Source of the DNA: an uncultured Paracoccaceae bacterium | Lineage (GTDB): Bacteria; Pseudomonadota; Alphaproteobacteria; Rhodobacterales; Rhodobacteraceae | Length of the DNA: 64,000 nucleotides | Assembly (NCBI GenBank): GCA_947495295.1 | Contig: CANLYJ010000001.1 | Span: forward strand, 558,001 to 622,000 | Reading direction: 5' to 3' | Shown here: positions 1 to 64,000 of the stretch, one piece after another | How positions within the stretch are numbered: the stretch's first letter is position 1 | Layout of the letters: every line of letters starts with the position of its first letter | Position numbers and translations under genes: made by a program | The notes under the pieces: model-generated | What the model was told of the DNA's origin: nothing | The model's input: only the letters and a program-made list of their open reading frames with translations | Database searches by the model: none

Positions 1-486
1 GAACGCGAAGTTTCGCGTCGTTATCATCGCGATGTGACGCCAGGTGATGCGGTTGATATCCGCTATTTGCCGCATGATCCGCGAGAGTTCGAGGCGTATA
101 TTGGTGAAAAGCGGAACAATGCCATTTGGGCGCAGGTCATTGCGGGCCTTGCGGGTCTGATTTTATTGGCGATGTTGTGGTTGATGGGGAGGAAAGTTAA
201 TCGGGCTGTTCTGGCTCGCCGCCTCGGCTATCGGACGGTGGCGAAGGTTATACAGGTGGTTGAAACCAAGGACTCTGGTCGGCCGTCTGGCGGCGGTTAT
301 ATGATATGGCAGACGGGCGATGACATTCGCGGTGAAAGTCTGATGCATCCGATTGGCAAATTGCGCGCGATTGGTTCCGGTGCAGAGATCAATGTGTATG
401 TGCGTAAAGTTCACAGTGTGTGGGACGGTGATGTGGGGCCACGCATTGTGCCTGATAGTCGTGTGCCCAAAGTCAGGCGGCGATAG
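1..486 (+). CDS. DUF3592-like membrane protein, 5' end cut by window
   Basis: The reading frame is open from the first base, so the start lies upstream; a GTG at 34 is only the first in-window start. A stretch that reads like the end of a DUF3592 domain (VDIRYLPHDPREFEAYI) is followed by a single membrane segment (AGLAGLILLAMLWLM) and a soluble part with a second beta-rich DUF3592-like module ending in RRR. Proteins of this type are membrane anchored and of unknown function. The stop at 484-486 is followed by 77 bp before the convergent lipoprotein gene. The family assignment is by pattern only. Confidence 0.6.
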   Translation, partial: EREVSRRYHRDVTPGDAVDIRYLPHDPREFEAYIGEKRNNAIWAQVIAGLAGLILLAMLWLMGRKVNRAVLARRLGYRTVAKVIQVVETKDSGRPSGGGYMIWQTGDDIRGESLMHPIGKLRAIGSGAEINVYVRKVHSVWDGDVGPRIVPDSRVPKVRRR

Positions 487-563
487 GTTGTCGCAGCACA
501 AAGGGCCTGCGCCCAGATGCGCACAGACCCTTCGTTCCTGGGGGAGGAATGCAAACCGGGTGA

Positions 564-941
564 TCAGGGGCGGGCGAGGTGCCAGTTGCCGCCGACGCCG
601 TCACCTGTGATGTCGCCGGGCTGTCGGTCATTGACCCACAGGTAGAGCGGCTGACCATCATAGGCCCATTGCTTGGTCCCGTCATCGCGGGTGATGGCCG
701 TGAATTTGCCGCCTTCGTCAGCGTCAGCCGGGGCCGCGAGTGGTGGCCAGTTGGCCGCACAGCCGCCATTGCAGGCAGATGATGTGGCCGTGTCAGGATC
801 AAAAGTATAAAGGCTCATGCCGTTTGTATCGACGAGGATGCCGTTGGACTGGGCAACGGGGGCCGTGGCGTGGCCGCCTGCATAAGCATCACATGCTGCA
901 AGACCAGCGACGAGGGAAAGGGCGATCAGGGAAAGTTTCAT
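564..941 (-). CDS. Secreted-repeat (COG4315-type) lipoprotein
   Basis: A 125-residue protein with an N-terminal lipoprotein signal (MKLSLIALSLVAGLAAC, lipobox LAAC, Cys17 as the lipidated residue). The mature part has the pattern of the short secreted repeat family of unknown function: GMSLYTFDPD, CNGGCAANWPPL and DGTKQWAYDGQPLYLWVND. It is therefore a small envelope lipoprotein, probably periplasmic; no enzyme activity is known for the family. Two internal cysteines (CNGGC) could form a disulfide. It stands alone, convergent with the partial gene to its left. Membership is clear; function is not. Confidence 0.85.
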   Translation of the reverse strand: MKLSLIALSLVAGLAACDAYAGGHATAPVAQSNGILVDTNGMSLYTFDPDTATSSACNGGCAANWPPLAAPADADEGGKFTAITRDDGTKQWAYDGQPLYLWVNDRQPGDITGDGVGGNWHLARP

Positions 942-1078
942 GGCGTAGCTCCGTAGTTTTCTGCTGTGTGCTGGCGGCTCATCCGTCAGTTACAAGGGTT
1001 ACGCAGGGGGGCAGTGGTTTATTCCCGTAGCATCCGAACTTTTTCAAAAAATATTTGTAGCACACTGAAATAGAAGGA

Positions 1079-1684
1079 TTATTTTCCTGAAATATTCACC
1101 AGTGGTACACGGATCCCGGGCCTGGTGACCGCTGGATCATATGGGGTACGGGCGAAAACTTCTTCTACCCGTGCCACAAAATGCGCAAGCGGCAGGGTGT
1201 CATATGCCGGGTCAAAGGCGCATTGGTCCCAGCGTTCGCAGAAACTTGCACAATCCTCGAAATAAGGGTCGTCGCGATATGCGTCCCGCTTGTGCGGATT
1301 GGCCCCAACATGTTCACCATAATAGATCAGTTGAAAATCACCATGTTTCTCGACCACCCATGTCACCTGTTCCCGTACAAATGGTCGCAGGATCGCCGCG
1401 GCATATTCATCGTGATTGTAAGGGGCGTAGATATCCCCGATATCGTGTAGCAAGGCCCCAACGATCCAGTCGGTGTCGGCCCCGTCGCGTTCTGCCCTTG
1501 TGGCGGATTGCAGGGAATGCCCAAGCCGGGTGATCTGGTAGCCCGAAAGCCCCTCGTCCATGCTAACCATCGCGTCAAGCAGGCGCGCGGCCGTACCCTT
1601 GGTGTACGCCACTTCATGTTTGGTCAGGAAGTCATAATCTTCCTTGTCCCCGTCCTTCATTGCTGTGAATTTTACGTGATCCAT
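1079..1684 (-). CDS. HD-domain protein (PhnZ/MIOX-like subgroup)
   Basis: A 201-residue protein with an HD-type metal site: His56, the His80-Asp81 doublet in ALLHDIGD, then His91 and His114 as possible further ligands. HD proteins are mostly metal-dependent phosphohydrolases, but this size and the GHSLQSA...LLHDIGD pattern also occur in the mixed-valence di-iron oxygenases related to PhnZ and myo-inositol oxygenase, so hydrolase versus oxygenase cannot be settled here. No phosphonate genes lie nearby. It is transcribed away from the CoxL-like gene, with 154 bp between the two starts. The ATG at 1684 was chosen because it opens the conserved part. Confidence 0.75.
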   Translation of the reverse strand: MDHVKFTAMKDGDKEDYDFLTKHEVAYTKGTAARLLDAMVSMDEGLSGYQITRLGHSLQSATRAERDGADTDWIVGALLHDIGDIYAPYNHDEYAAAILRPFVREQVTWVVEKHGDFQLIYYGEHVGANPHKRDAYRDDPYFEDCASFCERWDQCAFDPAYDTLPLAHFVARVEEVFARTPYDPAVTRPGIRVPLVNISGK

Positions 1685-1838
1685 ATATATGATCCCCGGT
1701 CGGCATTTTGTTATTGTGGGGCAGCATTAGCGACATGTCTTGCCCAGCACCGACCTTTCCAATGCGCAATTGCCGGATCACGCTGGACAAGGGTAAGTCT
1801 ACCGCTAGGGTCTGGCCAACACAGCGCATGAGGGCAGC

Positions 1839-4139
1839 ATGGAAAAGTTCGGCAAAAGCCAATCGGTGAAACGGGTGGAGGATTTGCGGTTCCTCACCGG
1901 GCATGGACGTTATGTCGATGACGTTGTGCCAGAAGGCGCGTTGCATGCCTATTTCCTGCGCAGCAACGTGGCCCATGGCGCGATTACCGAACTGGATGTG
2001 GTCGATGCCCGCGATATGCCTGGTGTGCATTTGGTTGTGACTGCGGATGATCTGATTGCTGCGGGCGTCAAAATCGGGATGCAGGGGGTCACGGTCAAGA
2101 ACCGGGACGGGTCCAAAGGGGCGGCACCGGTGCGTCCGATTCTTGCCCATGGCAGGGTTCGTCATGTGGGCGAGGCCGTTGCGATGATCGTCGCCAATGA
2201 TCTGTTGGCGGCGAAAGACGCGGCAGAGATGATCATGCTCGATATCGACGATCTGCCGGTGCATGTAGACTTGGCCGTTGGCGGCGATGCCATTCACCCC
2301 GAAGCCCCTGAAAACCGCGCCTTTGACTGGGGGATGGGGGATGAAGCTGCGACACAGGCGGCGATCACCAGTGCCGCCCATGTTGTAACGACAGAGTTGT
2401 TTGATAACCGGGTGATTGTCAACTCCATGGAACCGCGCGGCTGTTACGCCGAGGTGACCGACGGGCGTTTGCATGTGGCCTGCAACGGGCAGGGGGTCTG
2501 GGCGACCAAGGCCGACCTTGCCTATCAATTTGATATGCCCGCCGATCAAATCCGGGTCACCACCCCCGATGTGGGCGGTGGGTTCGGGATGAAGGCCATG
2601 CGCTATGCCGAACCGTTTTGTGCAGCCCACGCGGCCCGGGTTTTGGGCCGCCCAGTACGGTGGATGTCCGAACGGACAGAGGCGATGCTGTCTGACAATG
2701 CCGGCCGTGATCTAACGACGACGGCAACACTTGCCTTTGATGCTAACTATCGGATCGCCGCTTATCATATTGATACGGTTGCAAATATGGGGGCCTATAA
2801 TTCGCAATTTGCGCAGGCCATTCAGACTGACCTGTTTTCCAAGGTACTGATGGGCACCTATGATGTGCAGACCGCATATATGCGCACGCGCGGAATCTAT
2901 ACCAACACAACACCAGTTGATGCCTATCGCGGGGCCGGGCGGCCAGAGGCGATTTTTGTGCTGGAGCGGATCATGGATGAGGCGGCGCGACAATTGGGCG
3001 TTGATCCTTGGCAGTTGCGGGAAAAGAACTTCATCACCCCTTCACAGTTTCCTTATACAACTGTCAGCGGGGTGACGTATGACGTTGGTGATTTCATGCA
3101 AGTGCTGAACAGCGCCGGACGAGAAGCAGATCGACCCGGCTTTGCCGCGCGCAAGGCCGCATCTCACGCGGCGGGCAAATTGCGCGGGCAGGGGCTTTGC
3201 TACTATATCGAAAGCATCCTTGGTGACCCGGCTGAAACGACGACCGTGGAATTCACTGCTGATGGCGCCCTGATCTATGTCGGGACCCAATCAAACGGGC
3301 AGGGGCATGAAACGGTTTATGCGCAGTTCCTTTCGGACCAAACCGGTATTCCGGCTGACCAAATCGCGGTTGTGCAAGGTGACAGTGACCGGATCGCAAC
3401 CGGCGGGGGTACGGGCGGATCACGATCGGTCACCGTGCAAAATACCGCGACATTGGCCACGGTTCAGGTGATGGTTGACGCGTTCACCGCGTTTCTGGCC
3501 GACGCTGAAGGGGTGGATGCATCCGCCGTTAGCTTTGATGATGAACGGTTCCGCATTGCGGGGTCCAACCTGACGCCCACAATGCTAGACGTGGCGGATA
3601 TGGCCCGCGATGCAGGGCGTGATGACCTGCTGACGCATGCGGCGCGGATCAAGCTGGACAATCGCAGCTTTCCCAACGGGGCGCATGTGGCCGAGGTTGA
3701 GATTGATCCAGAAACCGGTGTTGTCACTGTTGACCGCTACACTGTGGTTGATGACTTTGGGAACCTGATCAACCCGATGCTGGCCGAGGGGCAGGTTCAT
3801 GGCGGGGTCGCGCAGGGGATCGGGCAGGCGCTGACCGAACAGGTGGTGTTCGATGAGGACGGTCAACTGCTCACCGCATCGTTTATGGACTATGGGATGC
3901 CGCGTGCGGATGATATTCCCATGATCGATTTTTCGACAGAATGCACACCGTCGCTTTATAATCCGATGGGAATGAAAGGCTGCGGTGAGGCGGGGACAGT
4001 CGGCGCATTGGCCGCCGTCAGCAACGCGGTGATCGACGCGCTTTGGGAAACCGGGGTGCGCAAGGTGGATATGCCGTTCACGCCACATCGGATCTGGCAG
4101 GCAATAGAATTGGCGAAGGGTGACAGTGCAACTGCGTGA
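1839..4139 (+). CDS. CoxL/XdhB-type molybdopterin-binding subunit, form II, orphan
   Basis: A 766-residue large subunit of the xanthine oxidase/CO dehydrogenase family, which binds the molybdopterin cofactor. The N-terminal a/b hammerhead domain (about 15-130) is followed by the Mo-cofactor domains; GGGFGMKA, the AYRGAGR loop near residue 365 and MKGCGEAGTVGA with the conserved Glu are visible. AYRGAGR is the form-II signature; true CO dehydrogenase (form I) carries AYxCSFR, so CO oxidation should not be assumed. The usual partner genes for the [2Fe-2S] and FAD subunits are absent on both sides; instead a DUF2235 gene overlaps its 3' end by 20 bp. Substrate unknown. Confidence 0.9.
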   Translation: MEKFGKSQSVKRVEDLRFLTGHGRYVDDVVPEGALHAYFLRSNVAHGAITELDVVDARDMPGVHLVVTADDLIAAGVKIGMQGVTVKNRDGSKGAAPVRPILAHGRVRHVGEAVAMIVANDLLAAKDAAEMIMLDIDDLPVHVDLAVGGDAIHPEAPENRAFDWGMGDEAATQAAITSAAHVVTTELFDNRVIVNSMEPRGCYAEVTDGRLHVACNGQGVWATKADLAYQFDMPADQIRVTTPDVGGGFGMKAMRYAEPFCAAHAARVLGRPVRWMSERTEAMLSDNAGRDLTTTATLAFDANYRIAAYHIDTVANMGAYNSQFAQAIQTDLFSKVLMGTYDVQTAYMRTRGIYTNTTPVDAYRGAGRPEAIFVLERIMDEAARQLGVDPWQLREKNFITPSQFPYTTVSGVTYDVGDFMQVLNSAGREADRPGFAARKAASHAAGKLRGQGLCYYIESILGDPAETTTVEFTADGALIYVGTQSNGQGHETVYAQFLSDQTGIPADQIAVVQGDSDRIATGGGTGGSRSVTVQNTATLATVQVMVDAFTAFLADAEGVDASAVSFDDERFRIAGSNLTPTMLDVADMARDAGRDDLLTHAARIKLDNRSFPNGAHVAEVEIDPETGVVTVDRYTVVDDFGNLINPMLAEGQVHGGVAQGIGQALTEQVVFDEDGQLLTASFMDYGMPRADDIPMIDFSTECTPSLYNPMGMKGCGEAGTVGALAAVSNAVIDALWETGVRKVDMPFTPHRIWQAIELAKGDSATA

Positions 4140-5193
4140 TTGGTTCTTTGGACTTTTTAGACGGCGCGCTCGATCCGAAGAGGGCGGGCTCAGGCGGCGC
4201 GGACCTGCCACCCATGTGATCATTCTGGACGGCACCATGTCGTCGCTTGAACCAGGATGGGAAACCAATGCAGGCCTGACATTCAAACTGCTGTCAGAGG
4301 CGAGCAGCCGCGAAAATCTGACAATCCATTACGAGGCCGGGATCCAATGGCGCGACTGGGCAGGGACCTGGGGCGTGATGACCGGCAAAGGCATCAACCG
4401 GCAGATTGAACGGGCTTACGGGGTTGTCGCATCCCGCTACCGGCCCGGCGATGACATCATTCTTGTCGGCTACTCGCGCGGCGCCTATGCGGTGCGATCC
4501 TTGGCGGGTGTCATTGATCTGGTCGGGCTGGTGCGGGCAGATTGCGCAACAGTCCGGGCGATCCGACAGGCATACCGGCACTATCGCACCGGTGCGCGCG
4601 GCCCGGTCGCGCTCAAATTCCGCGAACTTTATTGTCACAAGGATGTGCAGGTCGAAGCCGTCGCCGTCTGGGATACGGTCAAGGCGCTGGGACTGCGCCT
4701 GCCCATCGTCTGGCGCTGGGCGCAGGCGCAGCATGATTTTCACAACCACACATTGGGTGGCCATGTGCGCAACGGGTTTCATGCGCTGGCACTTGATGAA
4801 CGGCGCGAGGCTTACGCGCCGGTGCTGTGGGCCTGCCCGCCCGGCTGGACGGGCAATATCGAACAGGTCTGGTTTCGGGGCAATCACGGTGATGTTGGTG
4901 GGCAGGTGGGTGTTCACCCCCAAGCGCGGCCTTTGGCCAATATCCCGCTTGTCTGGATGCTCAGCCGGTTGGAAATGTGCGGGGTGACCCTGCCCGATGG
5001 TTGGCAGAACCGGTTTGAAGAAAACGTCTACGCCCCCTCCATTGGCAATTGGCGGGGCTGGTCCAAGATTTTTCTGTCACGCAGGCGGCGGATCATTGGG
5101 CGTGATGTGTCGGAAAGTATCCACGAAAGCGTGACGGATGAACTGGAACGGGCCTCAGCCGTCGGCGATCTTCATGATCAGGCAAGTGGTTGA
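4120..5193 (+). CDS. DUF2235 (Tle1-like) alpha/beta hydrolase
   Basis: 357 residues; contains the family opening IILDGTM (residues 34-40) and a nucleophile elbow GYSRGA with Ser119, in the DUF2235 domain shared with Tle1 phospholipase effectors. No T6SS, immunity or signal-peptide feature is seen, so an effector role is not supported; a cytosolic lipase or esterase is the safer reading. It starts at GTG 4120 inside the CoxL-like gene (GTG 4126 is an alternative), suggesting translational coupling. The 3' end runs 39 bp into the convergent thioesterase gene. The arginine-rich region after residue 13 (FRRRARS) is unusual but unexplained. Confidence 0.8.
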   Translation: MTVQLRDWFFGLFRRRARSEEGGLRRRGPATHVIILDGTMSSLEPGWETNAGLTFKLLSEASSRENLTIHYEAGIQWRDWAGTWGVMTGKGINRQIERAYGVVASRYRPGDDIILVGYSRGAYAVRSLAGVIDLVGLVRADCATVRAIRQAYRHYRTGARGPVALKFRELYCHKDVQVEAVAVWDTVKALGLRLPIVWRWAQAQHDFHNHTLGGHVRNGFHALALDERREAYAPVLWACPPGWTGNIEQVWFRGNHGDVGGQVGVHPQARPLANIPLVWMLSRLEMCGVTLPDGWQNRFEENVYAPSIGNWRGWSKIFLSRRRRIIGRDVSESIHESVTDELERASAVGDLHDQASG

Positions 5194-5640
5194 CCCAGTG
5201 GCGTAAAGCCTGCCATCGGTGGCACCCCTGATTTCACCATGGGCGATACCAGTGCTGCGGCCCGCATGATCAATCTCGCCCACGGCCAGAATTTCTGTCC
5301 CCAGCGGGATCGCGCGGGTCAGATTCACCTTATATTCCAACGTGGTATAGACGGACCCTTTTGGAACCATCGTCATCACGGCGCAGGCCATGCAGCTATC
5401 CAGCAATGTGCCATACCAGCCGCCATGCACGCCACCTAGCGGGTTGGTGTGCCCGAATTCTGGCGTGCCGCGAAACGTGACTTTACCCGGTGCGACCTGT
5501 TCCAGTGAATAGTTCAACAGATCAGAAATCGGCGGGCGTGCAATCTCGCCACGCAGAATGGCTTGCATGAATTCCAGGCCCGATAGCGACCGAACGGTGG
5601 TCTGGTCGGGCAGTTCTTCTAATGTGGTGGCGGTGAACAT
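5155..5640 (-). CDS. PaaI-family hotdog thioesterase
   Basis: A 161-residue hotdog-fold protein (4HBT/PaaI type) that would hydrolyse acyl-CoA thioesters in the cytoplasm. The hotdog helix region GGVHGGWYGTLLDSCMACAV and the following VYTTLEYKVNLTRAI strand are typical; no CoA substrate can be named. The ATG at 5640 is chosen over an upstream TTG at 5664 because GAGG lies a few bases before it. It begins 34 bp after the metF stop on the same strand and is probably cotranscribed with metF. The last 39 bp overlap the end of the DUF2235 gene on the other strand. Confidence 0.85.
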   Translation of the reverse strand: MFTATTLEELPDQTTVRSLSGLEFMQAILRGEIARPPISDLLNYSLEQVAPGKVTFRGTPEFGHTNPLGGVHGGWYGTLLDSCMACAVMTMVPKGSVYTTLEYKVNLTRAIPLGTEILAVGEIDHAGRSTGIAHGEIRGATDGRLYATGSTTCLIMKIADG

Positions 5641-5674
5641 CAGGCCTCGGGTGGTTTTTCCCAAGGCTGGCGGT

Positions 5675-6541
5675 TCAGGCGACGTTTTGCAACCGCAGTT
5701 TTGGCGTCACGCCAAGCGCATGGCACACGTCACGCGTCAGTTCGGGACGGTTGAGCGTGTAGAAATGCAGGTGATCAACGCCGCCCTGGATCAGATCATC
5801 GCACAGCTCTGTCGCCAATGCAGTGGCCAGCAGGTCGGTCGTGCCATCGCGGGTCGCATTTGTAAAAGCGTCCGAAACAACCTGCGGGACAGATGTGCCG
5901 CAGCTTTCGGCGAATTTCCGCGCGCCGTTCCAGTTTTCGATGGGCAAGATGCCGGGGATGATCGGGGCGTCGATCCCGGCCTTGGCACAAGCATCGCGAA
6001 ACCGGAAAAATGTCTCTGCCTCGAAAAAGAACTGGGTGATGGCTGATGTCGCGCCGGCATCCAGCTTGCGTTTCAGAAAGGTGATATCTGCCGCCTGATC
6101 GACCGCGTCTGGGTGTTTTTCAGGATAGGCGCCAACCCGGATGTTGAAATCACCAGTTTCGGCCAGGGCTGCAATCAGGTCCACGGAACTGCCAAAACCA
6201 TCTGGATGTGCCGCGAATTTTGCAGCACCTTTTGGCGCGTCGCCGCGCAAGGCGACAATATCGGTTACGCCAGACGCAGCATAGCCCGCCGCAATCTCTA
6301 GCGTTTCTGCCTTGGTGGCATCCACGCAAGTTAGATGTGCCGCCACATTCAACCCGCTGGTGCGATGGATTGTCGTCACCGCCTCATGGGTCAGCTTGCG
6401 GGTTGTCCCGCCTGCGCCATAGGTGACCGAGACGAATTTGGGGTCAAGCGGAGCCAGCGTGTTCACGCAATCCCACAGCCGGAATGACGCCTCAAGCGAT
6501 TTGGGTGGAAAGAATTCAAAGGAAACAGCTGGTGCGGACAT
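5675..6541 (-). CDS. metF: Methylenetetrahydrofolate reductase
   Basis: 288 residues, the normal length for bacterial MetF, a cytosolic FAD enzyme that reduces 5,10-methylene-THF to 5-methyl-THF for methionine synthesis. Seen: VSFEFFPPKS with the conserved catalytic Glu near the N terminus, FVSVTYGAGGTTR, HLTCVDATK, ALRGD and AITQFFFEAE. The ATG at 6541 is preferred to a start 12 codons upstream because an AGAGAGG ribosome site precedes it and the conserved sequence begins immediately. It is divergent from a MetR-like LysR regulator, with a perfect MetR box between them, so methionine/homocysteine control is likely. Confidence 0.96.
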   Translation of the reverse strand: MSAPAVSFEFFPPKSLEASFRLWDCVNTLAPLDPKFVSVTYGAGGTTRKLTHEAVTTIHRTSGLNVAAHLTCVDATKAETLEIAAGYAASGVTDIVALRGDAPKGAAKFAAHPDGFGSSVDLIAALAETGDFNIRVGAYPEKHPDAVDQAADITFLKRKLDAGATSAITQFFFEAETFFRFRDACAKAGIDAPIIPGILPIENWNGARKFAESCGTSVPQVVSDAFTNATRDGTTDLLATALATELCDDLIQGGVDHLHFYTLNRPELTRDVCHALGVTPKLRLQNVA

Positions 6542-6588
6542 GGGGCAGACCTCTCTCTTGCGCTGACCTTTTCGCACCTTTATGAACT

Positions 6589-6601
6589 TGAAGCTAATTC
6601 A
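6589..6601. promoter_or_regulatory. MetR box between metF and metR
   Basis: The 13 bases read TGAA-GCTAA-TTCA, an exact match to the MetR consensus TGAA-N5-TTCA described in enterobacteria. The site lies 47 bp before the metF start and 34 bp before the regulator start, where it could serve both promoters. A further TTCA...TGAA pair lies just downstream (about 6608-6624). Binding is inferred. Confidence 0.75.
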
Positions 6602-6635
6602 TAACCTTCAAAACAATTATGAAGGCGGCTCACAG

Positions 6636-7541
6636 ATGCATATCGAATTCCGACATTTAAGGACGATCAAGGCGATCCACGACACCGGCGGTTTGGCGCG
6701 GGCCGCGGATCAGCTGAACATCACGCAAAGCGCGCTCAGCCATCAGATCAAGGGGATCGAAGATCAGGCCGGCGTGGAACTTTTCGTGCGTCGCTCCAAA
6801 CCGTTGAAACTGTCAGCCGCAGGCATGAAAATGCTGGCTGCGGCAGAGGCGATCCTGCCCCGCGTCGCGGCGTTGGAGGCCGAGTTTTCCGGCCTTATCG
6901 CTGGCAGCGCTGGCCGGTTGCATATCGCGATTGAATGCCATGCCTGTTTCGAATGGTTGTTTCCGGTTCTGGAACAATTCCGCCGTGCCTGGCCAGAGGT
7001 CGATGTCGATATCCGCCCCGGCCTGGCCTTTGATGCGCTGCCCGCCCTGCGTAAGGAAGAGGTGGATTTGGTCGTGTCATCCGATCCGGAGGACCTGCCA
7101 GAAACCGATTTCACACCGCTTTTTGATTATGAACCTGTCTTTGTCGCCTCTGCATCACATCCGCTGGCAGCCAAAACGGTTATCGAGGCAGAGGATTTCC
7201 GGGGCGAAACACTGATCACCTACCCGGTCGACCGGGCGCGTCTGGATGTATTTTCGCAACTTCTGACACCGGCAAAGGTGGAACCGGCCACGGTGCGGCA
7301 GGTCGAATTAACGGCAGTTATCCTGCTGCTGGTAGCATCAAACCGGGGTGTGGCGGTTTTGCCCGATTGGGTGGTGCGGCAGGTGCGCTATAATTCGGAC
7401 TATATCACACGCCCGCTGACCCATGGAGGTATCACCCGCAGGCTTTATGCCGCGACCAGGTCCGATGATACGGCGCGACCTTACATGGCCCATCTGATCC
7501 GGCTGGCAAAACAGGAAGCGGTCAAGATGCAAGTGGCGTAG
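6636..7541 (+). CDS. metR: LysR-family regulator, MetR type
   Basis: 301 residues: an N-terminal LysR winged helix (residues 1-60; TGGLARAADQLNITQSALSHQIK is split by the usual turn) and an effector-binding domain from about 90 (LHIAIECHACFEWLFPVLEQF). The ECH..C..WL..V pattern is typical of MetR, which senses homocysteine and controls met genes. The start at 6636 is 18 codons inside the longest frame; GAAGGCGG precedes it and homology begins there. The gene is divergent from metF and shares the MetR box. It ends 12 bp before the convergent GGDEF/EAL gene. Confidence 0.9.
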   Translation: MHIEFRHLRTIKAIHDTGGLARAADQLNITQSALSHQIKGIEDQAGVELFVRRSKPLKLSAAGMKMLAAAEAILPRVAALEAEFSGLIAGSAGRLHIAIECHACFEWLFPVLEQFRRAWPEVDVDIRPGLAFDALPALRKEEVDLVVSSDPEDLPETDFTPLFDYEPVFVASASHPLAAKTVIEAEDFRGETLITYPVDRARLDVFSQLLTPAKVEPATVRQVELTAVILLLVASNRGVAVLPDWVVRQVRYNSDYITRPLTHGGITRRLYAATRSDDTARPYMAHLIRLAKQEAVKMQVA

Positions 7542-7553
7542 ACCCGCCGGGCC

Positions 7554-9512
7554 TTATGCGGCGTTATCCTGCTTGGCCTTCGCAATCGTCGCAGCCGTAT
7601 CGCCGACCGCCAGCCGCAGTAGCGTTTCGGAAAATGGCATCGCTGCCCCGAAATAGTGACCTTGGACAATCTGGCAACCCAGCCCGCGCAGCAGCTCAAG
7701 CTGTTGTTTGCGCTCGACACCTTCGGCAATAACCTGAACCCCCAGACCTTCACCAATTGTCAGGAACCCATCAATCAGCACCGTTGCTGCAGGGTCCACC
7801 CCCAGATCATGTACAAAGGTGGTATCAAGCTTCAATTCGTCGAATTCCAACTCGCGCAGATGCTGGAACGATGCGAACCCGGTGCCAAAATCATCAAGCG
7901 ATATGCGAATGCCCGCACTGCGGAAGATCTTGATTGATTGCTGGATGATATCTGCAGATCGGGTAATGAAAATGTCTTCGGTAATCTCGAAGGTCAGGTG
8001 ATGCCTGATGGTCGGATACTGCGCCACGAGGCCCATCAACTCATCCCGGCCTGAAAGGGTGGCCAACGTCACCTCTGACAGGTTGATCGACACTTGGCCT
8101 GGGTCAAACCCTTCTGCCTTCCATTGTGAAATATCCTCCAGAACGCGCCGCGCCGTGTGGATCATGAATTCACCCTGCAACGACAAATCGTTGATAACAG
8201 GGATAAAACTTGCCGGGAAAAGTAGACCGCGTTCGGGGTTCTGCCAGCGGGACAACGCCTCAAACCCCATGATCTTGCCGGTCTCGATACAGGTTTTTGG
8301 TTGATAGAACGGGGATATCTCGTTGTTGCGCATGGCGGTCAAAAGGATCTCACGATCCTCCAGGCTGGGGCGAACAGGAAAGGCGTCTTTTTTGTAAATG
8401 ACGGCATCAGTATCCGGCTGATCCTTCGCCACGAACATCGCCTGATCAGCCCCTGATAGCAGGTCAGCGGGGGCCATGATGCCCTGGCTTTGCATGGCGA
8501 TCCCGACACTTGCCCCAATCGTCAGCGTCTTTTGTTCAAACGTAATTGGCCTGTTCAACGCGACCGCGATTGTACTGCCAAAGGCACGTGCCTGTTCAGC
8601 GTCAGAGATATTATGCCGCATGATCGCGAATTCATCACCGCCCAGGCGGGCCGCCTTGCCGCCATATTGGCGGGCAAGCTGGCGCAACCGATCGGCAGTT
8701 TCGATAAGAACGGCGTCGCCTGCGGTGTGGCTATAGCTGTCATTGATGGGCTTGAAACCATCCAGATCAATCAAAAAAACAGTGACACCCAGCTTTTCAC
8801 GCGACTCAGTCATCTGTTGTTGCAACGTCTCGTCAAAGGCGCGGCGGTTCATCAGATCGGTCAGGCTGTCATAGCGCGACAGATGCTCCAACTCGGCTAA
8901 TCGTGCGTTCGCTTCCTTGCGCGCGCGGCTCAACGCATTGTGGGTGTCTTTCTGACGCATCATCGTATCGAATGTATTGACGACGTAAACCACCATCAGC
9001 GCCAATGCGATGCCCCATTCAATGGATGGGGCGTCGTAGACGGGGTTTTGCGACAGGTTCCATAGCATCCAGAATATGGTCACAAAAGCCGGCGCCATCT
9101 GTGTCCAGTTGTAAAAGGGCAGCAGGCCGAACGCATTGGTAACATGCACAAAAACGCCAAAGGCCCAGATATATCCGGCCAGCACGAATGGCATGGAGTC
9201 ACTTTGCGACAATATGACGGCGAACGCCATATAGGGCACCATCGACACCCAATTTAGCAGAAAGATCGGGATGGCTGCCGTCAGGCCGATGGGTCGGTCA
9301 AACTGTGCGGCACGTTTGTTTAGCGGAAGGACGATCAACTCTAGCAGCACAATGGACGCGCAGACCATCAGTGTGCGATCCTGAAACCCAGCATATACGC
9401 AGACCAGCGCGATCATGGCACCCGTGGACAATCGTTTGGCCACGTCGCGGCCGGAAATCAGCCCCGCGATTTGTGTTTGGTGCAAAAACTGGTCAATCAA
9501 ATTGCGGCGCAT
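7554..9512 (-). CDS. Membrane GGDEF-EAL cyclic-di-GMP enzyme
   Basis: 652 residues. Residues 30-185 hold about five hydrophobic segments, then a short linker, a GGDEF domain (LTDLMNRRAF at 218, GGDEF at 291-295, intact) and an EAL domain (EAL at 418-420, then NLSE, ITE, DDFGTGF, ELKLD and AEGVE, i.e. the usual metal and catalytic residues). Both synthesis and breakdown of cyclic-di-GMP are thus possible. No I-site RxxD is evident five residues before GGDEF (KAARL occurs there). The ATG at 9512 has AAGGAGG 13 bp upstream, a slightly long spacing. Its signal input is the uncharacterised membrane part. Confidence 0.92.
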   Translation of the reverse strand: MRRNLIDQFLHQTQIAGLISGRDVAKRLSTGAMIALVCVYAGFQDRTLMVCASIVLLELIVLPLNKRAAQFDRPIGLTAAIPIFLLNWVSMVPYMAFAVILSQSDSMPFVLAGYIWAFGVFVHVTNAFGLLPFYNWTQMAPAFVTIFWMLWNLSQNPVYDAPSIEWGIALALMVVYVVNTFDTMMRQKDTHNALSRARKEANARLAELEHLSRYDSLTDLMNRRAFDETLQQQMTESREKLGVTVFLIDLDGFKPINDSYSHTAGDAVLIETADRLRQLARQYGGKAARLGGDEFAIMRHNISDAEQARAFGSTIAVALNRPITFEQKTLTIGASVGIAMQSQGIMAPADLLSGADQAMFVAKDQPDTDAVIYKKDAFPVRPSLEDREILLTAMRNNEISPFYQPKTCIETGKIMGFEALSRWQNPERGLLFPASFIPVINDLSLQGEFMIHTARRVLEDISQWKAEGFDPGQVSINLSEVTLATLSGRDELMGLVAQYPTIRHHLTFEITEDIFITRSADIIQQSIKIFRSAGIRISLDDFGTGFASFQHLRELEFDELKLDTTFVHDLGVDPAATVLIDGFLTIGEGLGVQVIAEGVERKQQLELLRGLGCQIVQGHYFGAAMPFSETLLRLAVGDTAATIAKAKQDNAA

Positions 9513-9670
9513 ATCGGTTGGCTGGCCTCCTTGCGCCCTTATGGACAAATCTGCACAACAACAGGTTAATCCCGCTGCCTTAATCTCTGCATAGTTAAGA
9601 AGCTCTTGCCCCTTGTTCCCCGTGGGTCTTGGGCCTATATGCCCGCCTTGTCCGCATGAAGGAGGCCAAG

Positions 9671-10459
9671 ATGGCTGGCAGCGCAAATCTGAACGTAATG
9701 ATGAAAACCGCCCGCAAGGCGGGCCGGGCGCTGCTAAAGGATTTTGGCGAGGTCGAGAACCTGCAGGTCAGCAGCAAGGGACCGGGCGACTTTGTCAGCC
9801 GCGCCGATAAGGCAGCCGAGGCAACGATCAGGGAAGAACTGATGCATGCCCGGCCCACCTATGGGTTTCTGGGCGAAGAAGGCAAGGAAATCGACGGTGA
9901 TGATCCGACCCGCCGCTGGATCGTTGATCCGCTGGATGGGACGACGAATTTCCTGCATGGATTACCCCATTGGGCCGTGTCCATCGCGCTGGAACATAAG
10001 GGCCAGATTGTCGCTGGGGTGATCTATGACCCCGTCAAGGACGAGATGTTCTATGCCGAAAAAGGCGGCGGCGCATGGCTGAACGAAAGCCGCCTGCGCG
10101 TGTCCGGGCGGCACCGGCTGATCGAAAGCATCTTTGCAACCGGCCTGCCCTTTGCGGGCCGCGCGGATCTGCCGCAAACTATGCAGGATCTGGCGCGCCT
10201 GTTGCCCGCCTGCGCCGGTGTGCGCCGGTTCGGGGCGGCAGCACTTGATTTGGCCTATGTCGCAGCGGGCCGCTATGACGGGTTCTGGGAACGTGGTTTG
10301 CAGGCCTGGGACCTCGCCGCCGGGATCGTGATCGTACGCGAGGCCGGTGGTATCGTTGAGCCGCTGCAACCGGATGGCGATGTTTTGGCTGATGGTCAGA
10401 TCATCTGCGCCAACGAGCCGATTTTCGAAACCTTTTCCAAGGTCATTCGCAAGGCTTAG
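9671..10459 (+). CDS. suhB: Inositol monophosphatase family protein
   Basis: 262 residues of the Mg-dependent inositol-phosphatase fold. The metal-binding residues are present: GEE at 68-70, DPLDGTTNFLHG from Asp86, and the C-terminal GLQAWDLAAG with its Asp. Members dephosphorylate myo-inositol-1-phosphate, and SuhB also acts in rRNA antitermination; which applies here is unknown. The start at ATG 9671 has GGAGG five bases upstream, better than the two in-frame starts before it. It is divergent from the GGDEF/EAL gene. Confidence 0.9.
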   Translation: MAGSANLNVMMKTARKAGRALLKDFGEVENLQVSSKGPGDFVSRADKAAEATIREELMHARPTYGFLGEEGKEIDGDDPTRRWIVDPLDGTTNFLHGLPHWAVSIALEHKGQIVAGVIYDPVKDEMFYAEKGGGAWLNESRLRVSGRHRLIESIFATGLPFAGRADLPQTMQDLARLLPACAGVRRFGAAALDLAYVAAGRYDGFWERGLQAWDLAAGIVIVREAGGIVEPLQPDGDVLADGQIICANEPIFETFSKVIRKA

Positions 10460-10565
10460 GCCGCAGCAACTGAATCCAGACTGCGGCGCATTGCACAGCC
10501 CGTTGATCGCCTGCGAACCTACAGTTGGGCTGTTGTTCAATGTTGTGAATTGCCGATCGGGGTGA

Positions 10566-11303
10566 CTAACGGCGTCGCACAATCGGTATGCTGCTTCGGC
10601 CATAGGTTGCTTCGGGATGGTCAGGATGGCCGTGGGTGCGCTGCCAGAACCGCGTGCCGCCCTGTCGCAACCAGACTGGTAGTGTTAGGATAAATCCGAT
10701 CACAAACCCACCCGCATGGGCCCAATAGGCGACACCGCCGCCAGTGACATCTGCACCGACCCCATTGAACAATTGCAATCCAAACCAAAGCCCCAGCATG
10801 ATCCAGGCAGGTATTGGAAAGATGCGAAAGAACACGATGAAAAAAATGAAAACATCGACGCGCGCCTTGGGAAATAACAGCAGATAGCCACCCATGACGC
10901 CAGCAATTGCGCCTGATGCGCCTACTGTGGGCACGACGGACCCCGGATCGGTGGCATATTGCGCAAGGCTGGCCCCGATGCCACAGAACAGATAGAAAAT
11001 CAGGAATGGAACGTGGCCCATCTTTTCTTCCAGATTGTCGCCGAATATCCATAAAAACAACATGTTACCGGCCAGATGCATAAAACCTGCATGCAGAAAG
11101 ACTGATGTCACCAGCCCGGTATAGCCTTCACCCTCTGACAGGCGGGCGGGGATCATGGCGTAATCAAAATAAAGCTGCATCAACGCCTGATCGGTCTGAT
11201 GCGCGGCCAATCCGTAAAGATAGACCGCGATATTCAGCCCGATCAGCGTGAACGTGACATAAGGCACCCGTTCAGATGGGTTATGATCGCGGATCGGAAA
11301 CAT
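10566..11303 (-). CDS. Rhomboid family intramembrane serine protease
   Basis: 245 residues with about six membrane segments. The rhomboid signature is complete: HAGFMHLAGN (His76, Asn80), the nucleophile Ser130 in GASGAIAG and catalytic His196 in AYWAHAGGF. The enzyme would cleave transmembrane helices in the inner membrane; substrates unknown. The ATG at 11303 begins the conserved MFPIRD N terminus, 31 bp after the putA stop on the same strand, so it may be read from the putA transcript. No extra cytosolic domain. Confidence 0.92.
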   Translation of the reverse strand: MFPIRDHNPSERVPYVTFTLIGLNIAVYLYGLAAHQTDQALMQLYFDYAMIPARLSEGEGYTGLVTSVFLHAGFMHLAGNMLFLWIFGDNLEEKMGHVPFLIFYLFCGIGASLAQYATDPGSVVPTVGASGAIAGVMGGYLLLFPKARVDVFIFFIVFFRIFPIPAWIMLGLWFGLQLFNGVGADVTGGGVAYWAHAGGFVIGFILTLPVWLRQGGTRFWQRTHGHPDHPEATYGRSSIPIVRRR

Positions 11304-11334
11304 GCGCCGACGGTCCCCGATCTGACCTGCGGGG

Positions 11335-14300
11335 TCAAGCGCTTTGGCCTGCCACCTCTGCCAGCAAGGCCGCGTTGCCACCAGCGGCGGTGGTATCGAT
11401 GCAGACATGGCGTTCATGCATGACATGCGCGATATCGGGTTGGCCGGTCACCAACGCTGTGATGGGGCCGCTGCGGCGGGCCAATGCCGCCTCAATCGCG
11501 CGCCCGGTTTCTGCATCGCCCCACCAGATCACACCAGCTAGCGGCGCAAGATTGGTTAGCTTGTCGGGGTCCACCATACCGGCGGCGGGAATGGCCGCAC
11601 CGCCAAGCGCGCGCACGGCTTCCACCTGCTCCTGGGCTGCCTGCGCACCCGGACCCATACACAGGATCGGACCGCGCGGATGCAGGCTGTGCCGGTTGGA
11701 TTCGCCAGTGGGCCCGGGCATGTCGGTTGGGGTTTTGGCGACCTCTGGCATTGGAATGGCCAGTCGCCGGGTCAGTGCCGCCAAATCGGCAGGCTTGGCC
11801 CATGCGGCCTGAGTTGTGGCTACAGGCTGGGCGGTAAAGCGGGGCAGATAATGCGGTCCACCCGCCTTGGGGCCAGTCCCCGACATGCCTTCGCCGCCAA
11901 AGGGCTGGCTGCCCACAACAGCACCAATCTGGTCACGATTGACATAGATATTTCCCGCCGCGACCCGTTCCACGATGGTCTGCACCCGGTCATCGATCCG
12001 GGTATGCAGGCCAAAGGTCAGGCCAAAACCGGTTGCGTTGATCGCATCGATTACCGCATCCAATTCGCGCGCCTTGAACGTGGCGACGTGCAGGACGGGG
12101 CCAAAAATCTCCCGTTCCATCTGGGCAATGCCATTCACGCGGATCACGGTCGGGGCGATGAAATGACCTGTCTCAGGTGCTGCAATTTCATGCAGCACAC
12201 GGCCTTCAGCGCGGGCAGCGGCAATGTAATCGGCAATACCCTGATGGGCGGTTTGGTCAATGACCGGCCCCAGATCGGTGGACAGGTGCCAAGGGTCACC
12301 AACCGTCAGCTCATCCATGGCACCGATCAGCATTTTCAACAGATTGTCGGCGATATCTTCCTGCACGTACAGGCAGCGCAAGGCCGAACAGCGCTGCCCG
12401 GCAGACCGGAATGCGCCATTGACGATATCGCGCACAGCATGTTCGGGCAGGGCGGTGCTGTCCGCGATCATCGCGTTCAACCCGCCGGTTTCGGCGATCA
12501 GCGGCGTGCCGGGAGCACAATGGGTCGCCATGTTCTGACGGATTTTCAACGCCGTGGCGGTGGACCCGGTAAAGGCAACACCATTGATCCGGGCATCAGC
12601 GGTAAGGGCAGCACCGACCGCCCCGTCCCCAGGCAATAATTGCAACACCTCACGCGGAACGCCCGCCTGATGCAGCAACTGCACGGCGCGGGTGGCAATC
12701 AACGGGGTCTGCTCGGCGGGTTTGGCCAGCACGGCATTCCCCGCGGCAAGGGCGGCGGCAATCTGGCCTGAAAAAATCGCCAAGGGGAAGTTCCATGGGC
12801 TGATACAGGTCCAAACACCGCGTGGGGCCATGCCTTCTTTAGCTTGTGCCGCATAATAACGCAGAAAATCGACGGCCTCACGCAGCTCTGCCACGACATC
12901 GGGCATTGCCTTGCCTGCTTCGCGGGTCAGAATGGCAAATAGCTCGGCGGCATGGGTCTCATAGGCATCAGCGGCGGCATTCAGAATGCGCGCGCGGTCG
13001 GTAAGGGATGCCGTCCAAGGGCGGGCGGTATCCAACGCTGCGGCAACATCGGCTGGGGTCGCACTGCGGGCGCTGCCAACAACATCAGTCGGTCGGGCCG
13101 GGTTCATCACCTCATGCGCCGGGCCGTCAACAACGGCACCAGCCAAAAGCGGTCCACCATCCCAGCGCGCCGTCAGAAACGGATCACGCGCATCCGCAAT
13201 CCCGGCGAGCACAGGGCCATGGGTCAGGTCCCAGCCCTGAGAATTGATCCGCTCTGGCTGAAATAATTCGGGGCCTGTCGGTAAACCAACCCCCGGACCC
13301 ACTTCATCAAACGGACAAGCAGCAACGACTTCAGCGGGCACATCCTCATCCACGATCTGGTTGACGAAGCTGGAGTTGGCGCCGTTTTCCAACAGACGGC
13401 GGACCAGATAAGCCAGCAAATCCTCATGGGCACCCACGGGGGCATAGATACGGCAGTGGGTTTTTTCGGCGCGCAGAACAATGGTGTGCAATGTCTCACC
13501 CATGCCATGCAGACGCTGGAATTCGTAATCATCCGGCGTGCGGTTCATATCGTCCGCCATCTCTAGAATGGCGGCAACGGTATGGGCGTTATGGGTGGCA
13601 AATTGCGGATAGATGCGATCCGTCAGACCCAGCAATTTGCGGGCATTGGCGATATAGCTGATGTCGGTATGGGGCTTCGCGGTGAACACCGGAAAACCAT
13701 CAATACCTTCGACCTGGGCGCGCTTGATCTCAGCATCCCAATAGGCGCCTTTTACAAGGCGGACCATAATCTTGCGATCCAGCCTTGTGGCCATGTCATG
13801 CAGATGATCGATGACCAACGGGGCACGCTGGCCATAGGCCTGCACAACCACACCAAAACCATCCCAGCCAGCCAATGCAGGTTCGGCCAGGACAGCCTCA
13901 ATCACATCCAGAGACAAAGACAGGCGATCCGCTTCTTCGGCGTCGATATTGAAACCCATGCCCGCCGATTTGGCCAACATGGCCAGCGACCGAACGCGGG
14001 GGACCAACTGATCCATGACTCGGGCGGTCTGGGCGACCTCATAACGGGGATGTAGGGCAGACAGCTTGACCGAAATACCGGGGTTCTGGGCCACGCTATC
14101 ATGGGTGCAATGGTCGGCGATGGCACTGATCGCCCGGGAGTAGGACAGGTGATAACCACGGGCGTCGGCATCGGTGCGGGCAGCCTCGCCAAGCATATCA
14201 TAGCTATAGGTAAAGCCCTTGGCCTGCATGCCGCTCGCGCGGTCCATGGCCTTGACGATGGTCTCACCCAACACGAACTGACGGCCCATTTCGCGCATGG

Positions 14301-14787
14301 CCCGCGCAACGGCAGTGCGGATCACAGGTTCCCCCAGACGTTTGATGGCCCCGCGCAAATGGCCGGTAATGCCGGGGCGATCATCATCCAGCACGCGACC
14401 GGTCAACATCAACGCCCAAGTTGACGCGTTGACCAGTGAGGACGCAGAATGACCCAAATGCCGGCCCCAGTCCGATGGGGCGATCTTATCCTCAATCAGG
14501 GCATCAATCGTGTCGGCATCGGGCACGCGCAGCAGCGCCTCGGCCAAACACATCAGGGCGATGCCTTCATCCGTGGATAGACCATATTCAGCTAGAAACA
14601 CCTCCATCAAACCGAGTTCGGTGCTGGAGCGGATCTGGCGGACCAGATCGGCAGCGCGGGCGGTGATGCGTGACCGGTCAGTATCAGACAGGGTAGCCAT
14701 ACGGGTCAGGGCGGCAACGGCAGCGCCTTCGTCGCTATACATGGCCAAATCAATCTGATGGGTCGGGTGCGCGTGGTCGCGGGGCAT
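11335..14787 (-). CDS. putA: Bifunctional proline dehydrogenase / glutamate-semialdehyde dehydrogenase
   Basis: 1150 residues. The PRODH barrel occupies roughly 70-480 (VKLSALHPRYE, MVRLVKGAYWD, YPQFATHN) and the ALDH domain roughly 530-1000 (PWNFPLAIF, FTGSTATA, ETGGLNAM, the catalytic Cys in SAGQRCSALR, EIFGPVLHV), plus a C-terminal tail of about 130 residues. It oxidises proline to glutamate through P5C. There is no ribbon-helix-helix DNA-binding N terminus, so it is not self-regulating as in E. coli; the divergent Lrp-type gene is the probable regulator. Start ATG 14787 with AAGGAG upstream. Confidence 0.97.
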   Translation of the reverse strand: MPRDHAHPTHQIDLAMYSDEGAAVAALTRMATLSDTDRSRITARAADLVRQIRSSTELGLMEVFLAEYGLSTDEGIALMCLAEALLRVPDADTIDALIEDKIAPSDWGRHLGHSASSLVNASTWALMLTGRVLDDDRPGITGHLRGAIKRLGEPVIRTAVARAMREMGRQFVLGETIVKAMDRASGMQAKGFTYSYDMLGEAARTDADARGYHLSYSRAISAIADHCTHDSVAQNPGISVKLSALHPRYEVAQTARVMDQLVPRVRSLAMLAKSAGMGFNIDAEEADRLSLSLDVIEAVLAEPALAGWDGFGVVVQAYGQRAPLVIDHLHDMATRLDRKIMVRLVKGAYWDAEIKRAQVEGIDGFPVFTAKPHTDISYIANARKLLGLTDRIYPQFATHNAHTVAAILEMADDMNRTPDDYEFQRLHGMGETLHTIVLRAEKTHCRIYAPVGAHEDLLAYLVRRLLENGANSSFVNQIVDEDVPAEVVAACPFDEVGPGVGLPTGPELFQPERINSQGWDLTHGPVLAGIADARDPFLTARWDGGPLLAGAVVDGPAHEVMNPARPTDVVGSARSATPADVAAALDTARPWTASLTDRARILNAAADAYETHAAELFAILTREAGKAMPDVVAELREAVDFLRYYAAQAKEGMAPRGVWTCISPWNFPLAIFSGQIAAALAAGNAVLAKPAEQTPLIATRAVQLLHQAGVPREVLQLLPGDGAVGAALTADARINGVAFTGSTATALKIRQNMATHCAPGTPLIAETGGLNAMIADSTALPEHAVRDIVNGAFRSAGQRCSALRCLYVQEDIADNLLKMLIGAMDELTVGDPWHLSTDLGPVIDQTAHQGIADYIAAARAEGRVLHEIAAPETGHFIAPTVIRVNGIAQMEREIFGPVLHVATFKARELDAVIDAINATGFGLTFGLHTRIDDRVQTIVERVAAGNIYVNRDQIGAVVGSQPFGGEGMSGTGPKAGGPHYLPRFTAQPVATTQAAWAKPADLAALTRRLAIPMPEVAKTPTDMPGPTGESNRHSLHPRGPILCMGPGAQAAQEQVEAVRALGGAAIPAAGMVDPDKLTNLAPLAGVIWWGDAETGRAIEAALARRSGPITALVTGQPDIAHVMHERHVCIDTTAAGGNAALLAEVAGQSA

Positions 14788-14891
14788 GACATACTCCTTC
14801 CAATGATGACCTATCATACCGCATTGATCGCAGGCGATTTGCCTCCTATTGTAGAAAACATCAGGCCAATCGCGCAAAAAAGGACTCGATC

Positions 14892-15389
14892 ATGACCGAA
14901 ATATATTCCGATCTTGATGGGTTTGACCGCAAGATTCTCAACGTGCTTGCGGTCGAAGGGCGGATCAACGTCACGGAACTCGCACGGCGGATCGGATTGT
15001 CGAAGTCACCAACGCAGGCACGGCTGAAACGGCTAGAAGAAAACGGGGTCATCCGGGGCTACCGGGCGCTGTATGACCCGATCCGGCTGGGGCGGGATCA
15101 CATCGCCTTTGTCGAGGTTAAGCTATCAGACACGCGGGAGGCCGCACTGGCGGCCTTTGCCAAAGCCGTGATGCAAATCTCCGAGGTTGAACAATGCCAC
15201 CTGATTGCTGGGGCATTTGATTATCTGCTCAAGGTGCGGACCTCGGGGATGACAGGATACCGCGCTGTGCTGGCTGAAAAAATCTCAACCCTGCCGCATG
15301 TCTCCAACACGTCCACCTATGTCGCCATGCAGGCAATAAAGGAGGAGGGATTGTCACCGATCACCCCGGGCACCGGCCCCATGACTTGA
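14892..15389 (+). CDS. putR: Lrp/AsnC-family regulator, probable PutR
   Basis: 165 residues: an N-terminal HTH (DRKILNVLAVEGRINVTELA, then RIGLSKSPTQARLKRLE) and a C-terminal RAM ligand domain (HIAFVEVKLSDT ... EVEQCHLIAGAFDYLLKVRT). In alphaproteobacteria the Lrp-type gene divergent from putA is PutR, which activates putA when proline is present. The 104-bp divergent interval contains a short inverted ATCG-N4-CGAT (14827-14838) that could be part of an operator, but it is weak. Confidence 0.9.
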   Translation: MTEIYSDLDGFDRKILNVLAVEGRINVTELARRIGLSKSPTQARLKRLEENGVIRGYRALYDPIRLGRDHIAFVEVKLSDTREAALAAFAKAVMQISEVEQCHLIAGAFDYLLKVRTSGMTGYRAVLAEKISTLPHVSNTSTYVAMQAIKEEGLSPITPGTGPMT

Positions 15390-15420
15390 CGCGCAGGCAT
15401 CGCGGCGCAGATCATGAGGC

Positions 15421-15960
15421 ATGAAATGGATACTGCCGCTTTGCCTGCTCGCCCCGCCCGCCCTTGCCGAAACCTGTCCGGCTGTGGCTGATCACGCTGA
15501 CAGGTTAGACCGGATCATCACCCAATTGGGCGCTTCTGGCGGAGAAGCAGTAGCCCAACAACTGTCACGCCAATTGTGGGAAATTTGGCTGGATGCACCT
15601 GACAGCAAGGCCCAGGAACTGCTCGACAAAGGCATGCGCCAACGCACCGAATATGACCTCTTGGGCGCACGGGACACGCTGGATGCATTGATCGAATATT
15701 GCCCTGCCTATGCCGAAGGTTATAACCAGCGTGCCTTCGCCAGCTTTCTGCGTCAGGATTATGATGCGGCATTGGTTGATCTGGATGCAGCCTTGGCGAT
15801 CATGCCAAACCATGTGGCGGCTTTGGCGGGCAAGGCGCTCACATTATTCGGGCTGGGAAGGGACGCCGAAGGGCAAGAGGTCCTGCGCGCCGCACTCAAG
15901 CTGAACCCATGGCTGCAGGAACGGGCACTTCTGCGCGAACCAATGGGCACTGAGCTGTGA
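15421..15960 (+). CDS. Periplasmic TPR protein
   Basis: 179 residues: a signal peptide (MKWILPLCLLAPPALA, cleaved after ALA) followed by a helical region and at least two TPR-like units (YAEGYNQRAFASFLRQDY, ALVDLDAALAIMPNHVAAL). TPRs mediate protein contacts; the partner is unknown. Two cysteines of the mature protein (near the N terminus and in IEYCPAY) could pair. It starts 31 bp after putR and may share its transcript. It is the last protein gene before the tRNA-Leu region. Confidence 0.8.
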   Translation: MKWILPLCLLAPPALAETCPAVADHADRLDRIITQLGASGGEAVAQQLSRQLWEIWLDAPDSKAQELLDKGMRQRTEYDLLGARDTLDALIEYCPAYAEGYNQRAFASFLRQDYDAALVDLDAALAIMPNHVAALAGKALTLFGLGRDAEGQEVLRAALKLNPWLQERALLREPMGTEL

Positions 15961-16004
15961 TCATGGCTTGCCCAACTTCGCTGGTCATCTTAGGAAGGTG
16001 ACGT

Positions 16005-16046
16005 GCCTGCTTGGTGGAATGGTGGACGCTGGACACTTAAAACCCC
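16005..16046 (+). pseudogene. tRNA-Leu(UAA)-like 5' half, copy 1
   Basis: The 5' part of a tRNA-Leu: acceptor 5' strand GCCTGCT, T8-G9, a D-arm (GTGGAATGGTGGACGC) and an anticodon loop CTTAAAA at 16036-16042, exactly 31 bases from the start, as in the intact gene at 16275. After the loop there is no matching anticodon stem, variable arm, T-arm or 3' acceptor strand. Confidence 0.7.
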
Positions 16047-16128
16047 GCCATGCCTTCGGCCTTGCATATTGTTATCAACGCCTTACGGGCCTATGGAGTT
16101 TTCGGGCCCGAAATCGGCCTGACACGCG

Positions 16129-16171
16129 GCCCGCGTGGTGGAATGGTAGACACGGGAGACTTAAAATCCTT
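16129..16171 (+). pseudogene. tRNA-Leu(UAA)-like 5' half, copy 2
   Basis: Starts GCCCGCG, then TG, a D-arm GTG...CAC and loop CTTAAAA at 16160-16166, again 31 bases from the start. The anticodon stem is only partly paired and no T-arm or 3' acceptor follows. Copies 1 and 2 share a later motif at about +95 (TTTTCGGGCCCGAAAT at 16099-16114; a degenerate version at 16225-16240), so the repeated unit is larger than the tRNA half. Confidence 0.7.
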
Positions 16172-16274
16172 GTGTCTGTGAAGCATTATGCATACGGAAC
16201 AAGGCATTGCGACGAAGAGACTGCTTTCAGGCCCAAAATAGGCCCGATGGTGAAAATTGAAGACAGCGCCGGAT

Positions 16275-16360
16275 GCGGGCGTGATGGAATGGTAGACATA
16301 CCAGACTTAAAATCTGAGGGGCGTATGCCCGTGTGGGTTCGAGTCCCACCGCCCGCACCA
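16275..16360 (+). tRNA. tRNA-Leu(UAA)
   Basis: An 86-nt complete class II tRNA: acceptor GCGGGCG/CGCCCGC, D-arm ATG...CAT, anticodon loop CTTAAAA with anticodon TAA (16308-16310), a variable arm (GGGC-GTAT-GCCC), T-arm GTGGG-TTCGAGT-CCCAC, discriminator A and encoded CCA (16358-16360). The 27-43 pair is C/A, otherwise all stems close. It is the third, and only intact, member of the local tRNA-Leu series. Confidence 0.93.
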
Positions 16361-16426
16361 CATTGACTGACTTCGCAGTGTGACTTTGACTTTTTGGAAA
16401 TCTGCCGAAGTCGCTAGTCTAGTCTT

Positions 16427-16537
16427 ATGATTTTGCCTCTTACCTCAGAAAAGTCCGAAGGCGATGTTGAGGTGCAGGTGGTTGTGCCACTGCTGAGCAA
16501 TGCCGAAACGCTAGGTGTTTTATCTCAAACCTACTGA
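16427..16537 (+). pseudogene. Stub resembling N terminus of type I restriction subunit HsdR
   Basis: A 36-codon frame whose translation begins MILPLTSEKSEGDVEVQVV and continues VPLLSNAETLGV. The [ST]E.DVE.K.V.PLL..A..LG pattern is typical of the N terminus of HsdR (and related restriction nuclease N domains). The frame stops at 16535-16537 and nothing similar continues, so this would be a remnant. It lies 66 bp after the tRNA-Leu, a usual place for island decay. The match is by eye over about 30 residues and is uncertain. Confidence 0.4.
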
Positions 16538-16551
16538 AGCTCCTCCAGCCG

Positions 16552-17835
16552 CTACTCCCCGACTCGTTTCGTCTCAAACGTCAGCCCGAAGGCGCTCCGT
16601 GGTCGGAACCCTTCCCAATATGTGTGTTCATCGGTGGGGTTTCCGTTTTCGTCGACGGCCCAGACGGCATCGTTCCCGGACGGCACCAGTTCGAAGTAGC
16701 TGGCTTTGTCGTTATCCCCTTTCAGGTGCAGGTCCATGAAGCCGGTAATGAAATGCTGGCTGACATTGTTCATTTTCGTCGTGTCCCAGACCGCGTCTGA
16801 GTAGTGCCCGAACGGAAACCAGCCATCGGCGGCGGGCAGGTCATAGCTTTCCACAGGTGCCGGCATGGGGGCGCCTGCGTTGTGGTTGGCGTTTTCGAAG
16901 GTCAGCAGGTGCCTTGTGGTGTTGACGGTGTCGTCGAACATCCCCCGGATCGCGTCATACATTGACACATCATCGACGCTGCCCGCGATCAGCATCAGCG
17001 GTTTTTCGATCCCCGCCCATCCATCCGCATCCCAGAACCCGGTATTGTTCCCCCAAGGCCCGAAAGCGACAAAGGCTTTGACGCGCGCGTCGGCAAGCCC
17101 CGCATGGCTATCTGCGCCCATCATATTGCGTTCCAGCAGGCCCTGCGGTGCCCCCCATTCATATTCCGTGCTGGCCTTGGTCACACCCGCACCGGCATAG
17201 ATCAGCGCGCCGTAACCCCCCATGGAATAGCCGATGATGGCGACGTTATCGCCTTGGATGATCGCGCCCAGATCGCCCTCCAGCGCGCCCATCTGGTCGA
17301 TCACAAACCGCTGATCCCATGGCCGGTTCACGAGGGTCGATCCAAATGCCGTCTGGTCGTCATAGGTGCTGTCAGGGTGATCGATAGAGGCGACGACATA
17401 GCCCTTTGAGGCAAGGTTTTCGGCCAAGGGTGACATCAGGAACCGGTTGCCCGGATAGCCGTGAGAGACGATCACAAGCGGGAAGGTGTTCCCGCTGTCG
17501 GGCGTTGCATCGCGGGCGGCCTGACCGGTGAGCGTGGCTTGGGTGATCCCGTCGCGCACCAACGCCGTCAGCGTGCCGCCCGGTGTTGTGTCGGCAGCGG
17601 CCGGGTACCAGATTTCGACCGTCAGGGCCCGGTCATAGGTTGGGATGTCCCCTGTTGGTCCGGTATTGACCACGTCGATCTGGTCGGGGTTGGTGAAGGT
17701 CATTGTGGTGACCCCGATCTTGTGATCGCCATAGGCGGCCAATGCGGGGGCGTCGGGGCGCACCACATCGATCCGGTTTTCGGCACCTGCTGCGGTTGCA
17801 GCGAGAAGGGTGAGGGCTGTTGGGAAAGCGCGCAT
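16552..17835 (-). CDS. Secreted alpha/beta hydrolase (PAF-acetylhydrolase/DLH-like)
   Basis: 427 residues: a signal peptide (MRAFPTALTLLAATAAGA), then an alpha/beta-hydrolase core with the oxyanion-hole region PLVIVSHGYPGNR and nucleophile elbow GYSMGGYGA. A late Asp (IAGSVDDVSMYD) and His (ENANHNAGAP) could complete the triad. Such proteins are periplasmic or exported esterases; the long insertion before the core resembles the platelet-activating-factor acetylhydrolase group. Substrate unknown. The gene ends 14 bp after the restriction-like stub on the opposite strand and stands alone. Confidence 0.85.
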   Translation of the reverse strand: MRAFPTALTLLAATAAGAENRIDVVRPDAPALAAYGDHKIGVTTMTFTNPDQIDVVNTGPTGDIPTYDRALTVEIWYPAAADTTPGGTLTALVRDGITQATLTGQAARDATPDSGNTFPLVIVSHGYPGNRFLMSPLAENLASKGYVVASIDHPDSTYDDQTAFGSTLVNRPWDQRFVIDQMGALEGDLGAIIQGDNVAIIGYSMGGYGALIYAGAGVTKASTEYEWGAPQGLLERNMMGADSHAGLADARVKAFVAFGPWGNNTGFWDADGWAGIEKPLMLIAGSVDDVSMYDAIRGMFDDTVNTTRHLLTFENANHNAGAPMPAPVESYDLPAADGWFPFGHYSDAVWDTTKMNNVSQHFITGFMDLHLKGDNDKASYFELVPSGNDAVWAVDENGNPTDEHTYWEGFRPRSAFGLTFETKRVGE

Positions 17836-18052
17836 TGAAATCTCCTGAGGGTCGGGACCTGTTTATGATGCACGATCCGGGATTGTTTCACAAAGTATCA
17901 GTTACACCGGCCGGTCGATGGACAAGGCGGCCCCCGACTGCCCCCACCCGCGGTCGGGACCTGCCCTTTGTGTTGATCCAGCGGGCCGCAGGGCAATGTC
18001 GGAGCGGTTGGTCAGAGGCGCAGTTCGGCAACTGGATGCCGCTTGTCCGATC

Positions 18053-19048
18053 CTACCGCATCCAGAAACCGGCTGACTTGATCTTGTTGCGCAAGGCCCT
18101 TTCCCGGCGCGGCAGGTTGTTCTGATCGAAAAGTGCGCGCACCTTATGGCCGCGCTTTTGATAGATCATCCGCTTGAAAGGGTCATATTGCTTGAGCCAT
18201 TTCTTGATCTTGTTGGGGCCGGCCACGGATTCCAGCATCGCAATGGTTGCGTCGCTTTCGCGGGCATAGAACATTGGCAACACCCTGTAATGGCAGGTGA
18301 CATCGCCATCCAGCCCGTCCAGTTCTGCCCCCGGACGCCCGCCGCCCAATCTATGAATGACCAATGGCAAAACCACCTGATCAAGCCATGGGTCCAGCGG
18401 CTGGATCACCAGTTCCGGGGGCGGGTTGTCGCGTACTGACACGGCGTATTCGGTGAAGAGCCTGCCAAATTCCGCAGGGTCGGCCCCAAAGAACCAGCCT
18501 GCGTTGAAGTAAAGGTAGCGTTCCCAATATTCATCCGGCTGGCCCAAATCCAGCGAGCTTTCGAAATCCAGTTCAAACCGGTCATAAAGTGATTTCCAGA
18601 TTGCGGTGTAGCCGGGCCAGTACAATTCCTCGACCGGCCATGTGCCGCTGCGCTGCATGGATGCCGCGGGGCGAGAAAAGTCGAACGCCACTTGGCCAAG
18701 GTCGCCGGTGATCAGCGTGTCGGTGTCAAAAAAGACAAAGGGTTCTTGCGGCGGCAGGGCGCTGAGCGCTTCGATCTTGTTGCCGTGCGGATAGGATTGC
18801 CCGAAATGCGCGCTGGCAAAGGGCCGGATTTCGGCCCCGTTTTCAACCAGCACCGCCTTGATGGCATCCGACATGCGCGGGTCATTGTCCCAAAGCGGGC
18901 CGGGCTGCGGTTCGGCCACAATCAGGCGACCGGTGAAATCCGGCGCGTTCTGGCGCAGCGACACCGTGAACAAAAGCGCCTCATATTGCAGGCGACCGCC
19001 TTGTCCGACGATCAGTATGTTGAAGGGCTGCCCTGTCCCTTTGGCCAT
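18053..19048 (-). CDS. Putative GT-A glycosyltransferase-like protein
   Basis: 331 residues. An N-terminal Rossmann-like start (FNILIVGQGGRLQYEALLF) and the motif FVFFDTDTLITGDL, with a DTD that fits the metal-binding DxD of GT-A glycosyltransferases; FNAGWFFG further on also occurs in nucleotide-sugar transferases acting on glycans. Donor and acceptor are unknown, and no polysaccharide genes adjoin it. ATG 19048 is used because the AAGGGG before it and the hydrophobic start make the upstream extension unlikely. The 217 bp between this gene and the secreted hydrolase hold no recognisable feature. Confidence 0.6.
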   Translation of the reverse strand: MAKGTGQPFNILIVGQGGRLQYEALLFTVSLRQNAPDFTGRLIVAEPQPGPLWDNDPRMSDAIKAVLVENGAEIRPFASAHFGQSYPHGNKIEALSALPPQEPFVFFDTDTLITGDLGQVAFDFSRPAASMQRSGTWPVEELYWPGYTAIWKSLYDRFELDFESSLDLGQPDEYWERYLYFNAGWFFGADPAEFGRLFTEYAVSVRDNPPPELVIQPLDPWLDQVVLPLVIHRLGGGRPGAELDGLDGDVTCHYRVLPMFYARESDATIAMLESVAGPNKIKKWLKQYDPFKRMIYQKRGHKVRALFDQNNLPRRERALRNKIKSAGFWMR

Positions 19049-19160
19049 ATTTGCATTTACCCCTTGGTGTCTTATCCTGCTGTAGCGTCGGGCGGGATAT
19101 GTGACAACATCTGTTCGGCAATAGGACACGCTGCGGCGTCAGGCGAGCAAAGGCGAAAGA

Positions 19161-20168
19161 TTGCACAGCGATACCGGCCACGGCTTTGATTTTCAGGAAA
19201 TTTTTGCGTTAACGACGGCGCCTCAGGCTATTCTTGATGCCCGTTTCAAGGTGCTTTTGGTCAATGACGCCTATTGCGACATGCTTGGTGTCAGGCAATC
19301 GGATCTTGTCGGTCACGAATTGCTGGCGTTGTTTCCCGAAAACGAAGAACGCCATGCCCTGGTGGCGGCGGCTTTTCGTCAGGCATTGGCCGGGCAAGCG
19401 GCCAGCCTGCCGGAACTGCATTACCCGATTGCCGATCCGAATAGGCCTGATGCGCCTGTGCAGGACAGATGGTGGTCGCTGGGCTGCGTCCCGATGCCAG
19501 AGGACCCGGCGCATGGGCCGGTTTTTTTGTTACAGGCGAATGATATCACGACGCAGGTTGTTGCCAGACAGCGCCGCGATGAGTTTGCTGCCGAATTGCA
19601 GCACCGGATCGGTAATGTGCTGACCCTTGTGCAGATCATCGCGCGCAAGACCGGCCAAAATTCGGCTGATTTGGATGCGTTCCTGCGCACCTATGAAAAC
19701 AGGATCAGGGCGCTGGGCAAGACCCATGCCTTCCTGTCGGGGGTGAATTGGGACGGCATGACCGTACGCCAGATCATCGAACAGCAGATTCTGGCGGAAA
19801 ACGTTGATCGGCTTGGGTCGATTCGTATTGATGGTCCTGACTGGCGGCTCTCTGTGCTGCATGCGCAGACATTTGCGATGGCTGTTCACGAACTGATCTC
19901 CAATGCTACAGCCTATGGCGCGCTGTCTGTCCCCGGTGGCGAGGTGCGAGTCAGTTGGGATCATCCGCGCGATGGTAGCTATAATTTCATCTGGAAAGAA
20001 AGCGGTTTGACCGATCTGACAGCGCCCGAGAAGACGGGTTTCGGTATGCAGATGGTTGGCAGGCTTTTGCCGGGCCAGCTGGGTGGCAAGGCGATTTCTA
20101 CCTTTGAACCAACCGGGTTTCACTACATGCTGATTGTGCCTGAAAACGTGGCCGTTCCCGTAGGGTAG
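19161..20168 (+). CDS. PAS-HWE sensor histidine kinase
   Basis: 335 residues: an N-terminal PAS fold (about 12-130; ALTTAPQAILDARFKVLLVN) and an HWE-family kinase. The phospho-acceptor is His148 in AELQHRIGNVLTLV, with the N-box at HELISNATAYGAL (243) and the defining WKE at 278-280, then GFGMQMV. No membrane segment, so it senses a cytoplasmic signal (flavin or small ligand unknown). The family often works in the general stress response or with light sensing. It starts with TTG 19161 preceded by AAAGGCGA. No response regulator is adjacent. Confidence 0.88.
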   Translation: MHSDTGHGFDFQEIFALTTAPQAILDARFKVLLVNDAYCDMLGVRQSDLVGHELLALFPENEERHALVAAAFRQALAGQAASLPELHYPIADPNRPDAPVQDRWWSLGCVPMPEDPAHGPVFLLQANDITTQVVARQRRDEFAAELQHRIGNVLTLVQIIARKTGQNSADLDAFLRTYENRIRALGKTHAFLSGVNWDGMTVRQIIEQQILAENVDRLGSIRIDGPDWRLSVLHAQTFAMAVHELISNATAYGALSVPGGEVRVSWDHPRDGSYNFIWKESGLTDLTAPEKTGFGMQMVGRLLPGQLGGKAISTFEPTGFHYMLIVPENVAVPVG

Positions 20169-20229
20169 GCCATTCCCTGAGCCGGTGCGCCGATCTTGTC
20201 CCGGGGTGGTGAAACGGGCATCAAGGGGC

Positions 20230-20676
20230 ATGGCATTTCGCAGCTACATGGATATCGCAATGGCCGAAGCCCGCGCCGCCGGCGCGCGCGGTGAGGTGCC
20301 GGTTGGTGCAGTTGTTGCCGGGCCAGACGGGGTCATCGCGCAGGCGGGCAACCAGACCCGGGCATTGAATGACCCGACCGCTCATGCCGAAATGCTGGTG
20401 ATCCGGCAAGCTGCTACCGTGCTAGGTCAGGAAAGGCTGACCGGTTTGGACCTTTACGTCACGCTGGAGCCTTGTCCGATGTGTGCTGCCGCGATCAGCA
20501 ATGCCCGCATCGCCCGATTGTATTACGGCGCCGCAGACCCCAAATCTGGCGGGGTCGGGCAGGGGCCGCGTATTTTCAGCCATCCGCAATGCCATCATGT
20601 GCCCGAGATTTACGACGGGATTGATGTGGCATCCTCAGAGGCCCTGCTGAAACAGTTTTTTGCTGCGCGGCGGTGA
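20230..20676 (+). CDS. tadA: tRNA(adenine-34) deaminase
   Basis: 148 residues with the cytidine-deaminase zinc site: His52-Ala-Glu54 and PCPMC with Cys82 and Cys85. TadA converts A34 to inosine in tRNA-Arg(ACG), an essential step for decoding CGN codons. The ATG at 20230 with GGGG upstream is preferred to the longer frame starting at 20185. A string of two hairpins begins on the base after the stop. Confidence 0.95.
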   Translation: MAFRSYMDIAMAEARAAGARGEVPVGAVVAGPDGVIAQAGNQTRALNDPTAHAEMLVIRQAATVLGQERLTGLDLYVTLEPCPMCAAAISNARIARLYYGAADPKSGGVGQGPRIFSHPQCHHVPEIYDGIDVASSEALLKQFFAARR

Positions 20677-20721
20677 CAATTCCTGGCACAGGAATTGTTT
20701 CAAACTTTCTGTGAAAGTTTG
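20677..20721. terminator. Two tandem 9-3-9 hairpins, bidirectional terminator
   Basis: CAATTCCTG-gca-CAGGAATTG (20677-20697) and CAAACTTTC-tgt-GAAAGTTTG (20701-20721). Both stems are perfect with 3-nt loops and sit between the convergent ends of tadA and the UPF0173 gene. There is no long T-run; the A/T ends of the stems may substitute for it. Confidence 0.7.
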
Positions 20722-20724
20722 GGC

Positions 20725-21396
20725 TCAGATATCGATCACATCCATTACCTCGGGTGTCAGGACGTTCACATCCGGCAGTGCATCGACAAGCGGTTGCGCC
20801 GATTGCGCCAGAAGCGGGAATGTCTTGTAATGGCAGGGGATGATCGTTTTGAAATCGAAGTATTTTCTGGCAGCAAAAGCCGCCCCTTCCATCCCCATCG
20901 TGTAATGTCCGCCGCAGCAGAGTATGCCGATATCGGGTTGATAGAATTCACCCATCCAGCCCATATCCGCCATGATATCGGTATCGCCCGAGACATAGAC
21001 CATGTGGCCGTCACCCTTGATCATATATCCCGCCTCTGTCCCGGCATAACCCGCCCCAACGGATGAGGAATGCGTTGCCTGCACCATGGAAACGTGCGCC
21101 CCATTCAGATCGACTGTGCCGCCCTTGTTAAACTCGATGGTTTCGCCCGCATCAAAGAGCGCGCAAAGCTCTGGTATGCCCACAACCGTAGCCCCGGTTT
21201 CTTTGGCAATGGCATCAACCTCTGATGTGTGATCGAAATGCCCGTGGGTCAGCAGGATATGCGTGGCGCCTGCCAGTGCCACCGCCCGACTGTCATCGGG
21301 GAAAGACGGGTTGCCCGCCAACCAAGGGTCGATCAGAAGGACCGCATCCGCGACCTCCATCCGGAAACTCGCATGACCTAGCCAGGTAATTTTCAT
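20725..21396 (-). CDS. UPF0173 metallo-hydrolase (beta-lactamase fold)
   Basis: 223 residues. The metallo-beta-lactamase motif HGHFDH (His51, His53, Asp55, His56) follows an N-terminal MKITWLGHASFRME typical of the UPF0173/YtkL group, with further metal ligands in THSSS and the final HYKTFP. A zinc-dependent hydrolase of the cytoplasm with unknown substrate. ATG 21396 is chosen over the ATG four codons upstream, since the GGAGGG between the two is its ribosome site. Confidence 0.9.
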   Translation of the reverse strand: MKITWLGHASFRMEVADAVLLIDPWLAGNPSFPDDSRAVALAGATHILLTHGHFDHTSEVDAIAKETGATVVGIPELCALFDAGETIEFNKGGTVDLNGAHVSMVQATHSSSVGAGYAGTEAGYMIKGDGHMVYVSGDTDIMADMGWMGEFYQPDIGILCCGGHYTMGMEGAAFAARKYFDFKTIIPCHYKTFPLLAQSAQPLVDALPDVNVLTPEVMDVIDI

Positions 21397-21449
21397 TTTG
21401 CCCTCCATCGCTGTAATGGCAGGATAGCCAAGGGTAGGAAGGACACAAG

Positions 21450-22097
21450 ATGGACTGGTTCGAGCAAGTGGACGGCTATTGCGAGCGCACGGATCTATCC
21501 TATTGGTCCGAGCCGTTGAATGCTGTCACGAACCTGGCCTTCATTATTGCCGCCATCATCATGTGGCGGCGCAGTGCGGGCGTGCCGGGCGCGCGGGTCC
21601 TCTGTGTGATCCTGTTCAGTATTGGTGTCGGCAGCTATCTGTTTCACACCCATGCGACGCTTTGGGCGGCCATGGCCGACGTTGTGCCGATTGGCGTTTT
21701 TATCCTGACATATCTATTCCTGACCAACCGCGATATCGTTGGCTTGCCGTCGTGGGCGGCATTGTTCGCGACCGCGCTGTTTGTGCCATATGCTTATGTC
21801 ATGGTGCCGCTGCTGGACCGGATGCCCTTCTTCCAGATCTCGGATTTCTACTGGACGGTGCCGCTTCTCTTGCTGGTTTATGCGGCTTTTCTACGGGACA
21901 CTGTGGGGCTGGGATTTCTGATTGGTGCTGCCGTCCTGTGCCTGTCGATCACGCTGCGTTCCGTTGACGAAATCTGGTGCGCGCATTGGCCAATTGGCAC
22001 GCATATCTTCTGGCATTGCCTGAATGGTGTCATGTTGGGCTGGATGATCCATGTTTACGCGCGGCATATGCTTGCGGGCCATCGCGCGGGGCGCTAA
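21450..22097 (+). CDS. Ceramidase-family (CREST) membrane protein
   Basis: 215 residues with about seven membrane helices. Conserved CREST positions are visible: YCER near the N terminus, EPLNAVTNLAF, SYLFHTHATL with the Ser and His, the ADVVP Asp, and the C-terminal HIFWHCLNG histidines. The family includes alkaline ceramidases and other zinc-dependent lipid amide hydrolases; bacterial members often act on ceramide or simply lack a known substrate. The gene is divergent from the UPF0173 gene and 32 bp upstream of gatC, perhaps in one transcript. Confidence 0.85.
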   Translation: MDWFEQVDGYCERTDLSYWSEPLNAVTNLAFIIAAIIMWRRSAGVPGARVLCVILFSIGVGSYLFHTHATLWAAMADVVPIGVFILTYLFLTNRDIVGLPSWAALFATALFVPYAYVMVPLLDRMPFFQISDFYWTVPLLLLVYAAFLRDTVGLGFLIGAAVLCLSITLRSVDEIWCAHWPIGTHIFWHCLNGVMLGWMIHVYARHMLAGHRAGR

Positions 22098-22129
22098 ACG
22101 CGAACCCGACCAAACATGCGGAGACATTC

Positions 22130-22417
22130 ATGTCCATCGACACAGAAACCGCCCGCCGCGTGGCCAAACTGGCCCGGATCAAGGTGGAAGACGATCAATT
22201 GCCCGCGCTGGCATCAGAGTTCAGCGCGATCCTCGGCTTTATCGAACAGCTTAATGAGGTGGATGTTGAGGGCGTGGAGCCGATGACATCCGTGACCCCG
22301 CAGCGCCTGAAACGCCGCGACGATGTTGTCACCGATGGCAGCCAGCAGGAAGCTGTGTTGAAGAATGCCCCGGATGCCCGCGAAGGGTTCTTTGCCGTGC
22401 CGAAGGTGGTGGAATAA
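22130..22417 (+). CDS. gatC: Asp-tRNA(Asn)/Glu-tRNA(Gln) amidotransferase subunit C
   Basis: 95 residues with the GatC pattern ([54 protein letters not shown]). It stabilises GatAB, which makes Gln-tRNA(Gln) and Asn-tRNA(Asn) by amidation of mischarged tRNA. ATG 22130 follows GCGGAG. The stop overlaps the gatA start by one base (TAATG). Confidence 0.96.
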
Positions 22418-23898
22418 TGACTGACCTGACCAAACTGACCATTGCCCAGGCTCGCGATGCGATCCGCAAGGGCGACACAACCAGCGCCGAGATCACCAAT
22501 GCCTGCCTGTCGGCGATTGAAGGCGCCGGTGCATTGGGTGCGTTTGTGCATCACACGCCCGAGATCGCCGCCAATCAGGCCAAGGCTGCTGATGCCCGCA
22601 TCAAGGCAGGTGATGCCCCCGCCATGTGCGGCATCCCACTGGGTATCAAGGATCTGTTCTGCACCAAAGGCGTGCCGTCGCAGGCCGCATCGGGCATTCT
22701 GGAAGGCTTCAAGCCCGAATACGAATCCACCGTCACAACCCAGCTGTTTGACGCCGGTGCTGTGATGCTGGGCAAGCTGAACATGGATGAGTTTGCCATG
22801 GGGTCGTCGAACGAGACCTCAGTTTACGGCAATGCCGTCAACCCGTGGCGCCGTGGCAATGAGGATACCGCGCTGACCCCCGGCGGGTCCTCCGGAGGGT
22901 CGGCCAGCGCTGTTGCGGCTGACCTGTGCCTTGGGGCCACCGGCACCGATACGGGCGGGTCCATCCGCCAGCCTGCGGCTTTCGTCGGTATCACCGGGTT
23001 GAAACCGACTTATGGCCGCGTATCGCGCTGGGGCATTGTTGCTTTTGCCTCCTCCCTCGATCAGGCGGGACCGATGACCAAGGACGTGCGCGATAGTGCG
23101 ATCATGTTGCAGGCCATGTGTGGTCATGATCCCATGGACAGCACCAGCGCCGATCTGGCCGTGCCGGATTTTGAGGCGGCCCTGACCGGCGATATCAAAG
23201 GCAAAACCATTGGCATCCCCAAGGAATACCGTATGGACGGGATGCCCGAAGAGATCGAAAAGCTTTGGGCCGATGGCACTGCGATGCTGAAAGATGCGGG
23301 CGCTAAGATCGCTGATATCACGCTTCCGCATACGAAATACGCGCTGCCTGCCTATTACGTGATTGCCCCTGCGGAGGCATCATCGAACCTGGCCCGTTAT
23401 GATGGTGTCCGCTTTGGCCACCGTGCCAAGCTCGCGCAGGGTGATGGCATCACGGAGATGTATGAAAAGACCCGCGCCGAGGGGTTCGGTCCTGAAGTTC
23501 AGCGCCGCGTGATGATCGGGACATATGTGCTGTCGGCTGGTTTCTACGACGCCTATTATAACCGGGCGCGTAAGGTGCGTGCGCTGATCAAGCGCGATTT
23601 TGATCAGGTGTTTGCAGATGGCGTTGACGCGATCCTGACGCCTGCCACCCCATCTGCCGCTTTTGGGCTGGGCGAGAATATGGACCCGATCCAGATGTAT
23701 CTGAATGACGTGTTTACCGTCACGGTGAACCTTGCAGGTCTACCGGGCATTTCGGTGCCTGCGGGTCTGGACAGTCAGGGTCTGCCGCTGGGGCTGCAAC
23801 TGATCGGGCGTCCCTGGGAAGAGGCAGAACTGCTCAATACCGCCTACGCATTGGAGCAGGCTGCAGGTTTTGTAGCCAAACCGACCAAGTGGTGGTAA
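22417..23898 (+). CDS. gatA: Asp-tRNA(Asn)/Glu-tRNA(Gln) amidotransferase subunit A
   Basis: 493 residues of the amidase-signature family. The Ser-cisSer-Lys triad is in place: Lys78 ([10 protein letters not shown]), Ser158 (GGSSGGSA) and Ser182 (DTGGSIRQP). GatA releases ammonia from glutamine for the amidation carried out by GatB. gatB is not next to it within this window, as is common in this group. The gene overlaps gatC by one base, implying coupled translation. Confidence 0.97.
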
Positions 23899-23936
23899 CT
23901 TCCACAAAAGAAAACGCAGTGTGACAGGTGATACCC

Positions 23937-24704
23937 ATGAAAACGGGTTTAGTGATTTTGGCATCAATGGTGGCCTTGGCCGCATGCGGATCAAGCCAGC
24001 CGCCCCAACGGGGTGTCGGTTTTAACGACTACGCCGATTTTGAGCTGGAGCGCGCCCGGCGTGAGGCCGCATTGTCTGCACCGCGGGGGGGTATCGTGCC
24101 GCCGCCGCAGGTCACGACCATCCCTGGCCGGTCATCGCCGGTTCGACAGCCTGCCGGTGCTATCCCGTCAAGCGATCTGGCAGCCGCAGGAATTGGCCAG
24201 ACCGCGACTCAGCCGGTTCAACCGCCCGCGAATACGGGCAATGATCCGGCCCGCACGCAGGGTCTGGATGCATCGCCGACCAATGCCGCACCGCGCATCG
24301 CCAATAATCCGGGTGGTATTTCGGACGAGCAGAGCTTTGACGCCGTATCGGGTCGCGAGACGATTGAAAGCGATGCGCAACGTCGTGCCGCGCAGGCTGC
24401 TGCCCGTGTGGAGGTTGTGCCCTCTGCCGTCCCGCAGCGTCCCAGCTCCACGGGGCCGAATATCGTGGAATACGCCATCAATGCGCCCAATGTGAAAGGG
24501 CAGGAATGGTATAGCCGGTCGCTTTTGTCCGGGCAGGGCCGGTTCCAGCGCAATTGCGCGGCCTATTCCAGCGCGGATGAGGCGCAGCGTGATTTTCTTG
24601 CCCGCGGTGGTCCGGAGCGTGACCGTCGTGGTATTGATCCCGATGGTGACGGGTTTGCCTGTGGTTGGGACCCAGCGCCGTTTAAGCGTGCCGCAGGACA
24701 ATAA
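23937..24704 (+). CDS. Lipoprotein with C-terminal excalibur-like calcium motif
   Basis: 255 residues. A lipoprotein signal (VILASMVALAACGSS, lipobox LAAC) is followed by a long Pro/Ala/Gln-rich low-complexity stretch (residues 25-165) and a folded C-terminal 70 residues containing two Cys and DPDGDGFACGWDP, the excalibur-type DxDxDGxxC motif. Such domains are thought to bind calcium outside the cell. ATG 23937 has AGGTGA upstream; the GTG three codons before it is less likely. Its 3' end overlaps the amidase frame, suggesting a cell-wall-related pair. Confidence 0.8.
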   Translation: MKTGLVILASMVALAACGSSQPPQRGVGFNDYADFELERARREAALSAPRGGIVPPPQVTTIPGRSSPVRQPAGAIPSSDLAAAGIGQTATQPVQPPANTGNDPARTQGLDASPTNAAPRIANNPGGISDEQSFDAVSGRETIESDAQRRAAQAAARVEVVPSAVPQRPSSTGPNIVEYAINAPNVKGQEWYSRSLLSGQGRFQRNCAAYSSADEAQRDFLARGGPERDRRGIDPDGDGFACGWDPAPFKRAAGQ

Positions 24705-25443
24705 AGACTCAGATGCGGTGTCTCTGCCGCCCGGCTATCGTCTGATTGGCGGTTGGGACGACGGGGAGCCGGGACCGCGTAAATCACCAAATTTCGGACC
24801 GCGTCGGGATGGCGCGCGGCCGGATATGGTGGTCATTCATTATACAGCAATGAAAAGCGCCTACGCGGCTTGCGAGGTGTTGTGCAATCCTGAATCAGAG
24901 GTGTCAGCACATTACCTGATAGATGAAAGCGGGCATGTTGTCGCGTTGGTTCCAGAGGAGTTGCGCGCCTGGCATGCGGGAGCAGGGCGCTGGGGGGCGG
25001 TCACGGATGTGAACAGCCATTCCATCGGGATCGAACTGGCCAATGACGGGTTCAGCCCCTTTGCCGCCGCGCAGATGGATGCGTTGACTGATCTGCTGAA
25101 AGGCATTCGCGCACGCTGGGATATCCGGCCAGAGCGGGTCATTGGCCATTCAGATATGGCACCGGGGCGCAAGATTGATCCCGGTCGGCGCTTTGACTGG
25201 CGCAGGTTCGCGTTGGAGGGGCTGGTGGTCTGGCCGGATGCTGCCGCGGGCGATGTGGCCCGGTTTGCGCAGAATATGCACGCCTTTGGGTATACTGCCA
25301 GTGTTGATCCTGATCTGCTGTTGCAGGTGTTTCGGTTGCGGTTCCGCCCCTATGCCAGCGGCCCGTTGGATGCGGTTGATGCGGGCATGATTGCGGATCT
25401 CGCGCGCCGTTTCCCCGTTGACGTAAACGCCGCTTGGGCCTAA
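24688..25443 (+). CDS. N-acetylmuramoyl-L-alanine amidase (AmpD-like)
   Basis: About 251 residues from GTG 24688 (GTG 24718 is an alternative; no ATG fits). The amidase_2 zinc site is visible: the His in MVVIHYTAM, the His and Asp in IGHSDMAPGRKIDPG and the Glu of IGIELAND. A C-terminal segment of about 60 residues resembles a peptidoglycan-binding fold (FGYTASVDPDLLLQVFRLRF ends in RP). It cleaves the MurNAc-L-Ala bond, either in cell-wall recycling (cytosolic AmpD) or remodelling; no signal peptide is evident, which favours recycling. Followed at once by rnpB. Confidence 0.88.
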   Translation: MPQDNKDSDAVSLPPGYRLIGGWDDGEPGPRKSPNFGPRRDGARPDMVVIHYTAMKSAYAACEVLCNPESEVSAHYLIDESGHVVALVPEELRAWHAGAGRWGAVTDVNSHSIGIELANDGFSPFAAAQMDALTDLLKGIRARWDIRPERVIGHSDMAPGRKIDPGRRFDWRRFALEGLVVWPDAAAGDVARFAQNMHAFGYTASVDPDLLLQVFRLRFRPYASGPLDAVDAGMIADLARRFPVDVNAAWA

Positions 25444-25453
25444 CCCGGCCCTT

Positions 25454-25828
25454 GCGCGGATGGTCGGATGATCGCGGGCTGCAAGGTCCGAGGAAAGTCC
25501 GGACTCCAAAAAGCACGGTGCCGGGTAACGCCCGGCGGGGGTAACCCCAGGGAAAGCGCCACAGAGAACAGACGGCCACGCATGCGTGGTCACGGTGAAA
25601 CGGTGGGGTAAGAGCCCACCGCGCGACTGGCAACAGGAGCGGCACGGCAAGCCCCACCGGGAGCAATGCCAAATAGGGACCGCGCGTCGCAAGACAGGGC
25701 TGCTTGAGCCCGAGCAGGTCCGGGTTGGCAGCTAGAGGGCGTCTGGCAACAGGCGCTTTAGATGAATGGTCATCTCGGGCGGTGTAACGCCGCCTAGACA
25801 GAATCCGGCTTACAGGCCATCCGCGCGC
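25454..25828 (+). ncRNA. rnpB: RNase P RNA, bacterial class A
   Basis: The catalytic RNA of RNase P, which matures tRNA 5' ends. The conserved core GAGGAAAGTCCGGAC (25490-25504) and the 3' ACAGAATCCGGCTTACAG (25797-25814) are both present in the right order, and the ends pair as P1 (GCGCGGATGG with CCATCCGCGC). A T-rich tail (GTTTTATT) follows. Ends are approximate by a few bases. Confidence 0.96.
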
Positions 25829-25935
25829 GTTTTATTGTTGATCGATTGTGAGACGCTTTTCTACTTTAAATTTATTGATGCATTATCTTGAACAGCTTCA
25901 AGTTGCATATCCCTGAACCTCCACTGAAAAACCGA

Positions 25936-25961
25936 GGCGAGTATGGGAATTTTTACTCGCC
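25936..25961. other. Hairpin in the rnpB-PAS intergenic region
   Basis: GGCGAGTA and TACTCGCC form a perfect 8-bp stem with a 10-nt loop in the 187-bp gap before the PAS gene. There is no T-run after it, so it may be an operator or a leader structure rather than a terminator. Nothing else stands out in this gap. Confidence 0.4.
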
Positions 25962-26015
25962 TTCACTTTACCGAGTCATCCTCTGGCGCTACCTGTATCC
26001 GGCGGAGGGACAGAT

Positions 26016-26420
26016 ATGAGTGTTGCTGAGGATACGGATGTTTTTGAGGTTCTGGGTGATGATGCACCGGGATTTACCCTAGCCTATCTGCGCGGCAGCT
26101 CCGATTGCGTCAAGCTGTTGAACGCTGCGGGCCGTATCACCTTCATGAGCGAAAACGGTCTTTGCGCGATGGAGATCGGCGACCCTGCTGACGTGGTTGG
26201 CAAAACATGGTGGAGCATGTGGCCCGATGCGCAGCAGTCAATCTTGAAGTCTAATTTTGACCGCGGCATGGCCGGTGAGATTTGCCACTTTCAAGGGAGT
26301 TGCCCGACGGCAGAAGGCAATGAACGAGAGTGGGACGTGACAATCTCGCCGATCCGGAATGATGACGGGGCGGTGACCTCTGTGCTTGCGGTTTCCCGCG
26401 ACGTGACGCCAGTTTCCTGA
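26016..26420 (+). CDS. Single-domain PAS protein
   Basis: 134 residues consisting almost wholly of one PAS fold (about 25-130): DCVKLLNAAGRITFMSENG, DPADVVGKTWWSMWP, REWDVTISPIRNDDG and VLAVSRDVT. No kinase, HTH or cyclase domain is attached, so it must pass its signal by contact with another protein, or it binds a cofactor. No flavin-binding NCRFL motif is seen, so it is not a LOV domain. A strong GGCGGAGGGA precedes ATG 26016. Confidence 0.85.
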   Translation: MSVAEDTDVFEVLGDDAPGFTLAYLRGSSDCVKLLNAAGRITFMSENGLCAMEIGDPADVVGKTWWSMWPDAQQSILKSNFDRGMAGEICHFQGSCPTAEGNEREWDVTISPIRNDDGAVTSVLAVSRDVTPVS

Positions 26421-26525
26421 TTTATCGCCTTTGCGGTTGACTCGCGCTGGCGCGGCGGTAAAAGGCAGCTTCTATCAGATTCATGCGATGTGCCGATGCA
26501 GGCCCGCAACCAGGAGAGATGAGAC

Positions 26526-26693
26526 ATGGCGAAGCCGACCACCATCAAGATCCGCCTGAACTCCACCGCGGGGACCGGGCATTTCTACGTCACCAAAAAG
26601 AACGCCCGCACCATGACCGAAAAGATGGTCGTGCGGAAATATGACCCCGTCGTGCGCAAGCATGTGGAGTATAAAGAAGGCAAGATCAAATAA
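26526..26693 (+). CDS. rpmG: 50S ribosomal protein L33
   Basis: 55 residues; [20 protein letters not shown] and [14 protein letters not shown] are typical of the cysteine-free proteobacterial L33, a component of the large ribosomal subunit. CAGGAGAG precedes the ATG. A hairpin terminator follows. It has no cysteine pairs, so it is the zinc-independent form. Confidence 0.97.
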
Positions 26694-26718
26694 ACGATCA
26701 GCCCACTGGACAAGTGAT

Positions 26719-26748
26719 GAGGCCGTGCAATCAGCGCGGCCTTTTTTT
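26719..26748 (+). terminator. rho-independent terminator after rpmG
   Basis: GGCCG...CGGCC hairpin (26721-26741) with a loop of about 11 nt followed by seven T residues, 26 bp after the rpmG stop. Confidence 0.85.
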
Positions 26749-26827
26749 GTTGTGGGATAGTTTTCAGGACAAAGCAGGGCGCGACGCGGCCCTTCTGCGC
26801 TATTGTTCGATCAGTTTTGACAAAAGG

Positions 26828-27292
26828 CTAGTAGGGTGACGTCGCCGGTTTCCCACCCAGGGTTTCAAACTGGCGGGTGTCGGTTTCCCGATTGTGACGC
26901 AAAACACGATCATGATCAGGATAGGTGACCACGTCCGACAATGCGCGCGTGCCCACCACCAGATAAGTTGCATCGGCATCGCTGGCATTCTGCAGATAGT
27001 GACCCACGGGCGTACCGGCCTTGAAACAGGCCGCGTCCCCGGGATGCAGAGGCGTTTGCATATCACCTTCGTGTACGATGACATTGCCAGACAGCATATA
27101 GATGAATTCATCCTCATTGGCGTGCCAATGACGCAGCGAAGACATGGCACCAGGCGGCAATGTTTCAGTGAACGCGCCAAACTGTGCCAGGCCACCAGTG
27201 TCGCTAAACAGCCGAGCGGTATAGTGGCCCAAAACAGGGTGTGGGTCATCTGAACGGTCCAGTTTTGCGTCCTCGCTGCGGATAACGGGCAT
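26828..27292 (-). CDS. Cupin-domain protein
   Basis: 154 residues with both cupin motifs: HWHANEDEFIYMLSGNV (metal-binding HxH...E) and a second one around GTPVGHYLQN. One beta-barrel, so a single metal-dependent cupin with unknown reaction; the group is often annotated as binding small acids or sugars. It is followed on the same strand by the MAPEG gene, upstream in the coordinate sense; the two are only 17 bp apart and probably share a transcript (MAPEG first). Confidence 0.85.
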   Translation of the reverse strand: MPVIRSEDAKLDRSDDPHPVLGHYTARLFSDTGGLAQFGAFTETLPPGAMSSLRHWHANEDEFIYMLSGNVIVHEGDMQTPLHPGDAACFKAGTPVGHYLQNASDADATYLVVGTRALSDVVTYPDHDRVLRHNRETDTRQFETLGGKPATSPY

Positions 27293-27309
27293 GTCGCGGT
27301 GCTTTCCGA

Positions 27310-27708
27310 TCAGGTGAGCGTTATAAACAGCAACATAATCAAAAGGCCTGCTTGCGCCAACAGCGTCAGGAACATCCCAGATAGGCGCAGCCGCCAGTTT
27401 GTGCCATGTACCGCAAAATATATCCCATGCAGCAGCCGCCCGATGCTGAAAATCGTCGCAAGCACGGCAAGAATAGCAGAACCGCCGTCTTGTATTTCGA
27501 CCAGCCCGATCAGGATCAGGGCCACCGGGATCTGTTCGGATGCGTTTGCCTGCCCCCGGATCGCCTTGGTCATCACCCTGTCGTCATTGTCGCCCAGCAC
27601 GATCCCGTCGCGACGGCGGATCATGATGACCCGCACCGTCAGTGCAAGCAATAATGCCCCGTTGAAAAACGCGGTCAGGCTGGTCAGAGGCAAGGCGATA
27701 TCAGGCAT
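27310..27708 (-). CDS. MAPEG-family membrane protein
   Basis: 132 residues with four hydrophobic segments and the MAPEG pattern (IRGQANASEQIPVALILIG, loop, IGRLLHGIYF). MAPEG proteins include microsomal glutathione S-transferases; bacterial members are mostly uncharacterised and may conjugate glutathione to lipid electrophiles in the inner membrane. It lies between the Slam-like gene and the cupin gene on the same strand, 12 and 17 bp apart, so the three may form an operon. A second MAPEG gene is at 35369. Confidence 0.85.
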   Translation of the reverse strand: MPDIALPLTSLTAFFNGALLLALTVRVIMIRRRDGIVLGDNDDRVMTKAIRGQANASEQIPVALILIGLVEIQDGGSAILAVLATIFSIGRLLHGIYFAVHGTNWRLRLSGMFLTLLAQAGLLIMLLFITLT

Positions 27709-27720
27709 CTGGTGGTTTCC

Positions 27721-29100
27721 CTAAAAGGCAGAGTTGATGGTGAATCCAACCGACAGGTTACTGCGGGTAAAACGGCCCACATTGCTTTCGGTATCCGATC
27801 CGGTGATCGTCATGGCAGGGGTGAAACCGGCATATTCAACACCCGGCAAGCCCAGATTGATCCCGTAAAAATAGCCTTCATCCTGGCGGCCGTCTGCTGA
27901 AAGCGGATAAAACTCATAATCTGATTTCTTGATCCCGGCGTTCAGGCTTAATGATACCGGACCAATTGGTTCCGCAAAGCTGTATCCTAGCTCAAAACTC
28001 CATTCCTCGTAGGTCTGGTTGCTGATGTCACCATCGCTGAGAACATGGCCGATCGTGCCCGATAGCCTATCGCCCCCCTCAAACTGATATGACAGCCCGG
28101 CGCGCACATTGGTACGCATTGTCTCGCCAATATTCTCATTGTCAAAGTCCTGCCATTCGCGGCGGACAGAACCAAACAGCAACAGTGGATCCGATAGCGG
28201 GATCGTCCGGCTCAATGATAGACGACGGAAATCATAGTAGGGGTCGCCGCCATAATCGAAGGATCCTGCCGCGATGCCGACGCCCAATATGCCATTTTGC
28301 AAAACGCGGTCATAATTCAGCGATACCTGCATGTAATCAGAGGAATAATCATCCGAGTCGAGTTCGACCGGATCACCCGTTCTGGGGTCTTCAGCCGTCT
28401 CATCCCGCAGACGGACACGCGCACCCTGATAGTAAACCCCGACGGTCGCCCGGTCACGCTCTGACTGATAAAACCGGTATTTTGTGCCGAAATTCAGCGT
28501 GGCGCGCACACCTTCCAATGCCAATGCGTCCGCAGACAGGTTGCCGGACAGATTACCAAGATCATCCACTTCGTTTTCATCCGCCCCGCCATTCACATTG
28601 TTGGACGGCACAATCGAAAACCCGAAGGTCGTGGACCAGGGGTTCGCCCGGCGCAGGGCGCCCGCATCGCGCAGGGTGCGCGCGCGCTCTTCCTCGTTGG
28701 GGGCCACGGTCAAGGCACGGCGCAGCCAGAAGGTGGCTAGCGTGAACCGTTCCTCATTACTGGCGGCAAGGGCGGTCAGCCGCGCAGCCTCGTATCGTTG
28801 GGCATCGTTTTGCGACAGGGCATGGGCGCGCGCACCAGCCTGCCGCCCTTCGGCTGCTTCACCAACACGCGGGGCACCGGCGGCAACCACCAGCAGGGCG
28901 GCCCGATCATCGGGATCAATCGCCAGCAGGCTGCGTGCGATTTGCAATGCCAGCTCTGTTTCGCCTGCAAACAAGGCGCGGGTTGCGATCACGCGCGCCT
29001 CTTCGACGGGGATATCAACGGATGTTTGGGCTGCCGCCCCGGACCCGCACAGGATCAGGGCACAGGCCAAGGCTTTGACGGTTTTATAGATTTGGTGCAT
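27721..29100 (-). CDS. Slam-like outer membrane protein (TPR + DUF560 barrel)
   Basis: 459 residues: a signal peptide ([20 protein letters not shown] ending near GAAAQ), an N-terminal helical TPR-like region (about 25-135), and a C-terminal barrel of about 290 residues with alternating strands ([36 protein letters not shown]) ending in Phe. This is the architecture of surface lipoprotein assembly modulators, which move lipoproteins to the outer face. No candidate substrate lipoprotein or TonB receptor is adjacent, so the role is inferred. It is divergent from thyX; start ATG 29100. Confidence 0.75.
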
Positions 29101-29272
29101 CTGCAATTGGGGGTGCCTAATACTGGTTTCTACGAATTGCGGTTGCACGCCTGTCGCGCATAGCAACGGCGCGCACAAACGGCAACTGTCTTGCCAACGT
29201 GTCAGTGGGGTTTTGCCCATCTCGCCCATTCCCTATAGTGCCTCAGACTCACATACGCTGCCGGAGAAGCAC

Positions 29273-30178
29273 ATGCCCATCACCCCAGACCAACAGGCCG
29301 AAATCGACGCATTACGCGCCAATCCGCAACCGACGTTACGCACGGTCGCCCCGGGGATGGAGCAGCACCTCTACCATGTGTATAACGTTCTGGATCACGG
29401 TTTTATTCGCGTGATTGATTATATGGGTGACGATGCCGCGATTTGTCAGGCGGCCCGGGTGTCCTATGGCAAGGGGACCAAGTCGGTGTCCAATGATGCC
29501 GGGCTGATCCGTTACCTGATGCGCCACTGGCATTCGACCCCGTTCGAGATGTGCGAGATCAAGCTGCATGTCAAACTGCCCGTCTTTGTCGCCCGGCAAT
29601 GGATCCGGCACCGGACCGCCAATGTGAATGAATATTCGGCACGCTATTCGATCCTGGACCGGGAGTTCTATATCCCCGAACCCGACAAGCTTGCCGCGCA
29701 ATCGGTGATCAATAACCAGGGCCGGGGGGAGGCGCTGACGGGCGACGAAGCCGCCCGCGTGCTGGAATACCTCAAAGGCGACGCCGCGCGTTGCTATGAC
29801 CATTATGCAGAGATGATTTCGGATGAAGGTCAGCAGGGTCTTGCCCGCGAGCTTGCCCGCATGAACCTGCCCGCCAATATCTACACCCAATGGTACTGGA
29901 AGGTGGACCTACACAACCTGTTCCACTTCCTGCGGCTGCGGGCAGATGACCATGCGCAATACGAAATCCGGGTCTATGCGGACGAGATTTGCAAAGTCGT
30001 CGCCGACTGGGTGCCTGCGGCCTACGGAGCCTTCGAGGATTACCGGATGGGCGGCGCGACACTCTCGGCGAAGGCTCTGGATTGCTTGCGGCGGATGCTG
30101 AAGGGGGAAGAGGTGACGCAGGAGACCTCTGGGATGAGCAAGGGGGAATGGCGGGAGTTTGAGGGGGTTATTGGGTGA
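29273..30178 (+). CDS. thyX: FAD-dependent thymidylate synthase
   Basis: 301 residues with the ThyX motif [15 protein letters not shown] (residues 112-126). The enzyme makes dTMP from dUMP using methylene-THF and FAD/NADPH; it replaces ThyA and consumes reduced flavin. ATG 29273 (CGGAGAAGC before it) is chosen over the longer frame from 29213. A TATAGT hexamer about 40 bp upstream could be its -10 box. The last four bases overlap the next gene (GTGA). Confidence 0.97.
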
Positions 30179-30885
30179 GTGACGAGCAGAATAAGAACTG
30201 CGTTGAATGCTCATCTGAAATTCCTATTTCGGCAGTTAAGTGTACGAGTTGCTCTTCCTATCAAGACTGGAGACGACATCTCGGGACTTTTTCATCTACA
30301 CTTGCTTTACCTATCGCGATACTGGCCGTGGTTGGTGCATTTTGGGATCAAATCGCACACGTCAAATCGACATTCTTTTCCACTTTGCCGCCTGACACTT
30401 CAGTTCTCGTTACAGATATCTCCCTGAATTCGGTGTCCATATTGGTGACTAACAGGGGTTCATCAGCTCTGGTTTTTGATGGTCCAAGATGCATGCTTGC
30501 CTTGCCTCGTGAGATTACTGATTTGTTTGAGGACAACGGAACTGTACGATGGCCCAACCCTGACGAAGTTTTTGAAACCGTCTATGTCTATTTCATTGGC
30601 GACTCGCCCACTATCTTGGCGAGTGAAAAACAAGCATCGCTAACTTACTTCGCGCCCAGTTTGCAGCCAGCAAATATTGCAATTGATGAACGCACTGAAC
30701 CGGTTAGAAGCTTTTGTACTTTGCTCTTTTCGGACGAATTTGGAAATGAAGTACTGCCACAGGCAGTATTACTGACGCCTCCAGATCTCTTATTGTTTGA
30801 TCTCAAGACTACGATTGAGCGGATTAGCTATGCACCTGATCAATTGGATAGGCAGAATAGCTTGCTATTGGAAATAGCGGAGTAA
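30175..30885 (+). CDS. Zinc-ribbon membrane protein, AT-rich, unknown
   Basis: 236 residues starting at GTG 30175, overlapping the thyX stop. An N-terminal zinc ribbon (Cys9-x2-Cys12 and Cys23-x2-Cys26) is followed by one membrane segment ([16 protein letters not shown]) and a soluble, beta-rich part of about 170 residues with no family I recognise. Its codons are clearly more AT-rich than those of its neighbours, pointing to acquisition by transfer. The zinc ribbon at the cytoplasmic side and the exported or cytoplasmic main domain suggest a sensor or an envelope role, but this is a guess. Confidence 0.65.
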
Positions 30886-31199
30886 TTCCCGCCCGGCATC
30901 GCCGGGCAGCGCCCGGACCTCCCCCACGGGGAGGGCGCTTCTGCAACGTCACACCCAGCACTACCGCCGCATCTGAATTGACCGGCCTGCCACGCACACA
31001 TGTCGGCGCGCCATCCCCGAGGTCCGGGCGCTGCCCTCCCGTTGCGAACCACACTAGCCACAGCATTCTTTGCAACCCAATGCTTCCGCTGCGCGGAAGC
31101 GCGCCCTCGACGGGGCTCCGCCCGTTTGAACCTAATATGGTCCCCCGGACCTTTTCAGCCGACAACCCCATCGCATTATCCCGAACCCACATTTGAACG
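30886..31199. repeat. Hairpin-rich GC-rich intergenic region with 18-bp inverted repeat
   Basis: 314 bp without a convincing gene. It holds GCCCGGC-atc-GCCGGGC (30896-30912 or so), an 18-nt perfect inverted pair GGGCAGCGCCCGGACCTC (30904-30921) with GAGGTCCGGGCGCTGCCC (31019-31036), and GCTTCCGC-tgc-GCGGAAGC (31082-31100). This looks like a palindromic repeat element rather than a promoter. Confidence 0.6.
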
Positions 31200-31439
31200 A
31201 TGATTGATGCTTGTTCTGCGCGCTTCCCCCCGTCATCTGCGATACTCTGGCGGTTTACGCTTGTGCTGCTGATCTTTCTGGCGGTCTACGTGACCCTTTG
31301 GGGCTTCTTCGTGGGGATATTCATCAAGTGGCGTGAAGCGCAGGCCGACAGCGATGCCAATCGTCCCAAGATGCAGCGCATGTCAGCCGACGAGCTGCGC
31401 GAGATGGTGCGTAGCCGGATGCCTGCCCGCAAGTATTGA
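31200..31439 (+). CDS. Small single-pass membrane protein, unknown
   Basis: 79 residues: one strongly hydrophobic helix (AILWRFTLVLLIFLAVYVTLWGFFVGIFI is split across about residues 14-42) and a charged C-terminal tail (WREAQADSD..., ADELREMVRSRM). Not a recognised family; the tail repeats a DELREMVRSR-type helix seen in short Rhodobacteraceae proteins. It ends at TGA overlapping the TTG start of the DksA/TraR gene, so the two are likely co-translated. Confidence 0.55.
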   Translation: MIDACSARFPPSSAILWRFTLVLLIFLAVYVTLWGFFVGIFIKWREAQADSDANRPKMQRMSADELREMVRSRMPARKY

Positions 31440-31795
31440 CCAGCGCTTGTGCCCCACTAAGCTGGGCCGATGCAGACACCCACCGATACCTGCGCGCCCG
31501 TCTTGCGGCCCTCGAAGATGAAGACACGGCCGGGCAGGCGGGCCAGAAGACCGTGATTCTGGATCAGCAGGCGGTGGGGCGATTGTCGCGCATGGATGCG
31601 TTGCAAAACCAGGCCATGGCGCAGGCCACTGCCCGCCGTCGCGCGGCAGAGCGGCTGCGGATCAAGGCCGCGTTGGATCGGATCACGGCAGATGAATATG
31701 GCTATTGCACCGCGTGCGGCGAAGATATCGCACCTGCGCGCCTTGCAGCTGACCCGGCGATTGCACTTTGCGCCGACTGCATGCGTGGCCGTTAA
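31436..31795 (+). CDS. DksA/TraR family zinc-finger protein
   Basis: 119 residues: a helical N-terminal part (YLRARLAALEDED ... LQNQAMAQATARRRAAERL) and a four-cysteine zinc finger CTACGEDIAPARLAADPAIA followed by CADC. Members of this group bind RNA polymerase through its secondary channel; short ones like this often have milder effects than DksA. The start is TTG 31436, overlapping the previous stop by three bases, but a later start cannot be excluded. No acidic DxxDxA tip typical of DksA is evident. Confidence 0.8.
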   Translation: MTSACAPLSWADADTHRYLRARLAALEDEDTAGQAGQKTVILDQQAVGRLSRMDALQNQAMAQATARRRAAERLRIKAALDRITADEYGYCTACGEDIAPARLAADPAIALCADCMRGR

Positions 31796-32043
31796 TCGGG
31801 GCCGCACCGGTCCAGATTTAACGATTCGTAAAGATGTTTCCAGCAGTCTCTACTTATCAGTGCCGCCCGTTTGATATTGTGACGCAGGGGCATTTCATGC
31901 CTTTCAGCGTCAAAATCACCGTGATTGCACGACCGTTTCCTTGTGACCCCACGTTATCGGGGGAAATGTCACGTAAGGTTCCCCTCGGGTATTGAGGGCG
32001 TTTCCAGTAAAACTTTTACGGAATTCGAGAACTGGGGATAGCA

Positions 32044-32217
32044 ATGAATACGATCAAGAACACGGGTCTTATCAAAGACGACACCAAGCGGCGCGCCTTC
32101 TCGCCGATCCAGATTGACTTGCTTGAGCGGTTGAACCGCGAGGCGGAAACACGTACCGGCAGCAACCCAACCGTTGCGGCGGATCGCCCCGTCACCAAAA
32201 GCCGTATGGCCGCCTAA
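32044..32217 (+). CDS. 57-residue conserved-looking small protein, unknown
   Basis: A short frame of normal codon quality (MNTIKNTGLIKDDTKRRAFS begins it) with an amphipathic helix (PIQIDLLERLNREAETR) and a basic N terminus. GGGGATAGCA precedes the ATG. A 248-bp gap upstream contains no other gene and could carry its promoter and a leader. The stop overlaps the cold-shock gene on the other strand by 4 bp. I do not recognise a family; the size and charge suggest a small regulatory or nucleoid-associated protein. Confidence 0.55.
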   Translation: MNTIKNTGLIKDDTKRRAFSPIQIDLLERLNREAETRTGSNPTVAADRPVTKSRMAA

Positions 32218-32423
32218 CCTGCCGTTGCCAGATTGCCTGCCATTTTGCGCCCATCCCGGCCTTCGATCAGGTCAAAAGTGACCTTTTGATCATCTGCCAG
32301 ACCGGTCATCCCAGACTGTTCTACAGCAGAGATATGTACAAAAATATCGCTGCCCCCATCATCGGGTGCGATAAATCCGTAACCTTTCGTTGTATTGAAC
32401 CATTTTACGGTGCCACTTGGCAT
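32214..32423 (-). CDS. Cold-shock protein (CspA family)
   Basis: 69 residues: an OB-fold with RNP1 KGYGFI (13-18) and RNP2 DIFVHI (26-31). It binds single-stranded RNA and DNA and acts as an RNA chaperone; cold induction is common but cannot be inferred for this copy. It is divergent from the ArsC/Spx-like gene with 173 bp between them, enough for the long structured leader typical of csp mRNAs. Confidence 0.95.
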   Translation of the reverse strand: MPSGTVKWFNTTKGYGFIAPDDGGSDIFVHISAVEQSGMTGLADDQKVTFDLIEGRDGRKMAGNLATAG

Positions 32424-32596
32424 TTTTCGTCTCCTTCTTGTCGTGCCCGGACGGGACAGGGCCTAATCTGAGCCCCGACACAACTATCTTCCCTTGGCCT
32501 TGCACCTTTAGACTTAAGTGTTTTATGCAAAAGGCAAATGATATGACGTCGCAGGCCCATATCCCCGGCAAAGTTTCGCACAAAGGACATCCAAAA

Positions 32597-32923
32597 ATGC
32601 GTTTTTTCGGCTTAAAATCATGCGATACATGCCGCAAGGCGCGCAAGGCGCTGGCCGATGCGGGTCATGATCCAGTTGTCATTGATGTGCGCGCTGACGG
32701 GATGACGGCTGCCGACCGGGCCACGATCATTGCAGAATTTGGCGATCAGGCGATCAATAAAGCCTCGACCACATGGCGTGGGCTGGATGAGGCGGACAAA
32801 GCCGGCGATCCGGCGGCGCTATTGGCCGAACATCCGACATTGATGAAGCGGCCCGTTATTGAACATGACGGGCGCTGGACAATCGGGTGGAAACCGGACG
32901 TTCAGGCGCAGTATTTATCGTAA
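32597..32923 (+). CDS. ArsC/Spx-like (YffB-type) thioredoxin-fold protein
   Basis: 108 residues. An N-terminal CDTC (residues 9-12 approximately) and the ArsC pattern (GLKSCDTCRKARKAL, DVRADGMTAADRATI, LMKRPVIEHDG) place it in the ArsC/Spx/MgsR fold. The CxxC rather than a single N-terminal Cys, and the lack of the arsenate site arginine triad, make arsenate reduction unlikely; a redox or RNA-polymerase-binding role (Spx-like) is possible. ATG 32597 is where the conserved part starts, preceded by AAAGGA. Confidence 0.75.
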   Translation: MRFFGLKSCDTCRKARKALADAGHDPVVIDVRADGMTAADRATIIAEFGDQAINKASTTWRGLDEADKAGDPAALLAEHPTLMKRPVIEHDGRWTIGWKPDVQAQYLS

Positions 32924-32963
32924 CACATTGGGGTAAGTTGGGTTTGCACCCACCCTACGTCTG

Positions 32964-34913
32964 CTATCCGCGTTGATCTGGCGGTGTGGCGTCATGCGCC
33001 AGTTCGCTCACGATATCTGACAGGGCGAGCACGGATGTCCGGTTTTCTCCCAACCGCCGCAGGGTCACCGTTTTTTCCGCCACTTCGCGTGCGCCAAGCG
33101 CCAGGATGATTGGCACTTTGCCGACGGAGTGTTCGCGGACCTTATAGTTGATCTTTTCATTGCGCGTGTCGGCCTCTGCCCGCACACCGGCGGCTTGCAG
33201 GGCTGCCACGACCTCTTGCGCGTAATCATCGGCATCAGACACGATGGTCGCCACGACCACCTGACGCGGGGCCAGCCAGAACGGCAACTTGCCCGCGTGT
33301 TCTTCGATCAGGATGCCGACGAACCGTTCAAATGATCCCAGCGTCGCGCGGTGCAGCATATAGGGGCGGTGCTTGTTGCCATCTTCGCCAATATAGTTGG
33401 CACCCAGCCGTTCGGGCAGGTTCGGGTCCACCTGGAACGTGCCGCATTGCCATGTCCGCCCAATCGCGTCGGTCAGGTAAAAATCAAGCTTTGGCCCGTA
33501 GAACGCCCCGTCGCCTTCTTCCAGCCGGAAATCGCGTCCTGTGGATTTGATCGCAGCTTCCAGCGCGCCTTCGACATGGTCCCAGCTTTCGTCTGATCCA
33601 ACCCGTTTTTCGGGCCTTGTGGCAAAGGCAATTTCGAATTTCTCGAACCCCAGATCCTTGTAGATGCTGGCAAGGAAATCGATGAATTTGGCGCATTCAC
33701 CCTCGATCTGATCTTCGGTGCAGAAGATGTGGCCGTCATCCTGGGTAAAGCCGCGCACCCGCATGATCCCGTGCAACGCGCCGGAGGGTTCATAGCGGCT
33801 GCATGACCCAAACTCGGCCAGCCGCAAGGGCAGGTCGCGATAGGATTTCAGACCCTGATTGAACACCTGCACGTGGCAGGGGCAATTCATCGGTTTGAGC
33901 GCATTGATCGCCTTTTCCTTGGCGTGTTCTTCCTCGACCTCAACGACAAACATATGCTCCTGATATTTGTCCCAGTGGCCCGAGGCCTCCCACAATTTGC
34001 GGTCAACGACCTGCGGTGTGTTGATTTCCTGATAACCACCCGCGCGCTGTTTGCGGCGCATATAGTCCTGCAGGGTTGTGTAGACCGTCCAGCCATTGGG
34101 GTGCCAGAACACCTGTCCGGGGGCTTCCTCTTGCATATGGAACAGGTCCATTTCGCGGCCCAGCTTGCGGTGGTCGCGTTTGGCGGCCTCTTCCAGCCGG
34201 TGCAGATGCGATTTGAGGTCTTCCTTGTTGCGGAAGGCCGCGCCGTAGATCCGTTGCAGCATGGGGCGATTGCTGTCACCCCGCCAATAGGCTCCCGCGA
34301 TGGACATGAGTTTGAACGCGTCCGCAGGCACCTGCCCGGTATGTTGCAGATGCGGGCCGCGGCACAGATCCTGCCAGTCGCCATGCCAATACATGCGCAG
34401 CGGTTCATCACCCGGGATGCTTTCGATCAGTTCGACCTTATAGGGCTCGTTCCGGTACTGATAATACTGGATCGCTTTCGGACGGTCCCAGATTTCTGTG
34501 CGCACCTCATCGCGTTTGTTGATGATTTCCTTCATCTTCTTTTCGATCAGGGCGAGGTCTTCGGGCACGAAAGGTTCCGCCCGGTCAAAGTCGTAATACC
34601 AGCCATCCTGAATGACGGGGCCAATGGTGACCTGCGTTTCGGGCCAGATTTCCTGCACCGCGCGGGCCATGATATGGGCCAGATCGTGGCGCACCAGTTC
34701 AAGTGCTGGAGCTTCATCCTTCATCGTGTTGATGGCGATGGATGCATCCGCGTCGATGGGCCATTGCAGGTCCCAATGCTGGTCGTTGACGGTGGCTGAG
34801 ATAGCCTTTTTGCGAAGGCTGGATGAGATGTCAGCAGCCACATCGGCGGGGGTGATGCCCGCCTCGTAAGAACGGCTGTTACCATCAGGAAATATCAGGG
34901 AAATCTGGCTCAT
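32964..34913 (-). CDS. thrS: Threonyl-tRNA synthetase
   Basis: 649 residues, normal length: TGS domain (1-65), editing domain (SAD; the HDLAHIMA and [18 protein letters not shown] motifs carry the zinc and editing residues), class II catalytic core ([10 protein letters not shown], motif 2 ...[19 protein letters not shown], motif 3 ...[11 protein letters not shown]) and anticodon-binding domain at the end. It attaches threonine to tRNA-Thr and removes mischarged serine. A 203-bp interval separates it from the divergent small gene at 35117; I see no T-box or leader peptide in it. Confidence 0.97.
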
Positions 34914-35116
34914 AGCCGATGCTCCTCGTCAGTTTGGCGCCCACGGAACGCCCGGTTGCGGGTTATGTGTAGGGCCTAGATGCCGCCAAGCGCCACCGGG
35001 GTCAAGACCGGATAATGTGTGAACATTGGTATGCCCAGATATACGTTGACTGCGACATGTTCGGCCTTAAATACGACATCAAGCCGAACGCGAACCCCAC
35101 ATTCTGAGGATTTGAT

Positions 35117-35362
35117 ATGCCAAGCTACAACAGACAGTTTGATCTAAGCATTGCCGATGTTGATCTGATCGAGGAGGCTTTGCGTGCCCGTGGCCGTGAA
35201 TTGTGTCGTATGCGGCGCGCCTTGTCAGAGGAAAATCCGGCCCATCTGGAATCGATCCAAGTGATTGAACAGGATCAGCGCGCGGGTGAAGAGCTGTTGG
35301 GCCGGCTGCATGATCAAAAGATCTTTTACCGGCCCAGTGCGCAGGTTTATGTTGGCGGCTGA
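35117..35362 (+). CDS. Small helical protein, unknown
   Basis: 81 residues, probably helical: DVDLIEEALRARGRELCRMR, then ALSEENPAHLESIQVIEQDQ and RAGEELLGRLHDQKIFYR. No domain recognised. GAGGA lies 12 bp before the ATG. It is divergent from thrS and convergent with the MAPEG gene, whose stop lies 6 bp beyond its own. Codon use matches the neighbourhood. Confidence 0.6.
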   Translation: MPSYNRQFDLSIADVDLIEEALRARGRELCRMRRALSEENPAHLESIQVIEQDQRAGEELLGRLHDQKIFYRPSAQVYVGG

Positions 35363-35368
35363 ACCCGC

Positions 35369-35791
35369 CTACATCCGGGCTGCAAATACCGCATATGCCA
35401 TGATCAGGCAGCAGATCCATCCGGCAGTGAAAATGATCGGGCGCAAGGGCAGGCGGGCCTTTCCGCTAATGTAGCCAACCGCATGCGCCACCCTGAGCCA
35501 GAAAAACGCAATCGCCGTCCAGTAGGTCAGGGCGGATAACCCGTCGAACCGATCCACCAGTATTACCAGAATGGCGAACGGCACAAGCTGTTCAAGCAGG
35601 TTAAGATGTGCGCGATGTGCCCGATGGATCCATTCCGGCAAGAGATGTGGGTTGGCGGGGCGGATGAAACCGTCAGGCATGCCGTCGGCCTCTGGAACCT
35701 GGGCCACCCCAATCACATAAGGTAGCCACATTGATGCGGCAAAAATGGCAAGGCATGTCAGAATGCCCAGTTCGGTTGGGAAGCTTTCCAT
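35369..35791 (-). CDS. MAPEG-family membrane protein, second copy
   Basis: 140 residues with four membrane segments (LGILTCLAIFAASMWLPYVI, LLEQLVPFAILVILVD, LSALTYWTAIAFFWLRV, PLRPIIFTAGWICCLIMAYA) and the MAPEG-type EWIHRAHRAHLNLLEQLVPF loop. Likely an inner-membrane protein of the glutathione/eicosanoid-type fold with unknown substrate. ATG 35791 has AAGGAG upstream. It follows the ArsR-SRPBCC gene by 11 bp, so both probably respond to the same signal. Confidence 0.85.
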   Translation of the reverse strand: MESFPTELGILTCLAIFAASMWLPYVIGVAQVPEADGMPDGFIRPANPHLLPEWIHRAHRAHLNLLEQLVPFAILVILVDRFDGLSALTYWTAIAFFWLRVAHAVGYISGKARLPLRPIIFTAGWICCLIMAYAVFAARM

Positions 35792-35802
35792 GATCGTTCT
35801 CC

Positions 35803-36546
35803 TTACATTGCCGCTTTGAGGCCGGTGCCGGTTTCGAGATAGCTTTTGAGCGATGCAGCAAGCCGCGCCCAACCTTCGGCGAAACCTTCCTGACCCGGTG
35901 CCATGTCATAATGTTCGATCGTCAGCTTGCACTGATCGCCCTGTGCCTCGATCAGATAGACCATGTGGCTGGCAGGTGCGTCTGGCCCCATGAAAAGCGG
36001 TTCAAACGTCATGGCGATCCGGGTTTTTGGATCAAGTGCCGTGGTTACCTGCCGCAACATCGCGTCGCCATTGGGCAGGATGAAGGCGGTTGCCTGATCC
36101 ACGGCTGGATTGCCTTGCACCGTGTTACAGGCGAAATGATAGGCGGCCATCTGGTCGGCCTCTGTCAGTGCCGCCCAAAGCGCGTCTTGTGTGCAGCGGA
36201 TAAAGGTCTGCATCATGAAATCGGGTTTTCCCATATGTGTGTCTTTCTCTAGTTTCGTTTTCAACTCTGTCAGTGCGCGGGCTTGTCTTTGAAGAAAGGG
36301 GGCGGCCCATCTATCCATCACCTCCTGCAGGGGCAGGGGGTTGAGGTAGTGATATTTGAACCGGCCATCCTTACGCGTGACGATCAAATTGGCCTCTTCG
36401 AGGATTTTCAGATGCTTCATCACCCCAAAGCGCGACATGTCCAGCACCTGCTGCAAATCGCTTAGCGATTGACCATCGCGTCGCCGCAAACTGTCGAGCA
36501 GGTCGCGCCGGGCGGGGTCGTTGAGGGCTTTGAAGATTGCATCCAT
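35803..36546 (-). CDS. ArsR HTH fused to SRPBCC (AHSA1) domain
   Basis: 247 residues. Residues 1-95 are an ArsR/SmtB-type winged helix (ALNDPARRDLLDSLRRRDGQ, DLQQVLDMSRFGVMKHLKIL) without an evident metal-binding Cys pair; residues about 105-247 are an Activator-of-Hsp90-type SRPBCC fold (FIRCTQDALWAALTEADQMA). Such fusions are known and presumably sense a hydrophobic ligand and control their own operon. An inverted GTGACTA-N2-TAGTCAC sits 13 bp before the start. The downstream MAPEG gene is its likely target. Confidence 0.85.
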   Translation of the reverse strand: MDAIFKALNDPARRDLLDSLRRRDGQSLSDLQQVLDMSRFGVMKHLKILEEANLIVTRKDGRFKYHYLNPLPLQEVMDRWAAPFLQRQARALTELKTKLEKDTHMGKPDFMMQTFIRCTQDALWAALTEADQMAAYHFACNTVQGNPAVDQATAFILPNGDAMLRQVTTALDPKTRIAMTFEPLFMGPDAPASHMVYLIEAQGDQCKLTIEHYDMAPGQEGFAEGWARLAASLKSYLETGTGLKAAM

Positions 36547-36559
36547 GGGTTTCTTATAC

Positions 36560-36575
36560 GTGACTATCTAGTCAC
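36560..36575. promoter_or_regulatory. Operator-like inverted repeat upstream of the ArsR-type gene
   Basis: GTGACTA-tc-TAGTCAC, a perfect 7-bp inverted repeat with 2-bp centre, 13 bp before the ArsR-SRPBCC start and in the interval to the divergent hydrolase gene, so it could control both. ArsR dimers bind sites of this kind. Confidence 0.55.
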
Positions 36576-36636
36576 GTGACAAGATGGTCACCTTATTAAA
36601 CTTGCATCACTTCTTGGCTTGTGATGCTGTAAGCCC

Positions 36637-37398
36637 ATGGAAAATAATGCTGAAACGCCGATATTTGTGACGCCGCAGGGTCGTCATATTGCCTATCATT
36701 TGACCCAAGGTGCTGGCCCAACGATCGTTTTTCTGGGCGGATTCAAGTCTGATATGGGCGGTACAAAGGCCGTATTTCTGGAAAAATGGGCGGCCGATTC
36801 GGGCCGTGCCTTTCTAAGGTTTGACTATTCCGGCCATGGCGAAAGCAGCGAAGATTTCACCGATGGCTGTATTGGCGACTGGTTTGAAGATGCCTGTGCC
36901 GCATTAGACCTGATCACCGGCCCGGTCATTCTAGTCGGGTCGAGCATGGGCGGATGGATTTCCCTTTTGGTCGCCCGCCAGATGCCGGACCGCGTGGCGG
37001 GTATAGTCACCGTTGCCGCTGCCCCGGATTTCACCGAAGACAGCATGTGGGCCGGGTTTTCGGATGCGCAACGGGCGGAGCTGGAGACGGCGGGGCAGGT
37101 GGCGCTGCCTTCGGATTATGGTGACCCTTACATCATCACCAAGCATCTGATCGCGGACGGGCGCACCCGGCTGGTGTTGCGCGATCCGTTGCCTTTGCCA
37201 TTTCCGGTCAGGTTTTTGCAAGGCACGGCGGATGCTGATGTGGATATGGCTGTCGCCTTGCGCCTGCTGGACCATGCCGATGGTCCCGATATGCGCCTGA
37301 CCCTTGTGGATGGGGCCGATCACCGCTTTTCGGATGACACCTCTCTGGACCTGATTGCCGCCTCGGTCGCGGAAGTTCTCGCACGGGGGATGGGTTAA
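36637..37398 (+). CDS. Alpha/beta hydrolase
   Basis: 253 residues with the elbow GSSMGGWISL (Ser near residue 106) and late His in DGADHRFSDD. An oxyanion region IVFLGGFKSDMGG and FDYSGHGESSEDF fit the ABHD10/BD-FAE-like group that hydrolyses small esters or thioesters. Substrate unknown. It is divergent from the ArsR-SRPBCC gene and starts a run of plus-strand genes to 40.5 kb. Gene quality is normal. Confidence 0.85.
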   Translation: MENNAETPIFVTPQGRHIAYHLTQGAGPTIVFLGGFKSDMGGTKAVFLEKWAADSGRAFLRFDYSGHGESSEDFTDGCIGDWFEDACAALDLITGPVILVGSSMGGWISLLVARQMPDRVAGIVTVAAAPDFTEDSMWAGFSDAQRAELETAGQVALPSDYGDPYIITKHLIADGRTRLVLRDPLPLPFPVRFLQGTADADVDMAVALRLLDHADGPDMRLTLVDGADHRFSDDTSLDLIAASVAEVLARGMG

Positions 37399-37478
37399 AA
37401 CCCATCTTACGCAACGTCGCTGTTCTGCATGACCGCTGATGTCGCGTAACCTGCCCGAAATCCTTGGGAGGGGACCGC

Positions 37479-38816
37479 ATGGCATTATCAATGGGACAAA
37501 AAGCAGGTTGGGGTTTGGCCGATCTGGGTGTCGTTGTCTTTGTGATGATCAAGCAGCTGTTGATCGTTGCATACCTGACTTCTTTTCTGGGTATTCCGGT
37601 TGCATTGGCCGGGTTGGTGACAACAGTTGTTCTGGTTTTCGACATGGTGACCGACCCGTTGATCGGGTATTTGAGTGACCGGACCAAGAGCCGTTTTGGC
37701 CGCCGCGCCCCGTGGATGTTTATTGGCGTGCTGGTCATGGTGGCCGGTATTCTGGGTCTGTTTTCCGCGCCTGTAGACGCTGCCGTCAGTGCCAAGCTGG
37801 CCTGGGTTGTGGCCGCATTTATTCTGGCCACGGTCGGCTTTACCATGATTGCGATCCCTTACGGCGCGCAGGCGGGTGAGATTACCCAGGACCCGCGTGA
37901 ACGGTCCACCATGACAGGCTGGCGCATGGGGTTTGCCACGGTGGGTATTCTGGTCGGCGGTGCCGTGATCCCCGGGCTGGCCAGCCAGTTTGGCTATCCG
38001 CGCGCTGCCCTATATGTCAGTCCGTTGATTATTGGCACAGTCTGGCTGTCGTTATGGGCCACGCGCAAGGCCCCCCGTGTCGCCGACCCGGTGCGCACCG
38101 GTTTTGCTGAGACCTATCGGCTGGTTTTCGGTAACCGGACATTTGTGGTTCTGGCGCTGTGCTATGGGGTGATGACGCTGGCGGTGGCCCTGATCACGGC
38201 AGGCCTGCCCTTTGCGGCGACCTATCTGGTGGTAGATCAGGGTGACACCGCCTTGTCGGGGGCAGTTGGCGCGTTGGGCGTGTTGAGCGTTCTGTTCGCG
38301 GCATTCTTTGTAGGATCAATCCTGAGCCAGGTTATGTGGGTGCTGTTGTCGCACCGGCTGGGCAAGCTTAGCACGTTGGTGCTGGGCCTGTCGGCATATG
38401 TCGTGTTGCTTTACGCCTTGGCGCAGGCTTTGCCATCGGTGAATATGAGTTTGATTGCCGGGCTTTTCGTGATCGCGGGGGTGACCAACGGGGCCTACCA
38501 ACAAATCCCCTGGGCGATGTATCCTGACCTGATGGATGTGACACGCCGTGAAACCGGTGCAGCGATTGAAGGCGCGTTTTCGGCGGTTTGGTTGTTTGGT
38601 CAGAAATTGGCCAACGCCCTGGCACCGGCGGTGTTGGGTCTGGTCCTGGGGCGCGCGGGCTGGCAGGAAACTACCGATGGGGTTGCACCGCAAAGCGACG
38701 CGGCCCTTGCGGCGCTGCAAATGTCCATTACGATGATACCTGCGGGCATTCTGGTGGTTGCCGTGCTGGGGCTGGTGATGGTGTACAGACCGATGGTGGT
38801 GCGTGAAATTGTTTGA
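37479..38816 (+). CDS. MFS transporter of the GPH (melibiose) type
   Basis: 445 residues with twelve membrane segments and the MFS_2 pattern (DMVTDPLIGYLSDRTKSRFG between helices 2 and 3). The family exports or imports sugars, glycosides or other solutes by H+/Na+ coupling; substrate unknown. ATG 37479 has GGGAGGGGA upstream and is preferred to the frame start five codons earlier. It overlaps the next hydrolase gene by 14 bp, so the substrate may be linked to that enzyme. Confidence 0.9.
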   Translation: MALSMGQKAGWGLADLGVVVFVMIKQLLIVAYLTSFLGIPVALAGLVTTVVLVFDMVTDPLIGYLSDRTKSRFGRRAPWMFIGVLVMVAGILGLFSAPVDAAVSAKLAWVVAAFILATVGFTMIAIPYGAQAGEITQDPRERSTMTGWRMGFATVGILVGGAVIPGLASQFGYPRAALYVSPLIIGTVWLSLWATRKAPRVADPVRTGFAETYRLVFGNRTFVVLALCYGVMTLAVALITAGLPFAATYLVVDQGDTALSGAVGALGVLSVLFAAFFVGSILSQVMWVLLSHRLGKLSTLVLGLSAYVVLLYALAQALPSVNMSLIAGLFVIAGVTNGAYQQIPWAMYPDLMDVTRRETGAAIEGAFSAVWLFGQKLANALAPAVLGLVLGRAGWQETTDGVAPQSDAALAALQMSITMIPAGILVVAVLGLVMVYRPMVVREIV

Positions 38817-39666
38817 TGTGATGGATATTGATGCCGCTTTAGCCCGGGCCGAGGCTGAGGTGCCCAATTTGCGGCCTGGCTGTGCCAAACATGTGATCTG
38901 GGCCGATCAGCCGGGGCAAAGAACGGCAGTTTGCCTTTTATATATCCATGGGTTTTCAGCCTCGCCCGAGGAATTGCGCCCGCTGCCCGACATGATTGCC
39001 AAGGAAATTGGTGCCAATATCCATTTCACCCGGCTGACCGGACATGGGCAGGATGGCCCGGCGATGGCCACGGCGACCTATGATGCCTGGCGCAATGATG
39101 TGGCGGAGGCTGTCGACGTCGCCCGGACGATTGGTGACCAGATTATCCTGATGGGCTGTTCGACCGGCTGCACATTGGCCGCGCTTGCGCTGGCAGATGG
39201 GGTGGCGGCGAAGGCGGCGATTTTTGTGTCACCCAATTTTGGTCTGCGCAACCGGTTGGCGCAGTTTGTGTTGGATGCCCCCGGCTCGCGTCATTGGGGG
39301 CGCTATGTCGCCGGGGCAACCCGCAGTTTTGAACCAATCAATGATCGCCACACGGCCTATTGGACGACATCCTATCCGATTGAGGCGGTCCACCCGATGG
39401 GGGAGGCCGTACGTGCCGTGCGCAAGGCCGATTTGTCCCGGGTCATGGTGCCTGCCTTTTTCAGCTTTAACGAGGCTGACACCGTTGTGCATCCAAAGGA
39501 TATTCGCCAGGTGGCGGGGCGGTGGGGCGGTCCTGTGACGCTTGACCTGATTATTCCCGGGACGGGCGATGATGAAAGTGGCCATGTCATGGCCGGTGAT
39601 GTGTTCAGCCCCGGGCAGACCGGCCTTATGGCTGAGCGGATTTTGGCTTGGTTGAAAGGGCTTTAG
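38803..39666 (+). CDS. Alpha/beta hydrolase (carboxylesterase/lipase type)
   Basis: 287 residues with YIHGFSASPEELRP (oxyanion region), elbow GCSTGCTLAAL and late His in DDESGHVMAG. The lid and the FTRLTGHGQDG strand resemble monoacylglycerol lipase/carboxylesterase proteins. The start is GTG 38803, inside the MFS gene end, indicating coupled translation; an ATG at 38821 is an alternative. It is probably co-expressed with the transporter, but the compound handled is unknown. Confidence 0.85.
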   Translation: MKLFDVMDIDAALARAEAEVPNLRPGCAKHVIWADQPGQRTAVCLLYIHGFSASPEELRPLPDMIAKEIGANIHFTRLTGHGQDGPAMATATYDAWRNDVAEAVDVARTIGDQIILMGCSTGCTLAALALADGVAAKAAIFVSPNFGLRNRLAQFVLDAPGSRHWGRYVAGATRSFEPINDRHTAYWTTSYPIEAVHPMGEAVRAVRKADLSRVMVPAFFSFNEADTVVHPKDIRQVAGRWGGPVTLDLIIPGTGDDESGHVMAGDVFSPGQTGLMAERILAWLKGL

Positions 39667-39746
39667 GTCCCGGCTGCCCTTGCGGTGCCTCTGTCGGGCA
39701 GGCAAAATAGCAGCAGTTATCCGATCCTGCAGGGGGCCAGACAGCA

Positions 39747-40463
39747 ATGCCAAGCGAGACTCTGGTGATGATCCCGCCATTGATGTGCGATGCGCGGGTG
39801 TTCAGCCATCAGATTCGGGAATTGGGCAATGAGCATGCCGTTATGTTTGCCCCCGTCACCCGGGGTGAGCGGATGGAGGAGGTCGCAAGCCAGATCCTGA
39901 CATGGGCGCCTGCAAAATTCGCCCTGATGGGGATGGGGCTGGGGGGGATGGTGGCGATGGAGCTGATGCGTCGTGCCGCTGACCGGATCACGCGCATTGC
40001 CTTGATCGATACCAGTGCGCAGGCTGACACGCCGGAAACGGCCGCCGCCCGCGAAACGCAGATTATTGCCGCCCGGTCGGGCCGTATGGATGATGTGCTG
40101 CAGCATGAGATGAATTCGACATGGCTTGCCCCGCATTCAGACAAAGCCTTTGTGATCAACCTACTGCGTGAGATGGGGCAGGGGCTGGGGCCGGAGGTTT
40201 ATGTCCGGCAGGCCCGTGCGTTGCAGCGACGCAAGGATCAGCAAGCCACATTGCGGCAAATCCGGCAACCTGCCGTTGTGTTATGTGGCCGGTTTAATGG
40301 GCAGTTTCCGCTGAAGCGGCAGGAATTCATGGCCGAGATGATCCCCCATGGTACATTGGAAGTGATCGAACAGGGGGGCTATCTGAGTAGTCTGGAGGCG
40401 CCGGAAGCGGTAACAGACGCTTTGCGACGTTGGATGGCAATGCCGCTGATGTTGCGCCCATGA
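39747..40463 (+). CDS. Alpha/beta-hydrolase pseudoenzyme
   Basis: 238 residues with the whole fold of a short alpha/beta hydrolase (LVMIPPLMCDARVF, FALMGMGLGGMVAMELM, IALIDTSAQADTPE, then a lid and a final strand). At the nucleophile elbow the sequence is G62-M-G-L-G66: Gly64 replaces the catalytic Ser. The late His position is Tyr212 (QGGYLSSLE) and the Asp strand (CGRFNGQFP) has no acid. All three catalytic residues are missing while the frame is intact, so it probably binds rather than cleaves. It ends 10 bp before a hairpin string and is convergent with phaZ. Confidence 0.8.
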   Translation: MPSETLVMIPPLMCDARVFSHQIRELGNEHAVMFAPVTRGERMEEVASQILTWAPAKFALMGMGLGGMVAMELMRRAADRITRIALIDTSAQADTPETAAARETQIIAARSGRMDDVLQHEMNSTWLAPHSDKAFVINLLREMGQGLGPEVYVRQARALQRRKDQQATLRQIRQPAVVLCGRFNGQFPLKRQEFMAEMIPHGTLEVIEQGGYLSSLEAPEAVTDALRRWMAMPLMLRP

Positions 40464-40473
40464 GATGCCGCCA

Positions 40474-40545
40474 CCAATTCCTGACACAGGAATTGGATCC
40501 AAATCCTCGAAGAGGATTTGCGTTCAGACTTTCCAAGAAAGTCTG
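40474..40545. terminator. Three tandem hairpins, bidirectional terminator
   Basis: CCAATTCCTG-aca-CAGGAATTGG (40474-40496), CAAATCCTC-gaa-GAGGATTTG (40500-40520) and CAGACTTTC-caa-GAAAGTCTG (40525-40545), between the convergent hydrolase pseudoenzyme and phaZ. Same design as at 20677 and 56054. Confidence 0.75.
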
Positions 40546-40562
40546 GTTTGACGCTGCTGCCG

Positions 40563-41834
40563 TTACTTGAGAGCGACAACCTTCGCAGAGGTCTTTTTGG
40601 GCGCACCTGCATTTGAATCAATGAAATCCAGCACCAGGGGGCGGATATTGTTGCGCCAGCTGCGTCCGGCAAAGATGCCGTAATGGCCGGCACCTGGTTC
40701 CAGATGCGACGCTTTCTTCTCGTCCGGCAACCCGGTTAGCAGATCGAGCGCTGCGAGGCATTGACCGGGGGCAGAGATATCATCCTCTTCTCCTTCGACG
40801 ATCTTGACCGCAACGCTGGTCACTTTGCTGAAATCAACCTTATGCCCGGCAACGATGAAATCATTGCGCGCAATCTCGCGCCCTTTGAAAATTCGCTCGA
40901 CCGTGGACAGGTAGAATTCGGCTGTCATATCCATTACTGCCAGGTATTCGTCATAAAACGCGTTATGGCGATCATGTTCGGACGCTTCATCCTTGGCCAC
41001 GCGAATAATCTCGTCGCGGAAAGAATTGGCGTGTGTTTCGGCATTCATCGAAATGAACGAAGCGAGTTGTAAAAGTCCCGGATAAACCATGCGGCCCACG
41101 CCGGAATATTTGAACCCGACCCGCCGAATCATCGTTTCTTCCAGCTGGCCCATCGTCACGGAACGGCCAAAATCAGTGACTTCTGTATGGTTCGCCTCTG
41201 GATCGACCGGTCCGCCGATCAGGGTCAGCGACCGCGGCTGCGCGTTCGGATCCTGTTCTGCCAGATAGGCGGTGGCGGCCAGGGTCAGCGGTACCGGCTG
41301 ACAGACAGCAATCACATGGATATCCGATCCCAACTCGCGCATGAAATCGACCAGATAAAGGGTGTAATCCTCGATGTCGAATTTGCCCGCGCTGACGGGG
41401 ATATCCCGCGCATTGTGCCAATCTGTGATATAGACATCGGCGTCCGGCAGCAGGCTGATCACGGTTTTGCGCAGCAATGTCGCGTAGTGGCCGGACATCG
41501 GTGCCACCAACAGCACCCGTCGTTTGCTGGGCTTGCGGCCGGGCATGGTGAAATGGATCAGATCGCCAAACGGCTTTTCAACCACAGTTTCGATGACAAC
41601 AGGGTAGTCCTTGCCCTTGTCACCGGCGACGGGGGGGATGTTCCAGTCAGGTTTGACCACCATGCGGGCAAAGGTACGTTCTGTCACCTCGCCCCATGCT
41701 TTCAGCCAATCCATTGCCGGATTGGCCCCCCATGACATCATGGGATAGCTTGCAAATGCCCGCGCGGTTGCCCCCAGCCACTGATTCGTGTTCCGCGCGC
41801 TTTCCATCAGGTCATAGGTCATCATATACTTCAT
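40563..41834 (-). CDS. phaZ: Intracellular polyhydroxyalkanoate depolymerase
   Basis: 423 residues of the intracellular PHB depolymerase family, which releases hydroxyacids from the storage polymer. The nucleophile is Cys178 in VIAVCQPVP (Cys, not Ser, as in the Ralstonia enzyme), with the Asp in EEDDISAPG and His in GHYGIFAGR. ATG 41834 has GGAGACGAG upstream. It is divergent from phaC and shares a PhaR box with it. Confidence 0.95.
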   Translation of the reverse strand: MKYMMTYDLMESARNTNQWLGATARAFASYPMMSWGANPAMDWLKAWGEVTERTFARMVVKPDWNIPPVAGDKGKDYPVVIETVVEKPFGDLIHFTMPGRKPSKRRVLLVAPMSGHYATLLRKTVISLLPDADVYITDWHNARDIPVSAGKFDIEDYTLYLVDFMRELGSDIHVIAVCQPVPLTLAATAYLAEQDPNAQPRSLTLIGGPVDPEANHTEVTDFGRSVTMGQLEETMIRRVGFKYSGVGRMVYPGLLQLASFISMNAETHANSFRDEIIRVAKDEASEHDRHNAFYDEYLAVMDMTAEFYLSTVERIFKGREIARNDFIVAGHKVDFSKVTSVAVKIVEGEEDDISAPGQCLAALDLLTGLPDEKKASHLEPGAGHYGIFAGRSWRNNIRPLVLDFIDSNAGAPKKTSAKVVALK

Positions 41835-41861
41835 TAACTCGTCTCCGATAGCGCGCAGGGA

Positions 41862-41879
41862 ATGCTGCACATGCAGCAT
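41862..41879. promoter_or_regulatory. PhaR box between phaZ and phaC
   Basis: ATGCTGCA-ca-TGCAGCAT, containing CTGC-ACAT-GCAG (41865-41876), i.e. the CTGC-N3/4-GCAG site of PhaR in Paracoccus and related bacteria. It lies 28 bp before phaZ and 19 bp before phaC. Confidence 0.8.
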
Positions 41880-41897
41880 AGGCACAGGAATGTTAAT

Positions 41898-43694
41898 ATG
41901 ACAACTAACGATTTGGATGATCTGGCGGGAAGCAGCCAGAATGTTGCAAAACTCGAAGCCAACCTGGCCCGTGTCGAGGAATTGACCCAGCGATTACTGA
42001 AGGTGATGGGCCATGGGCGGCCTGTGCGGCCTGATTTGCAGGGGCCAGGGCAGGACTTATACGTCAAGGCGGCGACGGCCTATATGACTGAAATGATGAA
42101 CAATCCCGCTAAATTGATTGAACATCAGCTCGAATTCTGGGGCAAATCGGTCAAACATTATGTCGAAGCACAACATATTTTGATGCAGGGCAAGATGGAG
42201 CCCGCAACTGACGAAACGACATCAGATCGCCGGTTCGCGCATGAGTTGTGGCAGACGAATCCCTATTTCAACTTCATCAAACAGCAATATCTGATGAACG
42301 CCTCTGCAGTGCAGCAAGCGGTGGATGATATCGAAACGCTTGATTCTGAGGAAAAGAAGCGGCTGCAATATTTCAGCCAGCAGATGGTCGATATGATCAG
42401 CCCGACCAATTTTCTGCCCACCAACCCCGAAGCGCTTGCGCTGGCGGCAGAAACTGAAGGCGAAAGCCTCGTGGCTGGATTGGAAAACCTGATTGCCGAT
42501 CTGGAGGCGAATGACGGCGATCTGGTGGTCACGCTGGCCGATAAGAAAGCGTTCAAACTGGGCGATAATCTGGCCACAACCCCCGGGTCGGTGGTGTTCC
42601 GCAACCATATGTTTGAGCTGATCCAATATGCGCCCAGCACCGAAAAGGTTTACAGCACCCCGCTGATCATCTTTCCGCCCTGGATCAACAAATTCTATAT
42701 TCTGGACCTGAAACCGCAAAACAGCCTGATCCAATGGGCAGTGGATCAGGGTTATACCGTGTTTGTCGTGTCTTGGGTGAACCCGGACGCGGGATATCGC
42801 GATACCAGCATGTCGGATTACGTTGAAGACGGCTATCTGACCGCGATCAATGAGGTCAAACAGATCTGCGGCGTCAAGAAAGTCAACGCGGTGGGCTATT
42901 GTATCGCGGGGACGACATTGTCGCTGACGCTGGCCCTGATGAAGCAACGCAAGGATACCTCCATCAACAGTGCGACCTTCTTTACGACCCTGACCGATTT
43001 TTCCGACAGGGGAGAGGTGGGTGTGTTTCTTGACGATGATTTTGTGGATGGGATCGCCGCCGAGGTTGAAGAACACGGGGTGCTTGATTCATTCTTCATG
43101 TCGCGCACGTTCTCCTATCTGCGGTCCAATGACCTGATCTATGGGCCGGCGATCAAAAGCTACATGATGGGCAAGGCGCCACCCGCCTTTGATCTGCTGT
43201 ACTGGAATGGGGATGGCACCAACCTGCCCGCCAGCATGGCGATGGAATATTTGCGCGGCCTGTGTCAGGACGACAAATTCGCGACCGCAGGGTTTGAGGT
43301 GTGCGGCACCACGGTCCAGATCAAGGATGTCACCGTGCCGCTTTGCGCCATCGCCTGCGAAACCGATCATATCGCCGCTTGGAAAAGCAGCTATCAGGGT
43401 ATTCAGAAGATGGGGTCAAAGGACAAGACATTCATCCTGTCTGAATCCGGCCATATCGCGGGCATCATCAACCCGCCCAGCAAAAAGAAATATGGGCATT
43501 ACACAAACCCCGAACTGGGGCTGACGGTGGATGACTGGTATGATGCGGCCGATAAACACGAAGGGTCCTGGTGGCCGCGCTGGGACACATGGTTGTCACA
43601 AAAATCGGGTAAAAAAGTCAGCGCAAGACAACCGGGAAGTGAAAAGAATCCGGTTCTCGCCCCTGCGCCGGGCACTTATGTGGTTGCTAAGTAG
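41898..43694 (+). CDS. phaC: Class I polyhydroxyalkanoate synthase
   Basis: 598 residues, the normal class I length. The lipase-like box is GYCIAG with Cys335 as nucleophile; VSWVNPD, the DCETDH-like ACETDHIAAW and the final GHIAGIINPP carry the Asp and His. The enzyme polymerises 3-hydroxyacyl-CoA into storage granules. The start is ATG 41898 with AGGAA upstream; the earlier ATG at 41862 falls inside the PhaR box. The N-terminal 100 residues are the usual helical region for granule contact. Confidence 0.97.
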   Translation: MTTNDLDDLAGSSQNVAKLEANLARVEELTQRLLKVMGHGRPVRPDLQGPGQDLYVKAATAYMTEMMNNPAKLIEHQLEFWGKSVKHYVEAQHILMQGKMEPATDETTSDRRFAHELWQTNPYFNFIKQQYLMNASAVQQAVDDIETLDSEEKKRLQYFSQQMVDMISPTNFLPTNPEALALAAETEGESLVAGLENLIADLEANDGDLVVTLADKKAFKLGDNLATTPGSVVFRNHMFELIQYAPSTEKVYSTPLIIFPPWINKFYILDLKPQNSLIQWAVDQGYTVFVVSWVNPDAGYRDTSMSDYVEDGYLTAINEVKQICGVKKVNAVGYCIAGTTLSLTLALMKQRKDTSINSATFFTTLTDFSDRGEVGVFLDDDFVDGIAAEVEEHGVLDSFFMSRTFSYLRSNDLIYGPAIKSYMMGKAPPAFDLLYWNGDGTNLPASMAMEYLRGLCQDDKFATAGFEVCGTTVQIKDVTVPLCAIACETDHIAAWKSSYQGIQKMGSKDKTFILSESGHIAGIINPPSKKKYGHYTNPELGLTVDDWYDAADKHEGSWWPRWDTWLSQKSGKKVSARQPGSEKNPVLAPAPGTYVVAK

Positions 43695-43730
43695 CCGATA
43701 ATTATAACAAATTCTCACACACAGAAAAAT

Positions 43731-43774
43731 ATGCTGCAGTGCAGAAAAAATACTTGAAATGCTGCGCTGCAGCA
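43731..43774. promoter_or_regulatory. Two PhaR boxes upstream of phaP
   Basis: CTGC-AGT-GCAG (43734-43744) and CTGC-GCT-GCAG (43762-43772), 28 bp apart, within the 145-bp gap before phaP. The second is a larger palindrome, ATGCTGC-GCT-GCAGCAT. Matches the PhaR consensus with N3 spacing. Confidence 0.8.
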
Positions 43775-43839
43775 TGCATATTGGTGTCACGAGATAGAAC
43801 GCGGAGGGGGCTCCGCACCGACAATGAAAGAGATGACCA

Positions 43840-44289
43840 ATGGCTAAGACACAAGACTTCACAGCGATCTTCAAAGACATGATGGGCGCATTCCCTGTCG
43901 ACACAAAGGCGATGGAAGAAACATTCAAGAACCAGACAACTCTGGCTGAAAAGATGTCCGGCGTTGCAATCGACGCAGCTGGCAAATCTGCTGAGCTGTC
44001 TGCAAAGTGGACACAGGACACACTGGCCAAAGTTGAAGCCATGTCCAAAGCAAAGGCAGAGCCTGCTGATTACGCAAAAGCAATGACAGACTTCGCATCT
44101 GCACAGGCTGAATCAGCTGCAGAGCACATGTCTGCTTTCGCTGAAATCGCGAAAAAAGTGCAGACACAGACCATGGAACTGGTTCTGGCCGCTGGCAAAG
44201 ACATGTCCGAAGACATGACTGCTGCTGCCAAGAAAGCAACAAACGAAGTGACAGCCGCTGCCAAGAAGGCAACTGCTGCTGCCAAGTAA
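43840..44289 (+). CDS. phaP: Phasin, PHA granule protein
   Basis: 149 residues of the phasin_2 type: a helical core (FAEIAKKVQTQTMELVLAAG) and a lysine/alanine-rich tail made of AAAKKAT-type repeats. It coats PHA granules and controls their size. GAGATGACCA lies before the ATG. Codon use is strongly biased (GCT, GCA, AAG), as expected for a highly expressed protein. It has two PhaR boxes and is therefore the main PhaR-repressed gene. Confidence 0.95.
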   Translation: MAKTQDFTAIFKDMMGAFPVDTKAMEETFKNQTTLAEKMSGVAIDAAGKSAELSAKWTQDTLAKVEAMSKAKAEPADYAKAMTDFASAQAESAAEHMSAFAEIAKKVQTQTMELVLAAGKDMSEDMTAAAKKATNEVTAAAKKATAAAK

Positions 44290-44337
44290 GCGAACGTAAA
44301 ATCGCCCTTACCTCCCTGAGGGTTTGATTTTCACAAA

Positions 44338-44366
44338 GACGGTCCGCATCGCGGGCCGTCTTTTTT
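44338..44366 (+). terminator. rho-independent terminator after phaP
   Basis: GACGGTCC-gcatcgc-GGGCCGTC hairpin (one G-T pair) followed by six T residues, just before the convergent stop at 44369. Confidence 0.85.
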
Positions 44367-44368
44367 GT

Positions 44369-44776
44369 TTATCGCGGTGTGTCTGCAAATGGCTCTGCGA
44401 CGATCTGATAATCATCCTCGTAAACCACATATCCGATCCTGTTGCTGCGCAACGTGTCAATCGGGATGTCATTCAATGTCAGCAGTCCAACCAGCGCAAA
44501 AGCCCGGTCAATATGATCGACAGCTTCGGGTTTGAACCAGCTCAGCCCCTTTGTTTCTCGGTGCCAGGCCCCTTTTGATTTGGATCGGTTAAACCTGTCC
44601 GGCAGCGCCAGATTGTTCTCAAACCAGTTGAGATGCCCGATCAGTTCGCGTTGGGACCATTCATCCAACCTGGTGCTGCGGCTCAGAACATAGGCCGCCG
44701 CCAAAAACCCCTGGCGTGCGTCCAACCCGTCAACCGGCGCAGTATGAACAAATCGCAGATACATGGCCGCTTGCAT
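44369..44776 (-). CDS. Conserved-looking protein of unknown function within the PHA locus
   Basis: 135 residues from ATG 44776 (ATG 44764 possible). It contains TAPVDGLDARQGFLAAAYVL, LIGHLNWFENNLALPDRF and SDGR-like charged segments, with AWHRETKGLSWFKPEA in the middle; the whole has no domain I recognise but reads like a compact cytosolic protein. It lies on the minus strand between phaP and phaR and is divergent from phaR with 93 bp between them. The long in-frame extension toward 45424 is the shadow of phaR. Confidence 0.65.
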   Translation of the reverse strand: MQAAMYLRFVHTAPVDGLDARQGFLAAAYVLSRSTRLDEWSQRELIGHLNWFENNLALPDRFNRSKSKGAWHRETKGLSWFKPEAVDHIDRAFALVGLLTLNDIPIDTLRSNRIGYVVYEDDYQIVAEPFADTPR

Positions 44777-44869
44777 ACTGACCGGTGTCACTTGATCAAG
44801 CCTCTTTCTTTTTGCGCAGGCGCGGCATAGGCTTCTCTGCACCGCAACATGTCTTGGGAGGGACGGGCC

Positions 44870-45409
44870 GTGGCCGAGACCAATAAACCACTGCTGATCA
44901 AGCGATATGCCAGCCGGCGTCTCTATAATACCGAGACGAGCGATTATGTGACGCTTGAAGATATCGCCGTCTTTATCCGCGAAGGCCGTGAAGTGCAGAT
45001 TGTCGATCTGAAATCGGGTGATGATCTGACCCGCCAATATCTGTTGCAAATTATCGCAGAGCATGAAAGCCGCGGCGAAAATGTGTTGCCTGTTGATGTG
45101 CTGACGGATCTGGTGCGCAGCTATACCAGCCAGGCGGCCTCTGTCGTGCCGCAGTTCCTGCAAGCCAGTTTCGAGATGCTGCGCGAAGGCCAATCCAAGG
45201 CGATGGAAAATATGGGCAAGGCAAACCCGATGGCCAATATGCCCGGGTTCGAGGCGATGCGCGCCCAGCAGGAAGCGTTCTTCAAGGCGATGACTGGCGG
45301 CATGATGCCCGGCACCAGTGCCCCGGCCAAAGAAGACAGCGATGATCTGGATGATATCAAGGATCAGTTGAGCGCCTTGCAGGAGAAGCTTTCGAAGATG
45401 GGAAAGTAG
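44870..45409 (+). CDS. phaR: PHA synthesis repressor PhaR
   Basis: 179 residues from GTG 44870 (GGGAGGGAC before it; ATG 44849 has no such site). The N-terminal PHB_acc_N DNA-binding domain (IKRYASRRLYNTETSDYVTL) and the following PHB_acc segment (IIAEHESRGENVLPVDVLTD) are clear; the C-terminal Met/Ala-rich helix and acidic tail bind granules. PhaR represses phaP and its own gene until it is drawn off by nascent PHA. The three CTGC-N-GCAG boxes in this locus are its probable sites. Confidence 0.95.
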   Translation: MAETNKPLLIKRYASRRLYNTETSDYVTLEDIAVFIREGREVQIVDLKSGDDLTRQYLLQIIAEHESRGENVLPVDVLTDLVRSYTSQAASVVPQFLQASFEMLREGQSKAMENMGKANPMANMPGFEAMRAQQEAFFKAMTGGMMPGTSAPAKEDSDDLDDIKDQLSALQEKLSKMGK

Positions 45410-45466
45410 GGTGTGATGACCCAAAGTATCATCTGATTATCTGGCGAACCTCGTACCCGTCATAAA

Positions 45467-45504
45467 GGGCAGCCCCCTCCCATGGGGACGGTCGGGGGCT
45501 GCCC
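45467..45504. repeat. GC-rich 11-bp-stem hairpin between phaR and dnaG
   Basis: GGGCAGCCCCC (45467-45477) and GGGGGCTGCCC (45494-45504), a perfect 11-bp inverted pair with a 16-nt loop, in the 202-bp gap. The GGGCAGC start recalls the repeat at 30904. It may be a terminator for phaR, though no T-run follows. Confidence 0.6.
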
Positions 45505-45611
45505 GGCCTTGTCGCCGGGGCGGGATCGCAATCTGGTTCCAATCACAAGCCTGTTTCGAACGCTGCCAAATGCATGTGGCGATTACCGCCTGATTGCGCG
45601 ATATTACCCAC

Positions 45612-47576
45612 ATGAGTCTGCCCCCCGGTTTCCTTGATGAACTGCGTTCCCGTCTGTCCCTTGGGCAGGTTGTCGGGCGCAAGGTCATGTGGGACAGCCG
45701 CAAATCCAATCAGGGCAAGGGCGATCTTTGGGCGCCATGCCCGTTCCATCAGGAAAAGACCGCCAGCTTTCATGTCGATGACCGCAAGGGGTTCTATTAC
45801 TGCTTTGGCTGTCACGCGAAGGGTGATGCCATCTCCTTCGTCCGTGAAACCGAAAACGTGGATTTCATGGAGGCGGTCAAAATCCTTGCCGGCGAGGCAG
45901 GTATGCCGATGCCTGAACGTGACCCGCAAGCCCAGCAAAAGGCAGACAAACGGACGCAGCTGATTGAGGTGATGGAACAGGCCGTCCAATATCATCGGTT
46001 GCAATTGCAGACCGCTGCCGCATCTGATGCACGCGATTATCTGGCCCGACGGGGCCTTGACCCTGACGCACAGACGCGGTGGGAAATCGGCTTTGCCCCC
46101 GCACATGGCGGGGCCATGGCACATCTGACGGGCAAGGGTGTCGATCAGAAACTGGTGATGGAGGCGGGGATCGCCGCCGAAAGTGACCGGGGCGGGGCAC
46201 CTTATGACCGGTTCCGGGGGCGGATCATGTTCCCGATCCGCGATGCGCGGGGCCGCGCCATTGGCTTTGGTGGCCGGGCGATGGACCCCAACCACCCGGC
46301 CAAATATTATAATTCGCCTGAAACGCCCCTTTTTGACAAAGGGCGCAGCCTTTACAATCACGGTCCTGCGCGCGAGGCGGCGGGCAAGGGCAAACCGCTG
46401 ATCGTCGCCGAAGGCTATATGGATGTGATCGCCCTGTCAGAGGCCGGGTTCACCGCCACCGTCGCCCCGCTGGGTACGGCCGTTACCGAAAATCAGTTGC
46501 AGCTTTTGTGGCGTATGGCGCCAGAGCCGATTATTGCATTGGATGGCGACACGGCCGGATTGCGGGCGGCCATGCGGGTGATCGATATCGCCCTGCCACT
46601 GTTACAGGCCGGCCAATCGTTGCGCTTTGCCTTGATGCCCGACGGCATGGACCCCGACGATCTGCTGAAAACCCAGGGGGCGGGGGCCATGCAAAAGCTG
46701 CTGGATGCCGCAATCCCGATGGTGCAACTGCTGTGGCAGCGTGAAACAGACGGCAAGAATTTCGATAGCCCCGAACGCAAGGCCGCGCTGGACAAGGCCC
46801 TGCGCGAAAAGACAGCCTTGATTGCCGATCAGACGATCCGGGGGCACTATGATCAAGCGCTAAGAGATTTGCGTTGGGGGTTGTTTAATCAGCGCAAGAC
46901 CGGGCAAGGCAGTGGCCCCAAACGCCAATGGGCTGGACGGAATGAGGCGCGTTGGAAACGCGATATCAGCCCGGTTGTGTCGGCCAAGAATTCTGCCCTT
47001 GGGACCGGTGCCGCGAACGAAGATCACCTGCGTGAGGCAGTGATCCTGGCCACGCTAATCGCCACACCTGCCGTGGCGGTTGAGTTTGAAACGGCGCTGG
47101 AACAGATGGAATGCCGCGACCCCGGACACCGCGATTTGCAGTCCAGTCTGCTGCGGCATCTTGGCGCGGATGATCTGACGGCGGTTATTGTCGGTGATCT
47201 GGGGCAGGGTGCCCTTGAAAAACTGGTGACGCAGAACCATGTCGCAATCAGCCCCGGCCTGCGACGCGCGGGCGATGCAGAGGTTGCACGGCTTTGCCTT
47301 GCAGAAGAATTCGCCAAGCTGGCTGCGCGCAAAGGCCATGCCCGCGAGATCGAAGATGCGGTCGAGGACCTGAGTGGCGTTGCAGATGAAGGTGTTACAT
47401 GGCGGCTTGCACAGGCGACCGCCGCGATGGACAAGGCAGGGCGCGGCGATGACGATGACCATGCCGAATATGAGACAGGGCCGAATGGAGCCCGAATCAA
47501 GAAAGACGAACGGAACGCCTTTGACCAGCTTCTTGATCAGATTGGCTTTGCCAAAGGGCGACCCGGCCCTAAGTAG
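45612..47576 (+). CDS. dnaG: DNA primase
   Basis: 654 residues: the N-terminal CHC2 zinc finger (Cys43, His46, Cys64, Cys67), the primase core with TOPRIM (IVAEGYMDVIALSE and the DGDTAG metal loop) and a C-terminal helicase-binding domain (about 500-654). It lays the RNA primers for replication. ATG 45612 starts the standard MSLPPGFLDELRSR sequence. It is followed by rpoD at 142 bp, with no rpsU in front. Confidence 0.96.
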   Translation: MSLPPGFLDELRSRLSLGQVVGRKVMWDSRKSNQGKGDLWAPCPFHQEKTASFHVDDRKGFYYCFGCHAKGDAISFVRETENVDFMEAVKILAGEAGMPMPERDPQAQQKADKRTQLIEVMEQAVQYHRLQLQTAAASDARDYLARRGLDPDAQTRWEIGFAPAHGGAMAHLTGKGVDQKLVMEAGIAAESDRGGAPYDRFRGRIMFPIRDARGRAIGFGGRAMDPNHPAKYYNSPETPLFDKGRSLYNHGPAREAAGKGKPLIVAEGYMDVIALSEAGFTATVAPLGTAVTENQLQLLWRMAPEPIIALDGDTAGLRAAMRVIDIALPLLQAGQSLRFALMPDGMDPDDLLKTQGAGAMQKLLDAAIPMVQLLWQRETDGKNFDSPERKAALDKALREKTALIADQTIRGHYDQALRDLRWGLFNQRKTGQGSGPKRQWAGRNEARWKRDISPVVSAKNSALGTGAANEDHLREAVILATLIATPAVAVEFETALEQMECRDPGHRDLQSSLLRHLGADDLTAVIVGDLGQGALEKLVTQNHVAISPGLRRAGDAEVARLCLAEEFAKLAARKGHAREIEDAVEDLSGVADEGVTWRLAQATAAMDKAGRGDDDDHAEYETGPNGARIKKDERNAFDQLLDQIGFAKGRPGPK

Positions 47577-47620
47577 CGTAAGACGCAACATCACCTAGAA
47601 AACAAGGCGCACCGCCTTGC

Positions 47621-47685
47621 GAATCATCCGAAAGACGGATTGATTCGATTTTAACCGAATCATGCGAATCATCCCGTTGTGATTC
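47621..47685. promoter_or_regulatory. Cluster of five GANTC sites upstream of rpoD
   Basis: GAATC at 47621-47625, 47657-47661 and 47666-47670; GATTC at 47642-47646 and 47681-47685. GANTC is the CcrM methylation site of alphaproteobacteria. Four of them are flanked as CGAATCAT or its complement, giving a direct repeat CGAATCATgCGAATCAT (47656-47672) and inverted partners. Confidence 0.7.
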
Positions 47686-47718
47686 GTAACCAAATTGACC
47701 AGTGCGAGAGGCCTCCCG

Positions 47719-49710
47719 ATGGCGAAAGACAACGACGATCGTAAGGACGGTGACCAGGACGGCGATATCAGCCTTGATATGAGCCAGGCTGCGGTCAAGA
47801 AGATGATCGCCGATGCGCGTGAACGCGGCTATATCACCTATGACCAGCTGAACGCGGTTTTGCCGCCGGAACAGGTGTCATCCGACCAAATCGAAGATGT
47901 GATGTCGATGCTGTCCGAAATGGGCATTCAGGTCACCGAAGAAGAAGAAAGCGAAGAGGCCGAAGACGACAACAAGGGCGGAACCGAAGTCGCCACTGTG
48001 GCCGGTTCGCGTGAGGTGACCCTTGGCGGCGCGGAAGCTGAAAAGCTTGACCGCACCGATGACCCCGTCCGTATGTATCTGCGCGAAATGGGATCGGTTG
48101 AACTGCTGTCCCGCGAAGGCGAAATTGCCATCGCCAAACGGATCGAGGCTGGCCGCAACACGATGATCCTGGGGCTGTGCGAAAGCCCGCTGACGTTCCA
48201 GGCGATCACAATCTGGCGCGACGAATTGCTGTCAGAGGATATTCTGCTGCGCGACGTGATCGACCTTGAAACCACATTCGGCAACCAGCTTGGCGAGGAT
48301 GGCGAGGAAGAAACCGTTGTGGCAGCACCCGCTGCCGCGCCCGGCGCGCCCGCCGAAAAGAAGGAAGAGGCGCAAGAGCTTGACGCCGATGGCAACCCGA
48401 TTGCCAAAGACGATGATGATGACGACGACGATCAGGCCAATATGTCATTGGCCGCGATGGAAGCCGCGCTAAAGCCGCGCGTGCTGGAAACGCTCGAAAT
48501 CATCGCCCGCGATTTCGCTGATCTGTCCGATATGCAGGACGCCCGTATGTCGGCGACCCTGAACGAGGATTCGTCGTTCAGCGATAAGCAGGAAGGCAAA
48601 TACCAGCAGCTGCGATCCGAAATCGTGGAACTGGTGAATTCGCTGCACCTGCATAACAACCGGATCGAAGCACTGATTGACCAGCTTTACGGCATCAACA
48701 GGCGGATCATGTCGATTGATTCCGCGATGGTGAAACTTGCCGATCAGGCGCGCATCAACCGCCGTGAATTTATCGATGCCTATCGGGGCCGCGAATTGGA
48801 CCCCAACTGGCTGGAAGACATGTCCCAGAAATCCGGGCGCGGCTGGCAGATGATGATGGAGAAATCTACCGCCAAGATCGAAGAATTGCGCGGCGATATG
48901 GCCCAGGTCGGCCAATATGTCGGCGTCGACATCACTGAATTCCGCCGCATCGTCCAGCAGGTCCAGAAGGGCGAAAAAGAGGCGCGGCAGGCCAAGAAAG
49001 AAATGGTCGAGGCGAACCTGCGCCTCGTGATTTCCATCGCCAAGAAATACACGAACCGTGGCCTGCAATTCCTTGATCTGATCCAGGAAGGGAATATTGG
49101 CCTGATGAAGGCGGTCGACAAGTTCGAATATCGCCGTGGCTATAAATTCAGCACCTACGCGACATGGTGGATCCGACAGGCGATCACCCGGTCCATCGCT
49201 GACCAGGCCCGCACGATCCGTATCCCGGTCCATATGATCGAAACGATCAACAAACTGGTGCGCACCGGTCGCCAGATGTTGCACGAGATTGGTCGCGAAC
49301 CCACGCCAGAGGAATTGGCAGAAAAGCTGCAAATGCCTTTGGAAAAAGTCCGCAAGGTGATGAAGATCGCCAAGGAGCCGATTTCGCTGGAAACCCCCAT
49401 CGGGGACGAGGAAGACAGCCAGCTTGGCGATTTCATCGAGGACAAGAATGCGATCTTGCCTTTGGACAGCGCCATTCAGGAAAACCTGAAAGAGACGACA
49501 ACACGCGTACTTGCCTCGCTCACCCCGCGTGAAGAACGTGTGCTGCGCATGCGTTTTGGCATCGGCATGAACACCGACCACACGCTGGAAGAGGTGGGGC
49601 AACAGTTCAGCGTGACCCGCGAACGGATTCGCCAGATCGAGGCAAAGGCGCTGCGCAAGCTCAAGCACCCCAGCCGGTCACGGAAGCTGCGGTCGTTCCT
49701 GGATCAGTGA
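47719..49710 (+). CDS. rpoD: RNA polymerase primary sigma factor RpoD
   Basis: 663 residues of sigma-70. Region 1.1 is at 15-90 ([20 protein letters not shown]), a variable acidic part with an Asp run near 231-237 follows, then region 1.2 to 4. Region 2 ([31 protein letters not shown]) melts and binds -10; region 4 ([20 protein letters not shown]) binds -35. ATG 47719 has GAGAGG upstream. It follows dnaG at 142 bp, and the GANTC cluster occupies that gap. Confidence 0.98.
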
Positions 49711-49736
49711 TCGACACCATCGTTTGGAAAACCCTC

Positions 49737-49765
49737 AGCGCTTGACTTAACGTCAAGCGCTTTTC
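49737..49765 (+). terminator. rpoD terminator
   Basis: AGCGCTTGAC-ttaac-GTCAAGCGCT, a perfect 10-bp stem with 5-nt loop followed by TTTTC, 26 bp after the rpoD stop. Confidence 0.9.
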
Positions 49766-49771
49766 TATAGT
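49742..49771 (+). promoter_or_regulatory. Sigma-70-like promoter within the rpoD terminator
   Basis: TTGACT (49742-49747), 18 bp, TATAGT (49766-49771). The -35 box lies in the left arm of the terminator. It would drive the lipoprotein gene at 49815. Confidence 0.6.
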
Positions 49772-49814
49772 TCTGCGTTATTGATAGTTTTTAACCAGTA
49801 CTGGGGGTTCCACG

Positions 49815-50180
49815 ATGAAACGATTTGCGATTATTGCGGCGATTTTTCTGGCCGGATGCGAAGCACAACCAACTGACACAATGGCCGAGATGCGTCTTTC
49901 GACGGCAGATGACTTTGCGCCGATCCTCGGCAAAAAGCTGATTTTCGGCGATGCCGATTTTGTCATGATCAATGCCGACGGGACCTTGAGTGGCGATTTT
50001 GGCGGCGTGGATACGCGCGGTACCTGGGCGCTGAAAGACGGCTATTTCTGTCGCGTCCTGACTGCCGGACCGCGTGGTGCCTCGCCCGAAGACTGCCAGC
50101 TTGTCGTGCGCAAGGGCGATGTGCTGTCGATCACGCGTGAACGCGGGACCGGAGCGTCGTTCGACTATACCATCGCCTAA
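49815..50180 (+). CDS. Small lipoprotein, unknown
   Basis: 121 residues with a lipoprotein signal (MKRFAIIAAIFLAGC, lipobox LAGC, Cys15). The mature part is beta-rich: KLIFGDADFVMINADGTLSG, FGGVDTRGTWALKDGYFC and a C-terminal IGD-type strand. Similar short proteins occur in this family of bacteria with no assigned role; two later cysteines (YFC, EDC) may form a disulfide. GGGGGTTCC precedes the ATG and a promoter lies in the upstream terminator. Confidence 0.7.
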   Translation: MKRFAIIAAIFLAGCEAQPTDTMAEMRLSTADDFAPILGKKLIFGDADFVMINADGTLSGDFGGVDTRGTWALKDGYFCRVLTAGPRGASPEDCQLVVRKGDVLSITRERGTGASFDYTIA

Positions 50181-50307
50181 ATCCGCGAGGCCGTCGCAGC
50201 CAGATTACATGCAGTTGCGATTTTGCCTTCTATGATGAATGCTGTGCCATAATGCCCGGGGCGGTTCTGTGCCGGGCTGCGGATTTGAATGCGAAAGGGC
50301 CGTCTGC

Positions 50308-50583
50308 ATGTCACTTCTTTCCCGCCTCTTTGGCGGCGGCGCTAAGGCAGAAGCTGCGCCGCAGTTTGAAACCTACAAAGACATGCGCATCTACCCGCAG
50401 CCGCAGCGTGAGGGCAAAGACTACCGGCTTTGCGCCAGGATCGAACAGGATGTGGATGGGCAGACGCGTGAACATCTCGTGATCCGCGCTGACACATTCA
50501 CCAGTGCCGATGACGCGATCAACGCCTCTATTGCCAAGGCAAAACAGGTCATTGATGAACAGGGGGCCGGGCTGTTCTCCTGA
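50308..50583 (+). CDS. hlyU: HlyU-family protein
   Basis: 91 residues; MSLLSRLFGGGAKAEAAPQF followed by a compact fold (ETYKDMRIYPQPQREGKDYR, ARIEQDVDGQTREHLVIRAD, ASIAKAKQVIDEQGAGLF) matches the HlyU/DUF3509-like small protein family of alphaproteobacteria, despite its Vibrio name for a hemolysin regulator. There is no recognisable DNA-binding motif, so calling it a transcription factor is not justified. ATG 50308 follows GCGAAAGGG. Confidence 0.7.
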   Translation: MSLLSRLFGGGAKAEAAPQFETYKDMRIYPQPQREGKDYRLCARIEQDVDGQTREHLVIRADTFTSADDAINASIAKAKQVIDEQGAGLFS

Positions 50584-50667
50584 CCCTCTCGTTGGCTCCC
50601 GCTGCCCGATGGTGCCCACCGGGCGGGGGATTTGCCATATGTCGTTTCAGATCTTCAGGACGATGCC

Positions 50668-51093
50668 CTAGCTGCTCTGATTACAAGTGGTCATGGCAGC
50701 CATGCTCACGCCAAGCTGTTCAAACAATGTGGCCTCATCAACATTGGCGCGGGTGGCAAGCGCTTCCCAATCGGGTTCATGATCCTGCGGCTTATCCGCC
50801 ATTTCAACAACCGCCGTCATCACCACAGCAGGGGCAGTCAAATCATCTGCGTAGGTTTTGGCAACCTCGGCGGCGATGCAGGCACAGCCGTTTGCGTCGC
50901 TTCGCCCTGACGAAAACTCCTGATCATTGCTGCTCAGCGCGCTGCGGCATGACTTTGCGAAATCTTCGCCTGCCTCGGTTAGTTGGTAGCGTTCTGTTGC
51001 AGCTGCAACATTGCGTGCGTCATTGACCAAAACAAAAATGCCGGCCCCCGCAACAACGACAAGGCTGCCAACCAACTTGATTTTCTGTAACAC
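50668..51093 (-). CDS. Single-pass envelope protein, unknown
   Basis: 141 residues from GTG 51093 (GGAG in front). An N-terminal membrane segment (LVGSLVVVAGAGIFVLV) is followed by a periplasmic helical domain with several Cys: SCRSALSS, the CACI pair in GCACIAAEVAK and the C-terminal TTCNQSS. The even cysteine pattern suggests disulfides. No family recognised. It is divergent from the small secreted protein genes, with the MITE-like element between. Confidence 0.6.
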   Translation of the reverse strand: MLQKIKLVGSLVVVAGAGIFVLVNDARNVAAATERYQLTEAGEDFAKSCRSALSSNDQEFSSGRSDANGCACIAAEVAKTYADDLTAPAVVMTAVVEMADKPQDHEPDWEALATRANVDEATLFEQLGVSMAAMTTCNQSS

Positions 51094-51246
51094 GTCGCAT
51101 TCTCCATAATTTTTTGCGATTATGTGACTGCGGTATTCATGGATAACGACCAAAAAGCGGCACCATGGTGACGACTACCCGTCATAGTTGATAACGCGAA
51201 GGCACCTTTGATCCGGCGCGCATTTCAAACATGTCAAAGGTGACGC

Positions 51247-51512
51247 TAGGGTCAGGACCCATTAATTCCGCTCCGCTGGTTTGACAGATTTTTCGTGTGA
51301 CGAGGCGCATCTGCGCAGGAACTCTGCTTGAATTTCAAGCAGTTGCAACGCAGCTCACGCGGAAAATCCGGCAAATCCTGCGGACGTCAAAACCGCTTCA
51401 TCTCAGCGGCGTGAGCCATTTGCGAATAACCCGTTATTCGCTGCATGCCTCAAACCCCTGATATTTTGCGGTTTTGGCGCCAGCGGAGCGGAATTAATGG
51501 GTCCTGACCCTA
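51247..51512. mobile_element. MITE-like element with identical 31-bp terminal inverted repeats
   Basis: Left TIR 51249-51279 (GGGTCAGGACCCATTAATTC and onward) and right TIR 51480-51510 are identical over 31 bases. TA flanks both ends, a likely 2-bp target duplication. The interior is about 200 bp with no coding frame, so it needs a transposase from elsewhere. It lies 118 bp before the secreted protein gene and 154 bp after the GTG start of the minus-strand gene. The family (IS5 IS427-type or IS630-type, judged from the TA target) is not decided. Confidence 0.85.
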
Positions 51513-51629
51513 AGCATGAAACATCCCATCACGCGCCATCATATGCGTTTACGAACATGTGACATGCGGTTTCAGCATGTTGAAAATGTTCCGGCACGGG
51601 CGCATCTAAAGGATCGAAAGGATGACCCC

Positions 51630-51866
51630 ATGACCCGCCTGTCCATTGCCCTTGCCGCTGCATCATTGACCATCTCGCTGGCACCTGCCGCCAACGCCTA
51701 TGGCACCGAACCCACCTTCACCATCATGGATGCCTCCGTCAGCATGCCGACGGCTGATGAGGTCTGCATCCCAACGATCAGCGACGCCCTGGCCAAAGCG
51801 CTGGCACTTCCCAAAACCACATCCGAGGCGCGGCTGGCGCAACTTGCCTGCGCGACCGGGGAATAA
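51630..51866 (+). CDS. Small secreted two-cysteine protein A
   Basis: 78 residues: a signal peptide (MTRLSIALAAASLTISLAPA, cut near ANA) and a mature part of about 55 residues that starts AYGTEP and has exactly two cysteines, one in VCIPTISDALAKALALP and one four residues from the C terminus (LACATGE). A paralogue follows at 52032. GAAAGGATG precedes ATG 51630, which is chosen over the frame opening at 51516. Not a family I know. Confidence 0.7.
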   Translation: MTRLSIALAAASLTISLAPAANAYGTEPTFTIMDASVSMPTADEVCIPTISDALAKALALPKTTSEARLAQLACATGE

Positions 51867-52031
51867 ATTCACACTCTGTGCGTTCTGACACGGAAATGCC
51901 CCTGCCATTTATGCTTCATTAACCTTGTGATGAGTTTTCGGCCCACTTTTCGGACAAATCGACTATTCTTTTGTTCAGTTAAGTTGGGTTTTTGATCTTC
52001 ATTTGCGAGATCAGCAGGTAAGGGTGAAGTT

Positions 52032-52241
52032 ATGTTACGAGTATCCGGTTTTGTCACAGTATTTTGTGTGACTTTGTCTTTTGCGCAGACGGCCAGTGCC
52101 TATGGCACACAGCCCGATGATGCCGTGAAAGAAGAGCGCGGGCAGAACATGCAACTTGCTGATGCATGTCTGCCCCGCCTCAGCCCGCAAATGGCCGCTG
52201 CCTTTGGCCTGCCCACCATGCAGGGTTGCACAAGCAGCTGA
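52032..52241 (+). CDS. Small secreted two-cysteine protein B
   Basis: 69 residues: signal peptide (VSGFVTVFCVTLSFAQTASA), then AYGTQP and a mature part of about 47 residues with two cysteines (ACLPRLSPQMAAAFGLP and the final GCTSS). It aligns with protein A through AYGT(E/Q)P, C(I/L)Px(I/L)S, A(L/F)xLP and a Cys near the end. GTAAGGGTGA precedes the ATG. The two genes are 165 bp apart and the second ends 19 bp before yjbQ. Function unknown. Confidence 0.7.
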   Translation: MLRVSGFVTVFCVTLSFAQTASAYGTQPDDAVKEERGQNMQLADACLPRLSPQMAAAFGLPTMQGCTSS

Positions 52242-52260
52242 ACCCGCCCAATGATGGGCC

Positions 52261-52665
52261 ATGCAGACACAATTCGCGATTTCGACCGCTGGCCCCGGCC
52301 TTTATGAATTTACCCGTGATGTCGCCGCTTGGGTGCAAGGCACCGGCCTGCTGACCCTGTTCATCCAGCACACATCGGCCAGCCTGATCATTCAGGAAAA
52401 TGCCGACCCCGAGGTTCAGACCGATCTGCAAAACTTCTTTGCCCGGCTGGTGCCGCCCAGCACTGACCCTTCCATGGCTTATCTGACACATACCTACGAA
52501 GGCCCAGATGATATGCCTGCCCATATCAAGGCCGCCCTGCTGCCCACCCATCTGACCATCCCTGTGACAGAGGGCAAGTTGGCTTTGGGCACATGGCAGG
52601 GCATCTATCTGTTTGAACATCGTGACCGCCCGCATCACAGATCTGTGATCGGACATTTTGCCTGA
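52261..52665 (+). CDS. yjbQ: YjbQ/UPF0047 family protein
   Basis: 134 residues of the UPF0047 fold; FIQHTSASLIIQENADPEVQ and the C-terminal EGKLALGTWQGIYLFEHRD with its Gln and His are the conserved core. Members have thiamine-phosphate-synthase activity when overproduced, but the natural role is unsettled. The gene begins 19 bp after the small secreted gene. No close thiamine genes are present. Confidence 0.9.
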   Translation: MQTQFAISTAGPGLYEFTRDVAAWVQGTGLLTLFIQHTSASLIIQENADPEVQTDLQNFFARLVPPSTDPSMAYLTHTYEGPDDMPAHIKAALLPTHLTIPVTEGKLALGTWQGIYLFEHRDRPHHRSVIGHFA

Positions 52666-52720
52666 ACACCCTGTCTTCACGAACTGACGTGCCTATCTGT
52701 GCAAGGACACAGGGGGCAGC

Positions 52721-54286
52721 ATGCTGGACAAAGCAATGGCGCTTGCAAAGGCAGGGCGCATCGCCGAGGCGGACGCGCTTTTTGCGAAACTGCTGGGTAA
52801 AACACCCGTGCGGGTCAAAACCTTGCAGGCCGCCATTCATTTCCAGAACCGCTATAGCAGGCGCACCCGTCGCGCGGTGCCCTTGGTTGTGGCCTTGTTG
52901 AAAGCCCGGCCTGATGCCGCACAAACCCATGCGCTTGCCGCTGAAACCTACAGCAATTGCAGCCGCTTCCCCTTGGCCAAACACCACGCGGCCAAGGCGG
53001 CCGCACTGGCCCCGGATGACCCTGACACATTGTTCATCGCCGCTTATGCCTATCTGCAAGCCGGTGATTTCGGGCCCGCCTTGGATCACATCGATCACGC
53101 GCTTGAATTGCAGCCAGATCATCGGCAGGCGCGCTTGCAAAAGGGCCGGGCGCTGCTGGGTTTGGGCGATACCGATGGCGCCGTCAGTATGGCCCGCGCG
53201 CTGTGGGCTGGCCAAAAAGACGATATGAACGCCATCGGCTTATTTATTGATGCCGCCAAACTGCAGAGTGATGATCCGATCCTGACCCATATGCGCGACA
53301 CTATGTTGCCCGCCTATGCCGACATTGGCGGCGCGCCTTTGGCCCATCTGTTGAAACTGCTGGGCAAGGCGCATAATGATTTTGGCGATTATCACGCGGC
53401 CCTTGATTACTTTGATCAGGCCAAGGCTGCGCAACCCCTGCAATATGATGCCAAACGCTATGCCGGTTTTGTTGATGCACAATGCAAGGCGATTTCGCGG
53501 GCCGATTATTTCGGCAAAGGTACGGATCATGACAGCCCGGTCCTGATCGTCGGGATGCCGCGTAGCGGGTCAACATTACTGGAACAGATCCTGACGGCGC
53601 ATCCGCAAATTGCCAGCGCGGGTGAAAGCCCTAGCCTGAATGTCATCGTGCAAGAGGTTGGCGTGCGCACCCATCACGGCGGCGACATCACCCGCGCGAT
53701 CAAGCAAATCCCGCCAGAGGCGGCCCGGCGTTTCGCACTTCGCTATCTGGATGAAACGCGGCAGGGCGATGAACGGCTGACCATCGACAAGTCCTTGCAC
53801 AATTTCGAATTGCTGGGGGTCTTTGCAACGATATTCCCCAAGGCGCGCATTCTGCATATGATGCGCGACCCGATGGATACATGCGTGTCCTGCTACATGC
53901 AGAACCTGTCGGCCTGGCATCGCTATACCCAAAGCCTTGATACGTTGGGCCAGTCTTACGTGCAGTATCGCCGGTTGATGGATCATTGGGCGATGGCGCT
54001 GCCCAATCCGATGTTGACTGTGTGCTACGAGGATTTGGTGACCGATACCGCGGCGCAGGCGCGCGCGGTGATTGAATTTCTGGGGCTTGACTGGGACCCG
54101 GCCTGCCTTGATTTTCAAAACAATGCCAATCGCAGTCTGACACTGTCTGCGCGGCAGGTTCGTGAACCGCTTTACACGACATCCATGCAGCGCTGGCGAC
54201 GGTATGAGCCGCATCTGGAACCGCTGAAACAACATCTTGGCCTGTTCTACCCTGACGGTCTGTCAGCAAAAGAAGAAGGGGATTGA
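52721..54286 (+). CDS. TPR-sulfotransferase
   Basis: 521 residues: TPR-like units from about 5 to 250 (ALDHIDHALELQPDHRQARL is the clearest) and a C-terminal sulfotransferase domain with the PAPS 5'-phosphate loop GMPRSGSTLLEQ from residue 278. Such fusions transfer sulfate from PAPS to glycans or small molecules; TPRs recruit the partner. Substrate not known. A GGGGGCAGC site precedes ATG 52721. It may be linked with the kps genes of the rib region, but there is no direct evidence. Confidence 0.85.
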   Translation: MLDKAMALAKAGRIAEADALFAKLLGKTPVRVKTLQAAIHFQNRYSRRTRRAVPLVVALLKARPDAAQTHALAAETYSNCSRFPLAKHHAAKAAALAPDDPDTLFIAAYAYLQAGDFGPALDHIDHALELQPDHRQARLQKGRALLGLGDTDGAVSMARALWAGQKDDMNAIGLFIDAAKLQSDDPILTHMRDTMLPAYADIGGAPLAHLLKLLGKAHNDFGDYHAALDYFDQAKAAQPLQYDAKRYAGFVDAQCKAISRADYFGKGTDHDSPVLIVGMPRSGSTLLEQILTAHPQIASAGESPSLNVIVQEVGVRTHHGGDITRAIKQIPPEAARRFALRYLDETRQGDERLTIDKSLHNFELLGVFATIFPKARILHMMRDPMDTCVSCYMQNLSAWHRYTQSLDTLGQSYVQYRRLMDHWAMALPNPMLTVCYEDLVTDTAAQARAVIEFLGLDWDPACLDFQNNANRSLTLSARQVREPLYTTSMQRWRRYEPHLEPLKQHLGLFYPDGLSAKEEGD

Positions 54287-54499
54287 TATGCGTTGCCTGA
54301 TCATGGTTCCTGCAATTTCGGCAGGAACAGCCGCTGCAGAATGCACCACAGTGAGTCCCCGCTGCCACGGTTTGTCATCCCTCATCTAGCGGCGCGATTT
54401 GACCACTACCCAAAACTTATCCGTCTTCCTATAGTGCCTGTGGATAACAGGGGCGTCGATACAAGGCGTAGACCCCGAAGATAGCGACAAGGACCGGAT

Positions 54500-54970
54500 A
54501 TGCGTTGCCCCTTTTGCGGAAATGTTGACACACAGGTAAAGGATTCACGACCCGCCGAGGATCACGTGGCGATCCGGCGCAGACGGTTCTGCCCGGCATG
54601 TGGCGGGCGCTTCACCACCTATGAACGCGTGCAACTGCGCGACCTTGTGGTGATCAAATCAAACGGACGGCGCGAGGATTTCGACCGACCCAAGCTGGAA
54701 CGCTCGATCCGGATTGCCTTGCAGAAACGCCCCGTTGAACCGGAACGGATGGATCAGATGATCAGTGGGATCGTTAGGCGGTTGGAAAGCATGGGCGAAA
54801 CCGACATCCCTAGCCAGACCATTGGTGAGATTGTGATGGAAAGCCTCGCCCGGATCGATACCGTCGCTTATGTGCGTTTTGCCAGTGTTTACAAGAATTT
54901 CCAAGCCGCAGATGACTTTGACAAATTTGTCAGTGAATTGCGCCCAGATGCCCCCAAAGACGAAGAGTGA
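54500..54970 (+). CDS. nrdR: Transcriptional repressor NrdR
   Basis: 156 residues: zinc ribbon with Cys3, Cys6, Cys31 and Cys34 (MRCPFCGN ... FCPACGGRF) and an ATP-cone (about 47-137; [20 protein letters not shown]). It represses ribonucleotide reductase genes in response to dATP/ATP. Start ATG 54500. The stop overlaps the ribD start (GTGA), so the pair is co-translated. The 213-bp interval before it holds a TATAGT hexamer near 54431 and an 8-bp hairpin at 54306-54328. Confidence 0.96.
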
Positions 54971-56091
54971 CAGGCGCAACTGACGCCCGTTTCATGGCGC
55001 TTGCCCTCAGTCTGGGGCGGCGCGGACTGGGGCGGGTCTGGCCCAATCCGGCTGTGGGCTGCGTGATCGTCAAGGATGGTCAGATCGTCGGGCGTGGATG
55101 GACCGCCGACGGGGGCAGGCCGCATGCCGAAACCGTGGCGCTCGCGCAGGCCGGCGCGGCGGCAAAGGGGGCGGTGGCCTATGTCACGCTCGAACCTTGT
55201 GCCCATCACGGACAGACGCCACCTTGCGCGCAGGCCTTGATCGATGCTCAAGTCGCCCGGGTTGTGATCGCCACGGGTGATCCTGACGGACGGGTCGCAG
55301 GGCGCGGCATTGCGATGCTGCGTGACGCAGGCATCGCAGTTGAAACTGGCGTTTTGGAGGATCAGGCGCGCCGGGATCACGCAGGCTTTCTGTTGCGCAC
55401 AACACAGCGGCGCCCTTTCCTGACGTTGAAACTGGCAGGCACGCTGGACGGTCGCATTGCGACCGGTTCAGGCGAAAGCCAGTGGATCACAGGACCCCAG
55501 GCGCGGCGGGCTGTGCATATGATGCGCGCACGTCATGATGCGGTGATGGTGGGGGCCGGCACGGTGCGTGCCGATGATCCGTCACTGACGGTGCGCGGGC
55601 TGGGCGTGACCCGGCAGCCGGTGCGTGTTGTGGTGTCACGCGCCGCGAAAATTCCGGCCAGGGGCCAGCTGGCCAAAACGGCCAAGACGGTGCCCGTCTG
55701 GTTCTGCCACGGCATTGGCGCGGATATGACCGCCTGGACGGAAAAAGGGGCGATGGGCCTGCCATGTGCGATCGCCGCCGGCCAGGTCGACCCGCTCAAC
55801 GCGATGAATGCATTGGCGGATCAGGGGATTTCGCGGGTTTTTTGCGAAGGCGGCGCTATGCTGGCCGCATCCCTGTTATCCGCTGATCTGGTGGATGAAC
55901 TGGTCGTCTTCACAGCAGGCATGGTCATCGGTGCGGAAGGCATACCATCATTGGCGGCAATGGGGATCGATCGGTTGGCTACTGCGCCGCGCTACCAGCT
56001 TGACCATGTCACGTCAGTTGGTGGTGATATCATGCATCATTGGGTCAGGACGCCAAAGTCTCTCAGAGACTTTGACCACAAATTTTCTTAG
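54967..56091 (+). CDS. ribD: Bifunctional deaminase-reductase of riboflavin synthesis
   Basis: 374 residues from GTG 54967. The N-terminal deaminase has His53/Glu55 and Cys78/Cys87 for zinc; the C-terminal reductase has [20 protein letters not shown] and [13 protein letters not shown]. It converts DARPP to ArPP. The C terminus is extended by about a dozen residues ([11 protein letters not shown]) encoded by the hairpin repeats at 56054-56099; normal RibD ends near HHWVR. The next rib gene, ribE, is 3.4 kb away. Confidence 0.96.
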
Positions 56092-56099
56092 AAAATTTG
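56054..56099. terminator. Two tandem 9-3-9 hairpins overlapping the ribD end
   Basis: CAAAGTCTC-tca-GAGACTTTG (56054-56074) and CAAATTTTC-tta-GAAAATTTG (56079-56099). The first lies wholly in ribD; the stop codon TAG begins in the second loop. They separate ribD from the convergent kpsC gene by six bases. Confidence 0.75.
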
Positions 56100-56104
56100 G
56101 CGTC

Positions 56105-58099
56105 TTACCGCCACAGATGGGCGTAGCTGGCAAACAACCCCTGAAGCTTGGCCAGCCCCCGGTTAAACCGTCCGGCTGTCGGAATATCGTTATTTTCCAA
56201 CCGGTCCACGATCACTTCGGGGGGGCAGGCCATCCCTGTCACCGGATCAAAATAGCGCGGATAGGCGATCAATGTGGCATGGACCAGCCCGATCAGATCA
56301 ACCCTGCTGGTGCGGCGCGTTACCGGCATGGCACGGTCATCGGTCAAGCCCCAGCCTGCATAAAATGGTGTGCCCAGACAGGTGACCTGCTTGCCGCGCA
56401 GCAAAGCCTCGAACCCCAAAAGCGATGTCATGGTCCAGACCTCATCAACGGCCATAATAGCTGCGATCGGGCTGGTTCGGGTCAACACCACATCTGCAAT
56501 CTGGTCGGCATGTGGTACGATACCGGGCCGCAACCCGGCCTCGACATCCGGGTGCGGCTTGTAAATAACAATGGCCGCAGGATTGGCCTCGCGCACGGTG
56601 GTCAACAGCGCCTGATTGCTGGCCACATCCGTTGTGCCCAGACGGATTGATGCGTCGTCTTCCACCTGACCGGGGACCAGAATGCGCCGGCCACGCGGCA
56701 GTTCAGCCAATGCGGTTGACGCGGCAAGATTGTATTTTGACAGGCCCGCATCGGTGATGCGCGTTATCAGCGCCTCGGCCCTTTGCCGGGCCCCTGCATC
56801 AAGACCGGCGGCCGCATTGATCAGCGCTTCCAACCGGCTGGGTCGGGTTGCGTCATAATAGATGCCCGTATCATCCAGAACCAGGCTCAGCGGTGGGATC
56901 AGGTCGGCACCCAATCCGCGCGACCGCAGGAAACCATCCTCGACCAGCACAGCATCATCGCGGCCGGTGCTGGCCCATGCCATCAGACGCCGCTCCGTGG
57001 CCTTTGCCTTGGCGAAGGCGCCGTCACCCGCCGCGAACACAACCCGGCGCGGTTTGCCAAACACTTTCTGCAAGGGTGCGCGTTTCCACAGGCGCATGTC
57101 GGCGGCCACCCAGCCGCGATAATCATCGCGAGCAGCGCGGGACAGCGCGGTCATGCTTGCTGCGGCCTCTTCAAACGAACACAGGCGGTCATGATAGGGA
57201 TCGTACCAGTGCGGATAAAGGATCATCGCAGCAGCAAAAAGCTGCGCGCGGGTCAGCACCCGCTGCCTGCGTTGCACTGGTTTGCGATCATCGGTGAGAC
57301 CCCAACCGGCATAAAAGGGCTGCCCAAACACGACCGGTTTATGATCCGCCAGGATCGCCTCAAACCCCATTTGCGAACTGACCGTATAGACGGCAATCGC
57401 ACCCTCCAGCACCGCCCAGGGGGAGACAGGTTGATCACATAAGCTGATCCGGTCGGTCACATCAGTTGGTCCAAAATACCCCGTCCGGTGGCCCGCCACT
57501 GTTTCAGGATGGGTCTTGATCAGGATGCGGGCATTTGGATGTTCGGTCTGCGCATAATACAGCATCTCACGAAATGTGTTGCTGTCGGCCCCGCTGGCCT
57601 TGATAGATGCATCCTTGCGCGTTTGGTCAATAACCAGAACATAACCGGGCTCCGGCACGGGCAGGCCGGGGTCAAAGGCGTTATATTTCGACAGATGTGC
57701 GGATTTCATCGCCGCAATCCCTGCCCGCGCCCGGTCCAGCAGGGCGGTGTCGTCCAACGGGTCTTCGGCCAGCAGGATCTCCAGATCAGACGGCGTCGAT
57801 GGGTCAAAATGCACGCCGCGCCGGTCGATATGCAGGCCAATCGGGACATCGCCGTCGCGCCCCAACCCGACGGAGCGCAGGAACGCATCCTCAACCCGGA
57901 TCACCGGGGCATCACGGCGGGCGGCCACGGCTTCACCCCGCGGGGCGGTCGGGCTTTGCCCCCAGACGCCCACCGCATCATCGGGGCCTGGGGCGCCAAG
58001 CCGAATATCGTAACCGGCCAGATCCAGAATGCGCCTGATACGCGGCTGGGTCAGGAAGCCACCATTATAGACATAAAGCTGCGTGCGGGGCCCCGTCAC
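56105..58099 (-). CDS. kpsC: KpsC-type capsule beta-Kdo transferase
   Basis: 664 residues made of two homologous halves of about 320 residues each, marked by VEDAFLRSVGLG (first) and VEDGFLRSRGLGA (second), with matching GQPFYAGWGLTDD and GTPFYAGWGLTDD stretches. This is the KpsC design, in which the two domains add alternating beta-Kdo linkages on phosphatidylglycerol to start group 2 capsules. It follows kpsS by 4 bp on the minus strand. No other capsule genes (kpsMTED, kpsF/U) are in the window. Confidence 0.92.
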   Translation of the reverse strand: MTGPRTQLYVYNGGFLTQPRIRRILDLAGYDIRLGAPGPDDAVGVWGQSPTAPRGEAVAARRDAPVIRVEDAFLRSVGLGRDGDVPIGLHIDRRGVHFDPSTPSDLEILLAEDPLDDTALLDRARAGIAAMKSAHLSKYNAFDPGLPVPEPGYVLVIDQTRKDASIKASGADSNTFREMLYYAQTEHPNARILIKTHPETVAGHRTGYFGPTDVTDRISLCDQPVSPWAVLEGAIAVYTVSSQMGFEAILADHKPVVFGQPFYAGWGLTDDRKPVQRRQRVLTRAQLFAAAMILYPHWYDPYHDRLCSFEEAAASMTALSRAARDDYRGWVAADMRLWKRAPLQKVFGKPRRVVFAAGDGAFAKAKATERRLMAWASTGRDDAVLVEDGFLRSRGLGADLIPPLSLVLDDTGIYYDATRPSRLEALINAAAGLDAGARQRAEALITRITDAGLSKYNLAASTALAELPRGRRILVPGQVEDDASIRLGTTDVASNQALLTTVREANPAAIVIYKPHPDVEAGLRPGIVPHADQIADVVLTRTSPIAAIMAVDEVWTMTSLLGFEALLRGKQVTCLGTPFYAGWGLTDDRAMPVTRRTSRVDLIGLVHATLIAYPRYFDPVTGMACPPEVIVDRLENNDIPTAGRFNRGLAKLQGLFASYAHLWR

Positions 58100-58103
58100 C
58101 GGA

Positions 58104-59384
58104 TCAGGTCACAATTTGCAGGGCAGGGCGGGTCGGCTGGGCCAGCAAGGCGTCATAAGGATCAGGCTCTGCCAGTATCATATCCACCACTTCGCGCAGC
58201 AATTGCCGGCGCCCGCGTGAGGAGTAAAACCCGCCCGGTACCTGACTGGTTTCCAAAAGAAACCGGCGATAGTCGCGGTAGGCACTGGCATTGGGACGGC
58301 GCGGATCGGCAAAGAAATCGGCAATGGGCTGATCGGATACAAATTCAGGCTTTGCAAAAACCGCGGTGCCAAAGACGCGTAAGGGAATGCCTCGCCACAG
58401 CGCCTGCTGGGCAGCGGTTGAATTGACAGTGACCGCGGACCGGGCCTGATCCAGCAACGGGGCCAGCTTACCACCGCGCAGATAGATCACACGGTCGGCA
58501 ATGCCGTATTCAAGGGCAAGGTTGGCGATGATGCGCCGCAGGGGCAGGCGGCCAATCTCCAGCGGGTGCGCCTTGAAAACCAGATGATGATGTGGTGGGG
58601 CGCCCTTGGCAAAGCCGGCAACCACCAGACGCAGGAATTCCTCCATCTTTTCAAAGGGGGAATGGGCCTGAAAGCTGGCATCGTGTTCAAGTTGCAGCAA
58701 AGCAAGGTGATAGGGAAAGCCACCCAGACGGACGCGGCGTTGTGCGATGCGGCGTGACAGGGCAGTGACAGGCATGGTCAGCAGACGCTTTGTATAAAGC
58801 AGCGCCTCGCGCCCAACGGGCAAAGCACGGTGGCGGGTAAAGTTGGGGTAGCGCTGGTTTCGGAACAGCACAAACCAATGATAAAGCGCGCCGTAGAACA
58901 CATGTTGGCGCATATCGCCCCAGACAGCGGGCGGCGGATGCATATCATGATCCGAGGCGGCCAATGCATCGGCCATCTGTGGCACTGACATATCCATCAG
59001 GCGGGAATGGCCGTTGGATCCGTCACGTTCGTAAGTGACCCAATAAGGGCGCAAGTACCCTTCTTCAAACACATGGATTCTCAGCCCCTTGGCGCGCGCG
59101 ACACGGATCGCATCAGCATGGATCGGGCGGATATCGCCATAAAGAACGACATCGGTGATCTGGTGGTCGGCGATCAAACGGGTAAATACATCGGGCCAAT
59201 CGTCAGGCTTGCCATGAAACGGAATGTAATGCGGACCGCGAAACCAAAACGCCTGATCGCCCGCATTGAACCCCACACGCCAGACCTGGCCGCCGGCCCG
59301 ACGCAGCATGCGGGCCAAGCGGGCAAAGAACGGTCCATGCGGTCCTTGCAGGAACAGAAAATGTCTGGTGCTCTTCTGGGTCAC
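58104..59384 (-). CDS. kpsS: KpsS-type capsule beta-Kdo transferase
   Basis: 426 residues; HFLFLQGPHGPFFARLARML is the KpsS start, followed by VGFNAGDQAFWFRGPHYIPF, and the SFQAHSPFEKMEEFL and KAHPLEIGRL segments. KpsS adds the first Kdo to the lipid acceptor before KpsC extends it. The start is GTG 59384 (line up with TTCTGGGTCAC on the minus strand). It precedes kpsC by 4 bp, so both are one operon read away from ribE, whose start lies 135 bp to the right. Confidence 0.92.
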   Translation of the reverse strand: MTQKSTRHFLFLQGPHGPFFARLARMLRRAGGQVWRVGFNAGDQAFWFRGPHYIPFHGKPDDWPDVFTRLIADHQITDVVLYGDIRPIHADAIRVARAKGLRIHVFEEGYLRPYWVTYERDGSNGHSRLMDMSVPQMADALAASDHDMHPPPAVWGDMRQHVFYGALYHWFVLFRNQRYPNFTRHRALPVGREALLYTKRLLTMPVTALSRRIAQRRVRLGGFPYHLALLQLEHDASFQAHSPFEKMEEFLRLVVAGFAKGAPPHHHLVFKAHPLEIGRLPLRRIIANLALEYGIADRVIYLRGGKLAPLLDQARSAVTVNSTAAQQALWRGIPLRVFGTAVFAKPEFVSDQPIADFFADPRRPNASAYRDYRRFLLETSQVPGGFYSSRGRRQLLREVVDMILAEPDPYDALLAQPTRPALQIVT

Positions 59385-59519
59385 GTGGGGCAGGGTATCC
59401 GAAATTCGTTTCCAACTGATTATGCCATAACTTGCAGGTGGATACAGGGGGAAAGCTGCGGCTTGCCTGCCCCTGGATGACGGGCTAGGTCTGTGGCGCA
59501 GTCAAAAAGGGATCAAACC

Positions 59520-60116
59520 ATGTTCACAGGGATCATCACCGATCAAGGCCGTGTGCTGGAATTGGAAAAACGCGGTGATCTGCGGGCGCGGATCGGCACG
59601 CATTATGATGTGGATGGGATTGATATCGGGGCCTCGATCGCCTGTGACGGGGTTTGCCTGACTGTGATCGCGTTGGGCCGGGACCCTGAAAACTGGTTCG
59701 ACGTTGAAATCTCTGCCGAAACTGTGGGGGCGACCAATCTGGGGGGCTGGACGGTTGGGCATATCGCCAATCTGGAACGGGCGCTGAAGGTCGGGGACGA
59801 ATTGGGTGGGCATATTGTGTCAGGCCATGTGGACGGGACAGCCGAGGTGGTCGGCGTCAGGGATGAAGGCGACAGCACCCGCGTCACATTTCGCGCGCCG
59901 GATGATCTGGCCCGGTTTATCGCACCAAAAGGGTCCGTGGCGCTGAACGGGACATCACTGACCGTGAACGAGGTGAATGGCGCGGATTTTGGGATCAACT
60001 TCATCCCGCATACGAAATCCGAAACCACCTGGGGGCAGGTGAAGCTGGGTGATTTGATCAATCTGGAGATCGACACGATGGCGCGCTACGTCGCGCGGCT
60101 GCGGGAATACGGTTAG
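59520..60116 (+). CDS. ribE: Riboflavin synthase alpha chain
   Basis: 198 residues with two lumazine-binding repeats (MFTGIITDQGRVLELEKRGD, and the second opening VGDELGGHIVSGHVDGTAEV). It dismutates 6,7-dimethyl-8-ribityllumazine to riboflavin. ATG 59520 is the standard MFTGI start. Its stop overlaps the stop of the minus-strand reductive-dehalogenase-like gene by 3 bases. It needs its own promoter in the 135-bp gap after kpsS. Confidence 0.95.
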   Translation: MFTGIITDQGRVLELEKRGDLRARIGTHYDVDGIDIGASIACDGVCLTVIALGRDPENWFDVEISAETVGATNLGGWTVGHIANLERALKVGDELGGHIVSGHVDGTAEVVGVRDEGDSTRVTFRAPDDLARFIAPKGSVALNGTSLTVNEVNGADFGINFIPHTKSETTWGQVKLGDLINLEIDTMARYVARLREYG

Positions 60117-61282
60117 GTTTGCCACCAGTCACCGGGCTTGCGGCGCTGGCCGTGGTTTTTGGTCAAACGCAAGGCCAGCTTGCGCAGCGGGCTCAGCGCC
60201 AGTTTTAGCCATAACCGATTATACCATGCCATATAATCACGATTGAACGGGCAGACGCGCATGCAGATCGCGCAATCCGATGCCAGCTTGGCCCAGAAGC
60301 CAAAACATTTCTCCGCGTCCGAGGTCCATTTGCGCACACCCTTGATGGCTGAAATATTGGCCGTGTCGGTTGTTGGCGGGCCATAGGGCAGCGCCTTGAC
60401 CGGGCAGGCATCGGCACATTTGGTGCAGATATCGCAAAAGGCGCGCACCCCTTTTGGCTTTGGAATATCATGGGTCAGGGGCAGATTGGTGAATATCTTG
60501 GAAAACCGCAGGCGCGGCCCGAATTCAGGGGTGATCACCATCTGGTTGCGGGCATATTCGCCCAGACCTGCCTTGACCGCATAGGGGATGACGAGGGCAG
60601 TGTCATTCATCGACGGTACGGCCTCGTAACCCAGATTGCGGATATAGGCGGCGGTCTGCATGACGATGGCTGCTTCGTGGCTATATTCGCGGCCCGTGGC
60701 GGCACCGGCCAGAGCGGAGGGGTAAGTGGCGACCAGATCCTCTGCCATTTCATGCCCCAGCACGATCACCGATTGCAGCCCCTCTGGCAGATCATGGGGG
60801 GCGTCAGACATATCGCGGGTATCGACGCGGGCGCTGTAGATCCACCGTTCATCCAGATCGGTGATGCCGCATAGGTCAGCGCCAAAGAATGTGGCAACCC
60901 GTTTGATTTCGGCGGCCATCTTGGCGGGGTCGTCGACGTCCAGCTTATCGGGTGCAACAGGTGTGTCGGATTGAATGGGGGCCTGGAACCCTTCGCGCAT
61001 GCCCGTCGCAGCGCCGCGGTTCGATACAATGTCTGACACCAGCCAGGCAGCGTTGCGCAGGGCAAAGTCGCGCTGCGAAAAACCGTCACCCCGGCGGGGT
61101 GCGGCCTCCATCCGGTAGGAGGCAAAGAATTTTTCGGTGTGTCTTGATTTGACGCGGTCATCCCAAAAGGCGCGGGTGAAAATATCGTTGCGCTGGGCAA
61201 ATGGGGTGAAGTCGTCGGTCACCTCGATCCCGGCGGCCTTATCGTCATCGCGTTGGGGTGGGGTGTTGCGTGGCCAGACCAT
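60113..61282 (-). CDS. Reductive-dehalogenase-like iron-sulfur protein
   Basis: 389 residues from ATG 61282 (a TTG two codons earlier is less likely). Two [4Fe-4S] sites are complete: Cys283/286/289/293 (CDICTKCADACP) and Cys326 with Cys337/340/344 (CAICMRVCP). The RLRFSKIFTNLPLT stretch, GLGEYARNQMVITPEFGPR and Tyr200 in GREYSHE match the corrinoid-binding catalytic core of reductive dehalogenases. There is no Tat signal, membrane anchor or flavodoxin part, and it lacks QueG signatures (no HEAT tail), so it is a soluble cobalamin-dependent reductase of unknown substrate. Confidence 0.75.
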   Translation of the reverse strand: MVWPRNTPPQRDDDKAAGIEVTDDFTPFAQRNDIFTRAFWDDRVKSRHTEKFFASYRMEAAPRRGDGFSQRDFALRNAAWLVSDIVSNRGAATGMREGFQAPIQSDTPVAPDKLDVDDPAKMAAEIKRVATFFGADLCGITDLDERWIYSARVDTRDMSDAPHDLPEGLQSVIVLGHEMAEDLVATYPSALAGAATGREYSHEAAIVMQTAAYIRNLGYEAVPSMNDTALVIPYAVKAGLGEYARNQMVITPEFGPRLRFSKIFTNLPLTHDIPKPKGVRAFCDICTKCADACPVKALPYGPPTTDTANISAIKGVRKWTSDAEKCFGFWAKLASDCAICMRVCPFNRDYMAWYNRLWLKLALSPLRKLALRLTKNHGQRRKPGDWWQT

Positions 61283-61413
61283 TTGCAAACCCTATGGGAG
61301 GCAAACGATTGTTGCAATTGTTCCGGGCCGGACATGAAGAGTGTTACAGCATTTGACAAGATCAGCAACGCGCGCAACCTTATAGGCACTCACAGAAAAC
61401 GGGCGAGGATGAG

Positions 61414-61977
61414 ATGACGGCGGGTATCGGACATAATTCAGGCCGCGTTACTGAGCCGGGCCATAGCTGGCGCAAGCATGTCTGGACCAAGGCCCGCAAG
61501 GACCTGATGCCCACATTGCCGGTTGAAGTTGTCCGGCTGCGCGTAAAACGGGCGACGCAATTGGGCCTGCCTTACAAAACCTATGCCGGGATCCGGGCCA
61601 GCACCGGGCATGATCTGATTGGCTTCATGTTTTCCAGCAACGCCTTGCATGTGCTGCGGGACGGGCAGGGGATGCCAGCCGACCGGTCCGCCAAACTGGA
61701 CGCGCTGATCAGCACAGCCAGGGCCGGGCTGGGGCACCGGCCTGTGACGTCCACCCATCTGGCGGCGCTTCCCGGGATCGACCGTGCTTTTGCCGCGCCG
61801 CGGTTCGCCGATAGCTGGGCGGATATGCGTGATCGGATGCGCGAGATTGTCATCGCGATGGGCCAGCCCGCCGACCGGTTTGTGATGATCGGCGACACGG
61901 CGTTTGAACGGGAATGGGCGGAGGCGGCGCAGATGGCCGGTTATCTGAACGAGGCGCAGTTTTTCCGTCAGGGGTGA
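61414..61977 (+). CDS. Conserved protein of unknown function, IGHNSG-start
   Basis: 187 residues; MTAGIGHNSGRVTEPGHSWR is a start often seen in short Rhodobacteraceae proteins, including some of phage origin, but no phage gene is present here. The rest (TLPVEVVRLRVKRATQLGLP, GFMFSSNALHVLRDGQ, AGYLNEAQFFRQ) has no known domain. GGCGAGGATGAG precedes ATG 61414. The gene is divergent from the reductive-dehalogenase-like gene and upstream of ribBA, with 256 bp between it and ribBA. Confidence 0.65.
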   Translation: MTAGIGHNSGRVTEPGHSWRKHVWTKARKDLMPTLPVEVVRLRVKRATQLGLPYKTYAGIRASTGHDLIGFMFSSNALHVLRDGQGMPADRSAKLDALISTARAGLGHRPVTSTHLAALPGIDRAFAAPRFADSWADMRDRMREIVIAMGQPADRFVMIGDTAFEREWAEAAQMAGYLNEAQFFRQG

Positions 61978-62233
61978 TGGGTCAAGACCCATCTTACGAT
62001 ATTTGAATGTGGCGTTCATCCCGCCACCCTGCGGTTCGTTTCGCCCGATTGGGGTCCGACGTTGTGCCGACGCTTTGTCGACACGCGGTTTCAGGACAAT
62101 ATGGGGACTAACCGTCACGTCACCGCGCGCGCGGCATCGCATGTCCGACACCCACCGAACGTTGCGTGCCCGGCCCTTTCCGAATCCACCTGTCTCGGCT
62201 ATCTGCCACAGGGAATAAGCGGTGAGGACGCGT

Positions 62234-63364
62234 ATGAACCAGAATTTCGAAACCCCCGGCCCGGTTGAACGGGATTGGTCCGATGCGATCAGCAAGATCG
62301 ATGACATCATCGAAGACGCCCGCAATGGCCGTATGTTCATCCTTGTCGATCATGAGGATCGCGAGAATGAAGGCGATCTGGTGATCCCCGCCCAAATGGC
62401 CACACCTGATGCGATCAACTTCATGGCCAAACACGGCAGGGGTTTGATTTGTTTGACACTTCCCGGTGACCGGATTGATGCGCTGGGCCTGCCACTGATG
62501 GCCTCGCATAATTCATCGCGCCACGAAACCGCCTTTACGGTCAGTATTGAGGCGCGCGAGGGCGTGAGCACGGGCATCTCGGCGCATGATCGTGCGCTGA
62601 CTGTTGCGACCGCCATTGATGCCAGCAAAGGCGCCGCCGATATCGCAACCCCCGGCCATGTCTTTCCGCTGCGCGCCCGTGAGGGTGGTGTGTTGGTCCG
62701 GGCTGGCCATACCGAGGCGGCCACCGATATCAGCCGTCTTGCGGGGTTGAACCCTGCCGGTGTGATCTGTGAAATCATGAAGGAAGACGGCGAGATGGCG
62801 CGCCTGCCTGACCTGATCGCCTTTGCCCAGTTGCACGGTCTGAAGATCGGGACGATCAGTGATTTGATCGCCTACAGGCGCCGTCACGACAACCTTGTGC
62901 GTGTCCGTGAAACAAGCAGGATCCAGTCAGAGTTCGGCGGTGACTGGGAGATGCGGATTTACACCGATGAAACCCAAGGTGCCGAACATATCGCATTGAT
63001 AAAAGGCGATATTTCGACGCCGGAACCTGTTCTGGTGCGGATGCATGCGTTGGATCCGATGTTGGATGTTGTGGGCGTGGGGCCCAAGGGACGCCGGGAC
63101 GAATTTGGTGATGCGATGAAGCTGATCGCCAAAGAAGGGCGCGGTGCGCTGGTGCTGCTGCGCGATGTGCATATGAAGCTGGAAACAGACGAAGAAACCT
63201 CGCCCCAGACGCTGCGGCAATATGGGTTGGGTGCGCAGATCCTCAGCTCGCTTGGCATCCACGAATTGGAACTTCTGACCAACTCGCCACAGCCCAAGGT
63301 CGTGGGTCTGGATGCTTACGGGCTTGAAATTGTCGGCACCCGCAAAATCTCGGAGATCGGATAA
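62234..63364 (+). CDS. ribBA: 3,4-dihydroxybutanone-phosphate synthase with degenerate RibA half
   Basis: 376 residues. The N-terminal RibB half carries FILVDHEDRENEGDLVIPAQ, SRHETAFTVSIEAREGVSTG and HVFPLRAREGGVL, so DHBP synthase activity is expected. The C-terminal RibA-like half lacks the zinc cysteines (the usual GxxCxxG...CDC loop is replaced by VVGVGPKGRRDEFGDAMKLI), so GTP cyclohydrolase II must be supplied elsewhere. ATG 62234 follows GAGGA. Its stop overlaps the ribH start by one base. No FMN riboswitch is apparent in the 256 bp upstream. Confidence 0.93.
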   Translation: MNQNFETPGPVERDWSDAISKIDDIIEDARNGRMFILVDHEDRENEGDLVIPAQMATPDAINFMAKHGRGLICLTLPGDRIDALGLPLMASHNSSRHETAFTVSIEAREGVSTGISAHDRALTVATAIDASKGAADIATPGHVFPLRAREGGVLVRAGHTEAATDISRLAGLNPAGVICEIMKEDGEMARLPDLIAFAQLHGLKIGTISDLIAYRRRHDNLVRVRETSRIQSEFGGDWEMRIYTDETQGAEHIALIKGDISTPEPVLVRMHALDPMLDVVGVGPKGRRDEFGDAMKLIAKEGRGALVLLRDVHMKLETDEETSPQTLRQYGLGAQILSSLGIHELELLTNSPQPKVVGLDAYGLEIVGTRKISEIG

Positions 63365-63903
63365 TGGCCGGACCATCACATCACATCATGCCGCTGCCGG
63401 AATTTGAGAAACCGGTGAAGATCCTGATCGTCGCCTCGCCCTATTACAAGGATATCAGCGACAACCAAATCGCCGGTGCCAAGGCCGAGATTGAGAAGGC
63501 AGGTGCCACATGGCAGATCGTTGAAGTACCCGGCGCGCTGGAAATCCCCACCGCCATTGGCATCGCCGAACGCATGTCCAATTTCGACGGCTATGTCGCG
63601 CTGGGCTGTGTGATCCGGGGCGAGACGACCCATTATGATACGGTCTGCAATGATAGCAGCCGGGCTGTGCAACTGCTTGGTTTACAAGGGCTTTGTATCG
63701 GTAACGGCATCCTGACGGTTGAGAATTACGAACAGGCGGCGATACGTGCCGACCCTGGGCAGATGAACAAAGGTGGCGGGGCTGCAACTGCAGCCTTGCA
63801 CCTGATCGCGCTCGCCCGTAAGTGGGGCAACACGACCAAAGGGGTCGGCTTTACCAAGGAAATTCTGCTGGCCGGTGACGCGGACGGCAAGACGACAGCA
63901 TGA
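63364..63903 (+). CDS. ribH: 6,7-dimethyl-8-ribityllumazine synthase
   Basis: 179 residues; VPGALEIPTAIGIAERMSNF and ALGCVIRGETTHYDTVCNDS are the lumazine synthase core, with the catalytic His in the latter. It condenses the RibA/RibD and RibB products. It overlaps ribBA (TAATG) and nusB (ATGA), giving a tightly coupled trio. Confidence 0.95.
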   Translation: MAGPSHHIMPLPEFEKPVKILIVASPYYKDISDNQIAGAKAEIEKAGATWQIVEVPGALEIPTAIGIAERMSNFDGYVALGCVIRGETTHYDTVCNDSSRAVQLLGLQGLCIGNGILTVENYEQAAIRADPGQMNKGGGAATAALHLIALARKWGNTTKGVGFTKEILLAGDADGKTTA

Positions 63904-64000
63904 CAATTTCGAACAACCAGCGCCGCAAGATGAAATCCGCCGCCCGGCTTTATGCCGTGCAGGCGCTGTTCCAGATGGAAGCCACCGGTCAGACGGTTGA
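63900..64000 (+). CDS. nusB: Transcription antitermination factor NusB, 3' cut by window
   Basis: The first 33 codons of NusB (MTISNNQRRKMKSAARLYAV then QALFQMEATG). NusB binds boxA RNA with NusE in rRNA antitermination. The start ATG overlaps the ribH stop by four bases. ribH-nusB is the common alphaproteobacterial order. Confidence 0.9.
   Translation, partial: MTISNNQRRKMKSAARLYAVQALFQMEATGQTV

Follow-up and report, generated by a model that had tools for sequence, protein, structure and literature searches.

A tRNA-Leu(UAA) array in a Rhodobacteraceae genome as a probable record of stacked element integrations

In a 64,000-nucleotide stretch of DNA from an uncultured Paracoccaceae bacterium (referred to here as the window; its genome is G000), two 5' halves of a tRNA-Leu(UAA) gene stand in front of one complete copy. 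We consider it very probable that this array consists of two integration scars stacked in tRNA-Leu(UAA), with the tRNA of a type II element retained. The comparison with relatives strongly supports the assignment of the halves as attL scars of integrative elements, and the cell now probably depends on a tRNA that came with a mobile element.

Layout of the array and its flanks

ARAGORN identified a single tRNA in the window, a tRNA-Leu(UAA) at 16275-16360 with the acceptor GCGGGCG (B type, as distinct from the A type of other relatives), and Rfam concurs. All features of the array and its upstream flank lie on the + strand. The complete gene is the last member of a 41-nt direct-repeat family with copies at 16005, 16129, and 16275 (spacing 124 and 146), in which copies 2 and 3 are 83% and 68% identical to copy 1. 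This family bears out the three tRNA-Leu(UAA) starts given in a preliminary description made from the letters of the window, and the CTTAAAA loop begins 31 nt past the start in all three copies, as had been stated there. The third unit is also the only complete one, as described, since ARAGORN reports one tRNA and no other 3' half was found in the window (allowing up to two mismatches per motif) or in the genome (exact pattern). A BLAST search of G000 with an A-type 3' half matched the resident tRNA alone at E 0.001, and no element right end was found in this genome. The window thus holds two left ends and a tRNA, while the right parts were not found, and the case rests on relatives because the right end, a second 3' half, and a close relative of the integrase were not found in the window's genome.

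Each copy has a paired 3-bp D-stem (GTG/CGC, GTG/CAC, and ATG/CAT). The pairing noted earlier is therefore real, but the base changes do not reflect compensation in dead copies, as GTG/CAC and ATG/CAT are the D-stems of two kinds of live tRNA-Leu(UAA) in relatives. Acceptor pairing with the 3' end of the resident tRNA amounts to 4/7 for copy 1, 5/7 for copy 2, and the full 7 for copy 3. Based on the repeat and on the comparison of acceptors and D-stems, copy 1 (16005-16044) is a 5' half that ends in a mutated core, ACTTAAAACC, and would represent the outer attL, and copy 2 (16129-16168) is a 5' half with the core ACTTAAAATC and would represent the inner attL. Copy 1 may stem from the tRNA-Leu(UAA) that the host originally had. 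Copy 2 is probably half of the tRNA brought by the first element, an origin and order suggested by the layout; because its 5' half is one base off the half of strain CCS2, we only infer that it derives from a type I tRNA. A group I intron in the window tRNA was considered and rejected, as the anticodon loop is uninterrupted. In a congener, G012, the anticodon loop of the tRNA-Leu(UAA) at this locus is interrupted by a sequence resembling a group I intron (L031:2329-2659; Rfam Intron_gpI, 45 bits, E 2.3e-10, under the gathering score of 50); this intron-bearing gene stands behind one 5'-half scar and shows the tRNA gene replaced in another way.

The spacers that follow the two halves were assigned by alignment to element left ends. 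Spacer 1 (16045-16128) matches type I left ends, with 78% identity over 85 nt to Litoreibacter 403 and 82% over 62 nt to Roseobacter N1Y178 (scores of 69 and 67, against a best type II score of 38 and shuffle maxima of about 20). Spacer 2 (16169-16274) matches type II left ends, with 93% identity over 96 nt to strain CCS2, 92% over 108 nt to G017, and 83-84% to Sulfitobacter marinus and Jannaschia faecimaris (scores of 122-169, against a best type I score of 41). When the spacers are aligned, they fall with few gaps into two main kinds that are related to each other; the left ends of Litoreibacter 909, P. ferrugineus, a Pseudorhodobacter MAG, and UBA9292 are intermediate and fit neither kind cleanly. 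With one window spacer matching type I and the other type II, two insertions are the most likely history of the window, the type I insertion being the outer one. This two-element reading is less sure than the scar reading, given the relatedness of the two kinds and the existence of intermediate left ends. The lengths of the two left ends, 84 and 106 nt, also account for the kept register to which the preliminary description drew attention: the register is indeed regular, but it is set by these fixed left ends.

The motif reported earlier at about +95 of both partial units was located at 16105-16122 (GGCCCGAAATCGGCCTGA) and 16230-16247 (GGCCCAAAATAGGCCCGA) by left-end alignment and motif search, and is a conserved repeat of the left ends. 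The GGCCCGAAATCGGCCTGA repeat is perhaps an integrase arm site. A two-sided set of arm sites was rejected as unsupported, with exact AGGCCCG present on the right side in only two of 11 elements. In the alignment, GCATACGGAACAAGGC (16190-16205) is also strongly conserved among type II left ends; it is perhaps the promoter of the element's tRNA.

Upstream of the array, a gene for an Lrp/AsnC-family regulator (14892-15389; Pfam AsnC_trans_reg, 1.9e-20) forms a conserved flank and is followed by a gene for a TPR protein (15421-15960; Pfam TPR) directly upstream of the tRNA site. In tblastn searches, relatives of these genes were detected at 49 and 37 of 54 genus loci, respectively, some of the loci being short, and by eye a similar TPR gene occupies the same position in G325. 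The stretch at 15968-16004 (TTGCCC ... TAGGAA, by eye) resembles the sequence before intact A-type tRNA genes of relatives and is probably what remains of the native tRNA promoter; a promoter and terminator scan of 15900-16500 found nothing, including no match to the sigma-70 consensus.

The DNA past 16361 is highly variable. Within its first 900 nt, more than 150 nt are common to only 21 of the 1,378 pairs formed by 53 genus loci, and none of the downstream stretches at the 52 other loci contains a counterpart of the window's esterase gene (16552-17835). By this comparison the region from 16361 onward is an insertion hotspot, and its variability means that the boundary of the lost element bodies cannot be set. 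At three of the 53 loci, all of A type, a metG relative occurs no more than 2.5 kb downstream of the tRNA, in keeping with an undisturbed flank there. Elsewhere in the window, 25456-25828 encodes an ordinary class A bacterial RNase P RNA.

Arrays, integrated elements, and integrases in relatives

A first search of 60 genomes revealed the second half and its spacer in several congeners, and at least nine of 394 family genomes match over half, spacer, and tRNA (G000, G015, G134, G248, G123, G097, G210, G325, and G400). In one of these, the uncultured Roseobacter N1Y178 (G325), the integrated state can be followed by eye: the Lrp gene, the TPR gene, a 5' half, an 86-nt left end, and a complete tRNA are followed by an element of 14.6 kb, then the integrase, a 3' half, and a metG-like gene. 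An exact pattern consisting of ACTTAAAATC, 73-133 nt, and TGGAATGGTAGACA was then run on 84,980 species genomes. This search resulted in 22 loci, every one of which is a half followed by a left-end spacer and a complete tRNA-Leu(UAA). The named genera are Roseobacter, Sulfitobacter, Litoreibacter, Ruegeria, Pseudorhodobacter, Marinosulfonomonas, Roseovarius, Jannaschia, and Litorivita, which we place in the Rhodobacteraceae or Rhodobacterales, and the remaining loci are from Rhodobacteraceae or Rhodobacterales MAGs. The complete tRNA-Leu(UAA) begins about 85-107 nt inside the left end, the spacers of the named arrays being 86-107 nt long (measured for L104 between its two halves). The same pattern matched five loci in viral contigs, all of them clusters of complete tRNAs.

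Twenty of the 22 genomes (all but those of L100 and L108) were searched for a 3' half and an integrase. An exact second 3' half was present in 11, the other nine having one 3' sequence by the exact pattern, and each of these 11 extra 3' halves has an integrase match, in some cases partial or broken, no more than 160 nt away. The integrase is stop-free, near full length, and on the contig of the tRNA in G452, G455, G456, G457, and G461, and has one stop in G468. It is on another contig in G463 (near full length), G453 and G466 (partial), and G459 (two frames), and in strain CCS2 (G454, also G011) it is a 49-residue remnant with two stops. Litorivita (G467, identical to G248) has an inexact 3' half with a repeated stretch beside an integrase fragment, bringing the total to 12 of 20. 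Where tRNA and 3' half share a contig, they are 12.9-15.8 kb apart in six genomes and 2.5 kb apart in CCS2, where the matching 3' half lies downstream of the tRNA. The site, the core, the detached 3' half, the integrase, and the carried tRNA are thus all present in relatives, and integration scars, one of the readings offered in the preliminary description, correspond to an integrated state that exists.

The integration core is the 10 bp ACTTAAAATC in the anticodon loop. When the flanks on the 5'-half side and the 3'-half side were joined, ARAGORN recognized a tRNA-Leu(UAA) in 10 of the 11 genomes, compared with none of the 11 for the attL side alone. As the flanks have little in common beyond ACTTAAAATC, the element cannot rebuild the tRNA gene. 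The exception is Ruegeria 406, in which the joined flanks give no tRNA, the half is decayed, and the 3' half is identical to that of the resident tRNA; an array that was stacked and then collapsed would explain this failure. A collapsed double layer would likewise explain the mixed ends of CCS2, whose right end resembles Litoreibacter 403 by eye although its left end is type II. In G017 the middle half reproduces nucleotides 1-40 of the resident tRNA exactly, and in S. marinus the 5' half, the 3' half, and the carried tRNA are all identical; judged by these identities, both cases look like re-integration into a tRNA of the carried type.

Three elements were scanned in part against PHROGs (six proteins of G325, 14 of S. 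marinus, and 10 of Ruegeria 2-58), and no capsid or tail families were detected among these proteins. The G325 element encodes an integrase (Phage_integrase and Arm-DNA-bind_3), an HTH_17 protein, a Prim-Pol protein, a D5_N/DUF5906 protein, and a terminase-small-subunit-like protein. The S. marinus element encodes the same five along with a C5 methylase, a dCTP deaminase-like protein, and one protein that matches PADLOC PDC-M38A and PD-Lambda-5_A. The Ruegeria 2-58 element encodes an integrase, a DUF5906 protein, and a terminase-small-subunit-like protein, with no HTH protein among those scanned, as well as an Eco29kI-like restriction enzyme, a C5 methylase, and proteins with GmrSD_N and FRG domains. 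Defence-type genes are therefore present in both elements that were scanned for them, S. marinus and Ruegeria 2-58.

A search of the 56 genus genomes revealed no close intact relative of the integrase; the best matches are a G004 piece that is 48% identical and contains a stop, full-length proteins at 31-35% identity (one of them in G000), and the CCS2 remnant. Integrase relatives at E 1e-40 or better occur in seven of 394 family genomes. Those of G325 and G248 adjoin a tRNA-Leu(UAA) 3' half. The G117 integrase, 54% identical to that of S. marinus, adjoins a tRNA-Asn 3' half, and a complete tRNA-Asn with the same 31-nt stretch lies 3.4 kb off (L252, L257), the arrangement of ordinary rebuilding; this relative would be useful for tracing the interchange of the two schemes. 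In G390 a 3' end read as tRNA-Gly lies about 1 kb from the integrase, and no tRNA was seen near the integrases of G400 (a fragment), G419, and G440. The integrases of G419 and G440 (L250, L251), 53-55% identical to that of S. marinus, adjoin similar sequence that by eye appears to be the same coding gene. As the neighbours differ across these relatives, the tRNA-Leu habit is a feature of a branch of these integrases.

A plasmid or phage source of the array was rejected at the DNA level, as seven plasmid and 56 phage records match but none over 80% of the array; among the 20 phage matches listed, a tRNA-Leu is annotated at the match in most and no feature in a few. When viral sequences were scanned with the integrases of S. 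marinus and Ruegeria 2-58, no relative emerged; among plasmids, the S. marinus integrase is matched best by a Rhizobium gallicum sequence (NZ_CP006879.1 38452-39126; 52.7% identity over 55% of the length). A search for a free form in viruses with a left-end 20-mer matched one viral contig, L051, which has no tRNA and is probably a chance hit. A 31-mer of the B-type tRNA matched one viral contig, L052 (IMGVR_UViG_3300008222_000023, 26.6 kb), which carries a B-type tRNA-Leu(UAA) 31 nt from the contig end together with HTH genes and might be a prophage at the same site.

Occurrence in the genus and readings of the array

The window and strain CCS2 belong to what we take to be the genus Yoonia. 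The tRNA pattern was matched in 53 of 56 genus genomes, and 54 loci were examined, 53 with a readable complete tRNA and one, G012, with the intron-bearing gene; G001 and G033 were left out. The acceptor is of A type at 38 of the 53 loci and of B type at 15. Each 220-nt upstream stretch was compared with 200 plain shuffles of itself, and the 99% level was used as threshold. A type II left end scored above this level at 11 of the 15 B loci, with one more equal to it (G027), and at none of the 38 A loci (Fisher p < 2e-8, relatedness ignored). A half scored above it at seven of the 15 B loci (G000, G011, G015, G017, G026, G486, and G487) and again at none of the 38 A loci. At three B loci (G010, G014, and G021) neither half nor left end was detected, and the B gene lies directly behind the native promoter-like stretch. 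Given this association, the resident B-type tRNA of the window was most likely brought by the type II element. On an Lrp protein tree of 48 rows, including 14 of the 15 B loci, the B label requires eight changes, at least six of them forced by well-supported branches; this tree of one short protein, on which gains are not separable from losses, does not show a single origin of the B type.

The preliminary description had proposed a check for other tRNA-Leu(UAA) genes in the genome. An RNA-model search of the 4.27-Mb assembly resulted in 39 tRNAs, an incomplete list from which tRNA-Tyr and tRNA-Ile are absent. Of the 38 whose anticodons were read, none has UAA, and the Leu anticodons CAA, UAG, GAG, and CAG occur once each. 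In a DNA search, and again with an exact tRNA-Leu(UAA) pattern, the window gene was the sole match, and it appears to be the single tRNA-Leu(UAA) of the assembly. As no other was found in G000, a need of the cell for the carried tRNA is likely. One congener has a second complete tRNA-Leu(UAA), beside tRNA-Met on a 14.4-kb contig (L246, G006:C17) that is perhaps part of a mobile element.

In the course of events that we propose, a tyrosine integrase would recombine the attP of the element with the anticodon loop of tRNA-Leu(UAA). With only ACTTAAAATC as common core, neither junction would restore the gene, and the complete tRNA-Leu(UAA) just inside the element's left end would replace the broken one. 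A type I element would have entered the host gene first, leaving copy 1 as its 5' half, and a type II element would later have entered the tRNA brought by type I, leaving copy 2. The bodies and right ends would have been lost afterwards, and the type II tRNA would have stayed because no other tRNA-Leu(UAA) remained. We infer the order of these events, the function of and need for the tRNA, and the loss by deletion.

An alternative to two different elements is a single integration followed by local duplication or rearrangement of the attL unit. The sister genome G015 has one scar only, as this would predict, although there either the array collapsed or the insertions were independent. The two window left ends are also alike over 23 nt (83%, score 26 against a shuffle maximum of 20), and both kinds are related. 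Over the remainder they are not alike, however, and they score best with two different kinds from other genera; arrays of three units also occur in G017, L104, and, from BLAST matches, probably G123. We regard this alternative as unlikely, and for the window itself the left-end matches make two integrations the likely history.

Tandem duplication of the resident tRNA gene with later decay of the 3' parts, proposed in the preliminary description, would account for the similarity and common orientation of the three 5' halves, and in five of the 22 arrays the half and the resident 5' half agree at every position over 30 nt. In 11 of the 22, however, the acceptor of the half cannot pair fully with the resident tRNA, the filler is a conserved element end common to several genera, and in 12 of the 20 genomes searched an integrase adjoins a detached 3' half, all of which makes such a duplication very improbable. 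The further suggestion that the halves are kept as small RNAs or decoys derived from tRNA 5' halves is the least credible of all: the register is regular and the halves may still stand behind the native promoter region, but no RNA family reached the Rfam cut-off at the half copies, and at five of the 12 genus loci with a left end (G022, G024, G027, G034, and G490; one of the 12 is borderline) the half has fallen below the 99% shuffle level, which is the drift in relatives that the preliminary description had itself named as evidence against it.

Taking the stacked-scar reading together with the arrays of other genera, we lean toward a broader view in which a satellite-like family of Rhodobacteraceae elements hijacks an essential tRNA: it would cut the gene, supply its own cuttable copy, and stack, loss of the 3' half would turn the arrangement into permanent dependence, and the scars would be a record of invasion and of repeated replacement. 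If true, tRNA-dependent integration extends from temperate phages to satellite-like, defence-carrying elements of a major marine family. The signature of a half tRNA, a fixed spacer, and a whole tRNA would detect past events after the element is lost, and it suggests a one-way step, in that once the far end is gone the element's tRNA cannot be given up. Half-tRNA arrays should accordingly not be read at once as small-RNA genes or simple duplications.

Relation to known systems

Phage-inducible chromosomal islands (PICIs) have a typical gene set of int, an excisionase-like HTH gene, a primase/replication module, and a terminase small subunit within 10-20 kb. In gene content the elements described here resemble PICI-like phage satellites, and G325 and S. 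marinus agree with PICIs in size and gene set, the Ruegeria 2-58 element lacking an HTH protein among those scanned. The defence-type genes of the S. marinus and Ruegeria 2-58 elements are a further point of agreement. By gene content the elements are candidate satellites, and the integrase is less than 27% identical to its phage matches in the best 15 of 22 phage records. The annotated record of Rhizobium phage Pasto contains an integrase and its own tRNA-Leu, as found here.

According to Guerrero-Bustamante and Hatfull (mBio 2024, PMC10865867), tRNA-dependent lysogeny in mycobacteriophages (Fionnbharth and others) involves a tyrosine integrase and a core of about 10 bp from which the tRNA is not rebuilt, so that a phage tRNA of the same isotype is required, a need shown by mutants. 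The Rhodobacteraceae elements share the sequence features of this scheme, namely a non-rebuilding core, a tRNA of the same isotype, and an adjacent tyrosine integrase, as well as a single host gene as target. In the mycobacterial case the carriers are temperate phages (PMC10865867), whereas here they are elements of 13-16 kb without a capsid or tail match among the scanned proteins. The present case further differs from that account in the host family (Rhodobacteraceae), the target (tRNA-Leu(UAA)), the stacking of scars, and the loss of the element with retention of its tRNA (PMC10865867).

For the vTRX32-1-like prophages of Rhizobium, PMC8631192 describes integration at a 12-bp core within tRNA-Leu and a whole tRNA-Leu carried by the phage, and the elements studied here are similar in both respects. 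The phage tRNA-Leu is described there as free of the core, a lack that is said to prevent super-integration; the tRNA carried here, in contrast, keeps the core, and such copies were found cut again. For Sinorhizobium, PMC12429752 describes ordinary tRNA rebuilding and PMC11476347 a likely substitution of the host tRNA gene. Ordinary tRNA-borne islands (Islander, PMC4383910) have a tyrosine integrase, a tRNA target, and a displaced fragment at the far end, as here, but restore the tRNA gene with their own sequence, unlike here; the G117 integrase at tRNA-Asn fits the island scheme. In titles and abstract openings, mostly from outside subscription journals, we found no description of these elements or of stacked half-tRNA scars in Rhodobacteraceae. 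In our analysis, then, the scheme of integration is one known from phages, and what sets the present case apart is that it appears in another kind of element, can be stacked, and is left behind as a host gene.
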